Made by a program: the position numbers and the translations under genes. Of a DNA stretch of 64,000 nt, positions 1 through 64,000 are shown piece by piece; position 1 is the stretch's first letter; every line of letters begins with the position of its first letter. The DNA is from Bacillota bacterium. GTDB taxonomy: Bacteria > Bacillota > Clostridia > Peptostreptococcales > Anaerovoracaceae. Under the pieces are notes generated by a model. That model did no database searches and was not told where the DNA came from. It worked only from the letters and a program-made list of their open reading frames with translations. Where the stretch lies: positions 62,001 through 126,000 of the forward strand of contig JAFRYI010000010.1 of assembly GCA_017437745.1 (NCBI GenBank). The letters are read 5' to 3'.

Positions 1-320
1 TTTGTGTTGTCGTCCGATACGAGCACGCAGGGATTGCATATGTTCTGCAGTTCCATCCATCCGCGCTTGTCGGAAGGATCCGCCATGTAGGCGTCGTAGG
101 CGTCCAGGAACTTCTTAACGTGATCCGGTCCGTCGTAGCGGCCGCTTTCGGCTATCTCTATGCTGCAGTTCTTATCCTTTGCGAAGAGCGCGAACGCGTC
201 CGCGGGGCGCATCTTGCTAAGGCATTCGACGAATTTCGCCATGAGCATCTGGATCTCCGTTATGTCCGATGCCCTGCGCAGCCTTTTAAGCTGTTTTTCT
301 GTAAAAATGACGTCAGCCAT
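1..320 (-). CDS. SnoaL-like (NTF2-fold) protein, partial at window edge
   Basis: This is the N-terminal ~106 residues of a protein that runs off the left edge; it begins MADVIFTEKQLKRLRRASDI. The start is the ATG at 318-320, with AAGGAG eight bases upstream. It is a paralogue of the next gene upstream on the same strand: 'ASDITEIQMLMAKFVECLS' here matches 'TADIGEITMMLGRYVTLMD' there, and 'GRYDGPDHVKKFLDAY' matches 'GTYEGPEHVKAFMEDF'. SnoaL/NTF2-like folds form a small alpha-beta cone that can be an enzyme (isomerase, dehydratase, cyclase) or a binding protein, and nothing here fixes the substrate. The 67-base gap to the neighbour suggests one transcript. The fold assignment rests on the paralogue and is moderate. 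Confidence 0.72.
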   Translation of the reverse strand, partial: MADVIFTEKQLKRLRRASDITEIQMLMAKFVECLSKMRPADAFALFAKDKNCSIEIAESGRYDGPDHVKKFLDAYDAYMADPSDKRGWMELQNICNPCVLVSDDNT

Positions 321-387
321 TGTCGCTTCTCCTTATAAATCTTTTTTATATCAGTACCGATTTTCTTATAAGATCTGTGAGAATCTT

Positions 388-1056
388 TTAGAACGATCCG
401 TCCTCCGGGAGGTACGGACCCCAGTTGTACAGGCCGTCCTTAACGTAGACCTGATCGGGATGATATACGTAGAAGCGGGGCTTTCTATCCGGCTTGAGCG
501 CCCAGAACGGCGCCTCGCGGTAGCATTCCTGCTGCGTTACCCAGCCTTTGTGATATTCCGTAGTGAAGTAGGTGAGCTGGTGGAAATGCAGTATCTTCCA
601 ACCTTCGTCCGTTCTGATCAGCTCCCAGAGCATCTTTCCGCCCTGCCAGAACGCCGTAAGCGTCCTTTCCGCCGACCATTCCGGTTCCGGGGTAGCCTGC
701 TTGGCCTTGGGAGAGATCATGCTCCACATGGCCCTGGCTCTGCTGCCGTCCTTGCTGAAAACGATCTGCGGGGTAGCAAGATCGTGGAAGTCCAGCCAGC
801 CTCTCTTGGTCCGCCAGTCCTGAAGACGGGCGGCAAAGTCTTCCATGAATGCCTTTACGTGCTCCGGCCCCTCGTAGGTGCCGCAGGTATCGTATTCCAC
901 GCTCACTTCCGGATGATCCTTGGCAAAGAGCTCTTCGTATACGCTCTTCGCGTCCAGTTCATCCATAAGAGTAACGTACCTTCCGAGCATCATGGTGATC
1001 TCACCTATGTCCGCTGTCTTCTGGAACCTGGCTAATTCTTTGTTGTCCAAGTTCAT
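388..1056 (-). CDS. SnoaL-like (NTF2-fold) protein
   Basis: A complete 222-residue soluble protein with no signal peptide or membrane segment. The start ATG (1054-1056) follows GGAGG by eight bases. The N-terminal part (residues ~14-140) has the SnoaL-like pattern: an opening helix with 'EITMMLGRYVTLMDELDA', the 'GTYEGPEHVKAFMEDF' segment, and a strand-rich half with 'SRARAMWSMISP' and 'GWKILHFHQLTYFTTEYHKGW'. The C-terminal ~60 residues, rich in Trp, Tyr and Pro, resemble the tail of SnoaL-like proteins found in anaerobes. It is followed on the same strand by a paralogue cut by the window edge, and a LysR gene is divergent upstream. The LysR regulator may control the pair, but that is inference. 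Substrate unknown. Confidence 0.8.
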   Translation of the reverse strand: MNLDNKELARFQKTADIGEITMMLGRYVTLMDELDAKSVYEELFAKDHPEVSVEYDTCGTYEGPEHVKAFMEDFAARLQDWRTKRGWLDFHDLATPQIVFSKDGSRARAMWSMISPKAKQATPEPEWSAERTLTAFWQGGKMLWELIRTDEGWKILHFHQLTYFTTEYHKGWVTQQECYREAPFWALKPDRKPRFYVYHPDQVYVKDGLYNWGPYLPEDGSF

Positions 1057-1232
1057 TGATAGTTCCTCCGTCTGCTTGTTACTGGATTGTCAATTACATT
1101 CTATTTATGTTTTGGACAAGTGGGTAATTATTTATTTAGAGGGTTATAAGTTCTGTTTATAACTTTTTTGTCTGCCCGGGTTTATTTATTATTATGTTTT
1201 TTGTATACTTAACACATCAGGAGGCATTTCAG

Positions 1233-2165
1233 ATGCAGATAGAACAACTTAGATACTTCCAGAAAGTCGCGGAATGCGGATCCATGAACAAGGCCGCCAA
1301 AGAGCTTTTCTGCACGCAGCCTGCCATTTCCGCAGCCATAAAAGCAATAGAAAAAGAGCTTGGCATGCCCATAATGGAGAGGACAGCCAACGGTATAGAG
1401 ATCACTCCGTTCGGCAAGATAGTGCTTCAGGACACCAACCTTATTCTTGGCTATGTGGAAAGATGGAAGGACATTTCTGTCAACCAGCAGCAGAACCAGA
1501 GCATAACGCTTTCGCTGACCGGTACCAGTCCGCCCTACACCTTCGTGGACTTCATAATGATGATGCGCCGCACCCATCCGACCATAAACATAAAACTGGA
1601 GTTCTCGCCGTCGCACAGGGGCCACATTTCGTTCGCCCGCGACCAGGACTTCCGTTTCGGCATATCCTACCGCGTGCCCGCCCACATGAGGGACACCAAG
1701 CGCTTCGCCAAGGAACACGGCATGAGGATAGCGATACTGGACCGCGACGAGTTCTGCATATTCTGCAACTCCGAAGACGAGCTTACGAAGCTTAACCGCG
1801 ACCCGGTGCTGGAGGATCTCCGCAACCGCGAGGTCCTGCTGTACCAGGATCCTAAGATGTTCCCGTACTTCGAGACGCTTAAGAAAGTCAACTGCAAGAT
1901 AGGTCCGCAGATGTGGTGGGAGGAGACCATGATGCTTGCGATAGCGTCCAGGCCCGATTCCATAGCGTTAAGACCGCGCCACATGGCCGGGAAGAGCGCA
2001 TTCATAAGGAACGGACAGATATCGGTGCTTCCGCCGATAACGGACTTCTCCATGCCGGTCTACCTATTATTTATTTATCCTTCCCAGGACAGGCTTTCGC
2101 CGGCGGAGGAATTATTCATGGAAGAGTTCAGGAAGTTCGTCCCCAGTTTCGAGGTGGTGGACTGA
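1233..2165 (+). CDS. LysR-family transcriptional regulator
   Basis: A 310-residue LysR-type regulator. The winged helix-turn-helix is at residues ~1-60 (MQIEQLRYFQKVAECGSMNK, then 'AAKELFCTQPAISAAIKAIE' and 'ELGMPIMERT'). A periplasmic-binding-like effector domain follows from ~90. I chose the ATG at 1233 because GGAGG lies eight bases before it and the LysR fold begins there; an upstream in-frame ATG at 1194 would add 13 residues without family support. The stop overlaps the ATG of the next gene by one base (TGATG), so the two are translationally coupled. It is divergent from the SnoaL-like pair, the usual layout for a LysR regulator and its target. The effector cannot be read from the sequence. 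Confidence 0.93.
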   Translation: MQIEQLRYFQKVAECGSMNKAAKELFCTQPAISAAIKAIEKELGMPIMERTANGIEITPFGKIVLQDTNLILGYVERWKDISVNQQQNQSITLSLTGTSPPYTFVDFIMMMRRTHPTINIKLEFSPSHRGHISFARDQDFRFGISYRVPAHMRDTKRFAKEHGMRIAILDRDEFCIFCNSEDELTKLNRDPVLEDLRNREVLLYQDPKMFPYFETLKKVNCKIGPQMWWEETMMLAIASRPDSIALRPRHMAGKSAFIRNGQISVLPPITDFSMPVYLLFIYPSQDRLSPAEELFMEEFRKFVPSFEVVD

Positions 2166-3130
2166 TGTTCAGAAGATTCAGATATTACGCGGAACACATT
2201 TTTACAGGAACGCACATAGACAGCCTGGACCCGGAGTATCCGCATCCCGGAGCGATAGCCATCCGCGATGGCTTTGTGGCCGCGGTGGACAGCGCAGAAG
2301 ACATAATGGTGACTAAAGGCAAGAAGACCCAGGTAACCGAGCTTGGCGACCTGGAGCTCAGACCCGGAAAGATACTTACGGACTGCCGCCTTTCCGACGA
2401 GATACTGGAAGGCTTCGAGATAAGCTCCGACAACGTGGAGCTGGACTATGAAGTGGTGTCCGAAAGGCTTAAGACCAGGCTGGAAGAACTGGCTGCGCAG
2501 GGATATACCAGCATATTCAACAACGCGGAGGATCCTGCCAAGGAGATAATCTGCAGGGAGCTGGTAACGGATCTCCATAACGCGGGCAAACTGCCCCTGA
2601 GGTACTTCGGATCTTACAGACTTTCCTCTCCCATGAGGGCAAAGGTGGTGACGGATCTTCTGGACACGCAGTGCAAAAGCTGCATCACTCTGGGCGGCCG
2701 CGTCAATTTCGACACGCTCTGCATAGATGTGCAGGACGATCCGCAGAAGAGCGGCTACATGTCCTCGGAGTATCTTATAGGCCTGATGCAGGCTGCCGCC
2801 GCTAAGGGCTACAGCGAAAGGATATACACTGCGTCCCGTAAGACGACGCTGTCGCTGCTGGAGACAATGGGCGACCTTGCGGCAAGCTACCCCAAATACG
2901 CTTTCGTGCTGATCTGCCCGGAGGAGATCAGTTCCAAGGAACGGGAAGACGCGCACGCGGAGGGCGTCATCATCCTTCCGCAGGAGCAGGCTACTGCCGG
3001 CGACGAACGGATAATCGGTAAAGGGTCATTCCTTGGCAAACTGATGCCGGGACGCATGGGCGACTTTACCATCTGGAATGACGGAGTTTGTCTGGAGACT
3101 TACATTTCCGGAAAAAAGGTCCGCGGGTAG
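2165..3130 (+). CDS. Amidohydrolase-like protein lacking the catalytic residues (YtcJ/Amidohydro_3 relative)
   Basis: A 321-residue protein whose plan follows YtcJ-type amidohydrolases. It has an N-terminal beta-sandwich start ('GAIAIRDGFVAAVDSAEDI'), a barrel, and a C-terminal closing segment ('GKLMPGRMGDFTIWND' then 'ETYISGKKV'). The metal-binding signature is missing. Where the family has 'PGFIDSHVH' this protein reads 'RPGKILTDCRLS'. Where the family has a His in 'HAIGD' it reads 'YTASRK', and the EH of the late barrel is 'CPEE'. At 321 residues it is also far shorter than the usual ~530. It is coupled to the LysR gene by a one-base overlap. Inference: a non-catalytic ligand sensor or partner of the regulator. 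The family resemblance is by eye. Confidence 0.6.
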   Translation: MFRRFRYYAEHIFTGTHIDSLDPEYPHPGAIAIRDGFVAAVDSAEDIMVTKGKKTQVTELGDLELRPGKILTDCRLSDEILEGFEISSDNVELDYEVVSERLKTRLEELAAQGYTSIFNNAEDPAKEIICRELVTDLHNAGKLPLRYFGSYRLSSPMRAKVVTDLLDTQCKSCITLGGRVNFDTLCIDVQDDPQKSGYMSSEYLIGLMQAAAAKGYSERIYTASRKTTLSLLETMGDLAASYPKYAFVLICPEEISSKEREDAHAEGVIILPQEQATAGDERIIGKGSFLGKLMPGRMGDFTIWNDGVCLETYISGKKVRG

Positions 3131-3162
3131 AAGTTTGATCGATCAACAGCATAACGGAATCT

Positions 3163-3200
3163 AAAAAGGACGGTCCTCCGCATGGCACGGAAGGCCGTCC
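3163..3200 (-). terminator. Rho-independent terminator
   Basis: GGACGG...CCGTCC with an inner TCCG/CGGA stem forms a strong hairpin between two convergent genes. On the minus strand it is followed by TTTTT, so it mainly ends the DUF1847 transcript. The plus-strand side has only GTTATTAT. Confidence 0.8.
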
Positions 3201-3230
3201 GTTATTATCCGGAAGATCTGATATTCTGGG

Positions 3231-3929
3231 CTATTTCTTCAAAAACGCGTAATACCCTGAATACAGCGCTGCCATGGGGTTGTTGCCCAGCAGGCGGTCC
3301 TTTACGGCCACCACGGTTACCGGGGCCTCGGAGTACTTTATGAACAGGGTGTCGTGGCCTACACACAGGCCGAACAGCAGGTTGAATTCCGTCTTTTCTT
3401 CGTTGAGTATCATGGCCTGGGCTATGGGGTTGCACAGGCTCTCGTGGGGGCGCCAGGGGGTCACCCAGTTCTCCTGCGGAATGTTCAGGGTGCGCTTGTC
3501 TATGCCGCCCACCTTGCAGGCAGCGGAGACCACCTCGAAACCGTGGCTGTCCAGTATCTTGCCCAGCGTGGCCGCCTCGGACGAAAGGCCCATGCAGAAC
3601 GCAAGGCCTATGCGCTTGTATCCCATGCGCTGACAGAACTCTATCGTCTCCTGGATGCGGCATTTGAGCGGCATGTTCTTTTCCGGGTTGAAGTCCGACA
3701 GGCGGTAGCACGAACCCTCCTGCAGGGCGGCTTCGCACGCGAAGCGGCGGATCTGCGGATCGTTGACGTATATGTCCCTGGCCTTTTCTATGATCTCCCT
3801 GTATTTCAGCGTGCTGCAGAAGGGCGGCGCTTTGCCGTCCGGGTTGTCGCAGACGCGGTCGGGGTTCTTGAACGGGCATTTTGCGCAGGTGCCGTAATCA
3901 GCGGTCTTTGCCGTATCCTTGTCGCTCAT
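3231..3929 (-). CDS. DUF1847 family metal-binding protein
   Basis: A 232-residue soluble protein with the N-terminal Cys cluster of DUF1847: 'CAKCPFKNPDRVCDN' at ~16-30, then a Cys in 'PPFCSTLKYREI'. Further Cys-containing blocks are 'KRIGLAFCMGLSSEAATLG', 'VSAACKVGGIDK' and 'LLFGLCVGHDTLFIKYS', which are typical of this family. DUF1847 proteins are predicted metal-binding proteins of anaerobes without a firm function. The gene stands alone, convergent with the amidohydrolase-like gene and ending in a clear terminator. The start ATG (3927-3929) is preceded by AAAGGAG. Confidence 0.85.
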   Translation of the reverse strand: MSDKDTAKTADYGTCAKCPFKNPDRVCDNPDGKAPPFCSTLKYREIIEKARDIYVNDPQIRRFACEAALQEGSCYRLSDFNPEKNMPLKCRIQETIEFCQRMGYKRIGLAFCMGLSSEAATLGKILDSHGFEVVSAACKVGGIDKRTLNIPQENWVTPWRPHESLCNPIAQAMILNEEKTEFNLLFGLCVGHDTLFIKYSEAPVTVVAVKDRLLGNNPMAALYSGYYAFLKK

Positions 3930-4105
3930 GGGTATCTCCTTTGCGGTTGGATCTCTGTCCGGCGGGCGTATTCCGGGCGGACCGGATCTTTTCCTTGATT
4001 ATACACGACAAGGACCTGTTTCTGTACTTTTTTCGGCATTTTATGTGCTGAAGGTAGTGAAACAGTGATTTTTAGTTCACAAAACAGGGTTTTCCGTCTT
4101 TTTTA

Positions 4106-4136
4106 TTGTACGGGCGCAAGGGAAATGTTATATAAT
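4106..4136 (+). promoter_or_regulatory. Probable sigma-A promoter
   Basis: A consensus TATAAT (4131-4136) lies in an AT-rich stretch with TTGTAC 19 bases upstream. It is 48 bases before the YkvA-like gene and is the only promoter-like site before the YkvA/DUF4230 pair. The spacing is longer than ideal, so the -35 box is uncertain. Confidence 0.5.
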
Positions 4137-4184
4137 GTAACTGTGAAAACGTTTTTCATCTGAGCATTTGAAAGGAGCACAGTA

Positions 4185-4634
4185 ATGAGCGATTTTAACT
4201 TCAACGACCTTAATCAGGACATAGAAAACGCGTACGAACAGGGCAAGGAGACAGCGGAAAAGCTGCTTAAGGATCCCGACAAGATGGAGCTGTTCCTGCA
4301 GCGCGCCGAGCAGGTGATGCAGAACATCCCGTTCATCGGCGACAAGCTTTCCATGCTTCCCGTAATGATCTCCTTCCTTAAGAGCTACATCAAGAACGAG
4401 TACCGCGAAGCACCGGTTACCGTGCCGGTATCCATCGTTGCCGCGCTGCTCTACCTGATCTCGCCCAAGGACATCGTTCCCGACAAGATCCCCGTGCTTG
4501 GAATCGTAGACGACATAGCCGTCATCTACCTGGCGTGGAAGTACGTTGCGGACGACATGGAGCTCTATCAGGACTGGCGCAAGGCTAACGGCCTGGAAGT
4601 CGTAGACTTCGAACAGGCTCCCGAGGCCGAATGA
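4185..4634 (+). CDS. YkvA-like (DUF1232) membrane protein
   Basis: A 149-residue protein. The DUF1232 signature lies at ~80-120: a hydrophobic stretch 'VPVSIVAALLYLISPKDIVP' followed by 'PVLGIVDDIAVIYLAWKYV'. This D-x-x-P/DD pattern is shared with YkvA-type proteins, whose role is unknown. The N-terminal 75 residues are charged and helical. The start has AAAGGAG upstream. A DUF4230 protein follows 36 bases later, probably on the same transcript. Such proteins are usually taken to be membrane-associated, and the hydrophobic region here could form one or two membrane helices. Confidence 0.85.
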   Translation: MSDFNFNDLNQDIENAYEQGKETAEKLLKDPDKMELFLQRAEQVMQNIPFIGDKLSMLPVMISFLKSYIKNEYREAPVTVPVSIVAALLYLISPKDIVPDKIPVLGIVDDIAVIYLAWKYVADDMELYQDWRKANGLEVVDFEQAPEAE

Positions 4635-4670
4635 TTCGGACGGATGCGCATCCGCTGAAAGGAGCTTAAC

Positions 4671-5273
4671 ATGAAAAAAGTGCTTGCCGGCGTTATCGCC
4701 GCGATAATTCTGCTGGGCGCAGGCTTCGGAATAGGCTATTATCTAGGCCGCAACCACAAGCCGCTGGTCGCCAAGACCGATCCGCTGGTGATCCAGAAGG
4801 AGATCGAAGGCAAGATGCAGGAGATAAGCGACCTCGCAACCTACAAGTACGCTTACACCAACACCGCCTCGCAGGAGAGCAACCTTAAGATAAAGAACTG
4901 GAACATTCCGTTCACCACCAAGCGCTTCATCGTTAAATACGACGGCGAGATAAAGGCCGGCGTGGACCTCAGCAAGGTGACCATACACGTGGCGGAGGAC
5001 AACACCATAACGATAACGATGCCGAAGGCCGCCATACTGTCGCACACCATAGACGAGAGCTCGCTGGAGATCCTGGACGAAACGAAGAACATCTTCAACC
5101 GCATCCAGATAGAGGATTACAACACCTTCCAGACGGAGCAGAAGAAGATATGCGAGGAATACGCGCTGGAGCGCGGACTGCTCGACAAGGCCTACGACAA
5201 CGCCAGGAAGGTGGTCTCCGAAATGGTACAGACCGTGCCGGACGCCGCGGACTACAAGATCATATTCAAATGA
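4671..5273 (+). CDS. DUF4230 domain protein, membrane-anchored
   Basis: A 200-residue protein with one N-terminal membrane helix (residues ~5-26, 'VLAGVIAAIILLGAGFGIGY') and an extracytoplasmic DUF4230 domain. The family pattern is visible as 'SDLATYKYAYTNTA', 'TKRFIVKYDGEIKAGVDLSK' and 'ITITMPKAAILSHTID', followed by a C-terminal helix. DUF4230 proteins are widespread single-pass proteins of unknown role with a band-like strand arrangement. The start (AAAGGAG, seven bases) is clear. It follows the YkvA-like gene closely and precedes a cupin-type regulator by 57 bases. Confidence 0.85.
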   Translation: MKKVLAGVIAAIILLGAGFGIGYYLGRNHKPLVAKTDPLVIQKEIEGKMQEISDLATYKYAYTNTASQESNLKIKNWNIPFTTKRFIVKYDGEIKAGVDLSKVTIHVAEDNTITITMPKAAILSHTIDESSLEILDETKNIFNRIQIEDYNTFQTEQKKICEEYALERGLLDKAYDNARKVVSEMVQTVPDAADYKIIFK

Positions 5274-5296
5274 TCTGCCGGATCGCCCGAGAGTCT

Positions 5297-5315
5297 GGAA
5301 CTGAAAAACAGTTGC
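5297..5315. repeat. 19-base palindrome, family GCAACTG-N5-CAGTTGC
   Basis: Reads GGAACTG-AAAAA-CAGTTGC. It lies between the DUF4230 gene and the XRE-cupin gene, just upstream of the latter's ribosome site. One member of the dispersed family described in the findings. Confidence 0.7.
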
Positions 5316-5330
5316 TAAAGGAAAACGATC

Positions 5331-5879
5331 ATGAACATTAACGAAGCGATAGCAAAGAACCTGAACGCCTTAAGAAAAGAACAGGGCATCAGCATAGGCA
5401 AGCTAGCCCGCTACACAGGGCTCAGCAAGGCCGCGATCTCGCAGATAGAACAGGGCGGCGGCAACCCCACGATCAACACGATAAGCAAGCTTGCTTCCGC
5501 GCTGCACGTGCCCTACACCAGGCTGCTGAACGCTAAGGATTCCACCGCAAACGCGGTATTCAAGGACGACGTGCCCACGTACGTTTCGCCGGACGGAAGC
5601 CTTAAGTCCCTTAACTACTACCCCTCCACGCCGGACCGCAACATTAAGGTATACGTGCTGGAGCTCGCTCCGGGATGCGCCCAGACCATAGAGAGCGCAC
5701 GTGACGCGGAGCGCTACGTGATCGTAAAGAGCGGTTCGCTGGTGATAGAGGTAGGCGAGTTCTCGTACTTCCTGATGGAGGGCGACGCCATATCCTTCGA
5801 CGCGTCTGAGGACTGCCTGATCAAAAATGAAGAAGCAGGGACAGCGTCCTGCTTCTGTGTAAACCTTTATAAGTTCTGA
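5331..5879 (+). CDS. XRE-family regulator with C-terminal cupin domain
   Basis: A 182-residue regulator. The helix-turn-helix is at ~5-62 ('LRKEQGISIGKLARYTGLSK', 'AAISQIEQGGGNPTINTISK'). A cupin barrel follows at ~105-180 ('IKVYVLELAPGCAQTIE', 'ERYVIVKSGSLVIEVGEFSY', 'EGDAISFDAS'). This is the usual single-cupin architecture of regulators for amino-acid, polyamine or sugar metabolism; the cupin binds the effector. It is followed by a strong terminator. The next gene, metA, is on the other strand, so its target is not evident from position. Confidence 0.92.
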   Translation: MNINEAIAKNLNALRKEQGISIGKLARYTGLSKAAISQIEQGGGNPTINTISKLASALHVPYTRLLNAKDSTANAVFKDDVPTYVSPDGSLKSLNYYPSTPDRNIKVYVLELAPGCAQTIESARDAERYVIVKSGSLVIEVGEFSYFLMEGDAISFDASEDCLIKNEEAGTASCFCVNLYKF

Positions 5880-5900
5880 GCTTATTTAAAAGCTTGCATA

Positions 5901-5934
5901 AAGCGCGGGCCCGCAAAGGTCCGCGCTTTTTTAT
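5901..5934 (+). terminator. Rho-independent terminator
   Basis: AAGCGCGG-(G)CC ... GG(T)CCGCGCTT followed by TTTTTTA, 22 bases after the XRE-cupin stop. Confidence 0.9.
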
Positions 5935-5959
5935 CGTCTTTATTCGCTTGACGTTTGTT

Positions 5960-5990
5960 CCGGCGGCCGCGCAAACGTTCAGGCCGCCGG
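5960..5990. repeat. Perfect inverted repeat after metA
   Basis: CCGGCGGCC at 5960-5968 and GGCCGCCGG at 5982-5990 are perfect 9-base arms with a 13-base loop. It sits just past the metA stop on the minus strand. It could act as a terminator but lacks a T-run there. Confidence 0.6.
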
Positions 5991-5999
5991 GCCATGCCG

Positions 6000-6950
6000 C
6001 TACGCCCTGTCCGGGAACGGATCGTGGTCCTGGAGTCCCTCGAGCTTGTCCAGTTCGTAGGGAGTCTCCTGGTATACGAAATAGTTCAGCCAGTTGCAGT
6101 ACAGCAGATTGGCGCCCGAGCGCCATGTGTTCAGCGGCTCTTTCGTATCGTCGTCATCCGGGAAGTAGTTGAACGGGACGTGAATGGGAAGACCCTGGTT
6201 CTTGTCGCGGAAGTACTCCGTCTTAAGAGTCTCCGTGTCGTACTCGGAGTGGCCGGTTATGAATATCTGGCGGCCGCCGTGGGTGGATATCGCGTAGACT
6301 CCCGCTATGTCGCTGGCCGCGAGTATCTTAAGACGCGGCTCCGCCTTTACCTGCTCCACGTCGATGGTGGTGTGGCGGGAATGCGGCACCATGAACACGT
6401 CGTCGAATCCGCGGAAGAGTATGGAACCCTTGTGGACGACCTTGTGAGGGAACACGCCGAACATCTTTTCCGGCAGCGGCAGCTTGCGGATGCCGTAATG
6501 ATAGTACAGGCCCGCCTGGGCACCCCAGCAGATGTGGTAGGTGCTGTAGACGTGGGTCTTGGACCACTCCATTATCTCGCAGAGCTCGTCCCAGTAGTCC
6601 ACCTGCTCGAAGTCCATCTGCTCCACCGGCGCGCCGGTTATCACCATGCCGTCGTACTTGTTGTCCCGGACCTGGTCGAAGGTCTTGTAGAAGGCCAGCA
6701 TGTGCTCCTGCGTGGTGTTCTTGGGCTCGTGGCTCACCCTCAGAAGTTCCATGTCGATCTGTATGGGGGTGTTGCCCAGAAGCCTTGCCAGCTGGGTCTC
6801 CGTTACGATCTTGGTGGGCATCAGGTTGAGTATCAGTATGCGCAGCGGCCTTATGTCCTGAGTGGTGGCGCGCTCCGTATCCATTACGAATATGTTCTCG
6901 TGCTGCAGCGTCTGGGACGCGGGCAGATCTTTGGGTATTCTGATAGGCAT
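6000..6950 (-). CDS. metA: Homoserine O-acyltransferase MetA, acetyl-CoA type predicted
   Basis: A 316-residue MetA-family enzyme that activates the homoserine hydroxyl in methionine synthesis. The nucleophile Cys is at ~141 in '[16 protein letters not shown]', and the His/Glu pair is in 'FITGHSEYD'. The residue known to set acyl specificity (Glu for acetyl-CoA, Gly for succinyl-CoA) falls in 'GAPVEQMDF' and is Glu, so the product should be O-acetylhomoserine. AAAGGAG precedes the start. It lies downstream of patB on the same strand with a 114-base gap, and the PatB/MalY enzyme can act in the same sulfur pathway. I saw no S-box or T-box leader in the gap, only a GCAAC/GTTGC palindrome. Confidence 0.96.
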
Positions 6951-6986
6951 TGTGTTCTCCTTTGAAATCTGAAGGGTTGCGGGTTT

Positions 6987-7005
6987 GCAACTGATAATCG
7001 GTTGC
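6987..7005. repeat. 19-base palindrome, family GCAACTG-N5-CAGTTGC
   Basis: Reads GCAACTG-ATAAT-CGGTTGC, in the gap between patB and metA. See findings for the family. Confidence 0.7.
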
Positions 7006-7064
7006 GGTATATGCGGGGCTTACCGTTTGCCTTGGCTTTGAAGCCGCTCCGCAGCTGTCCGCTG

Positions 7065-8246
7065 TCAGCGAGCTTCCTTTTTCCAGGCTTCGGCGCCCTT
7101 GCGCATTCGCTCAAAGCCGTCCAGCGCCAGCGCTCTCGGACAGGCCAGATTGATCCGCAGGAACCCTTTCCCTGCCGCACCGTAGGCGCTGCCTGCGGAT
7201 ACGAACAGTCCGGCGTTCTTCCTTAAGAACTTCTGGAAGGCTGCGTCGTCCTCGGTAATGTCCCTTATGTCCAGCCAGCAAAGATACGTGGCATGGCCTT
7301 CTATCAGTTTGATCTCCGGTATGTTTGCTTCCAGGAATTCTCCCAGCAGACGCTTGTTCTCCGCTATGTAGGCGCACAGTTCCTTGAGCCAGGGCTCGCC
7401 CTTTCCGAAAGCCGCTATGGCGGCCGGCACCGCGAAGGCTCCGGGCTCGCCCACGTCGTCCGTGTTTATGCCCCTCCACACCTTGTGGCGGAGCTTCTCG
7501 TCCGCGGCGAACACCGCCGAAGTGTTTATCCCCGCCAGATTGAAGGTCTTTGTCGGAGATACGCAGGTAATGCTTATATCCCTGCAAAGCTCCGACACGG
7601 AAGCAAACGGCACGTATTCGAAGCCGGGGTCGCAGAGGTCGCAGTGGATCTCGTCGGAGATGACCGTTACGCCGTGCTTCGCTGCAAGTTCGCCCACCTT
7701 TGCCAGCTCCTCCCGGGTCCAGATGCGTCCGGAGGGGTTCTGCGGGTTGCACAGAAGCATCAGCGTGCACTGAGGATCCGCCAGCTTGGCGTCCAGATCC
7801 GCGAAGTCCATCTCGTAGCGGCCGTCCTTAAGCACCAGAGGACTTTCCAGAGGCACGCGTCCGTTGTTTTCTATGCAGTTCCAGAAGATGTTGTAGACCG
7901 GCGGCTGGACCAGGACCTTTTCCGCAGGCGTGGTAAGCTTGCGGACCATGCTGGAGATGGCCGGGACAACCCCCGTGCAGAAGACCAGCCACTCAGGATC
8001 GATCTTAAGCCCGTGGCGGCGTTCCCACCATCCGGAGTAGGCATTGCGCCATTCGTCCGGAAGATCCGTGTAGCCGTAGATCCCGTGACGGGCTCTTTCG
8101 ACTATCGCGGCCTCCACCTCCGGCGCGGTGCGGAAGTCCATGTCCGCCACCCACATCGGAAGATCGCCGTGCGCGTAGTCCCATTTTATGGCGTAAGTAC
8201 CGCTTCTGTCTGTTATAGTATCAAAATCGTACATTATAGTGTGCAA
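7065..8246 (-). CDS. patB: PatB/MalY-type PLP aminotransferase (cystathionine beta-lyase-like)
   Basis: A 393-residue fold-type I PLP enzyme of the MalY/PatB group. Family marks are 'LPMWVADMDFRTAPEV', 'YGYTDLP', 'CNPQNPSGRIWT', 'ISDEIHCDL', the PLP lysine at ~233 in 'SPTKTFNLAG', and the C-terminal Arg region 'GKGFLRINLACPR'. Members cleave cystathionine or related C-S bonds; metA downstream fits methionine metabolism. The start is either the TTG at 8246, spaced six bases after AAGG, or the ATG four codons later, where the usual family N-terminus (MYDFD) begins but no ribosome site is well placed. DUF3737 lies 87 bases upstream. Confidence 0.92.
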   Translation of the reverse strand: MHTIMYDFDTITDRSGTYAIKWDYAHGDLPMWVADMDFRTAPEVEAAIVERARHGIYGYTDLPDEWRNAYSGWWERRHGLKIDPEWLVFCTGVVPAISSMVRKLTTPAEKVLVQPPVYNIFWNCIENNGRVPLESPLVLKDGRYEMDFADLDAKLADPQCTLMLLCNPQNPSGRIWTREELAKVGELAAKHGVTVISDEIHCDLCDPGFEYVPFASVSELCRDISITCVSPTKTFNLAGINTSAVFAADEKLRHKVWRGINTDDVGEPGAFAVPAAIAAFGKGEPWLKELCAYIAENKRLLGEFLEANIPEIKLIEGHATYLCWLDIRDITEDDAAFQKFLRKNAGLFVSAGSAYGAAGKGFLRINLACPRALALDGFERMRKGAEAWKKEAR

Positions 8247-8333
8247 ATCGTGCCTTTTTGGCTTATTTACCCTTTAGCGCCCATTCGGCAGTTTATATGC
8301 TTTAAGCGTTTTCCGGCAGTATGCCGGTCCGCT

Positions 8334-9212
8334 CTATCTTACTATTATCCTGGTGGCCGACGGGTCTACCTTGTCCTTTTCGATTATCAGCTCGTCTATG
8401 TGATCCGCCCTGATTATGCCGCCCTTGGGATTGAGCACGCTGTCCACCTTGCCGCGGATGTCCGCGTCCACCGTGGAGTATTCGAACGCCAGCGTGGTGT
8501 TTACCAGCCTGCAGTTCCGCAGCACCAGGTTGTCTATGTAGCACAGCCCCTGAAGGCTCTCTACGGTGCAGTCCTCCAGCGTAAGGTCTTTGGCGTTCCA
8601 GCCCAGGTACTCGCCGGTTATGAAAGTGTTGCGCACGGTAACGTTCTTCGTGTTCCAGAAGCTGTCCTTGGACAGAAGCTGCGAATCCTCTATCAGAACG
8701 TTTTCGGAGCCGTCGAAGCAGTAGTTTCCGAAGAGCTTAAGCCCCTTTGCGCGCACGTTGTTCGTGTTCATGGCAAAATAGTCGCCCTTGGCTGCAACGT
8801 TTTCGATCTCCACCCCGTCGCAGTTCCAGAGCGTTTCGGCGGCGTTGGCAAAGCTTACGTTGTTAAGGCTGAGCCTTTTGCAGCGGCGGAAGGCCTTGGG
8901 CGCCTCGAACAGACAGTCCTTAAACGACGCGTCGTCCGTGTACCATATGCCTGCGCGGGCCATGTCGAAGAAGCTGCAGCTGCTGACCTTTACGTTTCTG
9001 CTGTACCACAGCGGGTACTTCCAGCGGAACAGGCTTGCGGAAACGTCTATGTTCTCGCTCTCCTTAAGCGGAGACTCGCCGTCCTCGAACACGCATTCGC
9101 TTATTACCAGGTCCTTGCCGCGGAAAAGCGCCCGCTCTCCGGTAAGGATCTCGCGGGTGATGTTTTCGCCTACGCGGCGGTTGATCTCGTTTTCTCTGTT
9201 ATTCTTTTCCAT
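8334..9212 (-). CDS. DUF3737 family protein (right-handed beta-helix)
   Basis: A 292-residue protein with the DUF3737 hallmarks 'TGERALFRGKDLVIS', 'FEDGESPLKESENIDVS' and 'LFRWKYPLWYSRNVKV'. It continues as short repeating strand-turn units ('VLIEDSQLLSK', 'VTVRNTFITGEYLGWNAKDL') that suggest a parallel beta-helix. The function of the family is unknown; a surface-sugar role has been guessed from the fold. No signal peptide is visible. The ATG lies 11 bases after a TATAAT with no Shine-Dalgarno between, so the transcript has almost no leader. It heads the minus-strand group DUF3737-patB-metA. Confidence 0.9.
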   Translation of the reverse strand: MEKNNRENEINRRVGENITREILTGERALFRGKDLVISECVFEDGESPLKESENIDVSASLFRWKYPLWYSRNVKVSSCSFFDMARAGIWYTDDASFKDCLFEAPKAFRRCKRLSLNNVSFANAAETLWNCDGVEIENVAAKGDYFAMNTNNVRAKGLKLFGNYCFDGSENVLIEDSQLLSKDSFWNTKNVTVRNTFITGEYLGWNAKDLTLEDCTVESLQGLCYIDNLVLRNCRLVNTTLAFEYSTVDADIRGKVDSVLNPKGGIIRADHIDELIIEKDKVDPSATRIIVR

Positions 9213-9217
9213 AGTAA

Positions 9218-9229
9218 TTTTGTATTATA
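9218..9229 (-). promoter_or_regulatory. -10 element of a near-leaderless promoter
   Basis: On the minus strand TATAAT is followed after 11 bases by the DUF3737 ATG, with no purine-rich ribosome site in between. The predicted leader is only ~4-5 nt. Confidence 0.55.
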
Positions 9230-9324
9230 TCATATTCCGCGGGAAGACTGCCACAGAATAAATGAAAAACAAGCCCGGCCTGCTGCGGAAGGATCCGGCT
9301 GCACACCATGAACTTACAAAGGAA

Positions 9325-9353
9325 TGAAACAGCCCGGGCCTTTGACCCGGGCT
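9325..9353 (-). terminator. Rho-independent terminator of nhaC
   Basis: AGCCCGGG and CCCGGGCT flank a 7-base loop. On the minus strand TGTTTC follows. It lies 35 bases past the antiporter stop. Confidence 0.75.
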
Positions 9354-9387
9354 TGCATCATCCGAGATCTTGGATCGGGACTACCTA

Positions 9388-11049
9388 TCAGGTTTTTCCG
9401 CGCTTCTTTATCACAACGAGGACCAGTATCATCAGCGCAAGCGTTATCGGTGTCGCTATCATCGCGGTGGCGTTGCCGGCCTTATAGCCGATTATTCCGG
9501 CGATCAGGTAGCCGACCGCGCTTACCGCGGCCGCCGTAAGGGCGTATGGGATCTGCGTGGTGACGTGGTTTATGTGGTTGCAGTGCGCTCCGGCCGAGGA
9601 CATTATCGTGGTGTCGGAGATGGGCGAGCAGTGGTCGCCGCAGACGGCGCCCGCAAGGCACGCGGATATTGAAATTACCAGCATCTCGCGGCTCTGCGCG
9701 AACACGCCGCAGACGATCGGTATCAGTATCGTAAACGTTCCCCAGCTGGTTCCGGTGGAGAAGGCCAGGAACACGGAGACCACGAAGATTATGAACGGCA
9801 GGAACATCGCGAATCCGCCGGCCGTGCTGTCCATCACGCCGCCTATGAAGTCCGCCGCGCCCAGAAGGCCGGTCATTCCGGACAGGTTCCAGGACAGGAT
9901 CAGGATTATCATGGGGGCGCACATGGAGCGGAAGCCCGCCGGCAGGCAGGCCATGAAGTCCTTAAAGCTAAGGACTCCGCCGAACACGTAGAGCACGAAG
10001 GTAAGCAGCAGCGCGAACATGCTGCCCATCACCAGACCCCTTGCGGAGTCCGCGTTCGCGAAGGCGTTCCTGAGAGTTTCGCCGGAGAAGAATCCGCCGG
10101 TGTAGAGCATTCCGAGTATGCAACTGATTATCAGTGCAACGACCGGGATCACCAGATTGGATACTCTGGCGCCTTCCTTCTCTTCCTGGGTGCTGCTCTC
10201 GTCGTAGGGCAGGTCGCCCGTGGTGAACAGGTCGCCCTTCGCGGCGTTGGCCTCGTGCAGCTTCATCGGACCGTAGTCCGCCTTAAGAAGCGTAAGGCCT
10301 ATCAGCATCGCCAGCGTCACCAGCGCGTACATGTTGTACGGTATGGTGTTTATGAACATGGAGAAACCGTTGATGTTATAGGATTCCGGCACCGCGTACG
10401 ACACCGCCGCCGCCCAGCTGGAGATCGGCGCGATTATGCATATGGGCGCCGCCGTTGCGTCGATTATGTACGCCAGCTTGGCCCTGGAGACCTTGTAGTG
10501 GTCGGAGATGGGACGCATTACGGAGCCTACGGTCATGCAGTTGAAACCGTCGTCCACGAATATCAGTATTCCCATCAGGACCGTAGCGAGCTGCGCTCCC
10601 ACTCTGTTGTGGATGCGCTTTTCCGCCCAGCGTCCGAAAGCCGCCGCCGAACCGGACTTGTTCATCATGAACACCAGCGCGCCTAGTATCGTTACGAACA
10701 CCAGTATGCCTGCGTGGGACATGTCCGTAAGGCTTACCACCAGACCGCCGTTGTCGCTGTAGAGCATGGTGTTGAACGCGTGCTCCAGGTTGCCGTTGGA
10801 ATAGAGAAGCGCTCCCACGACTATGCCTACGAACAGCGAGCTGTAGACTTCCTTTGTTATCAGCGCCAGCACTATGGCCACTATGGGCGGAGCCAGGGCG
10901 AAGATCGTGGCGTAGGCGCGGGGCTCCACCGGCTTTACCGCTTCGTCCACCGACGGCTGCAGCACCAGTATCAGCACCACCAGCACAACGAAGACCGCCG
11001 CCAGTACGCGGCCCAGCCTTATGCGCTTGTTTGGATCTTTGTCTTTCAT
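9388..11049 (-). CDS. NhaC-family Na+/H+ (or substrate/Na+) antiporter
   Basis: A 553-residue membrane protein with about 12-13 hydrophobic segments, the first at ~12-31. Family marks are 'ILIFVDDGFNCMTVGSVMRP', 'IIAPISSWAAAV', 'SWNLSGMTGLLGAADFIGG', 'FSTGTSWGTFTILIPI' and 'GDHCSPISDTTIMSSAGAHC'; the last two are diagnostic of NhaC/ArsB-like transporters. Members exchange Na+ for protons or organic acids, and the substrate is not settled by sequence. It is a single gene with its own terminator, divergent from the MscS channel. Both may serve ion and osmotic balance. Start by ATG with a weak upstream GAGAAACGACA. Confidence 0.92.
   Translation of the reverse strand: MKDKDPNKRIRLGRVLAAVFVVLVVLILVLQPSVDEAVKPVEPRAYATIFALAPPIVAIVLALITKEVYSSLFVGIVVGALLYSNGNLEHAFNTMLYSDNGGLVVSLTDMSHAGILVFVTILGALVFMMNKSGSAAAFGRWAEKRIHNRVGAQLATVLMGILIFVDDGFNCMTVGSVMRPISDHYKVSRAKLAYIIDATAAPICIIAPISSWAAAVSYAVPESYNINGFSMFINTIPYNMYALVTLAMLIGLTLLKADYGPMKLHEANAAKGDLFTTGDLPYDESSTQEEKEGARVSNLVIPVVALIISCILGMLYTGGFFSGETLRNAFANADSARGLVMGSMFALLLTFVLYVFGGVLSFKDFMACLPAGFRSMCAPMIILILSWNLSGMTGLLGAADFIGGVMDSTAGGFAMFLPFIIFVVSVFLAFSTGTSWGTFTILIPIVCGVFAQSREMLVISISACLAGAVCGDHCSPISDTTIMSSAGAHCNHINHVTTQIPYALTAAAVSAVGYLIAGIIGYKAGNATAMIATPITLALMILVLVVIKKRGKT
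10120..10137. repeat. Variant of the 19-base palindrome inside nhaC
   Basis: Reads GCAACTG-ATTAT-CAGTGC, one base short in the right arm. It contains the perfect palindrome ACTGATTATCAGT (10123-10135). It lies in coding sequence and could be chance. Confidence 0.4.
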
Positions 11050-11228
11050 GTCGTTTCTCCGTTACGCTTTCCGTACGTAATTACACACTTTCTATAATAA
11101 TGTAGATATTATATTACACTTCGCCGGATTAATAAACATCTTACTTGCGCGGGCACATTAGCGTTTTACAAGCATATCGGCAGACTATATAATATTGTTA
11201 ATAATTTGTTTTACGGAGGTGCATTTCA

Positions 11229-12110
11229 ATGAAAAAGAACCCCTTGATCAAAATGATAGTGTTCGGCGTCATAGCGGTTATAATCTGGGGCGTCGGATTC
11301 TTCACCAAGCTCTGGGACAGGATCCCCAAAGGCACGGGCATCCAGCTTAATCCGGCCAACATCCTCAGGATGCTGTTCTGGATCTTCGCCACGCTGTTCG
11401 TGGAAAGGCTGCTGGTATTCCTGCTCTCCAAGGCCAACCCCAAGGACAGGCGCGCCAAGACGGTCCTGGCCGTAGTCTCCAACATGCTTAAGTACATAGC
11501 GGCTATAGTCATCTTCTGCGGAGTCCTTACGATACTGGGCGTCAACATCGCCACCATCGTGGCCAGCATAGGCGTGATAGCCTTGATAATCGGCTTCGGC
11601 GCGGAGAGCCTGATCGCCGACGTGGTCACCGGAATGTTCATACTTCTGGACAACCAGTACAACGTGGGCGACATAATAGAAGTGAACGGATTCCGCGGAA
11701 CTGTCTCCGACATAGGCATACGCACCACCTGCGTAACGGATCCTGGCGGAAACGTAAAGATAATCAACAACTCCGACATGAAGAACATCCTCAACCGCTC
11801 GGACAAGAACTCCAAGGCAGTATCGGTATTCCCGGTGCCCTACGAGACCGACATCCCCGCGCTGGAGGCGAAGATCCCCGCAATGTTGGACGGCATCTAC
11901 GAAGCGCACAAGGACGTGTTCAAGTCCGCTCCCAAGTATCTGGGCATGGAAGCGCTGTCCTCCAGCTCCGTAGACCTTAAGTTCATCGCGGAAGTAGACG
12001 AAAGCGACATCTATTCGGGCGCAAGGCTCCTTAACCGCGAACTCTTCGTGGGCATGAGGAAGCTCGGCGTCGAGTGCCCGTTCACGCAGGTAGACATCCA
12101 CAGCAAGTAA
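11229..12110 (+). CDS. mscS: MscS-family mechanosensitive channel
   Basis: A 293-residue small-conductance mechanosensitive channel. Three hydrophobic helices lie at ~10-30, ~45-68 and ~90-130. The pore-lining helix is in 'IATIVASIGVIALIIGFGAE', followed by 'SLIADVVTGMFILLDNQYNV' and 'GDIIEVNGFRGTVSDIGIRT', the canonical MscS signature. The cytoplasmic beta and alpha-beta domains complete the protein. Its role is turgor relief on hypo-osmotic shock. AGGAGG-type ribosome site and a TATAAT ~35 bases upstream. The next gene begins 11 bases after the stop and is probably co-transcribed. Confidence 0.95.
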   Translation: MKKNPLIKMIVFGVIAVIIWGVGFFTKLWDRIPKGTGIQLNPANILRMLFWIFATLFVERLLVFLLSKANPKDRRAKTVLAVVSNMLKYIAAIVIFCGVLTILGVNIATIVASIGVIALIIGFGAESLIADVVTGMFILLDNQYNVGDIIEVNGFRGTVSDIGIRTTCVTDPGGNVKIINNSDMKNILNRSDKNSKAVSVFPVPYETDIPALEAKIPAMLDGIYEAHKDVFKSAPKYLGMEALSSSSVDLKFIAEVDESDIYSGARLLNRELFVGMRKLGVECPFTQVDIHSK

Positions 12111-12120
12111 GGAGCGCTTT

Positions 12121-13707
12121 ATGGAAACAAGGGAATTTACGGCGCTTCCGCCCGAGTTCTCTCAGCCGGCGCCGGAGTTTGCGGCCCTGCCCGACGAGTT
12201 CGCCGGGAAAAGCGGCGGCCCGCAGCCCCCTGAACAAAAGAAGAGCGGCATAAGAAGAAGGCTCAAATGGCTGTATTCCGTAGCGATAGTCGTAGTGTTC
12301 GGCCTTGGCCTGGGTCTGTGGAGCGGTTCCTCGGCGGCAAGCCAGGACAGCTTCCCGGTAAGCCCGTGGAAGGAAGGCGACCCTGTCGTAACGATAGACC
12401 GCGCCATAATAATGCGCGCCGCCAGTTCCAACTACAGCATGGTGGAGTACGCATACTCGCTGGACCATAACGAGACGGAGTTCCCCATATACCTGTTCTT
12501 CCAGGTAACGGACGGACACGGCACCAAGACGGAGCTTACTCCAAGCCCGGCCCACATCTACGAGAACGTCTACCGCGAGGGAGGCGGCGTGGAGACCACC
12601 GAGCTCGATTCCCGCAGCGACATGATCCTTACGATCTACGCAGGCTGGGATACCGGAGAGGACGAGCTTAAATGGATAGCGGTGTCCAGGCCGGTGGAGG
12701 AAGAGGTCCTTCCGGAGTGGAACTTTACGGTAGACAAGGCGGTATACGTGCCGGCAGGAAACGGCATGGGTCCCCACGTGGACTACAGCTACGAGCTGAA
12801 TGCAGACCCGGAGTGCTACCCGTTTACGGTCTACGCGTTCATAGAGGACGAGACCGGCTATAACGCTTCGAGCCCCGAATATCCTGTAACTGTGGATCAG
12901 TCGCAGCCTTACGGCGGCGGAACCTTCTTCGTAAGCGGCCTTAAGGGCGACCTTAAGGTGCACATGAACGCTACCTTTACCTACGAATGGGGCGAAATAA
13001 CCATATTCGCGGAAAAGGAAGTGGACATGTCCGCCAAGACGGACGAGCCCGAAGGCTACCCGCTGGCTGACGGAAACCTGGTGGTTACTGTATACAACAA
13101 CACCTTCGACCATCGCTTTGCCGACGATCCGGACTTCCCGTGGCTGAACATTCTGCTGCACATCACCGTTCCGGAGACCGGGTTCAGGGAACTTACGCTT
13201 CCCGAGCCGGAGTTTGCCGGCGACGACTGGGACGCCAAGGGCTTCGTACTGCACTACAACAGCGAGTTCGACAACGGCTACGATCCCAATTCCGCCGTGC
13301 CGGAGTTCGTTGTGCCGCTCGGCCCCGCGCTTACGGCAGCGGACGTAGAGAAGGTACCTCCCGCTACTGACGGCAACCGCTACATTAACATCCACGTAAT
13401 GTGGCTGTCGCACGCGGATCAGATACCCAAGCTGCAGGTGATACTCAACCTGGGCAACGGCGACGACTGGCTATTCGAGGGCGACCAGCCGTTCGCTTCC
13501 GAGGGCTTCTTCTACCTAGCCGCCGTGCCCATACCGGAGCGCGAGGGCTACACCTTCACCGGCTGGTACGACAAGACGGGCCGCAAGGTGGACATCATAT
13601 CCTACTACGACTTCTTCCCGCCGCTTCCGGGCGCGCAGAGCCGCGAGGACCGCGACTGGGAGCACCCGCAGGCCGTGGAGCTCGACGCAGGCTGGGTAAA
13701 GAACTGA
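12121..13707 (+). CDS. Single-pass surface protein with C-terminal InlB-type repeat
   Basis: A 528-residue protein of unknown role. A cytoplasmic Pro/Glu-rich tail (~1-42) is followed by 'RRRLKWLYSVAIVVVFGLGL' and the rest of a membrane helix at ~44-64. A long, strand-rich extracellular part follows, with repeated 'DKAVYVPA' and 'VTIDRAIIMRA'-like units that suggest two or three Ig-like domains. The C-terminus carries an InlB B-repeat-like motif ('REGYTFTGWYDKTGRKVD'). AAGGAG precedes the start. It is coupled to mscS by an 11-base gap and ended by a strong terminator. No sortase motif is seen. The function may be adhesion or envelope sensing, which is inference. Confidence 0.75.
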   Translation: METREFTALPPEFSQPAPEFAALPDEFAGKSGGPQPPEQKKSGIRRRLKWLYSVAIVVVFGLGLGLWSGSSAASQDSFPVSPWKEGDPVVTIDRAIIMRAASSNYSMVEYAYSLDHNETEFPIYLFFQVTDGHGTKTELTPSPAHIYENVYREGGGVETTELDSRSDMILTIYAGWDTGEDELKWIAVSRPVEEEVLPEWNFTVDKAVYVPAGNGMGPHVDYSYELNADPECYPFTVYAFIEDETGYNASSPEYPVTVDQSQPYGGGTFFVSGLKGDLKVHMNATFTYEWGEITIFAEKEVDMSAKTDEPEGYPLADGNLVVTVYNNTFDHRFADDPDFPWLNILLHITVPETGFRELTLPEPEFAGDDWDAKGFVLHYNSEFDNGYDPNSAVPEFVVPLGPALTAADVEKVPPATDGNRYINIHVMWLSHADQIPKLQVILNLGNGDDWLFEGDQPFASEGFFYLAAVPIPEREGYTFTGWYDKTGRKVDIISYYDFFPPLPGAQSREDRDWEHPQAVELDAGWVKN

Positions 13708-13726
13708 AAAGTCTTGAACGACAGGA

Positions 13727-13758
13727 GCAGGTGTGGTATTATTACCGCACCTGCTTTT
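13727..13758 (+). terminator. Rho-independent terminator
   Basis: GCAGGTG-TGGTA / TACC-G-CACCTGC followed by TTTTT. It ends the mscS/surface-protein transcript 20 bases after the stop. Confidence 0.92.
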
Positions 13759-13771
13759 TAGCGGGAATAAC

Positions 13772-13808
13772 GGATGTCTCTTGAAAACCATCCTAAAAAA
13801 ACAAGGAG
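13772..13808 (+). promoter_or_regulatory. preQ1-I riboswitch, translational type
   Basis: Just before queT the leader can form the compact preQ1-I shape. The P1 arms are GGATG (13773-13777) and CATCC (13789-13793), with a loop TCTCTTGAAAAC. An A-rich tail TAAAAAAA is followed by CAAGGAG. The loop CTTG can pair with the tail CAAG, which runs into the Shine-Dalgarno, so ligand binding would hide AAGGAG (13803-13808). The tail and the position before a queuosine-precursor transporter fit the class well. The assignment is by eye, without a covariance search. Confidence 0.75.
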
Positions 13809-13819
13809 TTTTTAATTTA

Positions 13820-14320
13820 ATGAACAAGAAGTTCTTCACACCTCTTCGGATAGCTCACGGCGCCATAATCGCCGCCGTCTACGTAGTTCTCTGCATCATC
13901 TTCCAGCCGATATCGTACGGACCCATACAGTTCCGCATAGCGGAAGCTCTTACGATAATGCCTTTGTTTACGCCTGCAGCCATACCCGGACTGTTCGTGG
14001 GCTGCATCCTCGCGAACATAATCGGTCAGGGCGTAATAATGGACGTCATTTTCGGAAGCCTTGCGACGCTCATAGGCGCGGTGCTTGGATACCTTCTTCG
14101 CAGGAACCGCTGGCTGGTACCCATTCCGGCTGTAGTCGCGAACGCGCTCATAATTCCGTTCGTTCTTCGCTACGGCTACGGCCTTACGGAGATCCCCATC
14201 GCGCTGGAAATGGTCTACATCCTTGCGGGCGAAGTGGTCGGCTGCTACATACTGGGCGAGGTTCTGGCCAGCATTCTGATGCCGCACAAAAACAGGCTCT
14301 TCAAGGAAGACGCCCGCTGA
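13820..14320 (+). CDS. queT: QueT-family queuosine precursor transporter
   Basis: A 166-residue membrane protein of the QueT family, an S-component-like transporter for queuosine precursors (preQ0/preQ1). The family start 'FTPLRIAHGAIIAAVYVVLC' is followed by 'GPIQFRIAEALTIMPLFTPA', 'IPGLFVGCILANIIG', 'DVIFGSLATLIGAVLGYLLR' and a last pair of helices. About five to six membrane helices are present. The start at 13820 is fixed by AAGGAG, and the codons upstream overlap the riboswitch. No ECF energizing module is nearby, so it would need a shared one elsewhere, or work alone. Confidence 0.93.
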   Translation: MNKKFFTPLRIAHGAIIAAVYVVLCIIFQPISYGPIQFRIAEALTIMPLFTPAAIPGLFVGCILANIIGQGVIMDVIFGSLATLIGAVLGYLLRRNRWLVPIPAVVANALIIPFVLRYGYGLTEIPIALEMVYILAGEVVGCYILGEVLASILMPHKNRLFKEDAR

Positions 14321-14401
14321 AACATGCAGGCGCCTTATGGACGACCATTCCGAATAATGCAGGCGCCTCAAGGAAACTGCCCTCTGACCCCTCGTTAGGT
14401 G

Positions 14402-14407
14402 TATAAT
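14402..14407 (+). promoter_or_regulatory. -10 element before the sirtuin gene
   Basis: A TATAAT preceded by GGTG. No convincing -35 box is present at 16-18 bases. Two copies of ATGCAGGCGCCT lie just upstream at ~14323 and ~14357. Confidence 0.45.
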
Positions 14408-14456
14408 AAAACAGTAAAGACTTAGTTGACCGCCCGGCGCAGGGGGAGGCTTGGCC

Positions 14457-15191
14457 ATGGACAGATACGAAAAGCTTAACGAACTTATCCGCAATTCTAA
14501 AAAGACCGTGTTCTTCGGCGGCGCCGGAGTATCCACGGAGAGCGGCATCCCGGACTTCAGGTCCAAGGACGGTCTCTACAACGTCCGCGACGTTCAGTTC
14601 GAAAAGTACTCCCCGGAGTACCTCTTAAGCATAGACTGCCTGGAGGACGAGCCGGAGGTCTTTTACGAGTACTACCGCCAGAAGCTGGACACCCACGGCA
14701 TAGAGCCCAACCGCGCCCACTACGCGCTTGCGGAGATGGAGAAGAAGGGCCTTCTGGCAGGGATAATAACGCAGAACATCGACGGTCTGCATCAGCGCGC
14801 CGGATCCGTAAACGTGGCGGAGATCCACGGCAGCACCCTTCGCAACTACTGCAGCCGCTGCGGAGCGAAGTATCCTGCGGACTACATCTTTAAGAGCGAG
14901 ACCACCATTCCGCGCTGCAAGCACTGCGGAGGCACGGTCCGTCCGGACGTTACCCTGTACGGCGAGATGCTTCCGGACCAGGAAGTCTACAAAGCTGACG
15001 GCTACATCCGCGGCGCGGAGCTTCTGATAGTGGGCGGAACCTCACTTGCGGTATGGCCCGCGGCAGGCTACGTGGCCCGCTTCCGCGGCAAGCTCGTGAT
15101 AATCAACCGCGACGAGACCCCCTACGACTACCAGGCAGACCTTGTATTCCACGAATCCATAGGCGAAGTGCTCGGAAGCGTTCAGATCTAA
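14457..15191 (+). CDS. cobB: NAD-dependent protein deacylase (sirtuin, SIR2 family)
   Basis: A 244-residue sirtuin. NAD-binding motifs are 'GAGVSTESGIPDFRS' and 'TQNIDGLHQRAG', with the catalytic His in 'VAEIHGS'. A structural zinc site is formed by 'CSRC' and 'CKHC'. The C-terminal Rossmann part has 'IVGGTSLAVWPAAGYV'. It removes acetyl or other acyl groups from lysines using NAD+. I took the ATG at 14457, seven bases after GGGGGAGG; the TTG six bases earlier is too close to the ribosome site. It is a separate transcript with its own -10 box and no enzyme partner nearby. Confidence 0.95.
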   Translation: MDRYEKLNELIRNSKKTVFFGGAGVSTESGIPDFRSKDGLYNVRDVQFEKYSPEYLLSIDCLEDEPEVFYEYYRQKLDTHGIEPNRAHYALAEMEKKGLLAGIITQNIDGLHQRAGSVNVAEIHGSTLRNYCSRCGAKYPADYIFKSETTIPRCKHCGGTVRPDVTLYGEMLPDQEVYKADGYIRGAELLIVGGTSLAVWPAAGYVARFRGKLVIINRDETPYDYQADLVFHESIGEVLGSVQI

Positions 15192-15279
15192 GCAGCAATT
15201 ACGATTCTAACTATTTTCAGTTTTCTCGTGTGGTTTTTCCAAAACCTGTGTAGTATATGTCGAAAGGCAGGACATCATC

Positions 15280-15879
15280 ATGGAAGCATCGATAAACGAA
15301 CAGCTGACTGAAAAGCCTGTCAGGTCCAAAAAACGCGTATTCCTCATTATCGCGATCTGCGCCATCGTGCTGATCGGGGGATTCTTTATATGGTTCCTGC
15401 AGCCCATTCCGCTGGTGGATAAGGACGCCGAAGATATAGCCATTGCCAATTGGAGCTATAACGGCAAAGGACCGGGCGCTTATATCATGATACAACCCCA
15501 CGGCAGTTCCGACACTCAGCTCGCAGAACTGAACGAGGAAGGCACTAAACTACTGTTGGAAAAACTGAAGACCGTATACACGACCGCATATTTCGACTCA
15601 AATTACGTCGTTCGTCCCGAATATGCAGTTTTCGACAACAGGATATCCTTTGGCGTCGAATACAACGTAAAGGATATCCATTACAGCCGTTTCATAACGA
15701 TCTACGAACGCCTTACCGAGATAGGGAGTGTTTTCGCGGCCGCCGGAAAGCCGGACGCCCGCAAGCCGCTTCGTCCGGACAGTTTCTACGACACCAGGTT
15801 AAAAGATAAAGACAAGGTCTCCGATCTCTATTATTTCATAATGGACCTTACGGAAAAATACGCGGCCGGCAAACCTTGA
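15280..15879 (+). CDS. Membrane-anchored protein, family not recognised
   Basis: A 199-residue protein I cannot assign. A short charged N-terminus precedes one membrane helix ('RVFLIIAICAIVLIGGFFIW', ~19-38). A ~155-residue outer domain rich in Tyr and Asp follows ('NWSYNGKGPGAYIMIQPHGS', 'RISFGVEYNVKDIHYSRFIT'). No lipobox, Cys pair or catalytic motif is evident. A GCAGGA site lies upstream and the ABM-domain gene follows after 49 bases. Codon use seems less biased than in the neighbours (more A/T in third positions), which could mean recent arrival or low expression. Confidence 0.65.
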   Translation: MEASINEQLTEKPVRSKKRVFLIIAICAIVLIGGFFIWFLQPIPLVDKDAEDIAIANWSYNGKGPGAYIMIQPHGSSDTQLAELNEEGTKLLLEKLKTVYTTAYFDSNYVVRPEYAVFDNRISFGVEYNVKDIHYSRFITIYERLTEIGSVFAAAGKPDARKPLRPDSFYDTRLKDKDKVSDLYYFIMDLTEKYAAGKP

Positions 15880-15928
15880 CAGCCCTTACGGCCGCCAATC
15901 GATATTCAGATATAAAAAGGAGAAGGAA

Positions 15929-16213
15929 ATGATCGTACTGAACGTAACTTATAAGTGCAAGCCCGGAATGAACAGGAAGTTCCTGGAACAGATCGACGCT
16001 TTGGGCATCGGAGACGCGTGCCGCGCGGAGGAAGGGAACATCAGGTACGATTACTACTTCCCGGCGGACGGCAGCGACGAGCTTCTGCTGATGGAAAAGT
16101 GGGAGAACGCCGAAGCGCTGGCTCGCCACGCCAAACAGCCGCACATGTCAAAGCTCGGAGAGCTTAAGGCTGCATACGTAAACGACGTGATACTCGAAAA
16201 GTTCGAGGTATAA
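15929..16213 (+). CDS. Antibiotic biosynthesis monooxygenase (ABM) domain protein
   Basis: A 94-residue ferredoxin-fold protein of the ABM superfamily: 'MIVLNVTYKCKPGMNRKFLE', then 'NIRYDYYFPADGSDELLLME', the family motif 'EKWENAEALARHAKQPHM', and a closing strand 'VNDVILEKFEV'. Such small dimers include quinol monooxygenases, haem-degrading enzymes and proteins of unknown role, and the residues here do not tell which. Clear AAGGAGAAGG ribosome site. It ends with a terminator ~70 bases later. Confidence 0.88.
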   Translation: MIVLNVTYKCKPGMNRKFLEQIDALGIGDACRAEEGNIRYDYYFPADGSDELLLMEKWENAEALARHAKQPHMSKLGELKAAYVNDVILEKFEV

Positions 16214-16284
16214 CTGATAATCCGGCAGTTACCGAAAGACTCTGTCCGCGGCGGATCACCTTGTAACATAGGACGAAACATAAA

Positions 16285-16316
16285 ACAGCGCGGTAATTAT
16301 TCCGCACTGTTTTTTA
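16285..16316 (+). terminator. Rho-independent terminator
   Basis: AACAG-C-GCGG ... CCGC-A-CTGTT followed by TTTTT, after the ABM-domain gene. Confidence 0.88.
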
Positions 16317-16398
16317 GTTGCGATTGTTTGATTTGCCCGAAAAACCTTGGAATTTCAACAGCATACACTGTTGCGCCAACCGTTTGAGCGCACCCCCG

Positions 16399-16830
16399 CT
16401 ACTTCACCGCCACTCCGTTCTCCGTGCAATACTTGATTATGGTCTTGCGCGTTACAATGCCCACCAGCGAGCCCAGATCGTCCGTTACCGGAATGAAATT
16501 CTGGTTCATGGCGCGGGTCAGAAGCTCTTCTATGGTGGCGGTTATGGGCACGGACGGGTTGCGGTCCCTGCGGAGTATGTCCTTTATCTTGACGTCCTCC
16601 AGTTTGCGAATGCTTACCTCCTCCATGTTGCCGTCCTTCTTCTGCAGTTTGACTATGCTCCACAGAAAGTCGCCCTCGCTTACGGTCCCCATGTAGATGT
16701 TGTCGTCCGTGATCACCGGCACCGCGGTGTAGCCGTGCTTCTTCATGGTCTCCAGCGCCTGACGCACGCTGCTGTTTATGTTTATGCAAGTAACCTTGCT
16801 TCTAAGTGTCAGAAAGAATGCTACGTTCAT
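16399..16830 (-). CDS. CBS-domain pair protein
   Basis: A 143-residue protein made of two CBS motifs: residues ~1-60 ('VRQALETMKKHGYTAVPVIT', 'YMGTVSEGDFLWSI') and ~75-140 ('VKIKDILRRDRNPSVPI', 'NFIPVTDDLGSLVGIVTRKT'). The two form one Bateman module that binds adenine nucleotides or S-adenosylmethionine. No effector domain is attached, so it acts as a free sensor or partner. The ATG at 16828-16830 follows AAAGGAAACCC; longer in-frame starts upstream would add an unrelated Arg-rich stretch. Confidence 0.9.
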   Translation of the reverse strand: MNVAFFLTLRSKVTCININSSVRQALETMKKHGYTAVPVITDDNIYMGTVSEGDFLWSIVKLQKKDGNMEEVSIRKLEDVKIKDILRRDRNPSVPITATIEELLTRAMNQNFIPVTDDLGSLVGIVTRKTIIKYCTENGVAVK

Positions 16831-16984
16831 GGGTTTCCTTTGCTGTTTTCTCCGGTGCGTTATGCGGCGGATCCTTTTTTGCCGGCAGCCCGGCATCTTC
16901 TGCGTCTATCTTACCCTTTATCCGAGCGCGTAGTCAACCGCAGAAGACGAAATCATCCGTATCGATCGAATTGCGGTCCATAAA

Positions 16985-17020
16985 TGCACCCATTACAGCT
17001 TTTTTCTGTAAATGGGAGCA
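16985..17020. repeat. Inverted repeat TGCACCC-N22-GGGAGCA
   Basis: The outer arms extend inward as CATTACAG/CTGTAAATG, giving an almost continuous 16-base inverted repeat around a short T-rich loop. It could form a hairpin or be a protein site. Confidence 0.7.
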
Positions 17021-17068
17021 TTAAAATCTGTTTCAAAACCTACAAAACATGTAATTATCTCATTAAAA

Positions 17069-17105
17069 TGCACCCATCACGCAGCAAAACAGTAAAAAGG
17101 GTGCA
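17069..17105. repeat. Inverted repeat TGCACCC-N23-GGGTGCA
   Basis: Perfect 7-base arms, 23-base interior that is not itself self-complementary. Second unit of the same element type. Confidence 0.65.
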
Positions 17106-17164
17106 CAAAATGACCCGAATCCGGAAGATCAAGCATAAACAAAGCCTAAAAAATGGGCACAAGA

Positions 17165-17200
17165 TGCTCCCAATTATCATAAAAACGAAAAATGGGTGCA
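17165..17200. repeat. Inverted repeat TGCTCCC-N22-GGGTGCA
   Basis: One mismatch in 7-base arms; the arms extend by one base each side (ATGCTCCCA / TGGGTGCAT). Third unit of the element type. Confidence 0.65.
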
Positions 17201-17296
17201 TCTTTCGCATGTTCAAGGGATAAATGAACACAAACCCGGGTCGTTTCTGCTTCTTCGCAATGAACCAGCCCTTCTGACGCGCTGCCGGCGGCCACA

Positions 17297-17404
17297 GCAG
17301 CCAGCATTCGTGAAAACAGTCCTATACAAAGCTGCTGCGCGGCAGGCGGCCTCTGCAACCGGCATTCGTGAAAACCGCCCTATATATAGCTGCTGCGCGG
17401 CAGC
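17297..17404 (+). repeat. 58-base tandem direct repeat, two copies
   Basis: Unit 1 (17297-17354) and unit 2 (from 17355) share GC(A/G)TTCGTGAAAAC, then CCTATA, then AGCTGCTGCGCGGCAG. The second copy is truncated at its end. It is not in a gene and each unit's ends (GCTGC...GCGGCAG) can pair. Confidence 0.75.
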
Positions 17405-17485
17405 CTGAAATAAATGTGAATATTCGGAGAATGCCCGGATCTCCGATTTCTGTCCCGAAATGTGCCCTATGCGCAATATTTATGG

Positions 17486-17491
17486 TATAAT
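17486..17491 (+). promoter_or_regulatory. Extended -10 promoter before the aminotransferase
   Basis: TGGTATAAT is an extended -10 box with no good -35 box. It predicts a ~100-nt leader that contains three direct repeats (CGTCTTAAGG, CGTCATCTTAAGG, CGTCTTAGG; 17526-17565). Confidence 0.55.
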
Positions 17492-17598
17492 AAAAGGTAG
17501 ATTCGCAATATCTTGTTCCGGACCGGCGTCTTAAGGGCCGTCATCTTAAGGAAGAACGTCTTAGGCGCTGACAGACATTGCGTAAAGGAGGACAGCAA

Positions 17599-18846
17599 AT
17601 GCGCAGATTCGAAAAATCCGTAAAGCTAAACAACGTCTGCTACGACATCCGCGGACCGGTAATGGACGAAGCCGGACGCATGGAGGCGGAAGGCATAAAG
17701 ATACTTAAGCTGAACATAGGCAACCCGGCCACGTTCGGTTTCCGCGCGCCCCAGCAGCTGATAGACATCATGTCCTCCAACCTGGACAAGACCGAAGGCT
17801 ATTCGGACTCCCGCGGTCTTCTGGCCGCAAGGCAGGCCATAATCGAATACGACAAGAAGAAGGGCATCGAAGGCGTGGAACTTACGGACGTCTACACCGG
17901 CAACGGCGTTTCCGAGCTGATAACGCTGTCCATGCAGGGCCTGCTGGACTACGGTGACGAGATCCTGGTCCCCTCGCCGGATTACCCGCTCTGGACGGCC
18001 TCCGTATCGCTGGCCGGCGGCACCGCGGTCCACTACCTCTGCGACGAAAAGTCCAACTGGTACCCGGATCTTAAGGACATAGAGCGCAAGATAACTCCGC
18101 GCACCAAAGGCATAGTAGTCATAAACCCCAACAACCCCACCGGCGCGCTGTACCCGAAAGAGATCCTGGAGGGCATAGTCCGTATGGCGGAGCTGCACGA
18201 CCTCATAATCTTCGCGGACGAGATCTACGACCGCCTGGTGATGGACGGCAAAAAGCACATCTCCATCGCCAGCCTTACCGATAAATGTCTCTGCGTAACC
18301 TTCAACGGTCTGTCCAAGAGCCACCTGGTGGCGGGCTACCGCGTGGGCTGGATGAGCATCTCCGGCGCCAAACAGAACGCCAAAGGCTACCTGGAAGGCA
18401 TAAACATGCTGTCCAACATGCGCCTGTGCTCCAACGTTCCCGCGCAGTCGCTGATCGCCCCGGCTCTTTCCATGGAGGAAGAGACCCGCGCCCTTGTGGT
18501 GCCCGGCGGCCGAGTCTACGAGCAGCGCGAATGCATCGTAAACGCCATCAACGACATCCCGGGACTCCATACCACCAAGCCGGAGGCAGCGTTCTACTGC
18601 TTCCCCAAGATGGACGTTAAGAAGTTCCGCATCCACAACGACGAGCAGTTCGCCCTGGACCTGCTGCACCGCCAGCACATACTGCTGACCCACGGCGGCG
18701 GCTTCCACTGGGAGAAGCCGGATCACTTCCGCATCGTATTCCTTCCGGAAGTCGGAATGCTGACCGAGGCCGCGCAGGCGATAGGCCGCTTCTTCGACGG
18801 TTACAGACAGGCTGATCCCCTTTCCGATTACGGCGTAGATGAATAG
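17599..18846 (+). CDS. Class I/II aminotransferase (AlaA-like)
   Basis: A 415-residue fold-type I PLP aminotransferase of the group that includes AlaA/YfbQ (glutamate-pyruvate aminotransferase). Marks are 'KILKLNIGNPATFGFRAPQQ', 'YSDSRGLLAARQAI', 'VPSPDYPLWTASVSLAGG', 'INPNNPTGALYPKEIL', 'FADEIYDRLVMDG', the PLP lysine in 'FNGLSKSHLVAGYRVGW', and 'HFRIVFLPE' near the end. The likely substrates are alanine/pyruvate and glutamate. AAAGGAGG sets the ATG at 17599. Its end overlaps a small membrane-protein gene by eight bases. Confidence 0.92.
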   Translation: MRRFEKSVKLNNVCYDIRGPVMDEAGRMEAEGIKILKLNIGNPATFGFRAPQQLIDIMSSNLDKTEGYSDSRGLLAARQAIIEYDKKKGIEGVELTDVYTGNGVSELITLSMQGLLDYGDEILVPSPDYPLWTASVSLAGGTAVHYLCDEKSNWYPDLKDIERKITPRTKGIVVINPNNPTGALYPKEILEGIVRMAELHDLIIFADEIYDRLVMDGKKHISIASLTDKCLCVTFNGLSKSHLVAGYRVGWMSISGAKQNAKGYLEGINMLSNMRLCSNVPAQSLIAPALSMEEETRALVVPGGRVYEQRECIVNAINDIPGLHTTKPEAAFYCFPKMDVKKFRIHNDEQFALDLLHRQHILLTHGGGFHWEKPDHFRIVFLPEVGMLTEAAQAIGRFFDGYRQADPLSDYGVDE

Positions 18847-19174
18847 CATGGAACTTATTCTGACAAAACTGAACATGACAGTGGCTGCCGCGGATGCAGC
18901 CCCGCTGGTCGCGGGGACGATAGTCTTTCTGGTGCCCGCCCTTATGTTTACGATACGCGGCATAACCGACAAACGCGGCGTGATGTTCGCGATCCACACC
19001 ATATTTCTGGCATTCTGGGTCCGTCTGATCACCTTGCATGATGACGAGTACCTGGACGCTCTGCAAGCCATTCTGCGCGACAGGACCGCCCTGCTGGTCT
19101 CCTCTCTGGTGCTGGCCGGCTCCGTTCTGCTGTGGTACGTAGTGATCAGCCGCTACTTCCCGAAGAAGAATTAG
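18839..19174 (+). CDS. Small membrane protein, three helices
   Basis: A 111-residue protein with hydrophobic segments at ~20-38, ~48-64 and ~85-105 and a basic C-terminus. I do not recognise the family. It overlaps the aminotransferase stop by eight bases and probably depends on it for translation, as no ribosome site is visible. A start at the second Met (18848) is equally possible. Co-transcription hints at a role linked to the amino acid, for instance transport or regulation, but that is only inference. Confidence 0.6.
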   Translation: MNSMELILTKLNMTVAAADAAPLVAGTIVFLVPALMFTIRGITDKRGVMFAIHTIFLAFWVRLITLHDDEYLDALQAILRDRTALLVSSLVLAGSVLLWYVVISRYFPKKN

Positions 19175-19301
19175 CAGACAGCCCCATACAAAAACATCAT
19201 TTACGCATGGCGCCGCTAATGATGTTGACGATAGATATCTCGGCTGATAAAATGGTTTTGCAAATGTGCTGCCGCGCAGGCGGTCAGCTCGAAGCTATAT
19301 T

Positions 19302-19349
19302 ACAGAAGTAACCGCTCCGGCGAAATTGGACGGTTACTTCTGTTTTTTT
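19302..19349 (+). terminator. Rho-independent terminator
   Basis: Perfect 13-base arms ACAGAAGTAACCG / CGGTTACTTCTGT around a 16-base loop, then a run of seven T. It ends the aminotransferase transcript ~130 bases downstream of the membrane-protein stop. Confidence 0.92.
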
Positions 19350-19517
19350 CCTGCTTCATACCCTAGCATGAAACAGGCTACGCAGACGCTAATTACTGTT
19401 TTGGCAGCACATTTACATGATACAACGACCGCCCTCACACCGCCATTTAAGAGTTGATCAAAACGGTACAGACTTATTAAGTAAAACCCAAGACGTAGGA
19501 CACAGGTCCTGCGCCCC

Positions 19518-19546
19518 TTGATTTTTCAGGGCTCTTTATGTATTAT
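19518..19546 (+). promoter_or_regulatory. Promoter giving a leaderless coaB transcript
   Basis: TTGATT (19518-19523), a 17-base spacer and TATTAT (19541-19546). The coaB ATG comes six bases later, so transcription should start at or next to the A of ATG. No Shine-Dalgarno is present. Confidence 0.7.
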
Positions 19547-19552
19547 TAAGCC

Positions 19553-20464
19553 ATGAAGACCATACTTATAACAGCCGGAGGAACCTCCGAGCCCATCGAC
19601 AACATAAGAAGCATCACCAACACCGGCACGGGAGCGCTGGGCAGCCTTATCGCGGACGAGTTCGCGCGCAGAAGGAACGTGGAACGAATAGTGTACGTCC
19701 ACGGGAAGAACGCCGTCCTGCCCAAAACGCAGAAGGCAGTCTGCGTAGAAGCCGAAAGCACGGACGCGCTGCAGAAAGCGGTCCGCGAAGCCTGCGCAAA
19801 GTACGCTCCGGACGCCATCATCCACAGCATGGCCGTCAGCGACTACAGGACCGGCGCGGTGGTAAAAGCGGAAGATCTGCTCAAGATTGCCCTTAAGATA
19901 GCATGCACCGCTTCGCAGGACGAACTGGACAAGCTGGCTTCGCAGGTAATAGAAGAGCGCATAAGCAAGGCCTCCACCGCGGAGGAGCTTGCGAAGGCCT
20001 ACGACTATCTGCCGGACGTTCAACCCGGAAAGATCGCTAAACCTGCAGGAAAAGCGGCAAAGGCCAAACAGTCGGAGGCGGATGCCCTGCTGAAACTTGC
20101 GAAGAAGGCGGATCTGAGGGACAAGTACAACAAGATCCCAAGCAGTGCCGGCAACCCCGTAATTCTGCTGGAGCCCACACCCAAGATCATCCCGGAGCTG
20201 CGTCAGCTGGCTCCGAACGCGATAATCGTAGGATTCAAGCTTCTGGACGAAGTCCCGCAGGACGAGCTATTGAGCGTCGCAAAGAAGCTTATGGAAAAGA
20301 ACGACTGCGACTTTGTCCTTGCGAACGATTATCAGACAGTTCAGGGCGGTGCGCAGAGCCACGTCGGTCATCTTATGGCCCGCGGCGGCAAGGTGGAAAC
20401 GTTCACCGGCAAACCGGAGATAGCAAAAGGAATAGCCGCGGCAGTCGCAGCGGCGTGGAAATAG
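19553..20464 (+). CDS. coaB: Phosphopantothenate-cysteine ligase, monofunctional CoaB with an insertion
   Basis: A 303-residue CoaB, which joins cysteine to 4'-phosphopantothenate in coenzyme A synthesis. Family marks are 'ILITAGGTSEPIDNIRSITN' near the N-terminus, 'DAIIHSMAVSDYRTGAV', 'LEPTPKIIPELR', 'IIVGFKLLDEV' and 'DFVLANDYQTV'. Stand-alone CoaB of streptococcal type has ~230 residues. Here ~70 extra Lys/Ala/Glu-rich residues (~110-190) sit before the 'TPKII' motif, partly low-complexity. The gene looks leaderless. coaC follows in the same frame: one TAG and 18 codons separate them, the reverse of the usual CoaC-CoaB fusion. Confidence 0.92.
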   Translation: MKTILITAGGTSEPIDNIRSITNTGTGALGSLIADEFARRRNVERIVYVHGKNAVLPKTQKAVCVEAESTDALQKAVREACAKYAPDAIIHSMAVSDYRTGAVVKAEDLLKIALKIACTASQDELDKLASQVIEERISKASTAEELAKAYDYLPDVQPGKIAKPAGKAAKAKQSEADALLKLAKKADLRDKYNKIPSSAGNPVILLEPTPKIIPELRQLAPNAIIVGFKLLDEVPQDELLSVAKKLMEKNDCDFVLANDYQTVQGGAQSHVGHLMARGGKVETFTGKPEIAKGIAAAVAAAWK

Positions 20465-20518
20465 AACCGCAGTCAGCGCGATAGACAGAAGCAAAGAGTA
20501 AGGAAAGGCGGTAAAGCC

Positions 20519-21055
20519 ATGAAGAACGTAATACTCGGAGTAACAGGAAGCATAGCGGCCTACAAGGCGGCGGACATAGCGAACGGCCTTACGAAGAAGG
20601 GCATCAGCGTGCATACGGTAATGACGGAGTCGGCTCAGAAGCTCATCGCGCCGGCTACGTTCCAGGTGCTTACGAAGAACAAGGTCCACACGGACGTTTT
20701 CGACGACAGCGACCCCTCCGTGGTCCAGCACATAGCGCTGGCAAAGATGTCGGATCTTATGATAGTGGCTCCGGCTACGGCTAATTTCCTTGCCAAGGCG
20801 GCGGCCGGAATAGCGGACGACATGCTTACCACCGTGCTTACGGCGTTCATCAATAAGCCGGTCATAGTGTGCCCGGCCATGAACACCATGATGTACGACA
20901 ACCCGGTAACTCAGCGCAACATTAATACGCTTAAGGACCTTGGGTTCACCTTCGTGGAGCCCCGCGAGGCACTGCTGGCCTGCGGCGATGTGGGCCGCGG
21001 AGCGCTTGCAAACGTGGACGACATAATCGCAGCCGCGATGGAGTACCTGAAGTAG
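20519..21055 (+). CDS. coaC: Phosphopantothenoylcysteine decarboxylase CoaC
   Basis: A 178-residue flavoprotein that decarboxylates 4'-phosphopantothenoylcysteine. Marks are 'GVTGSIAAYKAADIANGL', the active His in 'SVVQHIALAK', 'IVAPATANFLAKAAAGIADD', 'CPAMNTMMYDNPVTQRNI' and the substrate-clamp Cys in 'LLACGDVGRG'. AAGGAAAGGCGG precedes the start. Right after the TAG stop the same frame continues as DAKAAMEFLKQLYA then TAA, which copies the end of the protein (AAMEYLK). Whether the extension is ever made by readthrough is unknown. A terminator follows. Confidence 0.95.
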   Translation: MKNVILGVTGSIAAYKAADIANGLTKKGISVHTVMTESAQKLIAPATFQVLTKNKVHTDVFDDSDPSVVQHIALAKMSDLMIVAPATANFLAKAAAGIADDMLTTVLTAFINKPVIVCPAMNTMMYDNPVTQRNINTLKDLGFTFVEPREALLACGDVGRGALANVDDIIAAAMEYLK

Positions 21056-21112
21056 GACGCCAAAGCCGCGATGGAATTCCTTAAGCAGCTTTACGCTTAA
21101 AAACAGCAATAC

Positions 21113-21146
21113 AAAAGCCCCGGATCAGTCCGGGGCTTTTTCTTTT
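21113..21146 (+). terminator. Rho-independent terminator of coaB-coaC
   Basis: AAAAGCCCCGG / CCGGGGCTTTT arms around a 6-base loop, then TTCTTTTC. Confidence 0.93.
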
Positions 21147-21207
21147 CTTCGTATGGCTTATCAGCTCTTTACATCGTGTAACCGGTCAACAGTCGCAGTA
21201 TTTACGA

Positions 21208-22305
21208 TCACTCCGTGTACCCTATAAGCAGGCGCAGCGTGTTCTCGGCGCCGTCCCTGTGGCTGCGTTCGTAGCCGTGCGACGCGTAAACGCCGGCGCC
21301 TATAAGGCCGTGCTTTACGTCGTATCCGGCGGCCAGCGTAGCTTCAACGTCCGAGCCGTAGTGCGGATAGATGTCCACCGCGTAGTCCGCTCCGGAGCGC
21401 TTAGCGGCGTCGATCAGGCCCCTCACGATCTCGTAGCTGTAGGGGCCGCCGCTGTCCTTGGCGCAGATGGATACCTGACGCTCCGTGCAGGAGAGCCCCT
21501 CGCCCACGCAGCCCATGTCCACGGACAGAGCCTCCGTAACGCCTTCCGGCACCGAACCGCTTCCGCCGTGACCCACTTCCTCGTAGGTGGTTATGTGGGC
21601 CCACACCGGCCTTACGGTCTTTGCGCCGCTGTCCCTAAGATACATGGCGTAGCCCAGGATTATCGCGACGCTCAGCTTGTCGTCCAGGAAGCGGCTCTTA
21701 ATGTATCCGCTCTTTGTGACCCTGGTGCGAGGCTCGAAGCAGACTATGTCTCCGACGGCTATGCCAAGCTTTTCCACGTCCTTGGCTTCCTTTACCGGCT
21801 CGTCCAGGACTATCTCCATGGCGGACCATTCGCGCTTGGTGTCGTTGTACTTGCCGTTAACATGCACTGACGCGTTGACCAGCTGGCAGGTGCCTTCGTA
21901 GATGCCGTTGTATTTGGTGACGATGCGGACGTTCTCGGCCTCCGCGTTGTTGGCGTTCATGCCGCCCAGGTTGGTGATCTCCAGCCTGCCGTCCGGCTTG
22001 ATCTTGCTTACCATGCCGCCCAGAGTATCCGCGTGAGCCTCGAGCAGAAGGCCGCCGGCCGAGGCCGGGAGATTGCAGTAATTGTTATATTCATCGTCTA
22101 TCGGCGATACTGCACCGACGTCCGACAGCTTTACCAGTACTCCGCCTTTAACTGTAAGACCGGGGGCATAGCCGAGTTTCTTAAACTCCTCCAGCACCCA
22201 CGCCGCGGCGTTTTCCGTGTAGCCGGTTGGGGAATCAACCGCCAGCAGCGCCTGCGCTTCCCTGACTATGAAGTCCGTATACTTTTTTAAGCTCTTTTTA
22301 CGCAT
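21208..22305 (-). CDS. M42 family metallopeptidase
   Basis: A 365-residue M42 aminopeptidase. Metal ligands are visible as His in 'LLLEAHADTLGG', bridging Asp in 'SRFLDDKLSVA', the catalytic Glu pair in 'TTYEEVGHGG', Asp in 'ALSVDMG' and His in 'ASHGYERSH'. This family forms large self-compartmentalised aminopeptidase assemblies that trim peptides. This copy has a longer middle domain than the three M42 proteins near 42-45 kb and is the most distant of the four. The start lies three bases after the DUF3267 stop, with GGAG inside that gene's end, so the two are translationally coupled. Confidence 0.93.
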   Translation of the reverse strand: MRKKSLKKYTDFIVREAQALLAVDSPTGYTENAAAWVLEEFKKLGYAPGLTVKGGVLVKLSDVGAVSPIDDEYNNYCNLPASAGGLLLEAHADTLGGMVSKIKPDGRLEITNLGGMNANNAEAENVRIVTKYNGIYEGTCQLVNASVHVNGKYNDTKREWSAMEIVLDEPVKEAKDVEKLGIAVGDIVCFEPRTRVTKSGYIKSRFLDDKLSVAIILGYAMYLRDSGAKTVRPVWAHITTYEEVGHGGSGSVPEGVTEALSVDMGCVGEGLSCTERQVSICAKDSGGPYSYEIVRGLIDAAKRSGADYAVDIYPHYGSDVEATLAAGYDVKHGLIGAGVYASHGYERSHRDGAENTLRLLIGYTE

Positions 22306-22308
22306 CTT

Positions 22309-22926
22309 TTACTCCTGTAAACTCTCTTCCGGCACGTATATCCACTGCTCGGGGCCGGTGTCGCGCATCAGCGTGCGCGGATCTTTGTATTTGGTAAGGA
22401 ACTTGAAGGTCATGAACATGTCGCCTACGCATCCGGAGATGTGCAGAGCAAACAGCATTCCCACGATCAGATACCACGCGGTGCTGACCGTACGAAGCCA
22501 CAGCGCCAGTGCCGCAAATACTATCGTAAACACAGTAAGCGGAGCGATCAGCGACAGAATGGCCACGCGTCTGTAGGTGTAGATGTCCGGCACTCCGCAG
22601 AACGCGGCGTTCCAGGTGATGCCGAAGCGCAGCTTCTGATGTGTAAGCGCCTTGTAGACCGCGCCGTGCGTAAGCTCGTGCAGGATTATGTACGCAACTT
22701 CCAGGACCAGCCACACCCCGAAGTAGAGGAAGTACTTGCTGTCCGAGGCCATAACCCTTATGCTCCACGGCTTGGGTATCCCGGCGAACACCAGGACTAC
22801 GGCCGCTATCATTATTACTAAAGCACCGATGGTCATAAGCACTCCCGTCTTCTTGTCGGACGCGTTTATGTGATATGCCAGGGAGTACCCTTCCGGGACC
22901 TGCAGTTCGTATTCCTTGTGTTCCAT
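22309..22926 (-). CDS. DUF3267 membrane metalloprotease-like protein
   Basis: A 205-residue membrane protein with about four to five helices. The HExxH zinc motif is at ~85 in 'AYIILHELTHGAVYKALTHQ', followed by 'FGITWNAAFCGVPDIYTYRR', the pattern of DUF3267. Members resemble site-2-type intramembrane proteases, although the family's activity is not established. It is the first gene of a pair with the M42 peptidase, which suggests linked proteolysis, an inference. GGAGAAGG lies unusually close to the ATG. Confidence 0.88.
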   Translation of the reverse strand: MEHKEYELQVPEGYSLAYHINASDKKTGVLMTIGALVIMIAAVVLVFAGIPKPWSIRVMASDSKYFLYFGVWLVLEVAYIILHELTHGAVYKALTHQKLRFGITWNAAFCGVPDIYTYRRVAILSLIAPLTVFTIVFAALALWLRTVSTAWYLIVGMLFALHISGCVGDMFMTFKFLTKYKDPRTLMRDTGPEQWIYVPEESLQE

Positions 22927-23075
22927 CCTTCTCCGATCCGAAGCGCCATACGATCCAAGCGCCGCACTGCCCTAAAAATATGCCGCCTGCCGCAAAGGAT
23001 CCTTGCCGTATGCTTAATAAAATTATGCCGCCGGATACCGAACGGCCCGGCGGCAATGCTCGTTAACGTTTATGC

Positions 23076-24086
23076 TTAGAACTTTCCTGCCCTTGCGGCT
23101 TCTTCCACACTTACGGCAACAGCAACGGTAGCGCCTACCATCGGGTTGTTGCCCATTCCTATAAGGCCCATCATCTCTACGTGAGCCGGTACGGAGCTGG
23201 AGCCCGCGAACTGGGCGTCGGAGTGCATGCGGCCCATGGTATCGGTCATTCCGTAGGAAGCCGGACCTGCAGCCATGTTATCCGGGTGCAGGGTACGTCC
23301 CGTTCCTCCGCCGGAGGCTACCGAGAAGTACTTCTTGCCCTGCTCTATGCATTCCTTCTTGTAGGTGCCGGCAACGGGGTGCTGGAACCTGGTGGGGTTG
23401 GTGGAGTTTCCGGTGATGGAAACGCCGACGTTCTCGAAGTGCATAATAGCGACGCCTTCCTGAACGTCGTCCGCGCCGTAGCAGCGCACGCTCGCCCTGA
23501 GCCCCTTGGAATATGCTTTTTCGTAGACTATGTTCAGCTTGGCAGCCTTGTAGTCGTACTGGGTGTCCACATAGGTGAAGCCGTTGATCCTGGATATGAT
23601 CTGCGCGGCGTCCTTGCCAAGACCGTTGAGTATTACGCGCAGCGGTTTGGTGCGGACCTTGTTGGCCTTTTCGGCTATGCCGATGGCGCCTTCGGCGGCT
23701 GCGAAGGACTCATGGCCCGCCAGGAAGCAGAAGCACTCGGTCTCTTCTTCCAGAAGCATCTTGCCCAGGTTGCCGTGGCCCAGACCTACCTTGCGGTGAT
23801 CCGCTACGGAGCCGGGGATGCAGAAGGACTGAAGGCCTTCGCCTATGGCGGCGGCGGCATCCGATGCTTTGCGGCAGCCCTTCTTGATGGCTATCGCAGC
23901 GCCCACGGTGTATGCCCAGCACGCGTTCTCGAAGCATATGGGCTGTATCTTCTTTACCTGATCGTAAACGTTAAGTCCCGCGTCTTCCGTGATCTTCTTC
24001 GCTTCCTCTATGGACGCGATCCCGTATTTGTTAAGGACGGCGTTGATCTGGTCTATTCTTCTTTCGTAGGATTCAAACAGTGCCAT
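23076..24086 (-). CDS. GGGtGRT protein
   Basis: A 336-residue protein of the family named after its glycine-rich motif, visible here as 'SVASGGGTGRTLHPDNMAAG' at ~254-273. Other conserved blocks are 'PICFENACWAYTVGAAIAIK', 'GEGLQSFCIPGSVADHRKVG', 'ETECFCFLAGHESFAAAEGA' and 'VGVSITGNSTNPTRFQHPVA'. The function is unknown. In anaerobes this gene is known to sit next to a small Fe-S scaffold-like protein, as it does here (four bases apart). The several conserved Cys and His residues would fit cofactor binding. AAAGGAG before the start. Start and family are clear; role not. Confidence 0.93.
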   Translation of the reverse strand: MALFESYERRIDQINAVLNKYGIASIEEAKKITEDAGLNVYDQVKKIQPICFENACWAYTVGAAIAIKKGCRKASDAAAAIGEGLQSFCIPGSVADHRKVGLGHGNLGKMLLEEETECFCFLAGHESFAAAEGAIGIAEKANKVRTKPLRVILNGLGKDAAQIISRINGFTYVDTQYDYKAAKLNIVYEKAYSKGLRASVRCYGADDVQEGVAIMHFENVGVSITGNSTNPTRFQHPVAGTYKKECIEQGKKYFSVASGGGTGRTLHPDNMAAGPASYGMTDTMGRMHSDAQFAGSSSVPAHVEMMGLIGMGNNPMVGATVAVAVSVEEAARAGKF

Positions 24087-24090
24087 GGCC

Positions 24091-24783
24091 TTACTCCTTT
24101 CTGGGGTCTATGATGCGCGCGGCGTCCGCAACACGTCCGTACTGACCCTTGGCCTTTTCCCAGGCCTCGTTGGGGCTGTCGCCCTTCTTTATGAAGTCGG
24201 TCATCTTGCCGAGGTTGACGAACTGGTAGCCTATAACCTCGTTGTCCTCGTCCAGGGCTATGCCTGTTACGTAGCCTTCGGCCATCTCCAGGTAGCGCAC
24301 GCCCTTTTCCTTGGTGCCGTACATGGTTCCGATCTGAGAGCGGAGACCCTTGCCAAGATCCTCCAGGCCGGCGCCTATCGCAAGGCCGTCGTCGGAGAAC
24401 GCGCTCTGGCTCCTGCCGTAAACGATCTGCAGGAAGATCTCTCTCATCGCGGTATTGATGGCGTCGCAGACGAGGTCCGAGTTGAGGGCTTCCAGAATAG
24501 TCTTGCCCTGCAGGATCTCCGCGGCCATTGCGGCGGAGTGGGTCATGCCGGAGCATCCGATGGTCTCCACCAGAGCCTCCTCTATGATGCCGTTCTTAAC
24601 GTTGAGCGTCAGCTTGCATGCGCCCTGCTGAGGCGCGCACCAGCCAATTCCGTGGGTAAACCCCGAGATGTCCCCGATCTGCTTGACCTTTACCCATTTT
24701 CCTTCTTCAGGGATGGGAGCCGGGTCGTGCTTGGCGCCTTTGGCGACGGGGCACATCATTTCGACTTCTTTTGTGTAGATCAT
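24091..24783 (-). CDS. Iron-sulfur cluster scaffold-like protein (partner of GGGtGRT protein)
   Basis: A 230-residue protein with an IscU/NifU-like middle: 'HGIGWCAPQQGACKLTLNVK' and 'EALVETIGCSGMTHSAAMAA', then 'EALNSDLVCDAINTAMREI'. The Cys residues lie where a cluster scaffold holds its ligands (C of 'GWC', C of 'GCSG', C of 'LVCD'). The C-terminal ~90 residues are specific to this group. The ATG at 24781-24783 follows AAAGGAG; an upstream in-frame start would add 35 residues of no family support. It lies four bases before the GGGtGRT gene and surely shares its transcript. What the pair makes is unknown. Confidence 0.88.
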   Translation of the reverse strand: MIYTKEVEMMCPVAKGAKHDPAPIPEEGKWVKVKQIGDISGFTHGIGWCAPQQGACKLTLNVKNGIIEEALVETIGCSGMTHSAAMAAEILQGKTILEALNSDLVCDAINTAMREIFLQIVYGRSQSAFSDDGLAIGAGLEDLGKGLRSQIGTMYGTKEKGVRYLEMAEGYVTGIALDEDNEVIGYQFVNLGKMTDFIKKGDSPNEAWEKAKGQYGRVADAARIIDPRKE

Positions 24784-24975
24784 TATATGCTCCTTTCGTA
24801 AAGAGTTATTTCCTATTTTATATAATAACACAGGTGAGGCGGCTTGGGGGACGGAAAATGAGGAATAGGAGACGGTTCTCTGTTCCATTTTCGGCGATCT
24901 TTCGGGATGCTCCTCAGATTTAATGTATACATGTGCATCCCTAAACTATGTCAAAGCAGACGTTGCTTGCACGGA

Positions 24976-25327
24976 TGTGTCCGAATTTCCCTTTAAACAA
25001 GATGTTGGACACATTTAACCCGTTCAACCCGACAAATCGTGTCCGTTTTTCTTTTTTAAATACTTCTTGGACACGTATTTTGCGGTTTTCTATGGCAGAT
25101 CGTGTCCGTTTTTCTTTTTTAAATTCTTCTTGGACACGTATTTTGCGGTTTTCTATGGCAAATCGTGTCCGTTTTTCTTTTTTAAATTCTTCTTGGACAC
25201 GTTTTTTGCGGTTTTCTATGGCAAATTGTGTCCGTTTTTCTTTCTTATTTTTTTCCGGGACACGTATTTAATAGTTTCTCGGGTAAAACCGTGTCCAAAA
25301 ACCAACTATTCAAAATAGTCGGACACA
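24976..25327. repeat. Array of 12 phased, alternating inverted half-sites
   Basis: Six units (C/T)GTGTCC-N24-GGACAC(A/G), each with exactly 24 bases between arms. Half-sites start at 24976, 25007, 25038, 25069, 25101, 25132, 25164, 25195, 25227, 25258, 25290 and 25321, so every step is 31 or 32 bases. The three central units are near-identical 63-base tandem copies. The outer units keep the half-sites and spacing while the interior differs. Confidence 0.9.
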
Positions 25328-25422
25328 TTAAGTACAAACGAGCCTCTTTTGATCGCTCTAAATTAATACTATAGAACCGAATACGCACCGTGTGACGTTT
25401 AGCACTAATGGCATCGCTGTGG

Positions 25423-25428
25423 TATAAT
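25423..25428 (+). promoter_or_regulatory. Extended -10 promoter giving a leaderless methyltransferase transcript
   Basis: TGGTATAAT ends six bases before the ATG at 25435, and no Shine-Dalgarno is present. A weak -35 candidate (TAGCAC) lies 17 bases upstream. Confidence 0.65.
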
Positions 25429-25434
25429 GCCTGT

Positions 25435-26727
25435 ATGTCAGTCGAGACCATATTGAAACTGAATAAGCGGTTCCGGCTTCCGGAGCATCCGTTCAACAGT
25501 CCTGCACGCGTTCGATCTGAGGACGCTTGCGGCTCCGTTTCTTTGGCGTACGCGCAGTGGGAATACGAGCATGCGGCCGATTCCCTGGCTTGCTTTGCGC
25601 CTTATTACACCCCCGGAGACATTCTGTTCCGCAAGAGGGTACTGGACGTTGGCTGCGGAGCCGGCGGCAAAAGCGTCTGGTATGCGGAGAAATGGGCTGC
25701 GGACGTTACAGGCGTGGAGCTTCTGGAGAAGTACCGCGAGCAGGCCGAGGCCTTCGCGATGCGCAAACGGATAGGGACAGACCCTGAGGAGCAGGGCCCG
25801 CAGGATCTTTACAGCGCGGAACCGGAAACACGAGGGACTTTGGATCTTTACAGCGCTGACCCGGAAACACGGGGGATTTTGGATCCTTACAGCGCGGAGC
25901 CGGAAAGCTGCGGATCGTTCCGCTTTATCTGCGCCGACGCATCGGACACGGGACTTCCTGCAGAAGGCTTCGATACCATAATTATGAACGACGCTTTCGA
26001 GCATCTGGCGGACCCGGAAGCGGTCCTTGCTGAGTGCAAAAGGCTTCTAAAGCCGGGAGGACGTGTTTTCATAAACTTTCCGCCGTACGGGCACCCCTAC
26101 GGAGAACACCTTTCGGACCTGATAGGGATACCCTGGGTGCACAGGCTGTTCCCGGAGCAGCAGTGTCTGGAGGCTTACCGGCAGGTTGCGGAAGAATTGG
26201 ATGAGAATGTGCAAAGCGGTAAAACCGGCGGGGCCGCGGATATGGAAACGTCAGTACCAGCTGTAAGCGGGGCGGAGCGCATAGCGTTTCGGCTTTCCGA
26301 AGATGAAAACGGCGCACTGAAAAACAGTTACATAAACAAGATGACTCTCAAGCGTTTTAAGCGGATACGGGAGGAGCTTGCAGCACAAATGTCCGCAGCT
26401 GCAGACGGTGCCGTGGCGCAAGGGCACGGAGATACCGGTAAACCTTCTGCGCATGGATCCGGAAAAACCGGAGGCACGCCTGCTCAAGGGTCTCTGCGTG
26501 TGATCCTTTACAAGGAAAAGCCGTTGCGAGGCTGGATGGCTCCCCTGGCGAAGATCCCCGGCGTTAAGGAGAATTTCGTGCGCATGGCCGTCTGTGTGCT
26601 GGAAAAGAACGATCCGGCAGCAGAGGAAAAACAAAAAACTACGGATCCGTCAGCGCAGTCCGAACAAAACGCATCACGCAGACCCGTTTCCGCGGAGAAA
26701 AACACCAAAACAGCTGAAAACACCTGA
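25435..26727 (+). CDS. SAM-dependent methyltransferase with internal 13-residue repeats
   Basis: A 430-residue class I methyltransferase. Motif I 'RVLDVGCGAGGKSVWYAEKW' lies at ~68-87, motif II 'DVTGVELLEKYREQAE' follows, then 'FICADASDTGLP', 'DTIIMNDAFEHLADPEAVLA' and 'CKRLLKPGGRVFINFPPYG'. Between motifs II and III it carries three copies of a 13-residue unit of the type (L)DLYSAEPETRG (DNA 25801-25917, 39-base period), probably a loop expansion. Further low-complexity stretches near ~320-350 and the C-terminus are Gly/Ala/Lys-rich. It has no recognisable substrate domain. The gene is leaderless and the array lies directly upstream. The substrate is unknown. Confidence 0.85.
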   Translation: MSVETILKLNKRFRLPEHPFNSPARVRSEDACGSVSLAYAQWEYEHAADSLACFAPYYTPGDILFRKRVLDVGCGAGGKSVWYAEKWAADVTGVELLEKYREQAEAFAMRKRIGTDPEEQGPQDLYSAEPETRGTLDLYSADPETRGILDPYSAEPESCGSFRFICADASDTGLPAEGFDTIIMNDAFEHLADPEAVLAECKRLLKPGGRVFINFPPYGHPYGEHLSDLIGIPWVHRLFPEQQCLEAYRQVAEELDENVQSGKTGGAADMETSVPAVSGAERIAFRLSEDENGALKNSYINKMTLKRFKRIREELAAQMSAAADGAVAQGHGDTGKPSAHGSGKTGGTPAQGSLRVILYKEKPLRGWMAPLAKIPGVKENFVRMAVCVLEKNDPAAEEKQKTTDPSAQSEQNASRRPVSAEKNTKTAENT

Positions 26728-26751
26728 AAATTGCGCGTTTTCCACGAATGT

Positions 26752-26766
26752 GCAACCGGCGGTTGC
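26752..26766. repeat. Short palindrome GCAACCG-G-CGGTTGC... related to the 19-base family
   Basis: Perfect 7-base arms GCAACCG/CGGTTGC with one base between, just after the methyltransferase stop. The arms match those in the citrate synthase terminator. Confidence 0.5.
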
Positions 26767-26928
26767 GGAGTTTCCAAGCGGGGTTTATGGATTGCCACCC
26801 CGGCGTAAAGTACAATTTTGGCGTAAACAAGAGCTGCGGGCCGCAAGGCACAGCGGGGCAAAATGGCCTCAAGGCTAAGCCGGCGCGCAGGCCCGGAGCA
26901 GCCGGAAAAACGTCAAAGGAGATATGAA

Positions 26929-27948
26929 ATGATACTTGCAGACAAGATAATCGAACTCAGAAAAAAGAACGGATGGTCGCAGGAGGAGCTTGCGGAAAAG
27001 CTGGGCGTAAGCCGCCAGTCGATATCCAAATGGGAGAGCGCGCAGGCGATCCCGGACATGAACCGCATAATAACCATGTCGCAGATCTTCGGAGTAAGCA
27101 CGGACCTTCTGCTTAAGGACGAACTGGAGCTGTCCGCCGCGTCCTCCGGAAACGGCGCCTACGACGGCACTCTTGCAGCCGGTACCTACGCGGACGCCCC
27201 CACAAGAGTCGTTACCGCGGAGGAAGCCTCCGATTACCTTGAGTATAAGGCCTTCTCTTCCGTACGCACCGCGATAGGCGTAATGCTCTGCATTCTTTCG
27301 CCGGTGCTTCTGATCTTCCTGGGAGGAGCCTCGGAGACAGGCTTCATTAAGTTAAACAACGCGCAGGCAGTAGGCATAGGCGTTCCTGTCATTCTGATAA
27401 TGGTAGGATGCGCAGTGGCGCTGTTCATAACCACCTATCTTAAGGGCGAGCGTTTCAGATACATAGAGGAAGAACCCATCGACACCGCCTACGGCGTAAG
27501 CGGCATCGCGAGGGATCGCAGAGAACGCTTCCGCAGCGCTTTCGCGGCTCAGCTGACGATAGGCATAGTCCTCTGCGTGATAGGCGCCGCGCCCCTTACC
27601 GCCGCATCGCTGTTCCACTACAGCAACAACACGGACATAATCGTTCCGATCCTGGTCTGCCTGATGCTGATCATGATAGCCATAGGCGTGATGCTGATAG
27701 TCCGCAGCAGCATAATCTGGGGCGGATTCAAGGCTCTGCTGGAGGAAGGCGACTACACCCGCACGGAAAAGGCCGAGAGCAAGCGCGATGGAGTGATCGC
27801 CGGAGCCTACTGGCTGGTGATCACCGCTGCCTACCTTGCGATAAGCTTCCTGGGCAACTGGGGCCGCAGCTGGATCATCTGGCCGATCGCCGGCGTACTC
27901 TTCGCAGTAGTCATAAGCATCGCAAGGGCTCTTAGAAAGAGGCCGTAA
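26929..27948 (+). CDS. XRE-family regulator with C-terminal membrane domain
   Basis: A 339-residue protein. The N-terminal XRE helix-turn-helix (~1-62) reads '[20 protein letters not shown]', '[19 protein letters not shown]'. A linker follows, and from ~115 there are about six membrane helices in pairs ('[20 protein letters not shown]', '[16 protein letters not shown]', '[19 protein letters not shown]'). Such membrane-tethered XRE proteins are common in Clostridia; the effector is not known. AAAGGAG fixes the ATG at 26929. A bidirectional terminator follows. No obvious target is adjacent. Confidence 0.88.
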
Positions 27949-27990
27949 AGGCTTGAAAATGCAGCGATCCTGCAAAACAGCAGACGACTG

Positions 27991-28009
27991 GCAACTATAT
28001 TACAGTTGC
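27991..28009. repeat. 19-base palindrome, family GCAACTG-N5-CAGTTGC
   Basis: Reads GCAACTA-TATTA-CAGTTGC, between the XRE-membrane gene and its terminator. Confidence 0.7.
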
Positions 28010-28028
28010 TAATTTCAAAGCAAAACAA

Positions 28029-28056
28029 AAGACCGGGGCATACGCTCCGGCCTTAT
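28029..28056. terminator. Bidirectional Rho-independent terminator
   Basis: AGACCGG-GGC / GCT-CCGGCCTT hairpin. The minus strand has CTTTTGTTTTG after it, the plus strand ATTTTC. It serves the convergent XRE and VanZ-like genes. Confidence 0.82.
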
Positions 28057-28059
28057 TTT

Positions 28060-28593
28060 CTATATTAGTTCCTGCTCCGTTTTGCTGCGGCGTATCCTGT
28101 ACACCAGACTCATCAGGAGCCATCCGATCACAACGCCTAAGGTGTTAAGGATCAGGTCGTCCACGTCGAAGACGCCCCTGTTGGTAACGTATTCCACCGC
28201 TTCTATCAGCAGGGACGATCCGAAGCCGATCAGCGCGGATACCCAAAGTTTCCTTCTGCCGATCTTAAGGAACACGCCGTACGGCACAAAGAGCACTATG
28301 TTCAGCAAAGCCTGCCAGAAATACCAGCTCAGCCGGCGGCGCGTGTAATAGATAAGGTCGCGGAAAGGCACCAGGTTTACTCCGCTGCTGTACTCGCCGG
28401 GCACGAAGGAGGGATTTAGTACGGTCTCGCCTATCACAAAACCCGCGTACGCGGCAAACAGCGTCCAGTAGACAGTCTTTGCGCGCGGAGCTTTCCGGGC
28501 AAGGCAAACGACAAGCGCTATGATCGCCAGTACCACCGCGGGGATTACGCCGGGCATTATCTGGTTTATAAGGAAATTCAGTACTCCGGCCAA
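28060..28593 (-). CDS. VanZ-like family membrane protein
   Basis: A 177-residue membrane protein with four to five helices and the VanZ-like signature 'VNLVPFRDLIYY', 'WYFWQALLNIVLFVPYGVFL', 'ALIGFGSSLLIEAVEYVTNR' and 'FDVDDLILNTLGVVIGWLL'. VanZ itself gives low-level teicoplanin resistance; most relatives have no known role and are cell-envelope proteins. The frame extends upstream to 28701, but that part overlaps the rpsR terminator and has no ribosome site. I take the TTG at 28591-28593, ~12 bases after AAAGG; the ATG at 28557 is the alternative. Confidence 0.85.
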   Translation of the reverse strand: MAGVLNFLINQIMPGVIPAVVLAIIALVVCLARKAPRAKTVYWTLFAAYAGFVIGETVLNPSFVPGEYSSGVNLVPFRDLIYYTRRRLSWYFWQALLNIVLFVPYGVFLKIGRRKLWVSALIGFGSSLLIEAVEYVTNRGVFDVDDLILNTLGVVIGWLLMSLVYRIRRSKTEQELI

Positions 28594-28658
28594 AGCCTTC
28601 CGGTTCCTTTCTGATGCGATACAAGAATAATAAAGGCATACACCCTCTTTGTCAAACG

Positions 28659-28692
28659 AAAAGACCGGGGCCGCTAAGGCTCCGGTCTTCGT
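28659..28692 (-). terminator. Rho-independent terminator of the rpsF operon
   Basis: On the minus strand GACCGGAGCC / GGCCCCGGTC around TTAGC, then TTTTCGTTT. It lies ~85 bases past rpsR. Confidence 0.88.
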
Positions 28693-28776
28693 TTTCTGCA
28701 TTTGCCGCCCGCCGTTTCCGGGGGCTGTTTAACTTTCGCGCCGCGCTTTCAAACTGCGCGGTTTGCGGTCAAGGAA

Positions 28777-29031
28777 TTACTCGAGATCCGCGTCGAAGGG
28801 CAGAAGCGCAACGGTCCTTGCTCTCTTGATCGCAGTGGTGACTGCTCTCTGATGCATGGTGCAGGTGCCGGTGATCCTTCTGGGAAGGATCTTTCCTCTT
28901 TCGCTTATGTACTTCTTAAGAGTCTCAACATCCTTGTAGTCTACTTCGGCGACGTTGTCCGCGCAGAACTGGCAGACCTTCTTTCTGCTGTGGCCGGTGT
29001 AGCTCTTTCTGGGTTTTCTTTCTCTTTCCAT
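28777..29031 (-). CDS. rpsR: 30S ribosomal protein S18
   Basis: An 84-residue bS18. The conserved core '[20 protein letters not shown]' and '[20 protein letters not shown]' followed by '[10 protein letters not shown]' is complete. The N-terminal 'KVCQFC' and the Cys of 'GTCTMHQR' indicate the Cys-containing, zinc-type form. It binds S6 on the small-subunit platform. Last gene of rpsF-ssb-rpsR, 27 bases after ssb. Confidence 0.99.
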
Positions 29032-29058
29032 TTGTTATTATCTCCTCTGTCTTCGCTC

Positions 29059-29484
29059 TTAGAAGGGGATGTCGTCGTCCGTAAGCTGCGAGAAGCCTTC
29101 CGGTACGGAGGGCATCGCTGCCGGAGCAGCTGTGCTGAATCCGCCCTGCTGGCCTTCCGCCGCGCGGTCGCCCCTGTCTAAAAACTCCACTCTGTCCGCA
29201 AGGACTTCCGTGGTATACACTTTCTTTCCGTCTTTTTCGTAGGAACCGGTCTGGATGCGTCCGGTGATGCCTACGAGTCTTCCCTTGCCAAGATACTTCT
29301 CTACGAGCTCTGCAGTCTTTCCGAAGCATACGATGTTCGGATAGTCCGCGCCGCGGTCGTTGCCGTCACGGTCTCTGCCTCTGTCGATGGCAATAGAAAA
29401 ACGAGCAACTGCGGTCTGGCTGGCTGCGCCGTAGCGCACCTCGGGATCTCTTGTTAGTCTTCCGATCAAAGATACCGAATTCAT
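29059..29484 (-). CDS. ssb: Single-stranded DNA-binding protein
   Basis: A 141-residue SSB. The OB fold runs over ~1-105 ('MNSVSLIGRLTRDPEVRY', 'VARFSIAIDR', 'IVCFGKTAELVEKYLGKGRL', 'TEVLADRVEFLDR'). A short linker leads to the acidic C-terminal tip 'LTDDDIPF', which recruits replication and repair partners. It is the middle gene of the rpsF operon, 11 bases after rpsF. Confidence 0.98.
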   Translation of the reverse strand: MNSVSLIGRLTRDPEVRYGAASQTAVARFSIAIDRGRDRDGNDRGADYPNIVCFGKTAELVEKYLGKGRLVGITGRIQTGSYEKDGKKVYTTEVLADRVEFLDRGDRAAEGQQGGFSTAAPAAMPSVPEGFSQLTDDDIPF

Positions 29485-29495
29485 GCCTTCACCTC

Positions 29496-29783
29496 TTATT
29501 TCTCGTCCTTGGAAACGATGATGTGTCTCATTACGTTATCGGAGATCCTGAGCCTTCTGTCCAGTTCCTTGGGAAGCTCCGGAGCGGCTGCAAACTGCAT
29601 TACTACATAGTAGCCTTCGGTCTTCTTCTGGATAGGATAAGCAAGCTTTCTGAGTCCCCAGATGTCCGTATCGGCGACTTCGCCGGCGGTCGCTATGATA
29701 CCCTTTACGGTCTCGATAACGGCTTCCTTCTTGTCGTCTTCTAAGACAGGATCGATAATGAACATCAGTTCGTACTTATTCAT
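29496..29783 (-). CDS. rpsF: 30S ribosomal protein S6
   Basis: A 95-residue bS6 ('MNKYELMFIIDPVLEDDKK', 'GLRKLAYPIQKKTEGYYVVM', 'LDRRLRISDNVMRHIIVSKD'). The ATG at 29781-29783 follows AGGGAGGAG. The upstream leader carries two hairpins and may be the S6:S18 autoregulatory element. First gene of rpsF-ssb-rpsR. Confidence 0.99.
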   Translation of the reverse strand: MNKYELMFIIDPVLEDDKKEAVIETVKGIIATAGEVADTDIWGLRKLAYPIQKKTEGYYVVMQFAAAPELPKELDRRLRISDNVMRHIIVSKDEK

Positions 29784-29857
29784 TTTTTCTCCTCCCTGTG
29801 GTCTTAATGGCCGCGGTACTCCCCCGCGGCAGAGGGCATTCCCTATATTCAAATGCC
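29784..29857 (-). promoter_or_regulatory. rpsF leader with two hairpins, candidate S6:S18 autoregulatory element
   Basis: On the minus strand GGGCATT-N11-AATGCCC is followed by GCCGCGG-N7-CCGCGGC (29810-29830), ending ~20 bases before the ribosome site. S6:S18 is known to repress its own operon through an rpsF leader hairpin with a conserved CCG. The arms here contain CCG, but I cannot confirm the known motif. Confidence 0.5.
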
Positions 29858-29862
29858 CGATA

Positions 29863-29891
29863 ATTATAACAACGGGACGTTGATATTGCAA
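29863..29891 (-). promoter_or_regulatory. Sigma-A promoter of rpsF-ssb-rpsR
   Basis: On the minus strand TTGCAA (29886-29891), 17-base spacer, TATAAT (29863-29868). Transcription should start near 29856, at the base of the first leader hairpin. Confidence 0.85.
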
Positions 29892-29908
29892 GTCCTTTTT
29901 GCTATACT
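29880..29908 (+). promoter_or_regulatory. Sigma-A promoter of the DUF1846 gene, overlapping the rpsF promoter
   Basis: TTGATA (29880-29885), 17-base spacer, TATACT (29903-29908). It overlaps the divergent rpsF promoter, with the two -35 boxes side by side, so the two may exclude each other. Confidence 0.75.
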
Positions 29909-29940
29909 ATTTCTTGTATTTTTATATACGGAGGCGCATC

Positions 29941-31455
29941 ATGAAACTCGGTTTTGATCCCGACAAATATCTCGAAGAACAGTCGCGCTACATACTGGAG
30001 CGCATCGACAGCCGCAGCTGCGACAGATTGTATCTGGAATTCGGAGGAAAGCTGGTCCAGGACAAGCACGCGAAGCGCGTCCTTCCCGGCTTCGACGAGA
30101 ACGCCAAGATAAAACTTCTGGCCAGAATGAAGGATCAGGCGGAGATAATCATCTGCATCTACGCGGGCGACATCCTTACCAACAAGACCCGCCAGGACTT
30201 CGGAATAACCTACGATCTGGAAGTAATGCGCCTCATCGACATGTTCCGCAGCTGGGACCTCTCCGTAAACAGCGTGGTCATTACCCGCTACGAGGATCAG
30301 CCGGCGGTGAACGCTTTCATCACCAAGCTGGAACGCCGCGGAATAAAGACCTACAAGCACCATTTCACCAAAGGATACCCCACGGATGTGGATACGATAG
30401 TCTCCGACGAGGGCTACGGCGCCAATCCGTACATTGAAGTAACAAAACCGTTAGTTATAGTAAACGCTCCGGGCCCGAACTCCGGAAAACTGGCCACCTG
30501 CCTTTCGCAGCTCTACCACGAGAACAAGCGCGGCATAAAGGCCCGCTACGCCAAGTTCGAGACCTTCCCCATCTGGAACCTGCCGCTTAAGCACCCGGTG
30601 AACATCGCCTACGAGGCCGCCACCGTGGACCTTAAGGACGTTAACATGATCGACAACTTCCACCTGGAAGCTTACGGAACTCCGGCGGTCAACTACAACA
30701 GGGATCTGGAGACCTTCCCCGTCCTTCGCAGGATACTGGAAAAGATCTCCGGCACGGAAAGCGAATACAAATCGCCCACAGACATGGGCGTTAACCGCGC
30801 GGGCTTCTGCATTACGGACGACGAGGTCTGCCGCGAAGCCTCCAAGCAGGAGATAATCCGCCGCTACCTGATAGCGTGCGTGGACTATAAGAAAGGCAGC
30901 ATAGACAGCGAGTGCATGCGCCGCGCGAAGCTTCTTATGGACGAGGTTGGCGCGGTCCCCACGGACCGTCCCGTTGTGCAGCCCGCTTTGGATTACGCGG
31001 AGTACAAGCGCAGCATAGATCCCGTCCGATACGAAAACGTTATCGCAATGGCCATAGAGCTTCCGGACGGCAGGATAATCACCGGCCGCAGTTCCAAGAG
31101 GATGGTCGCCGGCGCGGCAATGCTGCTTAACGCCGTCAAGGCGCTGTGCGGCATCCCGGACGACATGCAGCTGATCTCCACCGAAGTGCTAAAGACCATA
31201 CAGCATCTTAAGACGGACATACTCAACAAGCAGAAGGGCTCACTGAACATAGAAGAAGTCCTTACGGCGCTTACCATTTCCGCCGCCGTAAACCCGATGG
31301 CCGGAATGGCAGTAAACAAGCTGGTAGAGCTGAGGGGATGCAAGGCGCACTGCACGGCCATCCTGTCCAGGCGCGACGATCAGATCTTCCACGACCTGGG
31401 CATAGACGCCACCTGCGAGCCGGAGTTCTCCACGAACAACCTGTATGCGGGGTAA
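29941..31455 (+). CDS. DUF1846 family protein
   Basis: A 504-residue soluble protein. The opening matches DUF1846 closely ('[20 protein letters not shown]', '[20 protein letters not shown]', '[20 protein letters not shown]'). Further blocks are '[20 protein letters not shown]', '[20 protein letters not shown]' (a nucleotide-binding-like glycine turn) and a helical C-terminal half. Proteins of this family form oligomers but their reaction is unknown; the 'PGPNSGK' loop suggests nucleotide use. The ATG at 29941 follows GGAGG. It is a single gene with a strong promoter. Confidence 0.93.
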
Positions 31456-31480
31456 ACATTTAAGGATAATGCAACTCGGA

Positions 31481-31656
31481 TAAAGATCCGTGCTTGTATG
31501 TGTTTTCTCAGCCCACTACGCGGCTTCACGCCGAGCCTTTTCGAGGTCTTTATCCGTTCGGCTCGTACCTAACGGCCTTACGGAAAGTCCTTACGAAAAG
31601 TCTCTTCTACCGCTTCGAAGCGCCTCGGAAACACATATCAGCACGGATCTTATATT
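31481..31656 (-). ncRNA. Probable structured non-coding RNA (~176 nt; raiA-type to be tested)
   Basis: Read on the minus strand, the ends pair perfectly over ten bases (AGATCCGTGC / GCACGGATCT) and then again as ATGTGTTT / AAACACAT. Inside are the hairpin CGCTTCGAAGCG, a long-range pair CTTTTCG / CGAAAAG, a hairpin GGTACGAGCC within CCGTT...AACGG, and CGGC-GTGAA-GCCG. A promoter (TTTACC-17-GATAAT) starts it at ~31656. The ~90-base core recurs at 33863-33953. Size, long terminal stem and a clostridial host would suit the raiA-motif class, but I name that only as the first family to test. Confidence 0.72.
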
Positions 31657-31662
31657 GTCTGC

Positions 31663-31691
31663 ATTATCGTAGATCCGTTTATCCCGGTAAA
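31663..31691 (-). promoter_or_regulatory. Promoter of the structured RNA
   Basis: Minus strand TTTACC (31686-31691), 17-base spacer, GATAAT (31663-31668), placed seven bases before the predicted 5' end of the terminal stem. Confidence 0.6.
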
Positions 31692-31722
31692 AGTTTATCG
31701 TGGAGGACTGATCGCATAAAAG

Positions 31723-31739
31723 CGGAAACCGTTGAAATT
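31723..31739 (+). repeat. Dispersed intergenic motif CGGAAACCGTTGAAATT
   Basis: The same 17 bases occur at 60280-60296, and 15 bases (AACCGTTGAAATTAC) occur on the minus strand at 57984-57998. All three are between genes. Confidence 0.7.
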
Positions 31740-31743
31740 TCAA

Positions 31744-31777
31744 TTAAAAACGCGGGTCCAAAGCGGGCTCGCGTTTT
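31744..31777. terminator. Bidirectional Rho-independent terminator
   Basis: AAAACGCG-GGTCC / GGGCT-CGCGTTTT. It lies between the convergent DUF1846 and dltA genes. Confidence 0.82.
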
Positions 31778-31779
31778 GT

Positions 31780-31798
31780 GTTACTGAAATTCAGTTGC
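31780..31798. repeat. 19-base palindrome, family GCAACTG-N5-CAGTTGC
   Basis: Reads GTTACTG-AAATT-CAGTTGC, downstream of dltA. Confidence 0.65.
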
Positions 31799-31861
31799 AA
31801 TAATCTCTGGCGTTTTGCGACTCCGGAGCTGCTGTACAGGACCCCAGATACAGCTACTGTA

Positions 31862-33364
31862 TCAGAAGTATCCTTTCAGCGCCTGCATGTCGGTCTTGCC
31901 GTTGGGAAGAGCAGGAAGCTTGTCCAGTTTCATTAGTTTGCGCGGCACCATGTAAGCCGGCATGTTCTCGCGGAAGTACATCACTATCGCCTTGGAGTCC
32001 GCGGCGCCCTCGTAGAACAGCCACAGGACTTCCTTTTCTTTGTTGTAGAGCGCGCAGCAGTTCTCCACGCCGTCCACGCGCCTTGCGGCGTCCTCCACCT
32101 CGCCCAGCTCTATGCGGTGCCCGAAGTGCTTGACCTGCCTGTCCATGCGGCCGTGGAACTCCAGCTCGCCGTCCTCCGCCCAGCGGCCAAGGTCGCCGGT
32201 CTTGTAGATGCGCTCGCCGTACATGCCGTTGACCGGACTGGTTATGAACGAAGCCGCTGTCACCTCCGGGTTGTTGTAATACCCGAGCGCCAGCGCCGGT
32301 CCGCCCACGCATATCTGGCCGATCTCGCCGCGCGGAGTCTCCGTACCGTCCTCGTTGAGCAGGATTATCTTATAGTTGTCGTAAGGTTTGCCTATGGGAA
32401 GGACCGTATCCTCTTCCACCTTGCCCGGCACAACGTAGTAAGTGCACGACGCGGTGGTCTCCGTGGGGCCGTACTGGTTGACGAACAACGCGTCCGGGAG
32501 CGCGTCCTGCCACATGCGGAGCAGCTTGGAGGACATTACTGAGCCGGAGAAGCAGACTTTCTTTATGTATTCCGGCCTGCAGACCTTAAAGGCGCCCATC
32601 TTTGCGGGTACCTCGAGCCCGGAGACGCTCCAGCAGACGGAGGTGATCTTCTCGCGGTTGAGGGTAGCGAACAGCGTGGTGGGTATGGATACCTCGCTGG
32701 TCGGGATTATGTATGTTGTCGCCCCGAAGCTTATCGGGAAGTATATGTCGCGGATGGCGGCTATGTAGTCCAGCGGCGCTTGATTGCCGCAGATGTCGGT
32801 CTCGTTTATGTCCAGGACCTTGCCGACGGCGTCGATGTAGGTCATGAGCGACAGATGCGAGGTGATTACGCCCTTGGGCTTGCCGGTGGAACCGGATGTG
32901 AATATGACGTACAGCGGCGATGTGTTGATGATGGTCTCTCTGCGGGCGGCCAGCACGGCTTCGTCCGGGGCGCACTCAGCAAGTTCTTCCAGAACGGCCA
33001 GTTCACCGTGGAAATCCAGCTCTTTTGCAACTTCCAGATGGTCCCTGTCCACGACCATGAGATCCGCGTCTATCACCGAAAGCACCTGGTTGAGCCTGGC
33101 CTTGGGAACGTCGCCGTCCATGGGCGCGTAGAAACAGCCCGCCCGTACTATTCCTAGGTACGCGGCCGGCGTGAACACATGCCTTCCGGACAGCACCGCC
33201 ACCGGCTTTCCGGCTTCGATCCTGCCCGCCAAAGCGGTCCCTATGCGCTTGCTCAGGTCGCTGAAATCCGAAAAAGCAAGCGATCTTTCGCTGTCCTTAA
33301 GCATCGTCTTGTCCGGCCAGAGCTCCGCGGCTCTGTCCAGGCGTTCCAGCACCGATCTTTCCAT
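31862..33364 (-). CDS. dltA: D-alanine--D-alanyl carrier protein ligase, DltA-like
   Basis: A 500-residue acyl-adenylating enzyme. Marks are the phosphate loop 'LYVIFTSGSTGKPKGVITSH', 'NQYGPTETTASCTYYVV', 'ERIYKTGDLGRWAEDGELEF', 'GRMDRQVKHFGHRIELGEVE' and the catalytic Lys in 'ALPNGKTDMQAL'. DltA charges D-alanine onto the carrier DltC for esterification of teichoic acids. Here it is split from dltC-dltB: it lies on the opposite strand, ~2.4 kb away across a gene-free region with repeats. Start ATG (33362-33364) after GGGAG. An amino-acid adenylating enzyme of other specificity is possible, but the dltC and dltB neighbours support DltA. Confidence 0.88.
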   Translation of the reverse strand: MERSVLERLDRAAELWPDKTMLKDSERSLAFSDFSDLSKRIGTALAGRIEAGKPVAVLSGRHVFTPAAYLGIVRAGCFYAPMDGDVPKARLNQVLSVIDADLMVVDRDHLEVAKELDFHGELAVLEELAECAPDEAVLAARRETIINTSPLYVIFTSGSTGKPKGVITSHLSLMTYIDAVGKVLDINETDICGNQAPLDYIAAIRDIYFPISFGATTYIIPTSEVSIPTTLFATLNREKITSVCWSVSGLEVPAKMGAFKVCRPEYIKKVCFSGSVMSSKLLRMWQDALPDALFVNQYGPTETTASCTYYVVPGKVEEDTVLPIGKPYDNYKIILLNEDGTETPRGEIGQICVGGPALALGYYNNPEVTAASFITSPVNGMYGERIYKTGDLGRWAEDGELEFHGRMDRQVKHFGHRIELGEVEDAARRVDGVENCCALYNKEKEVLWLFYEGAADSKAIVMYFRENMPAYMVPRKLMKLDKLPALPNGKTDMQALKGYF

Positions 33365-33642
33365 GTTCCGACTCCCTGTATTTATCGTTTCGCCGCTCTG
33401 CGGGCGCAGTTTTTAAGGCCTTCCGGCCTCTGCGTTTCCGCAGTGCAGCAGTTTTCTGCATATTATATTAATTATATAGCCGGAGGCCATGTTTCTCAAG
33501 TATGCGATGGATCCTGCGCACTTCTTTTGGTATGCTGCGATTCATTTAGTGGAGTTCTTAACCTTTTTCTGCCGATCATGTACCGGTTTCAAGTTAACAC
33601 ATAAGAAATTTGTGTTCATTTTGGTTAATTATCCGGTAGTGA

Positions 33643-33679
33643 TGCACCCAAAATAGCGGTTTTTATGTTAGCGGGAGCA
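33643..33679. repeat. Inverted repeat TGCACCC-N23-GGGAGCA
   Basis: Same element type and spacing as at 16985-17200, 16 kb away. Confidence 0.65.
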
Positions 33680-33811
33680 CCGAAAAATGCCGAAACAGCT
33701 GGCAAAAGCCAATGACCCCGTCATAATCGTGCGAAAAACCACTTCTCGGACACGTTTCGTCAACTATTTGTTGATAAGCAGGCTTGTGTTCATTTTTTAT
33801 ACGGATTTTCA

Positions 33812-33848
33812 TGCTCCCATTCCGCAAGAAAACTGGGATTTGGGTGCA
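33812..33848. repeat. Inverted repeat TGCTCCC-N23-GGGTGCA
   Basis: Same element type with the 23-base interior, just before the RNA-core copy. Confidence 0.65.
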
Positions 33849-33862
33849 CATACAATAACCAT

Positions 33863-33953
33863 ATCCTTCCGGGAAGCCGTTAGGTACGAACCGACCGGAT
33901 AAAAAGCATCGGAAAGGCTCGGCGTGAAGCCGCGGAGCGGGCAGAGAAAGATC
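33863..33953 (+). ncRNA. Second copy of the structured RNA core, without the terminal stem
   Basis: On the plus strand GCCGTTAGGTACGA is identical to the first element. Then CCGGATAAA, AAAGGCTCGGCGTGAAGCCG and GGGC(A/T)GAGAAA follow in the same order. The flanking sequence does not supply the AGATCCGTGC / GCACGGATCT closing stem, so it is a truncated or diverged copy. It lies in the opposite orientation, so the two copies flank dltA as inverted repeats. Confidence 0.65.
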
Positions 33954-34023
33954 AGTCTGCCGGGCCCGAACTCAATAAGCACTGCAACGCCGCTTCGTCA
34001 CAGAAACCTCACAGCGCCTCTCG

Positions 34024-34052
34024 TTGCGCGGAACTATACCTTGTGATATAAT
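34024..34052 (+). promoter_or_regulatory. Sigma-A promoter of the transglutaminase-dlt cluster
   Basis: TTGCGC (34024-34029), 17-base spacer, extended -10 TGATATAAT (TATAAT at 34047-34052). It predicts a ~65-nt leader. Confidence 0.75.
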
Positions 34053-34125
34053 AAACTGTCATATTATAGATATAGTAGAAAACCGGACTTTTACAGAATA
34101 AAACCTATCGGGAAGAGATATATAG

Positions 34126-35655
34126 ATGGAAGAAAAAGATCGTTACAGTTCAACAGCGCAGCGCAGCTCCGCGGAAAGGACAACAGCCAGCCGCAGCAGC
34201 TCGTCTGCAGGTCGAAGCAGCTCGTCAGCAGGCCGCAGCAGCTCGTCTGCAAGTCGAAGCAGCTCGTCGGCAGGCCGCAGCAGCTACTCTGCAAGCGGAT
34301 CGTCGGCAAGAAGTTCCGCAGCAAGCCGCAGCTCCGCCTCGTCAGGCGCTTCGACGGCCGGAAAATCCTCCGGATCAGGCGGCAAAAAGCGCAAGGTAAA
34401 GCTTAAGAAGCGCGCCTATGTCGTTTTCGTGCTGCTGATAGTGCTTATAGTGCTGCTGGTGTCTGCCATCGCCCACGCCAACGTCCGCCGCAGAGTGCAG
34501 ATAGAAGCAGGCAGCCCCATCCCGGGCATAGAAGCCTTCGTCAAGCGCAACGCGGACAAGTACACACTGGCCACGGACCTGTCCGGTCTGGACACGGCCG
34601 TCCCCCAGATAAAGATCGTAAAGATAAAGGGCGGCTTGTTCCCGCTGAGCTCCAGGCTGATCATCAAGGACACCATTGCTCCTGTAGTTACCGCTGAGGA
34701 CCGCAAGGGCGCGCTTGGCCAGGAGCTAAAACCGGAAGACTTCATAACGTCCTGCGAGGACAAGACTGCGGTCACCTTCAGTTTCGGCAAGAAACCGGAC
34801 TTCAAGTCCACCGCGGTCCAGAACGTGGAGATAACGGCTACCGACGCCGGCAAGAACTCCACCACCGTCAAGGTGACTCTTGAACTGCTGGACGACAAGG
34901 AGCCGCCGGTAATAGAAGGCGTAAAGAACCGCACCGTCTACATAGGCGAGACCATAGCGTACAAGGCGGGCGTAACGGTAACGGACAACATGGACCCGGA
35001 ACCCAAGCTCTCCATAGACAACACCCAGGTAGATCTGGACAAAGTCGGCGTCTACCCGGTCACCTACACGGCCACGGACTTCTGCGGAAACAGCACGCAG
35101 GTCTCCATCAACCTTAAGGTGGAAGAGCAGCCCATAGGCTACAAGAACATCGAAAAGATGAACAAGAAGGTGGACGCACTTCTGGCCAAGATAATCAAGC
35201 CGGAGATGACGGACATCGAAAAGCTGTACGCGGCGTTCCTGTGGATACGCGAGCACATAGAGTACCAGAACGGCCACGCCCAGTCGGACTACGTTAACGA
35301 AGCGATCAAGTGCCTGGACGGTAAGCCCGGCGACTGCTACACCTGCGCCTGCGGATTCCGCGCGATGGCGGAGGCCATGGGCTTCGAGATAAAGGAAGTC
35401 GTGGGCACCTACGTTAACCACCACTTCTGGGTAATGGTAAAGCTGGACGGCAAGTGGTACCATGTGGACGCTGTGCCGCTGTACATAAGGAACTACGTAG
35501 GATTCCTAGGCATAGACTCCGAACTGGACTGGTTCAGCACGGACGTCCGCCCCGGATACTACAACCGCGTAAAGGAAGACTATCCCAAGACGCCGGACAC
35601 CACGCCGGTACACGTGGAATACAAGAACGGCAAATACGTACTTACATATAACTAA
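34126..35655 (+). CDS. Membrane-anchored transglutaminase-fold protein with Ig-like domains
   Basis: A 509-residue protein. Residues 1-85 are a cytoplasmic Ser/Ala/Gly/Arg-rich repeat region with 7-residue units of the type SSSSAGR. A Lys-rich stop region and one membrane helix follow (~96-116, 'AYVVFVLLIVLIVLLVSAIA'). Two Ig-like domains cover ~180-255 and ~258-333 ('DKEPPVIEGVKNRTVYIGET', 'GVYPVTYTATDFCGNSTQ'). The C-terminal transglutaminase-like domain has Cys404 in 'PGDCYTCACGF', His433 in 'VNHHFWVMV' and Asp448 in 'WYHVDAV', so the triad is complete. It is probably a surface cysteine protease or cross-linking enzyme. First gene of the dltC-dltB cluster. Confidence 0.85.
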   Translation: MEEKDRYSSTAQRSSAERTTASRSSSSAGRSSSSAGRSSSSASRSSSSAGRSSYSASGSSARSSAASRSSASSGASTAGKSSGSGGKKRKVKLKKRAYVVFVLLIVLIVLLVSAIAHANVRRRVQIEAGSPIPGIEAFVKRNADKYTLATDLSGLDTAVPQIKIVKIKGGLFPLSSRLIIKDTIAPVVTAEDRKGALGQELKPEDFITSCEDKTAVTFSFGKKPDFKSTAVQNVEITATDAGKNSTTVKVTLELLDDKEPPVIEGVKNRTVYIGETIAYKAGVTVTDNMDPEPKLSIDNTQVDLDKVGVYPVTYTATDFCGNSTQVSINLKVEEQPIGYKNIEKMNKKVDALLAKIIKPEMTDIEKLYAAFLWIREHIEYQNGHAQSDYVNEAIKCLDGKPGDCYTCACGFRAMAEAMGFEIKEVVGTYVNHHFWVMVKLDGKWYHVDAVPLYIRNYVGFLGIDSELDWFSTDVRPGYYNRVKEDYPKTPDTTPVHVEYKNGKYVLTYN

Positions 35656-35742
35656 GGGGTTTGGACCCGGACACCGGTAGATGGCCCGGACGATCAAAAG
35701 TCCCGGGAGACATCGGCCCGGAAGATCAAAGGAGGAAAAACG

Positions 35743-35970
35743 ATGGAAGAATTAATGGAGATCCTTACAGGCATAAGACCGGACGTGGATTTCGAGAACT
35801 GCACCACGCTGATAGACGATAAAATACTCGATTCGTTCGATATAATATCCATAATCACCGAGCTCAACAGCGAGATGGACGTTACCGTTCCCGCGGATCA
35901 GATAATCCCTGAGAACTTCAACTCCGCCAAGGCCCTGTGGGCAATGGTCGAAAAGCTTCAGGACGAATAA
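35743..35970 (+). CDS. dltC: D-alanyl carrier protein DltC
   Basis: A 75-residue acyl-carrier-type protein. The phosphopantetheine Ser lies in 'DDKILDSFDIISIITELNS'. DltC accepts D-alanine from DltA and hands it to the membrane step. AAAGGAGG fixes the start. Its TAA overlaps the dltB ATG by one base (TAATG), which is typical of dlt operons. Between the transglutaminase gene and dltC lies an 87-base spacer with two imperfect copies of GGCCCGGA(C/A)GATCAAA. Confidence 0.9.
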   Translation: MEELMEILTGIRPDVDFENCTTLIDDKILDSFDIISIITELNSEMDVTVPADQIIPENFNSAKALWAMVEKLQDE

Positions 35971-37544
35971 TGTCTTTCGTATCTTTAGGATTCTTATTAT
36001 TCCTGTTAATACTGTTTGTCCTTTACTACGCGCTGCCGCGCCGCTTCCAGTGGGTGCTGCTTCTGGCGGGGAGCCTGGTTTTCTATGCCTTCGCCAGCCC
36101 CAAGTACCTTATCTACATAGCGGTGACGGCGCTTTCCACGTGGTTCGCGGGCAAGCTGATCCACGACGCGTACGCCGCGCGCGACGCGTACATTAAGGAC
36201 ACCCCGGACATAACCAAGGAAGACAAGAAGGCATGCAAGGAGCAGGCAAAGAAGAAAGGCCGCCGCATACTTGTATGCTGCCTGATACTCAACCTTGGCA
36301 TACTCGCGGTCTGCAAGTACACGGATTTCGCGATAGGGACCATCAATTCCCTGTTCGGAACTGACATTGCGTTCCTGCGCTTCGCCCTGCCCATGGGCAT
36401 TTCGTTCTACACCTTCCAGAGCATGGGCTACATTATCGACGTTTCCAGAGGCAAATACCAGGCGGAGCTCAACCCCGCCAAGTTCGCGCTGTTCGTAACG
36501 TTCTTCCCTCAGCTGGTGCAGGGCCCCATAAGCCGCTTCGACCAGCTTTCGCAGACGCTCTACTCCGAGCACGAGTTCGAGGCTCAGAAGATAACGCAAG
36601 GCGCCTGGAGAGCCATGTGGGGCTTCTTCAAGAAGATGGTAGTGGCCGACAGGCTGGTGCCGGTAGTTACGGGCATAGCCTGCAACCCGGACAAATACGC
36701 CGGCGGCTACGTTCTTGCGCTGGTGTTCTTCTATACCATACAGCTCTACGCGGACTTCACCGGAGGCATAGACATAACCATAGGCGTCGCCAAGATGTTC
36801 GGCGTGGATCTTGCGGAGAATTTCGACAGACCGTTCTTCTCAAAAAACATCACCGAATTCTGGAGACGCTGGCACATTACCATGGGAACGTGGTTCAAGG
36901 ACTACATCTTCTACCCAGTGTCCGTAAGCAAATGGATGCTTAAGGTGTCCAAGTGGTCCAGGGCCAAGCTCGGGCCGCAGCTGGGCAAGAGAGTGCCGGT
37001 GTACCTGTCCACGATCCTTGTGTGGCTTGCCACGGGCATATGGCACGGCGCGTCCTGGAACTTCGTGGTCTGGGGACTGCTCAACTGCCTGGTGATAATC
37101 ATCTCGCAGGAGCTGGAGCCTCTCTACGCAAAGTTCCACGAAAAGTGCGCCTTCAGCAATACCAAGGGCTGGGACGTGTTCCAGATGTTCCGCACCTTCT
37201 GGCTGATGGCGTTCCTGAGGGTGCTGGACGTATACAGAAACGTACCGCTCACATTCCGCATGGTGCCCACCATTTTCAGCAGCAAGGGCTGGAGCGAGAT
37301 GTTCTCCGGCGGCATGCTTAAATTCGGACTGGAAGAGCGCGACTATATTATAGTTGCAGTAGCGATAGTCATTTTCCTGATCGTTGGAATACTTCAGGGC
37401 AAGAAGCCCGTGGCCGAGCAGCTGGCAGAAAAGCCGCTCGTTCCGAGGTATCTGATCGTTTGGGTACTCATAATCGTAATTCTGGTGTTCGGAGCTTACG
37501 GCATAGGCTTCGACGCTACGCAGTTCATATACAACCAGTTCTAG
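35970..37544 (+). CDS. dltB: DltB-like membrane-bound O-acyltransferase (MBOAT)
   Basis: A 524-residue MBOAT with about 11-12 membrane helices. Typical blocks are 'LRFALPMGISFYTFQSMGYI', 'FVTFFPQLVQGPISRFDQL', 'YADFTGGIDITIGVAKMFG' (the catalytic region) and the active His in 'TGIWHGASWNFVVWGLLN'. DltB moves D-alanine from DltC across the membrane for teichoic-acid esterification. A related role, O-acetylation of a surface polymer, is possible because the next gene is SGNH-like. One base overlap with dltC. The palindrome GCGACTATATTATAGTTGC (37339-37357) lies inside the gene. Confidence 0.92.
   Translation: MSFVSLGFLLFLLILFVLYYALPRRFQWVLLLAGSLVFYAFASPKYLIYIAVTALSTWFAGKLIHDAYAARDAYIKDTPDITKEDKKACKEQAKKKGRRILVCCLILNLGILAVCKYTDFAIGTINSLFGTDIAFLRFALPMGISFYTFQSMGYIIDVSRGKYQAELNPAKFALFVTFFPQLVQGPISRFDQLSQTLYSEHEFEAQKITQGAWRAMWGFFKKMVVADRLVPVVTGIACNPDKYAGGYVLALVFFYTIQLYADFTGGIDITIGVAKMFGVDLAENFDRPFFSKNITEFWRRWHITMGTWFKDYIFYPVSVSKWMLKVSKWSRAKLGPQLGKRVPVYLSTILVWLATGIWHGASWNFVVWGLLNCLVIIISQELEPLYAKFHEKCAFSNTKGWDVFQMFRTFWLMAFLRVLDVYRNVPLTFRMVPTIFSSKGWSEMFSGGMLKFGLEERDYIIVAVAIVIFLIVGILQGKKPVAEQLAEKPLVPRYLIVWVLIIVILVFGAYGIGFDATQFIYNQF
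37339..37357. repeat. 19-base palindrome inside dltB, family GCAACTG-N5-CAGTTGC
   Basis: Reads GCGACTA-TATTA-TAGTTGC. The arms still pair in six of seven positions. It is in frame in a membrane-helix region. Confidence 0.55.
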
Positions 37545-37557
37545 GAAAGGAGGAGAC

Positions 37558-38613
37558 ATGAAGAAAAGAATCGTTAAGATCGTAATATGCGTCGTCCTCC
37601 TTGCCGCCACGCTGTTCCTGCTGCAGAAGCTCCTGGTGCCCAAGTACGCCACCACCAACGAGGAAGGCATACTCTCCTCCGAGTACTACGCCAACGCTGG
37701 AAACAACGACGTGCTGTTCATCGGAGACTGCGAAGTATACACCAATTTCTCGCCGGTAAAACTCTGGCGGGACTACGGCATTACCAGCTACATCCGCGGA
37801 ACTCCCCAGCAGCTCACCTGGCAGTCCTACTATCTGCTGGAGGACACGCTGCGCTACGAAACGCCCAAGGTAGTGGTGTTCAACGTGCTGGCCATGAAAT
37901 ACGCCGAGCCGCAGAACGAGGCTTACAACCGCCTTACCCTGGACGGCATGAAGTGGTCCAGGACCAAGCTGGACGCCGTAAAAGCTTCCATGACGGACGA
38001 AGAGACCGTGGCAAGCTACATCTTCCCGCTGCTGCGTTTCCACTCCCGCTGGAACGAGCTTAGCTCCGAGGACATAAACTACCTGTTCAGGACCGAAAAG
38101 CTGTCGCACAACGGCTACCTGATGCGCGTGGACGCCAAGCCCGCCGGTCAGGTACCGGATCCCGTGCCGCTTCCGGATTACACCATTGGCCACAAGTGCT
38201 GGGAGTATCTGGACAAGATACGCGAGACCTGCGAGCAGAAGGGCATAAAGCTGGTGCTTATAAAGGCGCCGTCGCTCTATCCCGCCTGGTACGACCAGTG
38301 GGACAAGCAGGTGGTTGAGTACGCCGCAAAGTACGGTCTGGAGTACATTAACTTCTATACGCTTGCAGACGAGACCGGAATAGATTACAATACGGATACA
38401 TACGACGCAGGCCTGCACCTTAACCTTTCCGGCGCGGAAAAGCTTTCCGCCTGGTTCGGCAAGTATCTTAAGGAAAAGTGCGGCGTGGAGGACAGAAGGT
38501 CCGACGCGGCGCTTGCAGCTGAGTGGGCTGAGCGCGAAGAGTTCTACGAATTCATGAAAGAGGCTCAGTACAAGCAGCTTCGAGAAGAAGGCGCCGTAAC
38601 GCGTTATAAGTAA
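37558..38613 (+). CDS. SGNH-hydrolase-like exported protein with Cys in place of the catalytic Ser
   Basis: A 351-residue protein with one N-terminal membrane helix (~5-24). The outer SGNH-like domain opens with 'DVLFIGDCEVYTNFSPVKLW', where block I of the family usually has G-D-S or S-S-H; here it is Gly-Asp-Cys (Cys58). Block V with Asp and His is probably 'TYDAGLHLNLSGAEKLS'. It lies 13 bases after dltB, in the place where dltD is found in classic operons. It may be the partner of the MBOAT in surface-polymer modification, though it does not resemble DltD closely. AAGGAGGAG precedes the start. Confidence 0.75.
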   Translation: MKKRIVKIVICVVLLAATLFLLQKLLVPKYATTNEEGILSSEYYANAGNNDVLFIGDCEVYTNFSPVKLWRDYGITSYIRGTPQQLTWQSYYLLEDTLRYETPKVVVFNVLAMKYAEPQNEAYNRLTLDGMKWSRTKLDAVKASMTDEETVASYIFPLLRFHSRWNELSSEDINYLFRTEKLSHNGYLMRVDAKPAGQVPDPVPLPDYTIGHKCWEYLDKIRETCEQKGIKLVLIKAPSLYPAWYDQWDKQVVEYAAKYGLEYINFYTLADETGIDYNTDTYDAGLHLNLSGAEKLSAWFGKYLKEKCGVEDRRSDAALAAEWAEREEFYEFMKEAQYKQLREEGAVTRYK

Positions 38614-38714
38614 CAGTTAATGATCGTCCCTGCGGGCGGCTGACCGCCGGCGCAATGGGATGCAGGATAATCGAATTACACGGTCCGCGGACCGATCGAA
38701 GGAGGAAAAGGATA

Positions 38715-39227
38715 ATGAGAAAAAAGATTTCAGCGGTAATAGCCCTTGTGCTGGTGCTGGCCATTACGCTCTGCGCCTGCGGAAGCGGAAGCAACAGTGT
38801 GACCCCGAACAACAGCGGCAGCAACACCAAGGACTTTGTATTTAAGAGCGGCAGCGCCACCATCGCAATGAAGGCCGAGGCGGAGCCCCTGCTTAAGGCT
38901 CTGGGCGCCTACAAGAACAGCTACGAAGCCCCCAGCTGCGCGTTCGACGGCATGGACAAGATCTATTCCTACGGCGGATTCGATCTTATGACCTACACGC
39001 AGAACGGCAAGGATCTGGTAAGCGGCGTGGTCCTCAGAGACGACACCGTGGAGACCCCGGAGGGCATTGCCATCGGATCGAGCGCGGACGCAGTCAAGAA
39101 GGCCTACGGCGAATTCGAGAAGGACGCCACCAGCGCCACCTACAAGTCCGAGAACTGCAAGCTGCTTATCATATTCGAGAACGGCGTTGTAACATCCGTA
39201 CAGTACATAGCGCTTGTCGAGAAGTAG
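38715..39227 (+). CDS. Putative lipoprotein
   Basis: A 170-residue protein of unknown family. A signal peptide ends in a lipobox-like 'AITLCACGSG' (~13-22), so it is likely a lipoprotein. The mature part starts with a Ser/Asn linker and continues into a small domain ('FVFKSGSATIAMKAEAEPLL', 'PEGIAIGSSADAVKKAYGEF'). The start at 38715 follows GGAGG; an earlier in-frame ATG at 38655 lacks a site. It lies ~100 bases after the SGNH gene and before the strong terminator, so it closes the dlt-type cluster. Its role is not known. Confidence 0.75.
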   Translation: MRKKISAVIALVLVLAITLCACGSGSNSVTPNNSGSNTKDFVFKSGSATIAMKAEAEPLLKALGAYKNSYEAPSCAFDGMDKIYSYGGFDLMTYTQNGKDLVSGVVLRDDTVETPEGIAIGSSADAVKKAYGEFEKDATSATYKSENCKLLIIFENGVVTSVQYIALVEK

Positions 39228-39297
39228 TGCCGCAGCAGTGACCCATGCAGGCAGCGCTGCCGGCTGCGCGGGTCCCTTATGACCAAACGACAAAGAT

Positions 39298-39350
39298 AAA
39301 GACCGCATCTCAGCTGATGGTTCCTTTGCCCGGCTGAGGTGCGGTCTTTC
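39298..39350 (+). terminator. Rho-independent terminator of the transglutaminase-dlt cluster
   Basis: AAAGACCGCA-CTCAGC / GCTGAG-TGCGGTCTTT followed by CAGTTTC. The stem has ~16 base pairs. Confidence 0.88.
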
Positions 39351-39520
39351 AGTTTCGGCTCTGTTTGCGCTTTTGAACCAGATTGGGGGATGCCTGCCTG
39401 AATTATACTGACCGAGCCGATCTGTAAGCAGATGATGGCACATCCCGCGCGGTCAGTCAACGGATCCGGAGCATCAGTGTGCCGTTTTAACCAAAAGACT
39501 GTACCGTTTTTACCAAACGA

Positions 39521-39550
39521 AAGCCCCCTGCGCTGAAGCCGGGGGCTATT
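39521..39550 (-). terminator. Rho-independent terminator
   Basis: AGCCCCC / GGGGGCT around an 11-12 base loop; on the minus strand TTTCGTTT follows. It lies ~80 bases past the chorismate mutase gene. Confidence 0.72.
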
Positions 39551-39627
39551 TATTTTCTTATTTCGTATTTATCAAGGACCTTATCGTTTGCCGGACGAGA
39601 CCTTATTTCGTATCTGTCCGGACCCTT

Positions 39628-39891
39628 TTATTTCCCGGTCTGCTCTTTCTGGTACTCCTTGGAGAGCTTCATTAGATGCTTGAAGAAGCGGCGTACATAG
39701 GGCTCCAGCTCGCCGGCGTCCGCGGTGCGGTCCTCGAGGATCTGCTTTTCGCGGGCGGAGTCCGTCACCGGAAGGCCGTGCTCCTTTTTATATTCGGCCA
39801 CCTTGGAGGCGACTTCCATGCGCTCCTTAAACAGCGACGCAAGCTGATCGTCTATCGCGTCTATGCGGTCTCTGCAGTCTTTAAGATCCAT
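39628..39891 (-). CDS. aroQ: Chorismate mutase, AroQ type
   Basis: An 87-residue helical protein of the AroQ class: 'LKDCRDRIDAIDDQLASLFK' with the conserved Arg/Asp/Glu positions, 'ERMEVASKVAEYKKEHGLPV' and 'RFFKHLMKLSKEYQKE'. It converts chorismate to prephenate for Phe and Tyr. It is stand-alone, without a fused prephenate dehydratase. Its ATG overlaps the PAP2 stop by one base (TGATG), so it is translated after PAP2. Confidence 0.88.
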   Translation of the reverse strand: MDLKDCRDRIDAIDDQLASLFKERMEVASKVAEYKKEHGLPVTDSAREKQILEDRTADAGELEPYVRRFFKHLMKLSKEYQKEQTGK

Positions 39892-40586
39892 CACAGGAAC
39901 ACCGCCTGTACTATCTCTATCACCGCAATGCCCAGCACCCAGGAGCTGAGAACGTCGCTGGGCCAGTGGACGCCTACGTAGATGCGGGAAAGCCCCATGA
40001 ACACTATGTAGAGTATCAGCAGGGTGTTTACCAGCTTGCGCTTGCCGTTGCTGCGGATGTAGGCCTCGGCGGGTCTGGGATGCTTCCTGTAGATCGGAAG
40101 CGACGCGCCCTTGGTCTTGTAATAGTAGGCGAACAGCAGGATCAGGAAGGTCCAAGCCACAAGGCTTGTAAGCGAATGTCCGCTGGGGAAGCTCCAGCCG
40201 TCCTGGACCAGCAGGTGCACAGAAACGTCCGGCCTGGGCCTGCAGAACGTATATTTAAGTCCCTGGTATATGCCTACGCAGAACAGGCAGGTGCAGGACA
40301 TCGGTATGCCGAAGGAAAAGCGCGTCTTGCGGAAAAGCAGCAGGATGGCGCAGATGACCGTAGGTACCGGCCAGTTGCCGCTGTAGGAGAACGGTACCAG
40401 TATCTTGGTAAGCCAGTCGCGCCGCAGGCTGAAGAAGAACTTCTGGACAGCGGCGTCGAAGCCGTCCATCCTTCCCGTCATCATCAGCCAGGTTATGAGC
40501 GCGAACACCGCTACGGAGAGCGCTATCTTTATTATCCTTACGCTGCCGAATCTTTTGGCAGGAACAGTCTGCAGATTTTCTTCCAT
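39891..40586 (-). CDS. PAP2-family membrane phosphatase
   Basis: A 231-residue membrane protein with about five to six helices and the three PAP2 motifs: 'KYTFCRPRP' (~110-118), 'PSGHSLTS' (~134-141) and 'SRIYVGVHWPSDV' (~199-211). It probably dephosphorylates a lipid such as undecaprenyl diphosphate or phosphatidate; the sequence does not distinguish. AAAGGCGG precedes the start. Translationally coupled to chorismate mutase, an odd pairing that may be chance. Confidence 0.93.
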   Translation of the reverse strand: MEENLQTVPAKRFGSVRIIKIALSVAVFALITWLMMTGRMDGFDAAVQKFFFSLRRDWLTKILVPFSYSGNWPVPTVICAILLLFRKTRFSFGIPMSCTCLFCVGIYQGLKYTFCRPRPDVSVHLLVQDGWSFPSGHSLTSLVAWTFLILLFAYYYKTKGASLPIYRKHPRPAEAYIRSNGKRKLVNTLLILYIVFMGLSRIYVGVHWPSDVLSSWVLGIAVIEIVQAVFL

Positions 40587-40664
40587 TAGGTCCGCCTTTC
40601 TTGTAAAAAACTTGCGTTTAGTATATCATAAAGTGTTGTAAATATAAACTGATGGAGGTCCAAC

Positions 40665-41585
40665 ATGAAGAAAAAACCCATACTCGTTATAATGGCCGCC
40701 GGCATGGGAAGCCGTTACGGCGGACTTAAGCAGATCGATCCCATAGGACCGGCCGGAGAGATAATCATAGATTACTCGCTCTACGACGCAAAGGCGGCCG
40801 GATTCGAGACCGTCATCTGCATCATCAAGCATTCCATAGAGGAAGATTTCAAGGCCCTCATGGAACGCGGCGCTGCAAAGCACCTGAACATCAAGTACGC
40901 TTATCAGGACATCGCCGACATTCCGGAAGGCTTCGAGATCCCGGAAGGCCGCGAGAAGCCCTGGGGCACCGGCCACGCCATTCTGGCGGCAAGGGACATG
41001 ATCGACGCACCGTTCGCGGTCATAAACGCGGACGACTACTACGGACGCGAAGTGTTCAAAAACATGTACAATTACCTTAAGAATGCAAAGGACGGCGAGT
41101 TCTACGACTACTGCATGGCCGGCTATTACATAGAGAATACGCTTACTGAAAACGGCAGCGTGGCACGCGGCGTATGCGTTACCAAGGACGGCTATCTGGA
41201 GCACCTTGACGAGCGCACTAAGATCCAGTGGCAGAACGGAAAGATCGTCTTCACCGAGGACGACGGCAAGACCTGGACGGAAGTAGCTCCCGGAACGCCG
41301 GTATCCATGAACTTCTTCGGATTCACACCCAGCATCATGACAGAGCTTAAGGAAAGGTTCCCCGCGGCGCTGGAGAAGATCCTTAAGGAGAACCCGCTGA
41401 AGGGCGAATTCTTCATCCCGATCGTTACGAGCGACCTGGTAGCCGAGGGCAAGGCCAAGGTAAAGGTTCTGGACGCTCCGGACCGCTGGTACGGAGTTAC
41501 CTATAAGGAGGACCGCCCCGTTGTCGTAGCGCAGATGCAGAAGATGACGGACGAAGGGCTCTACCCCGCAGACCTCTGGAAATAA
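40665..41585 (+). CDS. Nucleotidyltransferase-family protein (NTP_transferase-like)
   Basis: A 306-residue protein. The N-terminal nucleotide-binding signature is 'ILVIMAAGMGSRYGGLKQID', followed by 'PAGEIIIDYSLYDAKAAGFE' and 'APFAVINADDYYG' (the metal-binding Asp pair). Later blocks ('SMNFFGFTPSIMTELKERFP', 'GEFFIPIVTSDLV') are specific to a clostridial group. It resembles sugar-1-phosphate nucleotidyltransferases, so it probably makes an NDP-sugar for the envelope; the sugar is unknown. GGAGG precedes the start. Followed by a hairpin at 41598-41621 and the M42 peptidase cluster. Confidence 0.88.
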   Translation: MKKKPILVIMAAGMGSRYGGLKQIDPIGPAGEIIIDYSLYDAKAAGFETVICIIKHSIEEDFKALMERGAAKHLNIKYAYQDIADIPEGFEIPEGREKPWGTGHAILAARDMIDAPFAVINADDYYGREVFKNMYNYLKNAKDGEFYDYCMAGYYIENTLTENGSVARGVCVTKDGYLEHLDERTKIQWQNGKIVFTEDDGKTWTEVAPGTPVSMNFFGFTPSIMTELKERFPAALEKILKENPLKGEFFIPIVTSDLVAEGKAKVKVLDAPDRWYGVTYKEDRPVVVAQMQKMTDEGLYPADLWK

Positions 41586-41597
41586 ACGCAGATCGAC

Positions 41598-41621
41598 GGA
41601 CCCGCTTCTTTAAGCGGGTCC
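41598..41621 (+). terminator. Hairpin, possible weak terminator
   Basis: GGACCCGCTT / AAGCGGGTCC with a 4-base loop. Only TCTC follows, so termination may be partial and the M42 genes may be read through. Confidence 0.5.
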
Positions 41622-41650
41622 TCTCGGCAAATAGGCCAAAAGATCAGATA

Positions 41651-42688
41651 ATGGATATAAAGAAATACATAAAACTGTTATGCGAGGCCGCCGGCCCCAC
41701 CGGCTTCGAACGTCCGGTGGCCCGTCTGGCTGCGGAGGCCATAGCGCCGTTTGCGGACGAGGTAAGCATCGACACGCTGGCAAACGTCGTGGCTGTTAAG
41801 CGCTGCGGCATTCCGGACGCTCACAAGCTGCTGCTCGCAGCGCATCTGGACGAGGTGGGCCTTGTGGTCACCGGCCATGAGGACGGTTTCCTGTGCGTAG
41901 GACAGATAGGCGGGCTTGATCCGCGTGTCCTGCCGGACAGGGACCTTCTGGTCCTTACGGATCCGCCCAGGCTTGGCGTTGTCTGCGTGCAGCCTCCCCA
42001 CGTGCTTAAGGCGGAAGACATGTCAAAAGCCATTAAGCAGGAAGACCTGCGCGTAGACGTGGGACTTACGCAGGAACAGGCCGTACGCGAAGTGCCTATA
42101 GGCACGCCGGTGGTCTACCGCACGGAAGGCTTCGACCTTCTGAACGGACGCTACGTAAGCAAGACTCTGGACGACCGCGCAAGCTTTGCCGCGCTCATCC
42201 GCGTTGCGGAGCTTATAAAGGACAAGAAGCTCCCCTGGGACGTGTACTTCATCGGAAGCAGCGGTGAGGAACGATCCGAGGGCGGTGCTCCCGCGGCGGC
42301 TTACGAAACGGACGCGGACGTCTGCATCGCGATAGACGTAGGACAGGCCGCGGTACCGGATTCGACCCCGGACGTAATAGCAGACCTCGGAAAAGGCCCT
42401 CTGCTTAAAGTCGGGCCGAACTTCACCAGGCACGTTGAGAAGCGCCTTACCGCGCTTGCGGAAAATGAGCAGATACCGCTGCAGCGCGTCGCGACACCCG
42501 GAAGATCCGGAACGGACGCGTGGTTCATGCACATAGTAAAAGGCGGCGTGGCATCCGCCATAGTGGAGTTCCCGCTTCGCTACATGCATTCCCCCACGGA
42601 GTGCCTGGACTTCGGTGATGTGGAACTGACAGCAAGGCTTCTCGCGGCCTACGCGCTCGACCCCGGAAAGGAGGCCCTGGAATGCTGA
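41651..42688 (+). CDS. M42 family aminopeptidase, copy 1 of a three-gene cluster
   Basis: A 345-residue M42 peptidase. Ligands: His in 'LLLAAHLDEVGLVV', Asp in 'SKTLDDRASFAALI', catalytic Glu pair in 'IGSSGEERSEGG', Asp in 'CIAIDVGQAA' and His in 'LRYMHSPTECLD'. Members are large self-assembled aminopeptidases with metal-dependent specificity. In the third ligand block it has 'GEERSEGG' where the two neighbours have 'QEEVG', so the substrate preference may differ. A weak ribosome site (AAAGATCAGATA). It overlaps copy 2 by seven bases. Confidence 0.93.
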   Translation: MDIKKYIKLLCEAAGPTGFERPVARLAAEAIAPFADEVSIDTLANVVAVKRCGIPDAHKLLLAAHLDEVGLVVTGHEDGFLCVGQIGGLDPRVLPDRDLLVLTDPPRLGVVCVQPPHVLKAEDMSKAIKQEDLRVDVGLTQEQAVREVPIGTPVVYRTEGFDLLNGRYVSKTLDDRASFAALIRVAELIKDKKLPWDVYFIGSSGEERSEGGAPAAAYETDADVCIAIDVGQAAVPDSTPDVIADLGKGPLLKVGPNFTRHVEKRLTALAENEQIPLQRVATPGRSGTDAWFMHIVKGGVASAIVEFPLRYMHSPTECLDFGDVELTARLLAAYALDPGKEALEC

Positions 42689-43785
42689 GAACATTAAAAA
42701 CGCTCTGCCTTCTTAACGGCATCTCCGGAAACGAAGACGAAGTACGCGAGTACATAAAGGCCCGCGCTCTTAAATACACGGACGACGTGCGTACGGACCG
42801 CATGGGCAACCTGATAGTCGTAAAACACGCAGCCGGAAATGGCTGCGCAACTGCCGGACAAAAATGCTGCCCGGCGCCGGAACTGAACAGCGAACGATGC
42901 GGCAATAAACTTCCGAAGCTGATGATAGCCGCCCACATGGACGAGGTCGGATTCATGGTAACGCGCGTAACGGAAAAGGGTTACCTTGGATTCGCGCCGG
43001 TAGGCGGCATAGACCCGCGCGTGGCGTTCAACAGACGCGTCTGCGTGGGCGAAAAGAAACTGAACGGCGTTACCGGACTTAAGGCCGTACATCAGACGCC
43101 TGCAGAGCTAAGGACGGAGATCCCCAAGTGGCCCTCCATGTACATAGACATAGGCGCAAAGGACAGGGCGGAGGCCGAAGCGCTGGTGCAGATAGGCGAC
43201 AGCATCGCTTTCCACAGCGACTTCGTGCGGTTCGGCAAAGCCGACGGCTTCGTAAAGGCCAAGGCCATAGACGACCACTACGGCTGCGCCGTAATGCTTA
43301 AGCTTATCGAAAAGGACCTGCCGATGGACGTTACCTTCGTGTTTACCGTCCAGGAAGAGGTCGGGACCAGAGGAGCGACCGCTGCTGCCTACAGCGTGGC
43401 TCCGGACATGGCGCTGATCCTGGAGGGAACCACCTCCGCGGACCTTGCCGGAGTGGAAGGCCACAAGAAAGTGACCTGTCTGGGCGACGGACCGGTGCTG
43501 GGATTCATGGATGCCGGAACCATCTACGACAGAGGACTCTTCGAAGCCCTGAGGGATCTTGCAACTGAAAACAAGTTGCCGTGGCAGATCAAGGGCAGGA
43601 TAGCAGGCGGGACTGACGCCGCAGCAGTGCAGAAAAGCCGCGCAGGCGTAAGAGTCGCAAGCATCGCGGCCCCTGTCCGCAGCATCCACTGCCCCAACAG
43701 CGTGGCTAAGATCTCGGACATGAAAGCCGGACTTAAGCTGGCGGAGCTCTTCATAGACGCCGTGGCATCCGGAAGGATAAAGTAG
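42682..43785 (+). CDS. M42 family aminopeptidase, copy 2, with a Cys-rich insertion
   Basis: A 367-residue M42 peptidase with all ligands: His in 'MIAAHMDEVGFMV', Asp in 'KAIDDHYGCAVML', Glu pair in 'TVQEEVGTRGA', Asp/Glu in 'ALILEGTTSAD' and His in 'VRSIHCPNSVA'. Between ~50 and ~78, just before the first His, it has ~25 extra residues with four Cys ('CATAGQKCCP' and 'SERCGNK'), absent from copies 1 and 3. Otherwise it is closest to copy 3. The palindrome at 43561-43579 lies in its coding sequence. AAAGGAGG upstream; it overlaps copy 1. Confidence 0.93.
   Translation: MLRTLKTLCLLNGISGNEDEVREYIKARALKYTDDVRTDRMGNLIVVKHAAGNGCATAGQKCCPAPELNSERCGNKLPKLMIAAHMDEVGFMVTRVTEKGYLGFAPVGGIDPRVAFNRRVCVGEKKLNGVTGLKAVHQTPAELRTEIPKWPSMYIDIGAKDRAEAEALVQIGDSIAFHSDFVRFGKADGFVKAKAIDDHYGCAVMLKLIEKDLPMDVTFVFTVQEEVGTRGATAAAYSVAPDMALILEGTTSADLAGVEGHKKVTCLGDGPVLGFMDAGTIYDRGLFEALRDLATENKLPWQIKGRIAGGTDAAAVQKSRAGVRVASIAAPVRSIHCPNSVAKISDMKAGLKLAELFIDAVASGRIK
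43561..43579. repeat. 19-base palindrome inside an M42 gene, family GCAACTG-N5-CAGTTGC
   Basis: Reads GCAACTG-AAAAC-AAGTTGC. It encodes part of 'LATENKLPW', in frame. Confidence 0.6.
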
Positions 43786-43836
43786 CGCTGCTTCGAACAG
43801 TGAAACACCGCTTCCTGAGGCAGAAAGGACCTTGGA

Positions 43837-44880
43837 ATGGATATCATAGAAACACTTAAAACTCTCAACGCCTGCTTCGGACCGTCCGGCTGCGAGGCAG
43901 ACATTCGGAATAAGATCGTAGAACTGGCAGAACCTTTCGCGGACGGGATAGGCACGGACATAATGGGTAACCTGGTCGCCGTAAAATACGCCGGAACGAC
44001 ACGCAGATACTCGGACAACAATATGAACGTCGAGATACCTAACGCTCCGCGACTGATGTTCGCGGCCCACATGGATTCGGTGGGGCTGATCGTAACATAC
44101 ATAGAGGAGAACGGTCTGCTCCGTTTCGCCGCCGTGGGCCTGGTGGATCCGGCCGCCCTTAAGGGCACTCCCGTACGTTTCGGAAACGGGACCGTCGGCA
44201 CGGTCGGCTGGGACTGCGGAGCGGAGAAGCCGGAATTCGACTCCATGTTCATAGACATAGGCGCCTCGAGCCGCAAAGAAGCCGAAAAGCTTGTGCAGAA
44301 GGGCGACATGGCAGTCTACGACACCCCGACCCGCGTTCTGGCCGGCGACTTCGTAGTCTCGCCCTACCTGGACAACAGGGCTGGCGTCGCCGCTCAGCTG
44401 ATGGCGCTGGAAATGCTTAAGAAACCGGCTTACTGCTGCTATTTCGTATTCACGGTGCAGGAAGAAGTAGGCCGCAGAGGCGCCAAACCGGCGGCATTCG
44501 GCACGGATCCGCAGTTCGGCATAGTCTGCGACGCTACTCTTACGGACGACGCGCCCAGGACGAAGCACACCGGCACCGCCATCCCCGGCAAAGGCGCCGC
44601 GATAAAGATAATGGACAAGTCCTTCATCTGCCACCCGGAGATGGTGGAAGCGCTTAAGACCATAGCGGATAAAAAGAAGATCCTGTGGCAGGCCGACGTT
44701 CTTCAGGAAGGCGGCACCGACGGCGCGGAGATACGCAAGACCGCGGGCGGAGTAAGGACCGGCGGAGTATCGATCCCCGTACGCTACGTGCATTCGCCTC
44801 AGGAAGTCTGCAGCGTTAAGGACATAGAAGCCGCGGCTAAGCTTATGGCTGCCTTCGCGGAAACAAAACCGAAGTTCTGA
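43837..44880 (+). CDS. M42 family aminopeptidase, copy 3
   Basis: A 347-residue M42 peptidase. Ligands: His in 'MFAAHMDSVGLIV', Asp in 'PYLDNRAGVAAQLM', Glu pair in 'TVQEEVGRRGA', Asp in 'GIVCDATLTDD' and His in 'VRYVHSPQEVCS'. A 20-residue insert of different sequence ('RRYSDNNMNVEIP') lies at the place where copy 2 has its Cys-rich insert. AGAAAGGACC upstream; 51 bases after copy 2. With copies 1 and 2 it forms a peptide-trimming set. Confidence 0.93.
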   Translation: MDIIETLKTLNACFGPSGCEADIRNKIVELAEPFADGIGTDIMGNLVAVKYAGTTRRYSDNNMNVEIPNAPRLMFAAHMDSVGLIVTYIEENGLLRFAAVGLVDPAALKGTPVRFGNGTVGTVGWDCGAEKPEFDSMFIDIGASSRKEAEKLVQKGDMAVYDTPTRVLAGDFVVSPYLDNRAGVAAQLMALEMLKKPAYCCYFVFTVQEEVGRRGAKPAAFGTDPQFGIVCDATLTDDAPRTKHTGTAIPGKGAAIKIMDKSFICHPEMVEALKTIADKKKILWQADVLQEGGTDGAEIRKTAGGVRTGGVSIPVRYVHSPQEVCSVKDIEAAAKLMAAFAETKPKF

Positions 44881-44947
44881 CGCACCGAACTCCTGCCGGG
44901 CAGCAGACGAATGTCCGCAGCTGGTCTCAAGACCTATAAAATTCCGT

Positions 44948-44981
44948 AAATTAACATAAGAAATATTACATTCGTTAATTT
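44948..44981. repeat. AT-rich inverted repeat AAATTAAC-N18-GTTAATTT
   Basis: Perfect 8-base arms, 23 bases before the GNAT gene. It shares TTAACA...TAAGAAAT with a sequence at ~33594. Confidence 0.5.
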
Positions 44982-45003
44982 TATTTAACAAGAGTACACC
45001 ATC

Positions 45004-45564
45004 ATGAACCACAAAGGCACTAAAACTTTAGAGACCGAGCGTCTCATCCTTAGGCAGTTCACCCTGGACGACGCAGAGGCGATGTACAGAAACTGGGCAA
45101 ACGACCCGGAAGTAACCAGGTTCATGACCTGGCCGCCCTACGAAAACGCGGAGGGCACGCGCAAGAAGCTCCAGCAGTGGGTCGAGGAATACAAAGACCC
45201 GTCCAACTACACCTGGGCCATCGTTCCCAAGGAGCTCGGAGAGCCCATAGGTTCCATTTCCGTGGTGGCAATAGTCGAGGAGCGCGACATCGTAAGCATC
45301 GGCTACTGCATAGGCCGCAAATGGTGGCATCAGGGCATTACCAGCGAAGCTTTCGAGGCGGTGATACGCTTCATGTTCGACGAAGTAGGCGTAAACCGGC
45401 TGGAGGCGCGCCACAACGTCGAAAACCCCAACTCCGGCGGCGTAATGAAAAAGTGCGGCCTCACCTACGAGGGCACCCTGCGCCAGGCAGCAACGGACAA
45501 CACCGGCTTAATGGACCTGAGCGTCTACAGCATACTGCGCAGCGAATACGAGGCCATGGGCTGA
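45004..45564 (+). CDS. GNAT-family N-acetyltransferase, RimJ/RimL-like
   Basis: A 186-residue GNAT enzyme: 'LETERLILRQFTLDDAEAMY', 'WAIVPKELGEPIGSISVVAI', the acetyl-CoA motif 'IGYCIGRKWWHQGITSEAFE', 'GVNRLEARHNVENPNSGGVM' and 'KKCGLTYEGTLRQA'. Members acetylate ribosomal protein N-termini, small amines or antibiotics; the target here is not known. The ribosome site is weak (ACAAGAG). An AT-rich stretch with AAATTAAC-N18-GTTAATTT lies just upstream and may hold the promoter or operator. Confidence 0.92.
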   Translation: MNHKGTKTLETERLILRQFTLDDAEAMYRNWANDPEVTRFMTWPPYENAEGTRKKLQQWVEEYKDPSNYTWAIVPKELGEPIGSISVVAIVEERDIVSIGYCIGRKWWHQGITSEAFEAVIRFMFDEVGVNRLEARHNVENPNSGGVMKKCGLTYEGTLRQAATDNTGLMDLSVYSILRSEYEAMG

Positions 45565-45603
45565 CGGCGCCGCGGCACCGGAGCGACTAACACGAGGATT
45601 TTA

Positions 45604-46479
45604 ATGAAGAAACTGTTTTTACTGGACATGGACGGCACGTTGTACCTGGGCGATCAGCTTTTCGAAGGCACCGCCGAGTTTCTGACGTGGGTGAGCGCAA
45701 GCGGCGGGCAGTACGCCTTCCTTACGAATAACAGCTCGCGCGGGATAGAAGGCTACCTGGCCAAGATGGAGCGCCTGGGGATCCCCCAGAAGGCGTTCAG
45801 TTTCCTGACGTCCACGGACGCGACCATAGACTATCTGAAGAAGACCTACGCACCCTTCGCGCCGGGCAAAGAGAACGATCCGCCCACGTCTTATTACGTC
45901 TGCGGCACGGAAAACCTTAAGAGCCAGCTGCGCGCAGCGGGGCTGAAAGTCCTTGCTGCAGAAGAGCTTTCGGAATTATTCGATACCCGGCGGAAAGTCG
46001 GGGAGTGTGGCAACTGCAATTCAGTTGCGCTCCCTGTGGTCCTGCTTGGCTACGACACGGAACTGACCTACGAAAAGCTGGTCGACTGCGTGCGCCTTCT
46101 GGACATGGGCGCGGACTACGTGTCCACCCACCCGGATCTTGTCTGCCCCACGGAAAACGGCAACGAACCGGACGTGGGCCTTGTCATACACTCGCTTAAG
46201 GTCTGCACCGGCCGCGAACCTGTCATAATCGGCAAGCCTCAGCCGCAGATGGTATATTCCGCGCTCAAGAAGTACGGCGCGGCTCCGGAGGAGACCGTTC
46301 TGATCGGCGACCGCCTCTACACGGACATCGCCTGCGGAAACAACGCCGGCATCGACACTATCCTTGTGCTTTCCGGCGAGGGCACCGTGGAAGACTGCGA
46401 AAAATACGGCGTTAAGCCTACATACATCTTCCGGGACATCGCCGACGTTCTGGCGGCGCTGAAAGAAGGCCTGCTGTAA
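45604..46479 (+). CDS. HAD-IIA hydrolase, NagD-like
   Basis: A 291-residue HAD phosphatase of subfamily IIA. Motif I 'KLFLLDMDGTLYLGDQLFEG', motif II 'AFLTNNSSRGIEGYLAKME', motif III Lys in 'PVIIGKPQPQMVYSALK' and motif IV 'LIGDRLYTDIACGNNAGI' are intact. Relatives include p-nitrophenyl phosphatase and NagD, acting on sugar phosphates or nucleotides. Around ~135-140 it has a 'GECGNCNSVALPVV' stretch encoded by the palindrome 46010-46028. AGGA precedes the start. 39 bases after the GNAT gene. Confidence 0.93.
   Translation: MKKLFLLDMDGTLYLGDQLFEGTAEFLTWVSASGGQYAFLTNNSSRGIEGYLAKMERLGIPQKAFSFLTSTDATIDYLKKTYAPFAPGKENDPPTSYYVCGTENLKSQLRAAGLKVLAAEELSELFDTRRKVGECGNCNSVALPVVLLGYDTELTYEKLVDCVRLLDMGADYVSTHPDLVCPTENGNEPDVGLVIHSLKVCTGREPVIIGKPQPQMVYSALKKYGAAPEETVLIGDRLYTDIACGNNAGIDTILVLSGEGTVEDCEKYGVKPTYIFRDIADVLAALKEGLL
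46010..46028. repeat. 19-base palindrome inside the HAD gene, family GCAACTG-N5-CAGTTGC
   Basis: Reads GCAACTG-CAATT-CAGTTGC with perfect 7-base arms, in frame at a variable loop. Confidence 0.7.
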
Positions 46480-46552
46480 ACCGCGGCGCCATTTTATGAT
46501 ATAATAGAAAAGCTATAAAACGATCCGTTAACGAACCGTAAAGGAGTCGAAA

Positions 46553-47887
46553 ATGAAGCTCAACAACAAACGAACCATTCTCGTGGGACTGGCATTCCTG
46601 TCCATCTGCGCGTTCTGGCAGATGTACGACAACATAGTGCCCCTGATCCTTACAAGGACCTTCCACATGAACGAGACCCTCTCCGGCGTCATTATGGGCG
46701 CGGACAACATTCTCGCTCTGTTCCTGCTTCCGCTGTTCGGATCTCTGTCCGACCGCACCAACACCAAGATCGGTAAGCGCATGCCCTACATAATCTTCGG
46801 TACCGCCTGCGCCATAGTCCTTATGAACATTCTGCCGATCCTGGACAACAGCTATGCGGCGGCGCCCGCAAGCGGGAAAGTCGTGGTGTTCGTTATACTG
46901 CTGGGTCTTCTGCTCATAGCTATGGGCACCTACAGATCGCCGGCCGTAGCTCTTATGCCGGACGTAACGCCCAAGCCGCTTCGCTCCAAAGCCAACGCCA
47001 TAATCAACCTGATGGGCGCTCTGGGCGGAATAATCTATCTGGGGATCACTTCCGTGTTGTACCCCAAGTCCAAGACCGAAGGTCTTGCTCACGTAAACTA
47101 CCAGCCGCTGTTCATAATAGTGGCGGCAATAATGCTCGTAGCGGTCGTAGTGCTTAAGCTTACGACGAACGAGCCAAAGCTGACCGCGGAGAACAAGGCT
47201 CTGGAGGAACAGCATCCCGAATGGAACCTCGCGGAGGACGACGGCTCCGGAAACGAAGCGCTTCCCGCTCCCGTAAAGAAGAGCCTGGGCTTCCTGCTGG
47301 CATCCATAGCGCTTTGGTTCATAGGCTACAACGGCGTTACCACCTGGTTCACCACCTACGCAGCGGAAGTAATGGGGCTCAGCTTGGGACAGGCCTCACT
47401 GGTGCTTACTGTAGCTACCGGCGGCGCTATAGTCTCCTACATCCCGATCGGCATCATCGCATCCAAAGTCGGGCGCAAGAAGACCATACGCCTGGGCTGC
47501 GTACTGCTTGCTGTATGCTTCGCGCTCAGCTACTTCCTTACGACTTCGATGACCAAGGTGACCGCGATAATGTACGTGGTATTCGTTCTGGTAGGATTTG
47601 CCTGGGCGGCAATTAACGTAAACTCCCTGCCGATGGTCGTGGAGATGTGCAAAGGCTCCGACATAGGCAAGTTTACCGGCTACTACTACACAGCTTCCAT
47701 GGCGGCGCAGGTAGTTACCCCGACCGTTGCCGGTACGCTGATGAGGAGCATAGACTACAGAGTGCTCTTCCCGTACGCGGCCGTTTTCATCGCGCTGTCC
47801 TTCGTAACGATGGGCTTCGTAAAGCACGGCGACTCCAAGGCCGAGGCCAAGAAGGGCCTGGAAGCCTACGAGGACATGGACGACTAA
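46553..47887 (+). CDS. MFS transporter, SLC45/GPH-like
   Basis: A 444-residue transporter with 12 predicted helices. The first-half loop 'GSLSDRTNTKIGKRMPYIIF' is the GPH/SLC45 signature ('SD+T.T+.GRR.P'), and 'DVTPKPLRSKANAIINLMGA' is typical of this group. Relatives move sugars, often with a cation. A ~50-residue charged loop separates the halves. TATAAT (~46497) and AAAGGAG lie upstream. It ends with a terminator-like hairpin, right before the rhomboid gene. Confidence 0.9.
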   Translation: MKLNNKRTILVGLAFLSICAFWQMYDNIVPLILTRTFHMNETLSGVIMGADNILALFLLPLFGSLSDRTNTKIGKRMPYIIFGTACAIVLMNILPILDNSYAAAPASGKVVVFVILLGLLLIAMGTYRSPAVALMPDVTPKPLRSKANAIINLMGALGGIIYLGITSVLYPKSKTEGLAHVNYQPLFIIVAAIMLVAVVVLKLTTNEPKLTAENKALEEQHPEWNLAEDDGSGNEALPAPVKKSLGFLLASIALWFIGYNGVTTWFTTYAAEVMGLSLGQASLVLTVATGGAIVSYIPIGIIASKVGRKKTIRLGCVLLAVCFALSYFLTTSMTKVTAIMYVVFVLVGFAWAAINVNSLPMVVEMCKGSDIGKFTGYYYTASMAAQVVTPTVAGTLMRSIDYRVLFPYAAVFIALSFVTMGFVKHGDSKAEAKKGLEAYEDMDD

Positions 47888-47896
47888 AAAACTACG

Positions 47897-47936
47897 GGGG
47901 CGTTTCTGAGGCATCGGTTTCGGAAACGTCCCTTTT
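47897..47936 (+). terminator. Rho-independent terminator directly before the rhomboid gene
   Basis: GGGGCGTTTC / GAAACGTCCC then TTTT, ending nine bases before the next ATG. No Shine-Dalgarno separates them, so read-through may be needed for the next gene, or a separate start exists. Confidence 0.75.
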
Positions 47937-47945
47937 AAACGACTT

Positions 47946-48506
47946 ATGAAGATCAAATTCAACTCGCCGCTGATCCTGGGATTCGTGTTCCTGAGCCTGG
48001 CGGCAATGATCCTGAATATACTGACACACGGAGCAAGCAACCGCCTTGTGTTCATGACCTACCGCAGCTCGCTGGCTGACCCGCTTACCTACGTGCGCTT
48101 CTTCGGGCACGTGCTGGGGCACGCCGGCTGGCAGCACTACATAGGCAACATGACCTACATCCTGCTGCTCGGGCCGATGCTGGAGGAGAAGTACGGCGCC
48201 AAGCGTCTGCTGGGCGTAATTGCGCTTACCGCGCTGATCACCGGACTGGTGAACTTCATCTTTTTTCCGCGCGTGGCGATATGCGGCGCAAGCGGCGTGG
48301 TGTTTGCGTTCATACTCATGACGTCCTTCACCAGCTTCAAGAAAGGCGAGATCCCGGTTACCTTCATCCTGGTGGCTATCGTCTACCTGGGGCAGCAAGT
48401 GTACGATGGATTATTCGTAAAGGACAATATATCGAACATGGCTCACATAGTCGGCGGCATAGTCGGCGCAGTGTCCGGATACATCATGGGAAAGAAGAGA
48501 TCATGA
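47946..48506 (+). CDS. Rhomboid-family intramembrane serine protease
   Basis: A 186-residue protein with six hydrophobic segments. The nucleophile Ser is in 'VAICGASGVVFAFILM' (~115-130) and the catalytic His in 'NISNMAHIVGGIVGAVSGYI' (~160-180). The conserved 'GHAGWQHYIGNMTYILLLGP' precedes them with the usual His/Asn. It cleaves membrane proteins within the bilayer. No ribosome site is visible before the ATG. Its stop overlaps the GDPD start by four bases (ATGA). Confidence 0.9.
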   Translation: MKIKFNSPLILGFVFLSLAAMILNILTHGASNRLVFMTYRSSLADPLTYVRFFGHVLGHAGWQHYIGNMTYILLLGPMLEEKYGAKRLLGVIALTALITGLVNFIFFPRVAICGASGVVFAFILMTSFTSFKKGEIPVTFILVAIVYLGQQVYDGLFVKDNISNMAHIVGGIVGAVSGYIMGKKRS

Positions 48507-49279
48507 GAGAATTCTTTACAGGCCGCACAGGCCATCCTAAGCTGGAAGAGCTCAGGAAATTCAAATACGCGCACAGGGGTTTCCACGACAAGCCTCAGAT
48601 CCCGGAGAACTCGCTCGCGGCGTTCATAAGGGCCATACGCAGCAAGTTCGGCGCGGAGCTGGACGTCCATCTGACCAAGGACGGCCACCTTGTGGTGTTC
48701 CACGACGACACAACGGACCGCACCACCGGTCAGCCGGGCACGCTGGAGGAGCGCACGCTGGAGGAAGTCCGTGAGCTGCGTCTGGAGGGAACGGACGAGA
48801 AGGTGCCTCTGTTCAACGAAGTTCTGACTCTGTTCGAGGACAGCGGTTTTCCGCTCATAATCGAGCTTAAGGTGGTGGGTGGCAACTACAACGAGCTCGC
48901 GAAGGCCGTCTGCGAGCGTCTGGACAGCTACAAGGGACTGTTCTGCATAGAGAGCTTCGACCCGCGCGCCATTAAAGCGGTGCGCAAACTGCGTCCGGAT
49001 ATAGTCCGCGGGCAGCTGTCGTCGGATTTCGTGCAGGAGCCCGGCACGTCGCCCAAGAACACACGCTGGATCCTTACGAACCTTAAGATGGACTTCCTGT
49101 CCAGGCCGGACTTCGTGGCATATAACTTCCAGTACCATGACAATCCCGCGTTCAAGAAGGCGGTCCGCAAAGGCATCCAGGGCGTAGCCTGGACCATACG
49201 CACTCCGGAAGATTTCAAGAAATCCGAACGCCTGGGATACATTAACATCTTCGAGAAGTTCGACCCGAACGAATTGTAA
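48503..49279 (+). CDS. Glycerophosphodiester phosphodiesterase
   Basis: A 258-residue GDPD. Catalytic blocks are 'YAHRGFHDKPQIPENSLAAF' (His-Arg-Gly, Glu-Asn), 'GAELDVHLTKDGHLVVFHDD' (Glu/Asp metal site and second His) and 'PLIIELKV', with the C-terminal 'GVAWTIRTPEDFKK'. It hydrolyses glycerophosphodiesters to glycerol-3-phosphate, as in lipid recycling or teichoic-acid turnover. No signal peptide, so it acts inside the cell. Coupled to the rhomboid gene by a four-base overlap. Confidence 0.95.
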   Translation: MREFFTGRTGHPKLEELRKFKYAHRGFHDKPQIPENSLAAFIRAIRSKFGAELDVHLTKDGHLVVFHDDTTDRTTGQPGTLEERTLEEVRELRLEGTDEKVPLFNEVLTLFEDSGFPLIIELKVVGGNYNELAKAVCERLDSYKGLFCIESFDPRAIKAVRKLRPDIVRGQLSSDFVQEPGTSPKNTRWILTNLKMDFLSRPDFVAYNFQYHDNPAFKKAVRKGIQGVAWTIRTPEDFKKSERLGYINIFEKFDPNEL

Positions 49280-49294
49280 CTAAATGATAGTTGC
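49276..49294. repeat. 19-base palindrome, family GCAACTG-N5-CAGTTGC
   Basis: Reads GTAACTA-AATGA-TAGTTGC and overlaps the GDPD stop codon. The arm change G to A is matched by C to T on the other side. Confidence 0.65.
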
Positions 49295-49316
49295 AACAAA
49301 CCAGACACCAATACAA

Positions 49317-49347
49317 AAGCGCTCCCGAACCCCGGTAGCGCTTGATC
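49317..49347. terminator. Bidirectional hairpin terminator
   Basis: AAGCGCT / AGCGCTT around 13 bases; minus strand side TTTTGT, plus side GATCTTTC. It separates the convergent GDPD and cca genes. Confidence 0.7.
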
Positions 49348-49356
49348 TTTCAGGTA

Positions 49357-50736
49357 TTATTTCTTTCTTGCCATTGCCAGCACCTGCTTAAGCGCCGTCT
49401 GTTTGTCTATGCCGGCCAGCCGCAGCTTGTGGGCGTATTCCAGCAATTCTCCGAAGTTCTCGCCCGGCTCCAGCCCCGCCGCTATAAGGTCGCGGCCCAT
49501 TACGTAAGGCTGCGCCATCGTCTCCCTGTATCTTTCAAGCCGCTCGAACAGGAAGCCCGCGTCGCCGGAGAAAGGTGTGTCGCCGGACTTCACCGGATGG
49601 TCCGACATGGCCATGTATATAAGGTCCTGCGCGGACGCGGCCTGGTCGAACATCTTATTGGTGGACTTGACCGGAGACTTGTTGAAGGCCATCATGTTGG
49701 GCTTCATGTGGAGCTCCGCCATGTTCAGCACGTAGCCGGTAAGCGCGGCCTCGTCCGTAAGCCGCCTCAGAAATCCTTCTATTATCGGCAGCCCTGCCGA
49801 TTCGTGGCCGTAGGCGTGGATGCGCCCCTTTACGAACTCCGTGGTCGTTATCTTGCCAAGGTCGTGCGTAAGCGCAAGCATCATGAACGGGTACGGCTGC
49901 TCTGCTTTGCCGCGATAGCCCGCGGCGCGGTCCAGGACCTCCATAGTGTGTGTCCATACGTCGCCCTCCGGGTGGTACTCCGGATCCTGCTCCAGCCCGA
50001 CAGTCTGCTCCAGCTCCGCGAACCACGGCGAAAGCTGGCGCATCCGACGCAGCGTCTCGAAGAATACCGACGGCTTTTCGCTGCCCATCAGCGCTTTCTT
50101 AAGCTCGCCCTCCACTCTTTCTCTGGACAGCGTTGCAAGGTCCATGCCGGAGCAGAGTTCGACGGTCGCCGGATCCACGCTGAATCCCAGCACGGCCGCG
50201 AATCTTGCGCACCTTAAGACACGCAGCGGGTCTTCTATGAAGCTTGCCGGGTCCACGCAGCGCAGCACGCGCTTCTCCAGATCCTCACGTCCGCCGTAGG
50301 GATCCACTATCTCGCCGGTAAGCACATCCTCCATCAGCGCGTTGACCGTAAAGTCCCTGCGCCTGGCCGCCGCTTCCGCCCCTATGAACGGATCCGTGAA
50401 CACCTCGAAATCGCGGTGTCCGCGTCCGGTAGCGTGTTCCTTGCGTGGGATCGCTATGTCCAGCGCGCTTCCGGAAAGTCCGTAGATGCCGAAGCTGCTG
50501 CCGTACTGCAAAGGCTCGCCCAGGGAATCCAGGGCATCCCAAAGCACGGCCGGCTCCACGCCGTGGACTTCTATGTCTATGTCCCCGCGCAGCTCGCCGC
50601 CGTACAGAAGCTTGTCGCGGACGCAGCCGCCGACGTAGAAGACTCTTCCGCCCGCCGACCGCGCTTTTTCCGCGATCTTTTCCGCCAGCGCTATGTCCCG
50701 TTTTGTGTCGTTTTCTGTAATGGTGATGCCGCCCAT
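49357..50736 (-). CDS. cca: CCA tRNA nucleotidyltransferase with HD domain
   Basis: A 459-residue class II nucleotidyltransferase. The head has 'GGRVFYVGGCVRDKLL', the catalytic Asp pair in 'RGDIDIEVHGV', 'RRRDFTVNALMEDVLTGEIV' and 'DPLRVLRCARFAA'. An HD phosphohydrolase-like domain follows ('EGDVWTHTMEVLDRA', 'MLALTHDLGKITTTEF', 'AYGHESAGL'). It adds or repairs the 3'-CCA of tRNA; the HD part may have 2',3'-cyclic phosphatase activity. No clear ribosome site precedes the ATG. 107 bases after trxA on the same strand. Confidence 0.94.
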   Translation of the reverse strand: MGGITITENDTKRDIALAEKIAEKARSAGGRVFYVGGCVRDKLLYGGELRGDIDIEVHGVEPAVLWDALDSLGEPLQYGSSFGIYGLSGSALDIAIPRKEHATGRGHRDFEVFTDPFIGAEAAARRRDFTVNALMEDVLTGEIVDPYGGREDLEKRVLRCVDPASFIEDPLRVLRCARFAAVLGFSVDPATVELCSGMDLATLSRERVEGELKKALMGSEKPSVFFETLRRMRQLSPWFAELEQTVGLEQDPEYHPEGDVWTHTMEVLDRAAGYRGKAEQPYPFMMLALTHDLGKITTTEFVKGRIHAYGHESAGLPIIEGFLRRLTDEAALTGYVLNMAELHMKPNMMAFNKSPVKSTNKMFDQAASAQDLIYMAMSDHPVKSGDTPFSGDAGFLFERLERYRETMAQPYVMGRDLIAAGLEPGENFGELLEYAHKLRLAGIDKQTALKQVLAMARKK

Positions 50737-50843
50737 CGTGTTTAGGGGCCGCCTGCCCGGTGCGTTCGCGCTAAAGCCTTACGCATGCCTCTGCAAGGCT
50801 CTGTAACGCCCGCAGAGCGCCTTTACCGGCCCTAAAGGCACAA

Positions 50844-51152
50844 TTATCCTACGAACGCCTCCAGCTCGCTGTAAGGCATGTATCCCATGGTCTTCTTTAC
50901 GGCATCGCCGCCGCGGAACAGGAACAGCGTGGGTACGGCAGCTACCTCGAAGTACGCCGCCAGATCCGGCTGCTCGTCTATGTTCACCTTGCAGACCTTT
51001 ATCTCCGGATGATCCTCCGCCAGCCTTGCCACCGCCGGAGCCAGCATCCTGCACGGGCCGCACCAGGCCGCCCAGAAGTCCACCAGCACCGGTCTGTCGG
51101 AGCGGAGCACTTCTTCCGCGAAGTTTTCTGCTGTTATCGTTATCTCTTTCAT
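50844..51152 (-). CDS. trxA: Thioredoxin
   Basis: A 102-residue thioredoxin with the active site 'FWAAWCGPCRML' at ~27-38, the buried Asp in 'VLVDFWAAW' and the cis-Pro in 'EVAAVPTLFLFRGG'. It reduces protein disulfides in the cytoplasm. AAGGAGG precedes the start and a TATAAT (minus strand, 51175-51180) lies just upstream. Probably co-transcribed with cca. Confidence 0.96.
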   Translation of the reverse strand: MKEITITAENFAEEVLRSDRPVLVDFWAAWCGPCRMLAPAVARLAEDHPEIKVCKVNIDEQPDLAAYFEVAAVPTLFLFRGGDAVKKTMGYMPYSELEAFVG

Positions 51153-51188
51153 TGCCTAGCCTCCTTCGGCACGATTATATCATAAAAA

Positions 51189-51219
51189 ACAGGAGGCAGA
51201 GGAAAGTTCCTCCGCCTCC
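51189..51219 (-). terminator. Rho-independent terminator upstream of trxA
   Basis: On the minus strand GGAGGC-GAGGAA / TTCCTC-GCCTCC then TGTTTTTTA. It ends the upstream coiled-coil gene's transcript and sits next to the trxA -10 box. Confidence 0.85.
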
Positions 51220-51393
51220 CGGCCGCCTGAAACCGAACTTCCGCGGCGGAAGTTTTCGGCGCCCCGCCAAATTGCCGATCCTGCTTTACCCTGAACGTTT
51301 ATCAATAACAGATAACTCGAAAAAATAACGTAAAACGATTACCTTGGACCGTTCCTCAAAGAGAAAAAAGATGCGGCGCGCCCGGAGTGCTTA

Positions 51394-51912
51394 TCAATCC
51401 AGCTTAACGTCTATCTCCATGGTCTCGGTGGTGTTGAGGGTGTCCAGCGCCACCTGCAGAGCTGAGAGCTTGTCGCCGATCTCGTTGTACTTGCGCTCCA
51501 CCTCCGCCATGTCGTAGTTGGTTATTACGTAGTCTATTATGTTGCTGCTGCGGATGCCTACCTCCACTCTTTCCCTGGGCAGACGGCTGACCATGTTGCC
51601 GAGGGTCATCTTCCTGGCCCGAAGCTGCGGGATCAGCACCAGCGCCTGGTCCACGGTAATGTCATCGAAGCCGGGCAGGGTGTGGGTGGTGTTGAAGCAG
51701 TTTATGGCGTGCTTTACCTTGCGCATCATGGCCTCCAGCTCTTCCAGCTGAGCCTGGGTCTTCGCGAAGTCGTACTCCGGACGCAGCGCCTCTGCGTCCT
51801 CGCCTGCGGCGGCGTTGAAGGTGGAGCCTTTGTTTTCGGCTATCTCCAGCCTGCTTATCCTTTCCTCTATCTTCTTTATGAGCTTGTTTGCTTCCGCGGA
51901 TGTGTATTTCAT
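51394..51912 (-). CDS. Coiled-coil protein resembling the DIP1984 group, function unknown
   Basis: A 172-residue soluble, strongly helical protein. Two long helices flank a conserved middle: 'KHAINCFNTTHTLPGFDDIT', 'VDQALVLIPQLRARKMTLGN' and 'SSNIIDYVITNYDMAEVERK'. The order helix, 'N..N', short loop, helix resembles DIP1984-like proteins, but I am not sure of the family. The ATG at 51910-51912 follows AAAGGAGG. It is alone on its transcript, divergent from ispE, and ends with a terminator. Confidence 0.6.
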   Translation of the reverse strand: MKYTSAEANKLIKKIEERISRLEIAENKGSTFNAAAGEDAEALRPEYDFAKTQAQLEELEAMMRKVKHAINCFNTTHTLPGFDDITVDQALVLIPQLRARKMTLGNMVSRLPRERVEVGIRSSNIIDYVITNYDMAEVERKYNEIGDKLSALQVALDTLNTTETMEIDVKLD

Positions 51913-51976
51913 GAGTTTTCCTCCTTTGTGTTCTGTACGTGTTACGGCATGAATATGATACACCTTTTGCAGCTGT

Positions 51977-52007
51977 TTGTCATTTGCGCGGGCGCGTATG
52001 GTATAAT
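51977..52007 (+). promoter_or_regulatory. Extended -10 promoter giving a leaderless ispE transcript
   Basis: TTGTCA (51977-51982) lies 19 bases before an extended -10 TGGTATAAT (TATAAT at 52002-52007). The ispE ATG is six bases further and no Shine-Dalgarno is present. Confidence 0.65.
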
Positions 52008-52013
52008 GGACGC

Positions 52014-53012
52014 ATGAAGATGGACGCTTACGCGAAGATAAACCTTATACTGAACGTTCTGGGGACGCGGCCCGACGGCTACCACGAAGTGGAGATGCTT
52101 ATGCAGGCCGTCTCGCTCTGCGACGCAGTAACCGTAAAGACCGCCGACGCTTTAAACGAGGCAGACAGGTGCGGCAGCGACGCTCTGCTCGGACCGCAGG
52201 ATTTCGAGTACGGAACAAGCGACCTGGCATACAAGGCGGCCCTGCTCATGGCTGAGACTTTCCGCCCCGAACTTGTTACGACCGCGCTGGACGAGAACGG
52301 TCTGGAGCTTGTCCCCGGAGTAAAAGGCGTACATATTGAGATAGAAAAGCGTATTCCGGCCGCCGCAGGTCTTGCAGGCGGTTCTTCCGACGCGGCCGCG
52401 GTGATCACCGGGCTCGGAAGGCTCTGGCTGCAGGGGAAGAACGCGGACGATACGCAGCAAGAAGGCGCGGACGGATCGCAGAAACAGCCCGATGACGAAT
52501 TGCTGAAAACGTTGCTTCCGCTGGGCGCCGGGCTTGGCTCCGACGTTCCGTTCTGTGTAGCCGCTCAGCTGGGATATCCCGCGGCGATAGCCCGCGGACG
52601 CGGTACCGACCTGGAATTCGTGCAGCCTGTCGACTGCGGCGTGGATCTGTATTTTTCGGACTTTACGATACCTAATAAGACCGCCGCGGTATACGCGGAG
52701 CTTAAGGAAGAGGACTGCGCGGAGCGCTTCAGCATAGAAAGCTTCTTAAATGCCTCGAGCCTTAATGAGAAGCAGCGCTTCGTGGGTAACCACCTGCAGG
52801 CTCCGGCTGAAAGGCTGTTCGGGAAGATAAGGCAACTGAATTACAGTTGCACAAAAGATGGTGCCGTAAACAGACCGTCCGCCGGATCAGCGATACCCGC
52901 GGACGCAGCGGACAAGACCCCCGCGACCCCTGCAAACGCAACTCTCTGCGGCGCAGGTCCCACGTATTTCACCCTGTCGGAAACGGGGGAATACCGCACT
53001 GTAGTAAAATAG
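52014..53012 (+). CDS. ispE: 4-diphosphocytidyl-2-C-methyl-D-erythritol kinase IspE, with insertions
   Basis: A 332-residue GHMP kinase of the MEP isoprenoid pathway. Marks: 'MDAYAKINLILNVLGTRPDG', 'YHEVEMLMQAVSLCD', the ATP loop 'PAAAGLAGGSSDAAAVIT', 'LGAGLGSDVPFCVA' and the C-terminal 'LCGAGPTYFTLS'. It is longer than the usual ~290 because of two low-complexity insertions: 'NADDTQQEGADGSQKQ' (~143-158) and ~40 residues of Ala/Thr/Pro before 'LCGAGPT'. The second insertion is in part encoded by the palindrome 52832-52850. The transcript appears leaderless. A short hairpin (53060-53082) follows. Confidence 0.93.
   Translation: MKMDAYAKINLILNVLGTRPDGYHEVEMLMQAVSLCDAVTVKTADALNEADRCGSDALLGPQDFEYGTSDLAYKAALLMAETFRPELVTTALDENGLELVPGVKGVHIEIEKRIPAAAGLAGGSSDAAAVITGLGRLWLQGKNADDTQQEGADGSQKQPDDELLKTLLPLGAGLGSDVPFCVAAQLGYPAAIARGRGTDLEFVQPVDCGVDLYFSDFTIPNKTAAVYAELKEEDCAERFSIESFLNASSLNEKQRFVGNHLQAPAERLFGKIRQLNYSCTKDGAVNRPSAGSAIPADAADKTPATPANATLCGAGPTYFTLSETGEYRTVVK
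52832..52850. repeat. 19-base palindrome inside ispE, family GCAACTG-N5-CAGTTGC
   Basis: Reads GCAACTG-AATTA-CAGTTGC with perfect 7-base arms. It encodes 'RQLNYSCT' at the start of the insertion before the last GHMP motif. Confidence 0.7.
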
Positions 53013-53059
53013 CGTCAGACACGCAAATTATTCGCGCGGCGCGCCACTTTAACAGCATA

Positions 53060-53082
53060 AAACGGCCTGGAGCCGTTGTTTT
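53060..53082 (+). terminator. Weak terminator of ispE
   Basis: AACGGC / GCCGTT around CTGGA, then GTTTTG. Only six base pairs. It overlaps the ddl promoter region (extended -10 TGATATAAT at 53087). Confidence 0.5.
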
Positions 53083-53131
53083 GTGATATAATAATAAGAA
53101 CGATATTTTTACAGTTCCCTGGAGGTGAACC

Positions 53132-54202
53132 ATGGCAAAGACAAGACTGGCTGTCCTCTTCGGCGGAAAGTCCGGAGAACACGAGATCAGCTGCATTTCC
53201 GCTACATCGGTCATAAAGGCGGTGGACAAGGAAAAATACGACATCATAACCATAGGCATCACCAAGAAAGGCGAATGGCTGCTCTACGAAGGCCCCATCG
53301 AGAACATCGAGAACGACACCTGGGAAGCCAAGGCAAAAGCCGATCTGGCTGCGGACCCGGAGCACTTCGGGATCACCATACTGGGCTGCGGCGGCAAAGG
53401 CCTTAAGGACATATGCGACTTCGTTTTCCCGGTGCTGCACGGCCCCAACGGCGAGGACGGCACGGTCCAGGGCGTGCTCAAGCTTCTGGACATCCCCTTC
53501 GCGGCAAGCGGAGTTCTGGGATGCGCCCTTACGATGGACAAGATAGCCGCCAAGGACGTGTTCAAGTCCGCGGGAATAAAGCAGGTCCCCTACGTGGCGC
53601 TCAACTCCACGGAGATCGGCCCGGAGATAGAGAAAAAGATAAACGACACACTGGTCTACCCGCTGTTCATAAAACCCGCCAACATGGGATCTTCCGTGGG
53701 TATCTCCAAGGTCCACGATCCCAGCGGCCTGGAAGCAGCGCTTAAGGAAGCCGCAAAGTACGACATTCGCATAGTCGTGGAGCAGGGCGTAAACGCGAGA
53801 GAACTGGAGACCGCGGTAATGGGCAATCTGGAGCCCGTGGCCGGAGCCGTCGGCGAAGTCCTTACCGAAGCGGACTTCTACGACTACGAAGCCAAGTATC
53901 ACAGCAGCGCTAGCCGCACCGTGGTACCGGCGGACCTTCCCAAGGAGCTTTCGGACGAGATCCGCGCGGAAGCCATAAAGGCCTACCTTGCCTGCAACTG
54001 CAGCGGTTTTGCCCGCGTGGACTTCCTTGTGGACAAAGATTCACAGGAAATTTACCTTAACGAGATAAACTCCATACCCGGATTCACTAAGATTAGCATG
54101 TTCCCCATGCTCTTCATGGCTACGGGGCTTACCTATACGGAGATAGTGGAGAGAATAATAGAACTCGGCTATGAAAGATATAATGCTGAAAATCAAAAGT
54201 GA
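53132..54202 (+). CDS. ddl: D-alanine--D-alanine ligase
   Basis: A 356-residue ATP-grasp ligase that makes D-Ala-D-Ala for peptidoglycan. Marks: 'LAVLFGGKSGEHEISCISAT', 'FPVLHGPNGEDGTVQGVLKL', 'LFIKPANMGSSVGISKVHDP', 'ELETAVMGN', 'ARVDFLVDKDSQEIYLNEIN' and 'SIPGFTKISMFPMLF'. The size and the loop order fit the VanA/Ddl type A-like group with Tyr/Phe specificity not readable here. GGAGGTG before the start and an extended -10 upstream. Its 3' end overlaps the DUF1934 start by 32 bases. Confidence 0.97.
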   Translation: MAKTRLAVLFGGKSGEHEISCISATSVIKAVDKEKYDIITIGITKKGEWLLYEGPIENIENDTWEAKAKADLAADPEHFGITILGCGGKGLKDICDFVFPVLHGPNGEDGTVQGVLKLLDIPFAASGVLGCALTMDKIAAKDVFKSAGIKQVPYVALNSTEIGPEIEKKINDTLVYPLFIKPANMGSSVGISKVHDPSGLEAALKEAAKYDIRIVVEQGVNARELETAVMGNLEPVAGAVGEVLTEADFYDYEAKYHSSASRTVVPADLPKELSDEIRAEAIKAYLACNCSGFARVDFLVDKDSQEIYLNEINSIPGFTKISMFPMLFMATGLTYTEIVERIIELGYERYNAENQK

Positions 54203-54683
54203 CGACGGGATCGAGTTCGTAACGGAAGGGCGCCTCTACAGCAGAGGAAACACCACCCTCATCCAGTACGACGAGACCGTAATGTCCGGCATGGAAGGCT
54301 GCTCCACGAGCCTCACCATAACGCCCAAGCGCGTAAGGGTGAAGCGGACCGGAAGCGGCATGGAGATCCCCACGGAGATGGTCTTCGAGAAGGGGCGCCG
54401 GCTGAACGGTTTCTACTCCACGCCTTACGGCAGTTTCGGCGTAGAGATCCTGACCAACAAGATCTCCGGCCTGGGCGGCTTTGCCCAGACGTCGGGGAGT
54501 CTTTCCATTGATTATTCCATTTGCTTCAAGGGACTGTTCGACGCCAACAAGCAGCTGGAGATAGAGATCCTGCAGACCGGCGCGGAAGCGCTCCAATCCG
54601 GAATAGAGGCGGTGCCGGCTGCGGACATTTTCGAGATACCGGCTGACATCCTTTCGGAGGAGAACGATATACATGTCCAATAA
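54171..54683 (+). CDS. DUF1934 family protein (YwiB-like)
   Basis: A 170-residue beta-barrel-type protein: 'DGIEFVTEGRLYSRGNTTLI', 'QYDETVMSGMEGCSTSLTIT', 'RVKRTGSGMEIPTEMVFEKG' and 'GSLSIDYSICF' match DUF1934/YwiB, a calycin-like fold of unknown role. The ATG lies 32 bases inside ddl, so the two are coupled; a start at the second Met (54183) is possible. It overlaps a 52-residue membrane-protein gene by 11 bases. The family is often beside envelope or arginyl-tRNA synthetase genes, and here it follows ddl. Confidence 0.88.
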   Translation: MKDIMLKIKSDDGIEFVTEGRLYSRGNTTLIQYDETVMSGMEGCSTSLTITPKRVRVKRTGSGMEIPTEMVFEKGRRLNGFYSTPYGSFGVEILTNKISGLGGFAQTSGSLSIDYSICFKGLFDANKQLEIEILQTGAEALQSGIEAVPAADIFEIPADILSEENDIHVQ

Positions 54684-54831
54684 AAAGACAGTAAAGAAAT
54701 ATACGTACGCGCCCGTTAAAAGAACGAGCAGCCGCACTCTGGCGGTAAGGATATTCTGCATAGCGCTGGCTGCCATAATGGTGCTGGGCGTTGCCTATTA
54801 TCTGATACTTGTTATCGGAGGTAAGATGTGA
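54673..54831 (+). CDS. 52-residue single-pass membrane protein
   Basis: A small gene, MSNKKTVKKYTYAPVKRTSS then 'RTLAVRIFCIALAAIMVLGV' and 'AYYLILVIGGKM'. The N-terminus is strongly basic, followed by one membrane helix (~23-47). GGAGGAGA lies nine bases before the ATG, inside the end of DUF1934, and the TGA overlaps the next ATG by one base (TGATG). The tight overlaps on both sides argue that it is a real gene. I do not recognise the family; the pattern resembles small clostridial inner-membrane proteins near cell-wall genes. Confidence 0.72.
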   Translation: MSNKKTVKKYTYAPVKRTSSRTLAVRIFCIALAAIMVLGVAYYLILVIGGKM

Positions 54832-55268
54832 TGCGCCGCGTAAGCAAGGCCGCCCCGGGCGTACATGTAAACACTGCCGCAAGACGCATGCTGCCGAAGA
54901 TCCTGGCGCTGGCGCTTGCCGTGCTTCTGGTATTGGCGTGCGCTGTTTCCGCTTTCGCAAAGAGCGGCGACGGCGTTGTTTCTTTCGCAAAGAGCGGTGA
55001 CACTTACCTTGCAAAGAGCGGCGACGGCGACACAGCGACAGAACCCGTCACCACCATAGGCGCGGACTCTCCCGCCGGCAGCAGCACCGAAAATACCGGC
55101 GAGCAGAGCGCGACCATGGACGGCAGCGACAACGGCAACTCGGAGGACGGCGGGCAGACCGACCCGGAGACCGAGCGCCGCAAGGAGATCTACACGTTCA
55201 TGACGCTCATCGCTTTAGGCGCGATAATAGTAGGCATCAGGGAAAAGAAGAATAAAAGAAAGTTCTAG
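54831..55268 (+). CDS. Two-helix membrane protein with AKSGD repeats
   Basis: A 145-residue protein with an N-terminal signal or anchor helix (~22-42, 'ILALALAVLLVLACAVSAFA'). Three direct repeats of the type AKSGDG follow ('FAKSGDG', 'FAKSGDT', 'LAKSGDG'), then a Ser/Thr/Gly/Glu-rich spacer, a C-terminal helix 'YTFMTLIALGAIIVGI' and a basic tail. No family recognised. The ATG overlaps the previous stop; GGAGGTAAG is nearby. It may be a surface protein held by its C-terminal helix and basic tail. Confidence 0.68.
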   Translation: MRRVSKAAPGVHVNTAARRMLPKILALALAVLLVLACAVSAFAKSGDGVVSFAKSGDTYLAKSGDGDTATEPVTTIGADSPAGSSTENTGEQSATMDGSDNGNSEDGGQTDPETERRKEIYTFMTLIALGAIIVGIREKKNKRKF

Positions 55269-55290
55269 TCGTTGATACAGGAGGAATGCC

Positions 55291-55539
55291 ATGAAGCTCC
55301 GCACCGCAAAGACGATAACAAGGATCTCTGCCGTTCTGGCGGTGATCCTGGCAATAGTCTACAGACTTACGTATAACTACATAGCCATGTACGGTTTTCT
55401 TGCCGCGCTTGCTATACTGATCCTTGTAATGGTCCTGTTCGTGAAGTGCCCCCACTGCGGCGCGCACTTCCACAGGCTCAGTGATTCCGCATTAAGAGCC
55501 GGACGCTGCCCTTACTGCGGAGAAGAGATAGATTACTAG
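55291..55539 (+). CDS. Small membrane protein with C-terminal zinc ribbon
   Basis: An 82-residue protein. Two helices at ~12-28 and ~33-51 are followed by 'KCPHCGAHFHRLSDSALRAG' and 'RCPYCGEE', two CxxC pairs 20 residues apart that should hold one zinc. Such tiny zinc-ribbon membrane proteins are common in Clostridia and unassigned. GGAGG precedes the start. It lies 16 bases before the ABC ATPase gene and may be part of that exporter's transcript. Confidence 0.78.
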   Translation: MKLRTAKTITRISAVLAVILAIVYRLTYNYIAMYGFLAALAILILVMVLFVKCPHCGAHFHRLSDSALRAGRCPYCGEEIDY

Positions 55540-55555
55540 CTTTTAGGAGACAAAC

Positions 55556-56275
55556 ATGCTTAAGATCGAACATTTTACCAAGAAGTACGGCGACAAGGCC
55601 GCAGTCGACGACCTGAGCCTTCACATCCAGCCGGGCGAGATCTACGGATTCATAGGCCACAACGGCGCAGGAAAGACCACAACGCTTAAGGCCGTAGCCG
55701 GAATAATGAACTTCGACGAAGGCGAGATAACCATAAACGGACATTCTGTCGTAAACGAGCCGCTGGAATGCAAGAAAGTAACCGCGTACATACCGGACAA
55801 CCCGGACCTGTACGAGTTCATGACAGGAATACAGTACCTGAACTTCATAGCGGACATATTCGGCGTCGGCTCGGACACCAGAGCGGACCGCATCCGCGAG
55901 TATTCGCAGCTCTTCGACCTGGAGAGAAGCCTTGCCAACCCCATAAGCAGCTATTCCCACGGCATGAAGCAGAAGCTGGCCGTCATTTCCGCGCTCATTC
56001 ACGAGCCGAAGCTGATTTTAATGGACGAACCGTTCGTCGGACTGGACCCTGTGGCCAGCCACAACCTTAAACAGATAATGAGAAAGATCTGCGACAACGG
56101 CGGAGCCATATTCTTCTCCACGCACGTTCTGGAAGTTGCCGAAAAGCTCTGCGACAAGGTCGCCATCATAAAGGCCGGAAAGCTTATAAAGTCCGGCACC
56201 ATGGACGAGGTAAAGGGCGACGAATCCCTGGAGGAAGTATTCCTGGAGCTTGCGGAGGAGGCGGACAATGCTTAA
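55556..56275 (+). CDS. ABC transporter ATP-binding protein
   Basis: A 239-residue ABC ATPase: Walker A 'GFIGHNGAGKTTTLKAVAG', signature 'ISSYSHGMKQKLAVISALIH', Walker B 'LILMDEPFVGLD' and switch His in 'IFFSTHVLEV'. The signature has 'YSHGMKQKL' as in the CcmA/EcsA-like export group. It pairs with the permease, whose start it overlaps by eight bases. AGGAG precedes the start. Confidence 0.97.
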   Translation: MLKIEHFTKKYGDKAAVDDLSLHIQPGEIYGFIGHNGAGKTTTLKAVAGIMNFDEGEITINGHSVVNEPLECKKVTAYIPDNPDLYEFMTGIQYLNFIADIFGVGSDTRADRIREYSQLFDLERSLANPISSYSHGMKQKLAVISALIHEPKLILMDEPFVGLDPVASHNLKQIMRKICDNGGAIFFSTHVLEVAEKLCDKVAIIKAGKLIKSGTMDEVKGDESLEEVFLELAEEADNA

Positions 56276-57890
56276 AGCGCTTCTTAAGAAGGAGTTCATG
56301 GCGCTTACCGCGGGCATTACCACGGACCGCAGGAAAGGCACCAAACGCTCCAAGGGCGGCATAATAGGCTTATCCTTGCTGTTCGTCTTCTGCTACATTT
56401 CGCTGGGCGCCGCGTTCCTGGGCTTTTCCACCGCGTTCTCGGTGATACTGCCGGACAGGCTGTGGCTATACATGTCCATGGTGGGTCTTATGGCCCTTGC
56501 GATAAGCATAATCGGCAGCGTTTTCATGACCTACAGCATGCTGTATAAGGCCAAGGACAACGAATTGCTGCTGGCTCTGCCCATCCCACCCGGAAAACTG
56601 TTCCTAAGCAAGATATCTTCTTTATACATAATGTCGGTGCTGTTCTCGGCGCTCGCGATAATACCGGCCATGATAATCCTGTGGACCAGCGGTTTCCCCG
56701 TGTCCGCGGTAACGTCGGTATTCGGCATACTGTCGATATTCTTCATCGCGCTGATGGGCACCGCGCTGGCCTGCATACTCGGCTGGCTGGTAGCTCTGGT
56801 GGTGGGGCTCTTCCCCAAGAAGAGCGCGCTTACTGTGATCACCACGCTGGTGCTCCTGGGAGCCTACTACGTATTCTACTTCCGGATCAACACCATACTA
56901 AACAACATGCTGGCCAACATCGATGTTATCGAGGGCAGCGTAAGCGCGTACATCTATCCGTTCTACAAGATGGGCGTAGGCTGCGCCGGCGACGCGGTGT
57001 CGTTCCTGATATTCGCGCTAATCTGCGTGGCGCTGTTCGCGGTGGTCTGCTACGTACTGTCCCGCACTTTCCTTAAGATCGCCACCCGCACGGAAAAGGT
57101 AAGGAGCGTAGAATATAAGGAAAAGAAGGTAGCGGCCCAGAGCGTTCCAAAGGCTCTGCTTAAGAAGGAATTCAAGCACTTTACGAACAGCCCGGCATAC
57201 ATGCTCAACTGCAGCATGGGAACGCTGTTCATCGTAGTAGCGGCCGTGGCCATGATTATAAAGCGCGCGGACATCCTTATGCTTCTGGAGATGCTTAAAT
57301 ATCAGCTCGGCGGGGTCCTGGGAGCTTTCCCGATAGAAGGCTACGTTACTCTTCTGGTAGGAGCAGTGCTGTGCTTCTTCTCCGCGACAAACGACATCTC
57401 CGCACCCAGCATCGCTCTGGACGCCAAGACGCTCTGGCTCAGCAAATCGCTTCCGATTGAACCCGTGCAGATCTTCGGCGCAAAGAGAAACATGCACCTT
57501 ATCCTTACCATCATCCCGTGCCTCATATTCCTTGCGGCTTCGGCCTGGGTGTTTAAGCTGGGCACGATGAGCATATTCTACTGCGCGGTGCTGGTGATAC
57601 TGTTTACCTACTTCTGCGCGAATCTGGGATTGACGCTGGGCCTGCGATTCCCCAACCTCAACTGGACCAACGAGACCATGGCGGTAAAGCAGGGCGCGGC
57701 GGTGGTCCTTGCGCTGTTCGGAAGCTGGGTGATCATCCTTGCGATAGCTGCGCTCTACATATTCGTGCTCAGAAAGACCATGGCTCCTGAGACCTACATG
57801 CGCATACTCATTGCCCTGTTCCTGGTTGCTTCGCTGGGCCTTAACGCCTGGCTGATGAACGCAGGAAAGAAGCGCTTCGCGGAGCTGTAG
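56268..57890 (+). CDS. ABC-2-type permease subunit
   Basis: A 540-residue membrane protein with about 12-13 helices in two halves, split by a charged middle ('EKVRSVEYKEKKVAAQSVPK', 'ALLKKEFKHFTNSPAYM'). The 'LLKKEF' start repeated at the beginning of the second half suggests internal duplication. It resembles the large permeases of clostridial ABC-2 exporters. It works with the preceding ATPase; the substrate (a lipid, peptide or antibiotic) is unknown. It starts at 56268, overlapping the ATPase gene. Confidence 0.92.
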   Translation: MLKALLKKEFMALTAGITTDRRKGTKRSKGGIIGLSLLFVFCYISLGAAFLGFSTAFSVILPDRLWLYMSMVGLMALAISIIGSVFMTYSMLYKAKDNELLLALPIPPGKLFLSKISSLYIMSVLFSALAIIPAMIILWTSGFPVSAVTSVFGILSIFFIALMGTALACILGWLVALVVGLFPKKSALTVITTLVLLGAYYVFYFRINTILNNMLANIDVIEGSVSAYIYPFYKMGVGCAGDAVSFLIFALICVALFAVVCYVLSRTFLKIATRTEKVRSVEYKEKKVAAQSVPKALLKKEFKHFTNSPAYMLNCSMGTLFIVVAAVAMIIKRADILMLLEMLKYQLGGVLGAFPIEGYVTLLVGAVLCFFSATNDISAPSIALDAKTLWLSKSLPIEPVQIFGAKRNMHLILTIIPCLIFLAASAWVFKLGTMSIFYCAVLVILFTYFCANLGLTLGLRFPNLNWTNETMAVKQGAAVVLALFGSWVIILAIAALYIFVLRKTMAPETYMRILIALFLVASLGLNAWLMNAGKKRFAEL

Positions 57891-57983
57891 AACCGGATCC
57901 TGCGAAGAAATTACAAGAGATCCGCAAAACAGAAATTACGTACGGCGCTGTAATTACCGCCGTGCAGCAAACTGAAGAACACA

Positions 57984-57998
57984 GTAATTTCAACGGTT
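57984..57998 (-). repeat. Dispersed intergenic motif AACCGTTGAAATTAC
   Basis: Minus-strand copy of the motif found at 31723-31739 and 60280-60296. It lies between the ABC permease and its terminator, in a region with several GAAATTAC/GTAATT words. Confidence 0.65.
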
Positions 57999-58011
57999 AA
58001 GAGAAAACAAA

Positions 58012-58047
58012 GCCCTGCAACTTAAATCGAGTTGCAGGGCCTTTTTG
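58012..58047 (+). terminator. Terminator built on a 19-base palindrome
   Basis: GCCCTGCAACT / AGTTGCAGGGC, 7-base loop, then CTTTTTG. Its inner part GCAACTT-AAATC-GAGTTGC (58017-58035) has the same 7-5-7 layout as the dispersed palindromes. Confidence 0.92.
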
Positions 58048-58163
58048 TAATTTTTCCTATGTAACAGTTTTGCGCTTTTTTGCCAGCGGTCCGGTCGGTC
58101 CGCTCCGCTGAGTCCCGAGATAGTCCTTGGTCTGCTGTCTTAGGAGCGGTGCCGCTGAGTCCG

Positions 58164-59036
58164 TTAGTTCCCGCCGGTCTGCCCGCCTTCGGCTGGGCCG
58201 TCCTGGGGTTCAGGTTCCGGAGTCGGCAGCTGCGGGATCTCCCTGGTCTCGTACATGCCGCAGTCGTGATCGCAGTAGCAGCGCTCCTCGCCGGGCGCCT
58301 CCGTGGTGGCTGGCCTGTATACCGTCCATTTCGTGAACGAGTGGCCTGTCGGCGGGATGGTCTCGACCGTGAAATCTCCGCAATGTATGCATGTACGCTT
58401 TATCTGGCCCGCCTCGGTGCAGTTTTCGTGCCTGAGGACCTCTTCCTTGGTGTATTCGTGCTTGTTAAGATCCACCGGGATGTCCTCCGTGTAGGTCTCT
58501 CCGCAGACGGTGCACTTGAAGGTCTTGACGCCGGGCGTCGCGCATGTCGGCTCCTTTGTGACCGAGGACTCGTATGTATGCTTGCCGGTGGCAGGAATGA
58601 TGTCTTCGAAGGTGCTCTCGCAGTATTCGCACTTGTAGACTTCCTTGCCGTCCTCCACGCAGGTAGGCTGCACGGTCTCCTTAAGCGTAAACATATGGTT
58701 GCCGGTAGCCGGGATGACCTCCTTTACGACCTTGCCGCAGACGGTGCAGGTAAGTTCGGCCTCGCCGTCCTTGTCGCAGGTCGCTTCCGTAAGAACGACC
58801 TTCTTGTATTCGTGGATGTCGGAGACCGGTATGGTCTGGGTGTAGCTGTCGCCGCAGCCGTAACAGGTATAGGTGGCCTCGCCTTCCTCCACGCAGGTGG
58901 CCGGCTTGGTGACTTTCTCTATGTAATTGTGTTTGTGGTTCTTGCCGTCTCCGCTGCCGCACGACGCGAGGATGAAGACCATCGCCAGCGCCAGCAGCAC
59001 AACGGCTGCGATACGCATTTGTTTTTTATGTTTCAT
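58164..59036 (-). CDS. Lipoprotein with six ~40-residue Cys/His repeats
   Basis: A 290-residue lipoprotein: signal peptide with lipobox 'FILASCGSG' (~22-30). The mature part is six tandem units of ~39-40 residues with the pattern His-x-(Tyr/Phe), ~9 residues, Pro-x-x-Cys, ~13 residues, Cys-x-x-Cys, then 'IP.TG' (for example 'PATCVEEGEATYTCYGCG'). Unit 6 is degenerate, followed by a Pro/Gly-rich tail. Each unit has three Cys and one or two His, which suggests one metal ion per unit. The repeats resemble those of clostridial surface proteins. AAAGGGACA precedes the start. Function unknown. Confidence 0.85.
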   Translation of the reverse strand: MKHKKQMRIAAVVLLALAMVFILASCGSGDGKNHKHNYIEKVTKPATCVEEGEATYTCYGCGDSYTQTIPVSDIHEYKKVVLTEATCDKDGEAELTCTVCGKVVKEVIPATGNHMFTLKETVQPTCVEDGKEVYKCEYCESTFEDIIPATGKHTYESSVTKEPTCATPGVKTFKCTVCGETYTEDIPVDLNKHEYTKEEVLRHENCTEAGQIKRTCIHCGDFTVETIPPTGHSFTKWTVYRPATTEAPGEERCYCDHDCGMYETREIPQLPTPEPEPQDGPAEGGQTGGN

Positions 59037-59133
59037 GTTGTCCCTTTGTATCCCTTTTCCCTTTATTATATGGCTCCGTTATGCGCCGGGGCAGAGCCGC
59101 GCCCTTTTAACTCCCCGGCCGGACCGGATCCCC

Positions 59134-59961
59134 TTACTGTCCGGGCTGCACCGGAAGGTACATCTTCGTGAGTATCCAGCGCTTAAGCCTGTCGGGCAGG
59201 AAGCGAAGGATGAACATCAGCGCCTTGTATTCGAAGCCTATGGCTACGCGCGGCGGCGGGTTGGTCTTGCCGGCCAGCTTAAGCGCGACTGCGGCTACGG
59301 TATCCGGGCTCTTGCCGCCCTGCTCGTCCTTGGCCATGCGCTCCACGCTGTCCACGACCGCCTTGTAGTACGGCGAGCCTTCCTTGGTATATGTCTTTCT
59401 GGCCGCGGTGAATCCGGTCTTGGTGTCGCCAGGCTCCACTATTACGGCGCGCACGCCGAACGGCCTCATCTCCATGGATACGGTCTCCACGTAAGCCTCC
59501 AGCGCGTATTTGCTGGAGGAATAGTGGCCCTGCATAGGGATGGGCACCTTGCCGGCTATGGATCCGACGACTATGAACAGTCCCTTGCCCTGCTCCCTCA
59601 TCCTTGGGAGGACCTTGCTGCCTACGGTAAGCGTTCCGAAGTAGTTGGTCTCCATCTGGGCTCGTATTAGGTCCAGCGGCATCTCTTCCGCCGCTCCGGC
59701 TATTCCCATGCCCGCGGCAAGGAAGGCTATGTCCACGCGCTCCATGGAGTCCACTACAGCCGCTACGGACGCCTCGTCCGAGACGTTCATGCGCTTGTAT
59801 GTTATGCTGCCGCCTCCGGGTATCTGCTCGGTCTTTTCCTCGCAGTTTCTGGAGACTGCCACTACGCTGCAGCCCTCTGCCGCGAAAGCTTTGGCCACCG
59901 CTTCGCCTATCCCGCGGGAAGCTCCGGTCACCAGTACGTGTTTTCCGTATACGTTATTCAT
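59134..59961 (-). CDS. Short-chain dehydrogenase/reductase
   Basis: A 275-residue classical SDR. NAD(P) motif 'VLVTGASRGIGEAVAKAFAA' (~9-28), 'FLAAGMGIAGA' (NNAG-like), the catalytic Tyr and Lys in 'HYSSSKYALEAYVETV', and Ser in 'VVGSIAGKV'. The Arg in 'TGASRGIG' and 'VAVSRN' suggests NADPH. The C-terminal ~50 residues are hydrophobic and may touch the membrane, as in sphingolipid-type reductases (3-ketodihydrosphingosine reductase-like). Substrate not known. AGGAAGG precedes the start. Divergent from citrate synthase. Confidence 0.93.
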   Translation of the reverse strand: MNNVYGKHVLVTGASRGIGEAVAKAFAAEGCSVVAVSRNCEEKTEQIPGGGSITYKRMNVSDEASVAAVVDSMERVDIAFLAAGMGIAGAAEEMPLDLIRAQMETNYFGTLTVGSKVLPRMREQGKGLFIVVGSIAGKVPIPMQGHYSSSKYALEAYVETVSMEMRPFGVRAVIVEPGDTKTGFTAARKTYTKEGSPYYKAVVDSVERMAKDEQGGKSPDTVAAVALKLAGKTNPPPRVAIGFEYKALMFILRFLPDRLKRWILTKMYLPVQPGQ

Positions 59962-60279
59962 AATGCCTTCCTATCAACAAACTGTGAAGAATGCCTGATG
60001 TTTCTGTATTGCTGGATGTTTTTCTTATATTATATGTAAAACCGCGTTTTTTTCAAGCCTTTAGCCGATTTTGACCGCCTGGCGATCCCCCGGCGCGTGC
60101 CGGCTAAGCCACGAATGCAGATCGTTGTCTTAAATTTGTATCATCCTAACAGTCGATCTGCGCAAAATAGGCGGTTTTTTGTTGTTTTTGGCGGAATGAA
60201 CGTTTTTTGAGCCCCACAAAACCTGCGAAAAACGGCTGTTTTCAGCGATTTTCGCCGCACTCAATATTTATCTTGTGTC

Positions 60280-60296
60280 CGGAAACCGTTGAAATT
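60280..60296 (+). repeat. Dispersed intergenic motif CGGAAACCGTTGAAATT
   Basis: Identical over 17 bases to 31723-31739, and extended by AC as in the minus-strand copy at 57984. It lies ~70 bases before the citrate synthase -10 box. Confidence 0.7.
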
Positions 60297-60342
60297 ACAG
60301 CGTTTATGCATTTGTTGTTTAAATTTGTGTAAAACAACTGTT

Positions 60343-60372
60343 TTCAACTAATATTTTTTGTGCTAATATAAT
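60343..60372 (+). promoter_or_regulatory. Probable promoter of citrate synthase
   Basis: TATAAT (60367-60372) with TTCAAC 18 bases upstream. It predicts a ~78-nt leader. The -35 box is weak. Confidence 0.55.
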
Positions 60373-60456
60373 AAACTAATTACACCACCCGGCGGCGCCG
60401 AAAAAACGGTCTGCCGGGGGCACATGGATCACACGGCGACTGAAAGGATTCATCCT

Positions 60457-61809
60457 ATGGCAACGATCAGTTTAGGCTCCTACGCAGCAACCAAATATCC
60501 GCTCTGCGAGCGCAAGATCCCGGACGAGCTGTACAGAAAGTACAACGTCTACCGCGGCCTTCGCGACGAGAACGGCAAAGGCGTAATGGCGGGCATCACC
60601 AACGTCTCTACCATCTACGGAAAGCAGATCGTGGACGGCAGGGAAGTCCCGGCGGAAGGCATACTGCTCTACCGCGGCTACGCTCTGTCGGACCTGGTCG
60701 CCGGCGAAAGCCTTAAGAAGCACCGCCTGGCCGAGGAATGCGCATACCTTCTGCTTTTCGGCGAGCTCCCGACCAGGAAGGAACTTACCGAATTCTCCAA
60801 GGTCCTGGCCGCTGCGCGCACACTGCCCCGCAACTTTACGCGCGACGTAATAATGAAAGCCCCCAGCAACGACGTAATGAACTCCATAATCAGGAGCATC
60901 CTTACTCTTGCGTCCTACGACAAGAGCGCTCTGGACACCTCCATGGAGAACGTTCTGCGCCAGTCGCTGATGCTTATAGCAACCATGCCCATGCTGGCCG
61001 TTTACGCGTACCAGTCCTACAACCACTGGATAAAGGGCGGCAGCCTTATAATCCACCGTCCGGACAAGGACCTTTCGTGGTCGGAGAACCTTCTGATGAT
61101 GCTCCGCCCGGACAAGGAGTTTACGGAGCTGGAGGCAAGGGTGCTGGATCTTGCGATGGTGCTGCACATGGAGCACGGCGGAGGAAACAACTCCACTTTC
61201 ACCACTCACGTCGTAACGTCCACGGGCTCGGATACCTACTCCACCATAGCCGCGGCGCTTGCGTCGCTTAAGGGCCCAAAGCACGGCGGCGCCAACCTTA
61301 AGGCCGTAAAGATGATGGACGACATACGCAAGCATGTCCGCGACATAAAGGACGACGAAGAGATAGCAGCCTACCTGCGCCGCATCCTCAACAAGGACGC
61401 GTTCGACAAGGAAGGCCTTATCTACGGCATGGGACACGCGGTATACTCGCTGTCAGATCCCAGGACCAAGGTGTTCGAATCCTTCGTAGAGAGCCTGGCC
61501 AGGGAAAAGGGCCGCGACGAGGAGTACGAGCTCTACGCCGCGGTGGAAAGGATAGCGCCGCAGGTTATCTGCGAAAAGCGCAAGATCTACAAGGGCGTCT
61601 GCCCCAACGTGGACTTCCTGAGCGGCTTCGTGTACAGGATGCTGGGCATTCCGGACGAGATGTTTACGCCGCTGTTCGCGATCGCGAGGATCGCCGGCTG
61701 GAGCGCGCACCGCATGGAGGAGCTTGCGAACACTCAGAAGATAATCCGCCCGGCGTTCAAGAGCATAATGGGCGAACGTCCGTACGTACCGATCGGCGAA
61801 AGAAAGTAG
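60457..61809 (+). CDS. gltA: Citrate/2-methylcitrate synthase
   Basis: A 450-residue Si-type citrate synthase: 'GILLYRGYALSDLVAG', 'HMEHGGGNNSTFTTHVVTST' (first His and oxaloacetate site), 'GPKHGGANLKAVKMMDDIRK', 'YGMGHAVYSLSDPRTKVFES' (active His/Arg), 'VDFLSGFVYRMLGIP' (catalytic Asp) and 'RIAGWSAHRMEELA'. It condenses acetyl-CoA or propionyl-CoA with oxaloacetate. It is not accompanied by aconitase or isocitrate dehydrogenase here. The ATG at 60457 follows AAAGGA; an earlier ATG (60424) after GGGGG is possible. After the TAG stop the frame continues PDVVPIGDRT, TAG, a copy of the tail YVPIGERK. Confidence 0.95.
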   Translation: MATISLGSYAATKYPLCERKIPDELYRKYNVYRGLRDENGKGVMAGITNVSTIYGKQIVDGREVPAEGILLYRGYALSDLVAGESLKKHRLAEECAYLLLFGELPTRKELTEFSKVLAAARTLPRNFTRDVIMKAPSNDVMNSIIRSILTLASYDKSALDTSMENVLRQSLMLIATMPMLAVYAYQSYNHWIKGGSLIIHRPDKDLSWSENLLMMLRPDKEFTELEARVLDLAMVLHMEHGGGNNSTFTTHVVTSTGSDTYSTIAAALASLKGPKHGGANLKAVKMMDDIRKHVRDIKDDEEIAAYLRRILNKDAFDKEGLIYGMGHAVYSLSDPRTKVFESFVESLAREKGRDEEYELYAAVERIAPQVICEKRKIYKGVCPNVDFLSGFVYRMLGIPDEMFTPLFAIARIAGWSAHRMEELANTQKIIRPAFKSIMGERPYVPIGERK

Positions 61810-61908
61810 CCTGACGTAGTGCCGATAGGCGACAGGACATAGCCCAAAGCCTGCAGGACCGCAGAGGGGAAAACGACACAGGACCGGCAGAACCGACTTA
61901 TTAAACAA

Positions 61909-61937
61909 CAGCAACCGAAAAACGGTTGCTGTTTTAT
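61909..61937 (+). terminator. Terminator of citrate synthase, built on a 19-base palindrome
   Basis: CAGCAACCG / CGGTTGCTG, then TTTTATT. The core GCAACCG-AAAAA-CGGTTGC (61911-61929) is the 7-5-7 palindrome with a compensated T to C / A to G change. Confidence 0.9.
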
Positions 61938-62021
61938 TGCGCAGAAAACGCTCCGCGAAATTCTTTTCTTATTATATTAGGCCCATTTTCGTACCCTGCG
62001 TAAAAAAGTCGAAAAAAGTGC

Positions 62022-62050
62022 TTGCATTTGTTTTGCAGCGGTGGTATACT
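62022..62050 (+). promoter_or_regulatory. Sigma-A promoter of the symporter gene
   Basis: TTGCAT (62022-62027), 17-base spacer, TATACT (62045-62050). The transcript start region overlaps TTTAATTAAACTTTAATT and a further CAATTAAAC, possible operator half-sites. Confidence 0.82.
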
Positions 62051-62138
62051 CCGTTTAATTAAACTTTAATTCAGCAAAGTGCAATTAAACAAAGTGTGGG
62101 TAAAGCCCGCAAATTTCAACGTATTTCGAGGTGTAAAC

Positions 62139-63674
62139 ATGAAGATCGCATTACTGGTAATCTACTTCGGCGTAATGGTGGCGATAGGTCTCTACTGCCG
62201 CAAGAACGCCACGGACGTGGACGGATTCGTGCTCGGCGGACGCGCCGTTGGCCCCTGGCTTACAGCTTTCGCGTACGGCACATCGTATTTCTCCGCGGTC
62301 GTATTCGTAGGTTACGCAGGCCAGTTCGGCTGGAAATACGGCATTGCGTCTACATGGATAGGCCTTGGCAACGCCATCGTCGGCTCCCTGCTTACGTGGG
62401 TCATCCTGGGCAGGCGCACCCGCATCATGACTCAGCACCTGGACGCCAAGACCATGCCGCAGTTCTTCGCCGAGCGTTTTAAGTCCCCGGCGCTGAAGAT
62501 CGGCGCGTCCGTAATAATCTTCATATTCCTTATTCCCTACACCGCCTCGCTGTACAACGGTCTGTCCCGCCTGTTCGGCATGGCGTTCAACATCGACTAC
62601 TCCGTCTGCATACTGCTTATGGCAGTGCTGACTGCGGTATATGTAATAGCGGGCGGCTACATGGCTACGGCCATCAACGACTTCCTGCAGGGAATAATAA
62701 TGCTCATAGGTATAGTTGCTGTAATTGCAGCCGTTCTGGTAAGCAAGGGCGGCCTTATGGCAGCGCTGGACGGCCTGGCCAGAGTCTCGGACGAGACCGT
62801 CTCCGCAACGCCCGGCATCTTCGCCTCCATGTTCGGCCCGGATCCGCTCAACCTGTTCTTCGTAGTAGTACTTACGTCCCTTGGAACCTGGGGCCTGCCG
62901 CAGATGGTGCAGAAGTTCTACGCTATAAAGAACGAGAAAGCCATCCAGAAGGGCACAGTGATCTCGACGCTCTTCGCGGTAGTGATCGCCGGCGGCAGCT
63001 ACTTCCTGGGAGGCTTCGGCAGACTGTTCTCGGATCAGATAGACATTGCGAAGAACGGTTTCGACTCCGTAATTCCCACCATGCTCTCCGGACTTTCGCC
63101 GTTCATGATCGCTCTGGTGGTGATCCTGGTGCTCTCCGCGTCCATGTCCACGCTGTCCTCGCTGGTAATAGCGTCCAGCTCCACGCTTACGATAGACTTC
63201 CTTAAGGGGCACTTCATTAAGGACATGAGCGAAAAAAAGCAGGTCCTGCTGATGAGGATCCTGATCGTGGTGTTCATTGCGATATCCGCAGTGCTGGCGC
63301 TGGTGCAGTACAAGAGCTCCGTAACGTTCATAGCCCAGCTGATGGGTGTGTCCTGGGGCGCTCTGGCCGGCGCGTTCCTGGCCCCGTTCCTGTATGCCCT
63401 GTACAGCAAGAAGGTCACCAAGGCTGCCTGCTGGGTATGCTTCATCTTCAGCAGCGTGCTGATGATCCTGAACATGCTTATCCGTCCTATGTTCCCAGCA
63501 ATAATGCAGTCGCCGATCAACAGCGGCGCCATAGCGATGCTGGCCGGTCTGGTGATAGTCCCGATAGTAAGCGCGTTTACGAAAAAACCGGACAAGCAGC
63601 TTGTGGACGACGCGTTCGCCTGCTACGAGAAGCCCACCAGCGTTGCCCAGAAGACAGCGCTCGGCAGCAAATAA
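62139..63674 (+). CDS. Sodium:solute symporter family protein
   Basis: A 511-residue transporter of the SSS family with 13 predicted helices: 'IALLVIYFGVMVAIGLYCRK', 'DVDGFVLGGRAVGPWLTAFA' (family signature), 'GTSYFSAVVFVGYAGQFGWK', 'VYVIAGGYMATAINDFLQGI' and 'SMSTLSSLVIASSSTLTID' (sodium site). It imports an organic solute with Na+; the substrate may be a carboxylate, amino acid or sugar. GAGGTG is the ribosome site for the ATG at 62139. Strong promoter and terminator make it a single transcript. Confidence 0.94.
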   Translation: MKIALLVIYFGVMVAIGLYCRKNATDVDGFVLGGRAVGPWLTAFAYGTSYFSAVVFVGYAGQFGWKYGIASTWIGLGNAIVGSLLTWVILGRRTRIMTQHLDAKTMPQFFAERFKSPALKIGASVIIFIFLIPYTASLYNGLSRLFGMAFNIDYSVCILLMAVLTAVYVIAGGYMATAINDFLQGIIMLIGIVAVIAAVLVSKGGLMAALDGLARVSDETVSATPGIFASMFGPDPLNLFFVVVLTSLGTWGLPQMVQKFYAIKNEKAIQKGTVISTLFAVVIAGGSYFLGGFGRLFSDQIDIAKNGFDSVIPTMLSGLSPFMIALVVILVLSASMSTLSSLVIASSSTLTIDFLKGHFIKDMSEKKQVLLMRILIVVFIAISAVLALVQYKSSVTFIAQLMGVSWGALAGAFLAPFLYALYSKKVTKAACWVCFIFSSVLMILNMLIRPMFPAIMQSPINSGAIAMLAGLVIVPIVSAFTKKPDKQLVDDAFACYEKPTSVAQKTALGSK

Positions 63675-63710
63675 CAACGAATCGCTGAACATCAGAATTT
63701 GTACAATAAA

Positions 63711-63756
63711 ACAGCCCTTTGTTCGTTTAGCCGAACAAGGGCTGTCGTTTTGTTTT
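63711..63756. terminator. Bidirectional Rho-independent terminator
   Basis: ACAGCCCTTTGTTCG / CGAACAAGGGCTGT, 6-7 base loop, followed by CGTTTTGTTTT on the plus strand and TTTTATTG on the minus strand. It serves the symporter and the convergent partial gene. Confidence 0.93.
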
Positions 63757-63782
63757 ATTCCGTATTACAAGCCGCCGACCTG

Positions 63783-64000
63783 TTACTCCGGCATCTCCGC
63801 GGATCCTTTATTCTCCAATCCGGGATTTACGCGGCAGAGCACTTTGCGGACAACGCCGTTGCCGCCGGTGACCATCCGCTTTACGCGGCTGATCGTGGAC
63901 GTGCTGGCCTTGGTCTCCAGCAGGATGTCCAGATACACCTTGTCCTCCAGCAGCAGCTTGGCTACCTGGTAGCGCTGCTCTATCGCCGTAAGCTCGGACT
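63783..64000 (-). CDS. TrpR-like protein, YerC/YecD group, partial at window edge
   Basis: The C-terminal 72 residues of a protein cut by the right edge. 'SELTAIEQRYQVAKLLLEDK' and 'VYLDILLETKASTSTISRVK' followed by 'RMVTGGNGVVRKVL' match the TrpR-type helix-turn-helix of YerC/YecD proteins (family form '...RWEVAKLL..G.TY.EI...TGASTATISRVKR...YGNGGY'). They are DNA-binding repressors of unclear target. A ~20-residue Pro/Glu-containing tail ends it. The start and N-terminal helices lie outside the window. Confidence 0.85.
   Translation of the reverse strand, partial: SELTAIEQRYQVAKLLLEDKVYLDILLETKASTSTISRVKRMVTGGNGVVRKVLCRVNPGLENKGSAEMPE

Follow-up and report, generated by a model that had tools for sequence, protein, structure and literature searches.

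An array of twelve exact hexamers, GTGTCC and GGACAC in alternation, was found across positions 24977-25326 of the window, i.e., the whole 64,000-nt stretch of DNA that was analysed. The explanation which we consider best, and to which we give about half of our confidence, is that of a dispersed REP/TIR-like repeat acting as a phased lattice of double-stranded, putative protein-binding half-sites. The hexamers start at 24977, 25007, 25039, 25069, 25102, 25132, 25165, 25195, 25228, 25258, 25291 and 25321, confirming the twelve alternating inverted half-sites that had been claimed in a sequence-only reading of this DNA. The start-to-start steps given in that reading (31, 31, 31, 32, 31, 32, 31, 32, 31, 32, 31) are exact for the 7-mers used there; based on the hexamers, the steps are alternately 30 and 32-33. 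The mean distance between successive oppositely oriented half-sites is 31.4-31.5 bp, corresponding to approximately three helical turns, and this spacing is the basis of the idea that a protein may load on one face of the helix. In the window, the base immediately 5' of each half-site is a pyrimidine, and A-rich sequence usually lies further 5'.

The array is composed of six 36-bp units GTGTCC-N24-GGACAC, with 26-27 bp between them and a period of 62-63 bp. The units are located at 24977..25012 (unit 1), 25039..25074 (unit 2), 25102..25137 (unit 3), 25165..25200 (unit 4), 25228..25263 (unit 5) and 25291..25326 (unit 6), and the five spacers within 25013..25290 measure 26, 27, 27, 27 and 27 bp. 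Of the 24-base interior reported to be constant in all six units, only the length was found to be constant, while the sequence varies between units. Units 2-4 including their spacers are ~97% alike, in agreement with the earlier description of three 63-base tandem copies, the first of which begins with unit 2. The interior of unit 5 is partly diverged (71-75% like units 2-4), that of unit 1 is 54-58% like units 2-4, and that of unit 6 is unrelated (12-33% like the other window units). These values bear out the observation that the outer units vary inside and hold their sites and spacing.

Comparison of orthologous intergenic regions revealed the array to lie on an extra segment of 558 bp (24860..25417) with a GC content of 39% vs 55% for the window. 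The segment is cleanly missing in the congeners G002 and G003, and ~39 bp are present at this position in G004. The flanks of G002 and G003 are 92-94% identical to the window on the operon side and ~80-83% identical beside the segment, on the methyltransferase side; an obvious target-site duplication was not found at the segment. Because the three congeners are without it, the segment is read as a probable gain, loss in their common ancestor being the alternative. At the C12 locus of the window genome (G000), the intergenic region comprises 532 bp vs 153 bp in G002 and G003, and the element there is homologous, over ~220 bp, to an element at a different locus (C4) of G006. Among the array loci compared, only these two are clearly homologous. 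We infer that the extra segments at 24860..25417 and at C12 are insertions. The sequence GGAATAGGAGACGGTTCTCTGTTCC (24862..24886) resembles, by eye, the repeats GGGGACGGTTCT / AGAACCGTCCCC of congener G009. Directly after the extra segment, TGGTATAAT (25420..25428, + strand) reads as an extended -10-like element, which is retained in G002, G003 and G004; six bases separate it from the start codon of the methyltransferase gene (ATG, 25435). Since the segment ends directly upstream of this element, the methyltransferase gene may be transcribed as a leaderless mRNA, from a promoter that may need no -35 element.

In G000 (1.63 Mb, 98% complete), the pattern GTGTCC-N23..25-GGACAC gave 14 matches vs 0 for the reversed control pattern, with a chance expectation of ~0.3 by our own arithmetic. 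The pattern GGACAC-N22..29-GTGTCC gave 11 matches and 0 controls, one match (C15:110644) being located outside the arrays. The recurrence of the half-sites in this genome, with 19 pattern matches in total, is not due to chance. Four further intergenic loci of G000 carry the 36-bp unit or a 37-bp variant, with mostly unrelated interiors. Arrays of four units each are present at C17 (2479-2705), where the units resemble one another, and at C21 (17378-17602); at C12 and C15, the 37-bp variant unit GTGTCCC-N23-GGGACAC was found, in part unevenly phased. Variant arrays also occur in G006 and G003 and a single variant unit in G005, near which a short array GTGACC-N20-GGTCAC with a period of ~52 bp was observed (L025 6150-6310). 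Most loci share little similarity outside the half-sites that could represent a common transposon body, and inverted repeats of 36-37 bp were not clearly enriched in general. As read from the open reading frames, the genes on either side of an array can be convergent, divergent or tandem, which weakens the earlier suggestion of an operator array. On the partition-like or anchoring role also suggested there, the results speak neither for nor against.

Within the family, arrays were found in G000 and G006, plus one isolated match, among 350 genomes, and within the class in G000 and G617, plus one isolated match, among 391 genomes. A scan of named genomes covering 257 billion bases, queried with this very pattern and with some single hits expected by chance, revealed arrays of the 30/33 geometry in Murdochiella, one Lachnospiraceae MAG, Massilia and Duganella. 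In 38 sampled 20-kb stretches of G617, which appears to be Murdochiella-like judging from sequence identity, arrays were found at ~123, ~359 and ~652 kb of a contig of 1.67 Mb, with a GC skew that is positive from ~250 kb and negative from ~1.13 Mb; three loci are too few for a claim of origin bias, and the sampled stretches were chosen to include them. A phage origin of the pattern was rejected, the two matches in viral contigs having irregular steps and looking like chance, and the literature search on the motif returned nothing relevant. P-type-ATPase-like genes (heavy-metal type by appearance, 55% identity) were observed to adjoin arrays in G000 and Murdochiella (L019 544-2310; L077 1401-3437; L082 941-2977), which may be chance. 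Related proteins of 264-281 aa, for which no Pfam or NCBIfam family was found, likewise adjoin arrays in both (L020 8130-8924; L102 4736-5578); the 264-aa protein beside two arrays was rejected as an array partner, its family being widespread in genomes without arrays.

The scan of genome and relatives suggested in the sequence-only reading, i.e., whether spacing is conserved where the interior is not, gave a largely positive outcome. At C21, the units are exactly 63 bp apart and the half-sites are 92-100% identical, with interiors (25-42%) and spacers (19-42%) being near random. Between C12 and G006 C4, the repeat boxes are identical in 49/54 columns (91%) vs 120/201 other columns (60%; P = 5e-6, this and all P values below being nominal, as several patterns, loci and tests were compared). 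In Murdochiella, up to three genomes have an array at the corresponding position, and the indels between orthologous arrays are mostly of 1 bp. There, the half-sites of one species were fixed and their intactness in the other was scored vs control hexamers; since half-sites define the arrays, a residual ascertainment bias is to be reckoned with, for which this one-species-conditioned test is the safer one. A less strict count agrees, but is biased upward by the union of half-sites. At locus A, 9/10 and 9/11 half-sites are intact vs 14-18% of control hexamers, and at locus B, 7/9 to 8/9 and 7/10 vs 20-31%. Locus C yielded 5/6 vs 10% in one direction and 4/14 vs 11% in the other (P = 0.056). At locus D, with an overall identity of ~94%, there was no excess in one direction (8/11 vs 68%, P = 0.5), and 8/8 vs 59% were intact in the other. 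Loci A, B and one direction of C are above controls with P values from 5e-3 to 2e-7, in comparisons which partly reuse sequences and are hence not independent. The prediction that half-sites change more slowly than the interior in relatives is thus clear at two loci (A and B) and mixed at one (C), and one (D) is too similar to tell. The background identity between the Murdochiella species with in-situ half-site conservation is 70-77%. The proposal that the half-sites and their spacing are under selection, and are not a product of slippage only, is supported by C21, by C12 and G006 C4, and by Murdochiella loci A and B. This conservation would reflect selection for binding; selection for mobility could also keep the half-sites. 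A pyrimidine at -1 and an A-rich tendency upstream are common to the half-sites of G000 and Murdochiella, which makes it more likely that these two have a recognition in common.

Units in inverted orientation flank a Y1 gene, one at either end, in Massilia eburnea and in Duganella, and in M. atriviolacea, arrays surround a Y1 transposase gene; dispersed unit doublets occur in the Massilia/Duganella group. The genes framed by units in Massilia and Duganella are of the NF047646/PF01797 type, the M. eburnea protein matching NF047646 with 89 bits (cut-off 80) as well as PF01797 and giving weak C-terminal HTH matches. No Y1/RAYT gene match was found in G000 (by PF01797 and a RAYT/TIRYT alignment), G003, G005 and three Murdochiella-group genomes, and GTGTCC units flanking Y1 genes were not found in the family of G617. 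The congeners G009 and G010 carry Y1-type transposases flanked by a GGGACGG repeat that is not strictly phased. In G009, five Y1-type transposase genes were observed (L213, L216 and others), most of them flanked by GGGGACGGTTCT / AGAACCGTCCCC; in the 317 kb sampled, these repeats are also dispersed, often 27 or 31 bp apart. Given that a coincidental family with the same word and spacing is possible among 85,000 genomes (of order one, by a rough estimate), a shared origin with the Massilia motif can be called no more than plausible.

Tandem slippage or gene conversion alone, leaving decaying functionless copies, explains the near-identical 63-bp copies of units 2-4, and the mutual similarity of the C17 units is in line with it. 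As the whole story it is contradicted by the exact spacing with unrelated interiors in C21 and in the outer window units and by the half-sites kept in orthologues, so that we regard it as very unlikely. An equally improbable explanation is that each unit is an RNA hairpin (a terminator, processing or protein-binding element), as the sequence-only reading had considered. The unit ends are complementary and the arrays intergenic, but the closing pair is broken in 3/4 C21 units, and ~30 one-arm changes vs one complementary double change were counted in Murdochiella (overlapping frames inflate these numbers); hairpins are disfavoured because arm changes are almost never compensated. Furthermore, the 24-nt loops of the class I units (GTGTCC-N24-GGACAC) have no excess of symmetric pairs (P = 0.46 in G000, P = 0.71 in Murdochiella), the constant inter-unit spacing would be left unexplained, and no Rfam match was found at the array loci in the six sources searched. 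For G000 class I and Murdochiella, these sequence comparisons favour half-sites that are recognised as double-stranded DNA. Excess interior symmetry is present in the 37-bp variant (P = 0.013) and the Massilia units (P = 0.011), where hairpins may form. Least probable of all is that unique inserts are archived between constant short repeats in a CRISPR-like manner, or that the repeat encodes a peptide (63 bp equalling 21 codons), to which the unique interiors between constant words at C21 and an open 107-aa frame spanning the window array would point. A search of viral contigs for two segments of C21 gave no exact match (a weak test), 1-bp indels in orthologous arrays break any frame, and the period varies from 62 to 64. 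CRISPR arrays have identical direct repeats, spacers from mobile DNA and cas genes; the repeats here alternate in orientation.

The rival that we take most seriously, though we consider it less likely than not, is a REP/TIR-like non-autonomous mobile repeat of a since-lost TIRYT, a Y1 HuH transposase. The half-sites would then be the recognition ends of the transposase, kept because selection acts on mobility, and would serve no function of the host. TIRYT/TIRtron repeats are described as terminal inverted repeats of such transposases, occurring in dimers and clusters, with a motif GGGGWSAS reported for a majority, not all (Di Nocera 2013, PMC3733652), and probably correspond to subclass 2.1 of Quentin 2018 (PMC6006769). 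This rival is favoured by the same half-sites and 36-bp units at Y1 genes in M. eburnea, Duganella and M. atriviolacea, by the dispersed doublets, the extra segment without obvious target duplication, the homologous element at different loci of G000 and G006, and such transposases with other flanking repeats in G009 and G010. GGGGWSAS is close to the GGGACAC of the 37-bp variant, which fits in part, whereas the class I half-site GGACAC does not fit. Against it stand the missing Y1/RAYT match in the 98% complete G000 and the other genomes searched, so that the window genome has no detectable gene for units to flank; the few copies; the half-sites that Murdochiella species keep in situ against a background identity of 70-77%; and class I interiors without symmetry. 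Strict 30/33 phasing with interior turnover is also not part of the TIRYT descriptions compared (PMC3733652).

The REP/REPIN/BIME elements of RAYTs are similar in being intergenic, dispersed and made of alternating inverted units, with a possible trans-acting Y1 enzyme. They differ in that no 5' GTAG/GTGG guide was seen by eye at the window units, a stable class I hairpin is missing, copies are few, and a cognate RAYT was not found in G000. Phased operator pairs of cooperative DNA-binding proteins, such as the NrdR boxes approximately three turns apart, share the placement of sites a whole number of helical turns from each other; in contrast, the sites here are asymmetric hexamers that alternate in orientation, form arrays of up to 14 and are not tied to promoters.

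In the phased lattice that we prefer, the working unit would be the double-stranded Y-GTGTCC-N24-GGACAC-R, repeated after 26-27 bp, and a sequence-specific DNA-binding protein would bind cooperatively to the half-sites, on one side of the double helix. TIRYT-type Y1 transposases that have a C-terminal HTH may share its specificity or be the source of it, since genes of this type are flanked by the same unit in Oxalobacteraceae, and the Firmicutes arrays would be kept by a host protein without a Y1 transposase gene. Against this lattice speak the partly uneven phasing at C12 and C15, the loosely phased GGGACGG repeats of G009, a member of the same genus, and the outcomes at Murdochiella loci C and D. 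Only tentatively, and leaning to the contrary ourselves, do we suggest that the lattice of GTGTCC half-sites might be an undescribed class of chromosomal site, bound by a cooperative protein, in bacteria as remote from each other as Firmicutes lineages and Oxalobacteraceae; in the latter, a Y1 transposase system would have captured it or been its donor. The arrays are carried by named Murdochiella strains. If the preferred reading is right, selection maintains a half-site in fixed phase at a few chromosomal positions in bacteria in which no cognate transposase is detectable, which would imply either a REP/TIR-like repeat taken over by the host or an unrecognised DNA-organising protein with six-base specificity.
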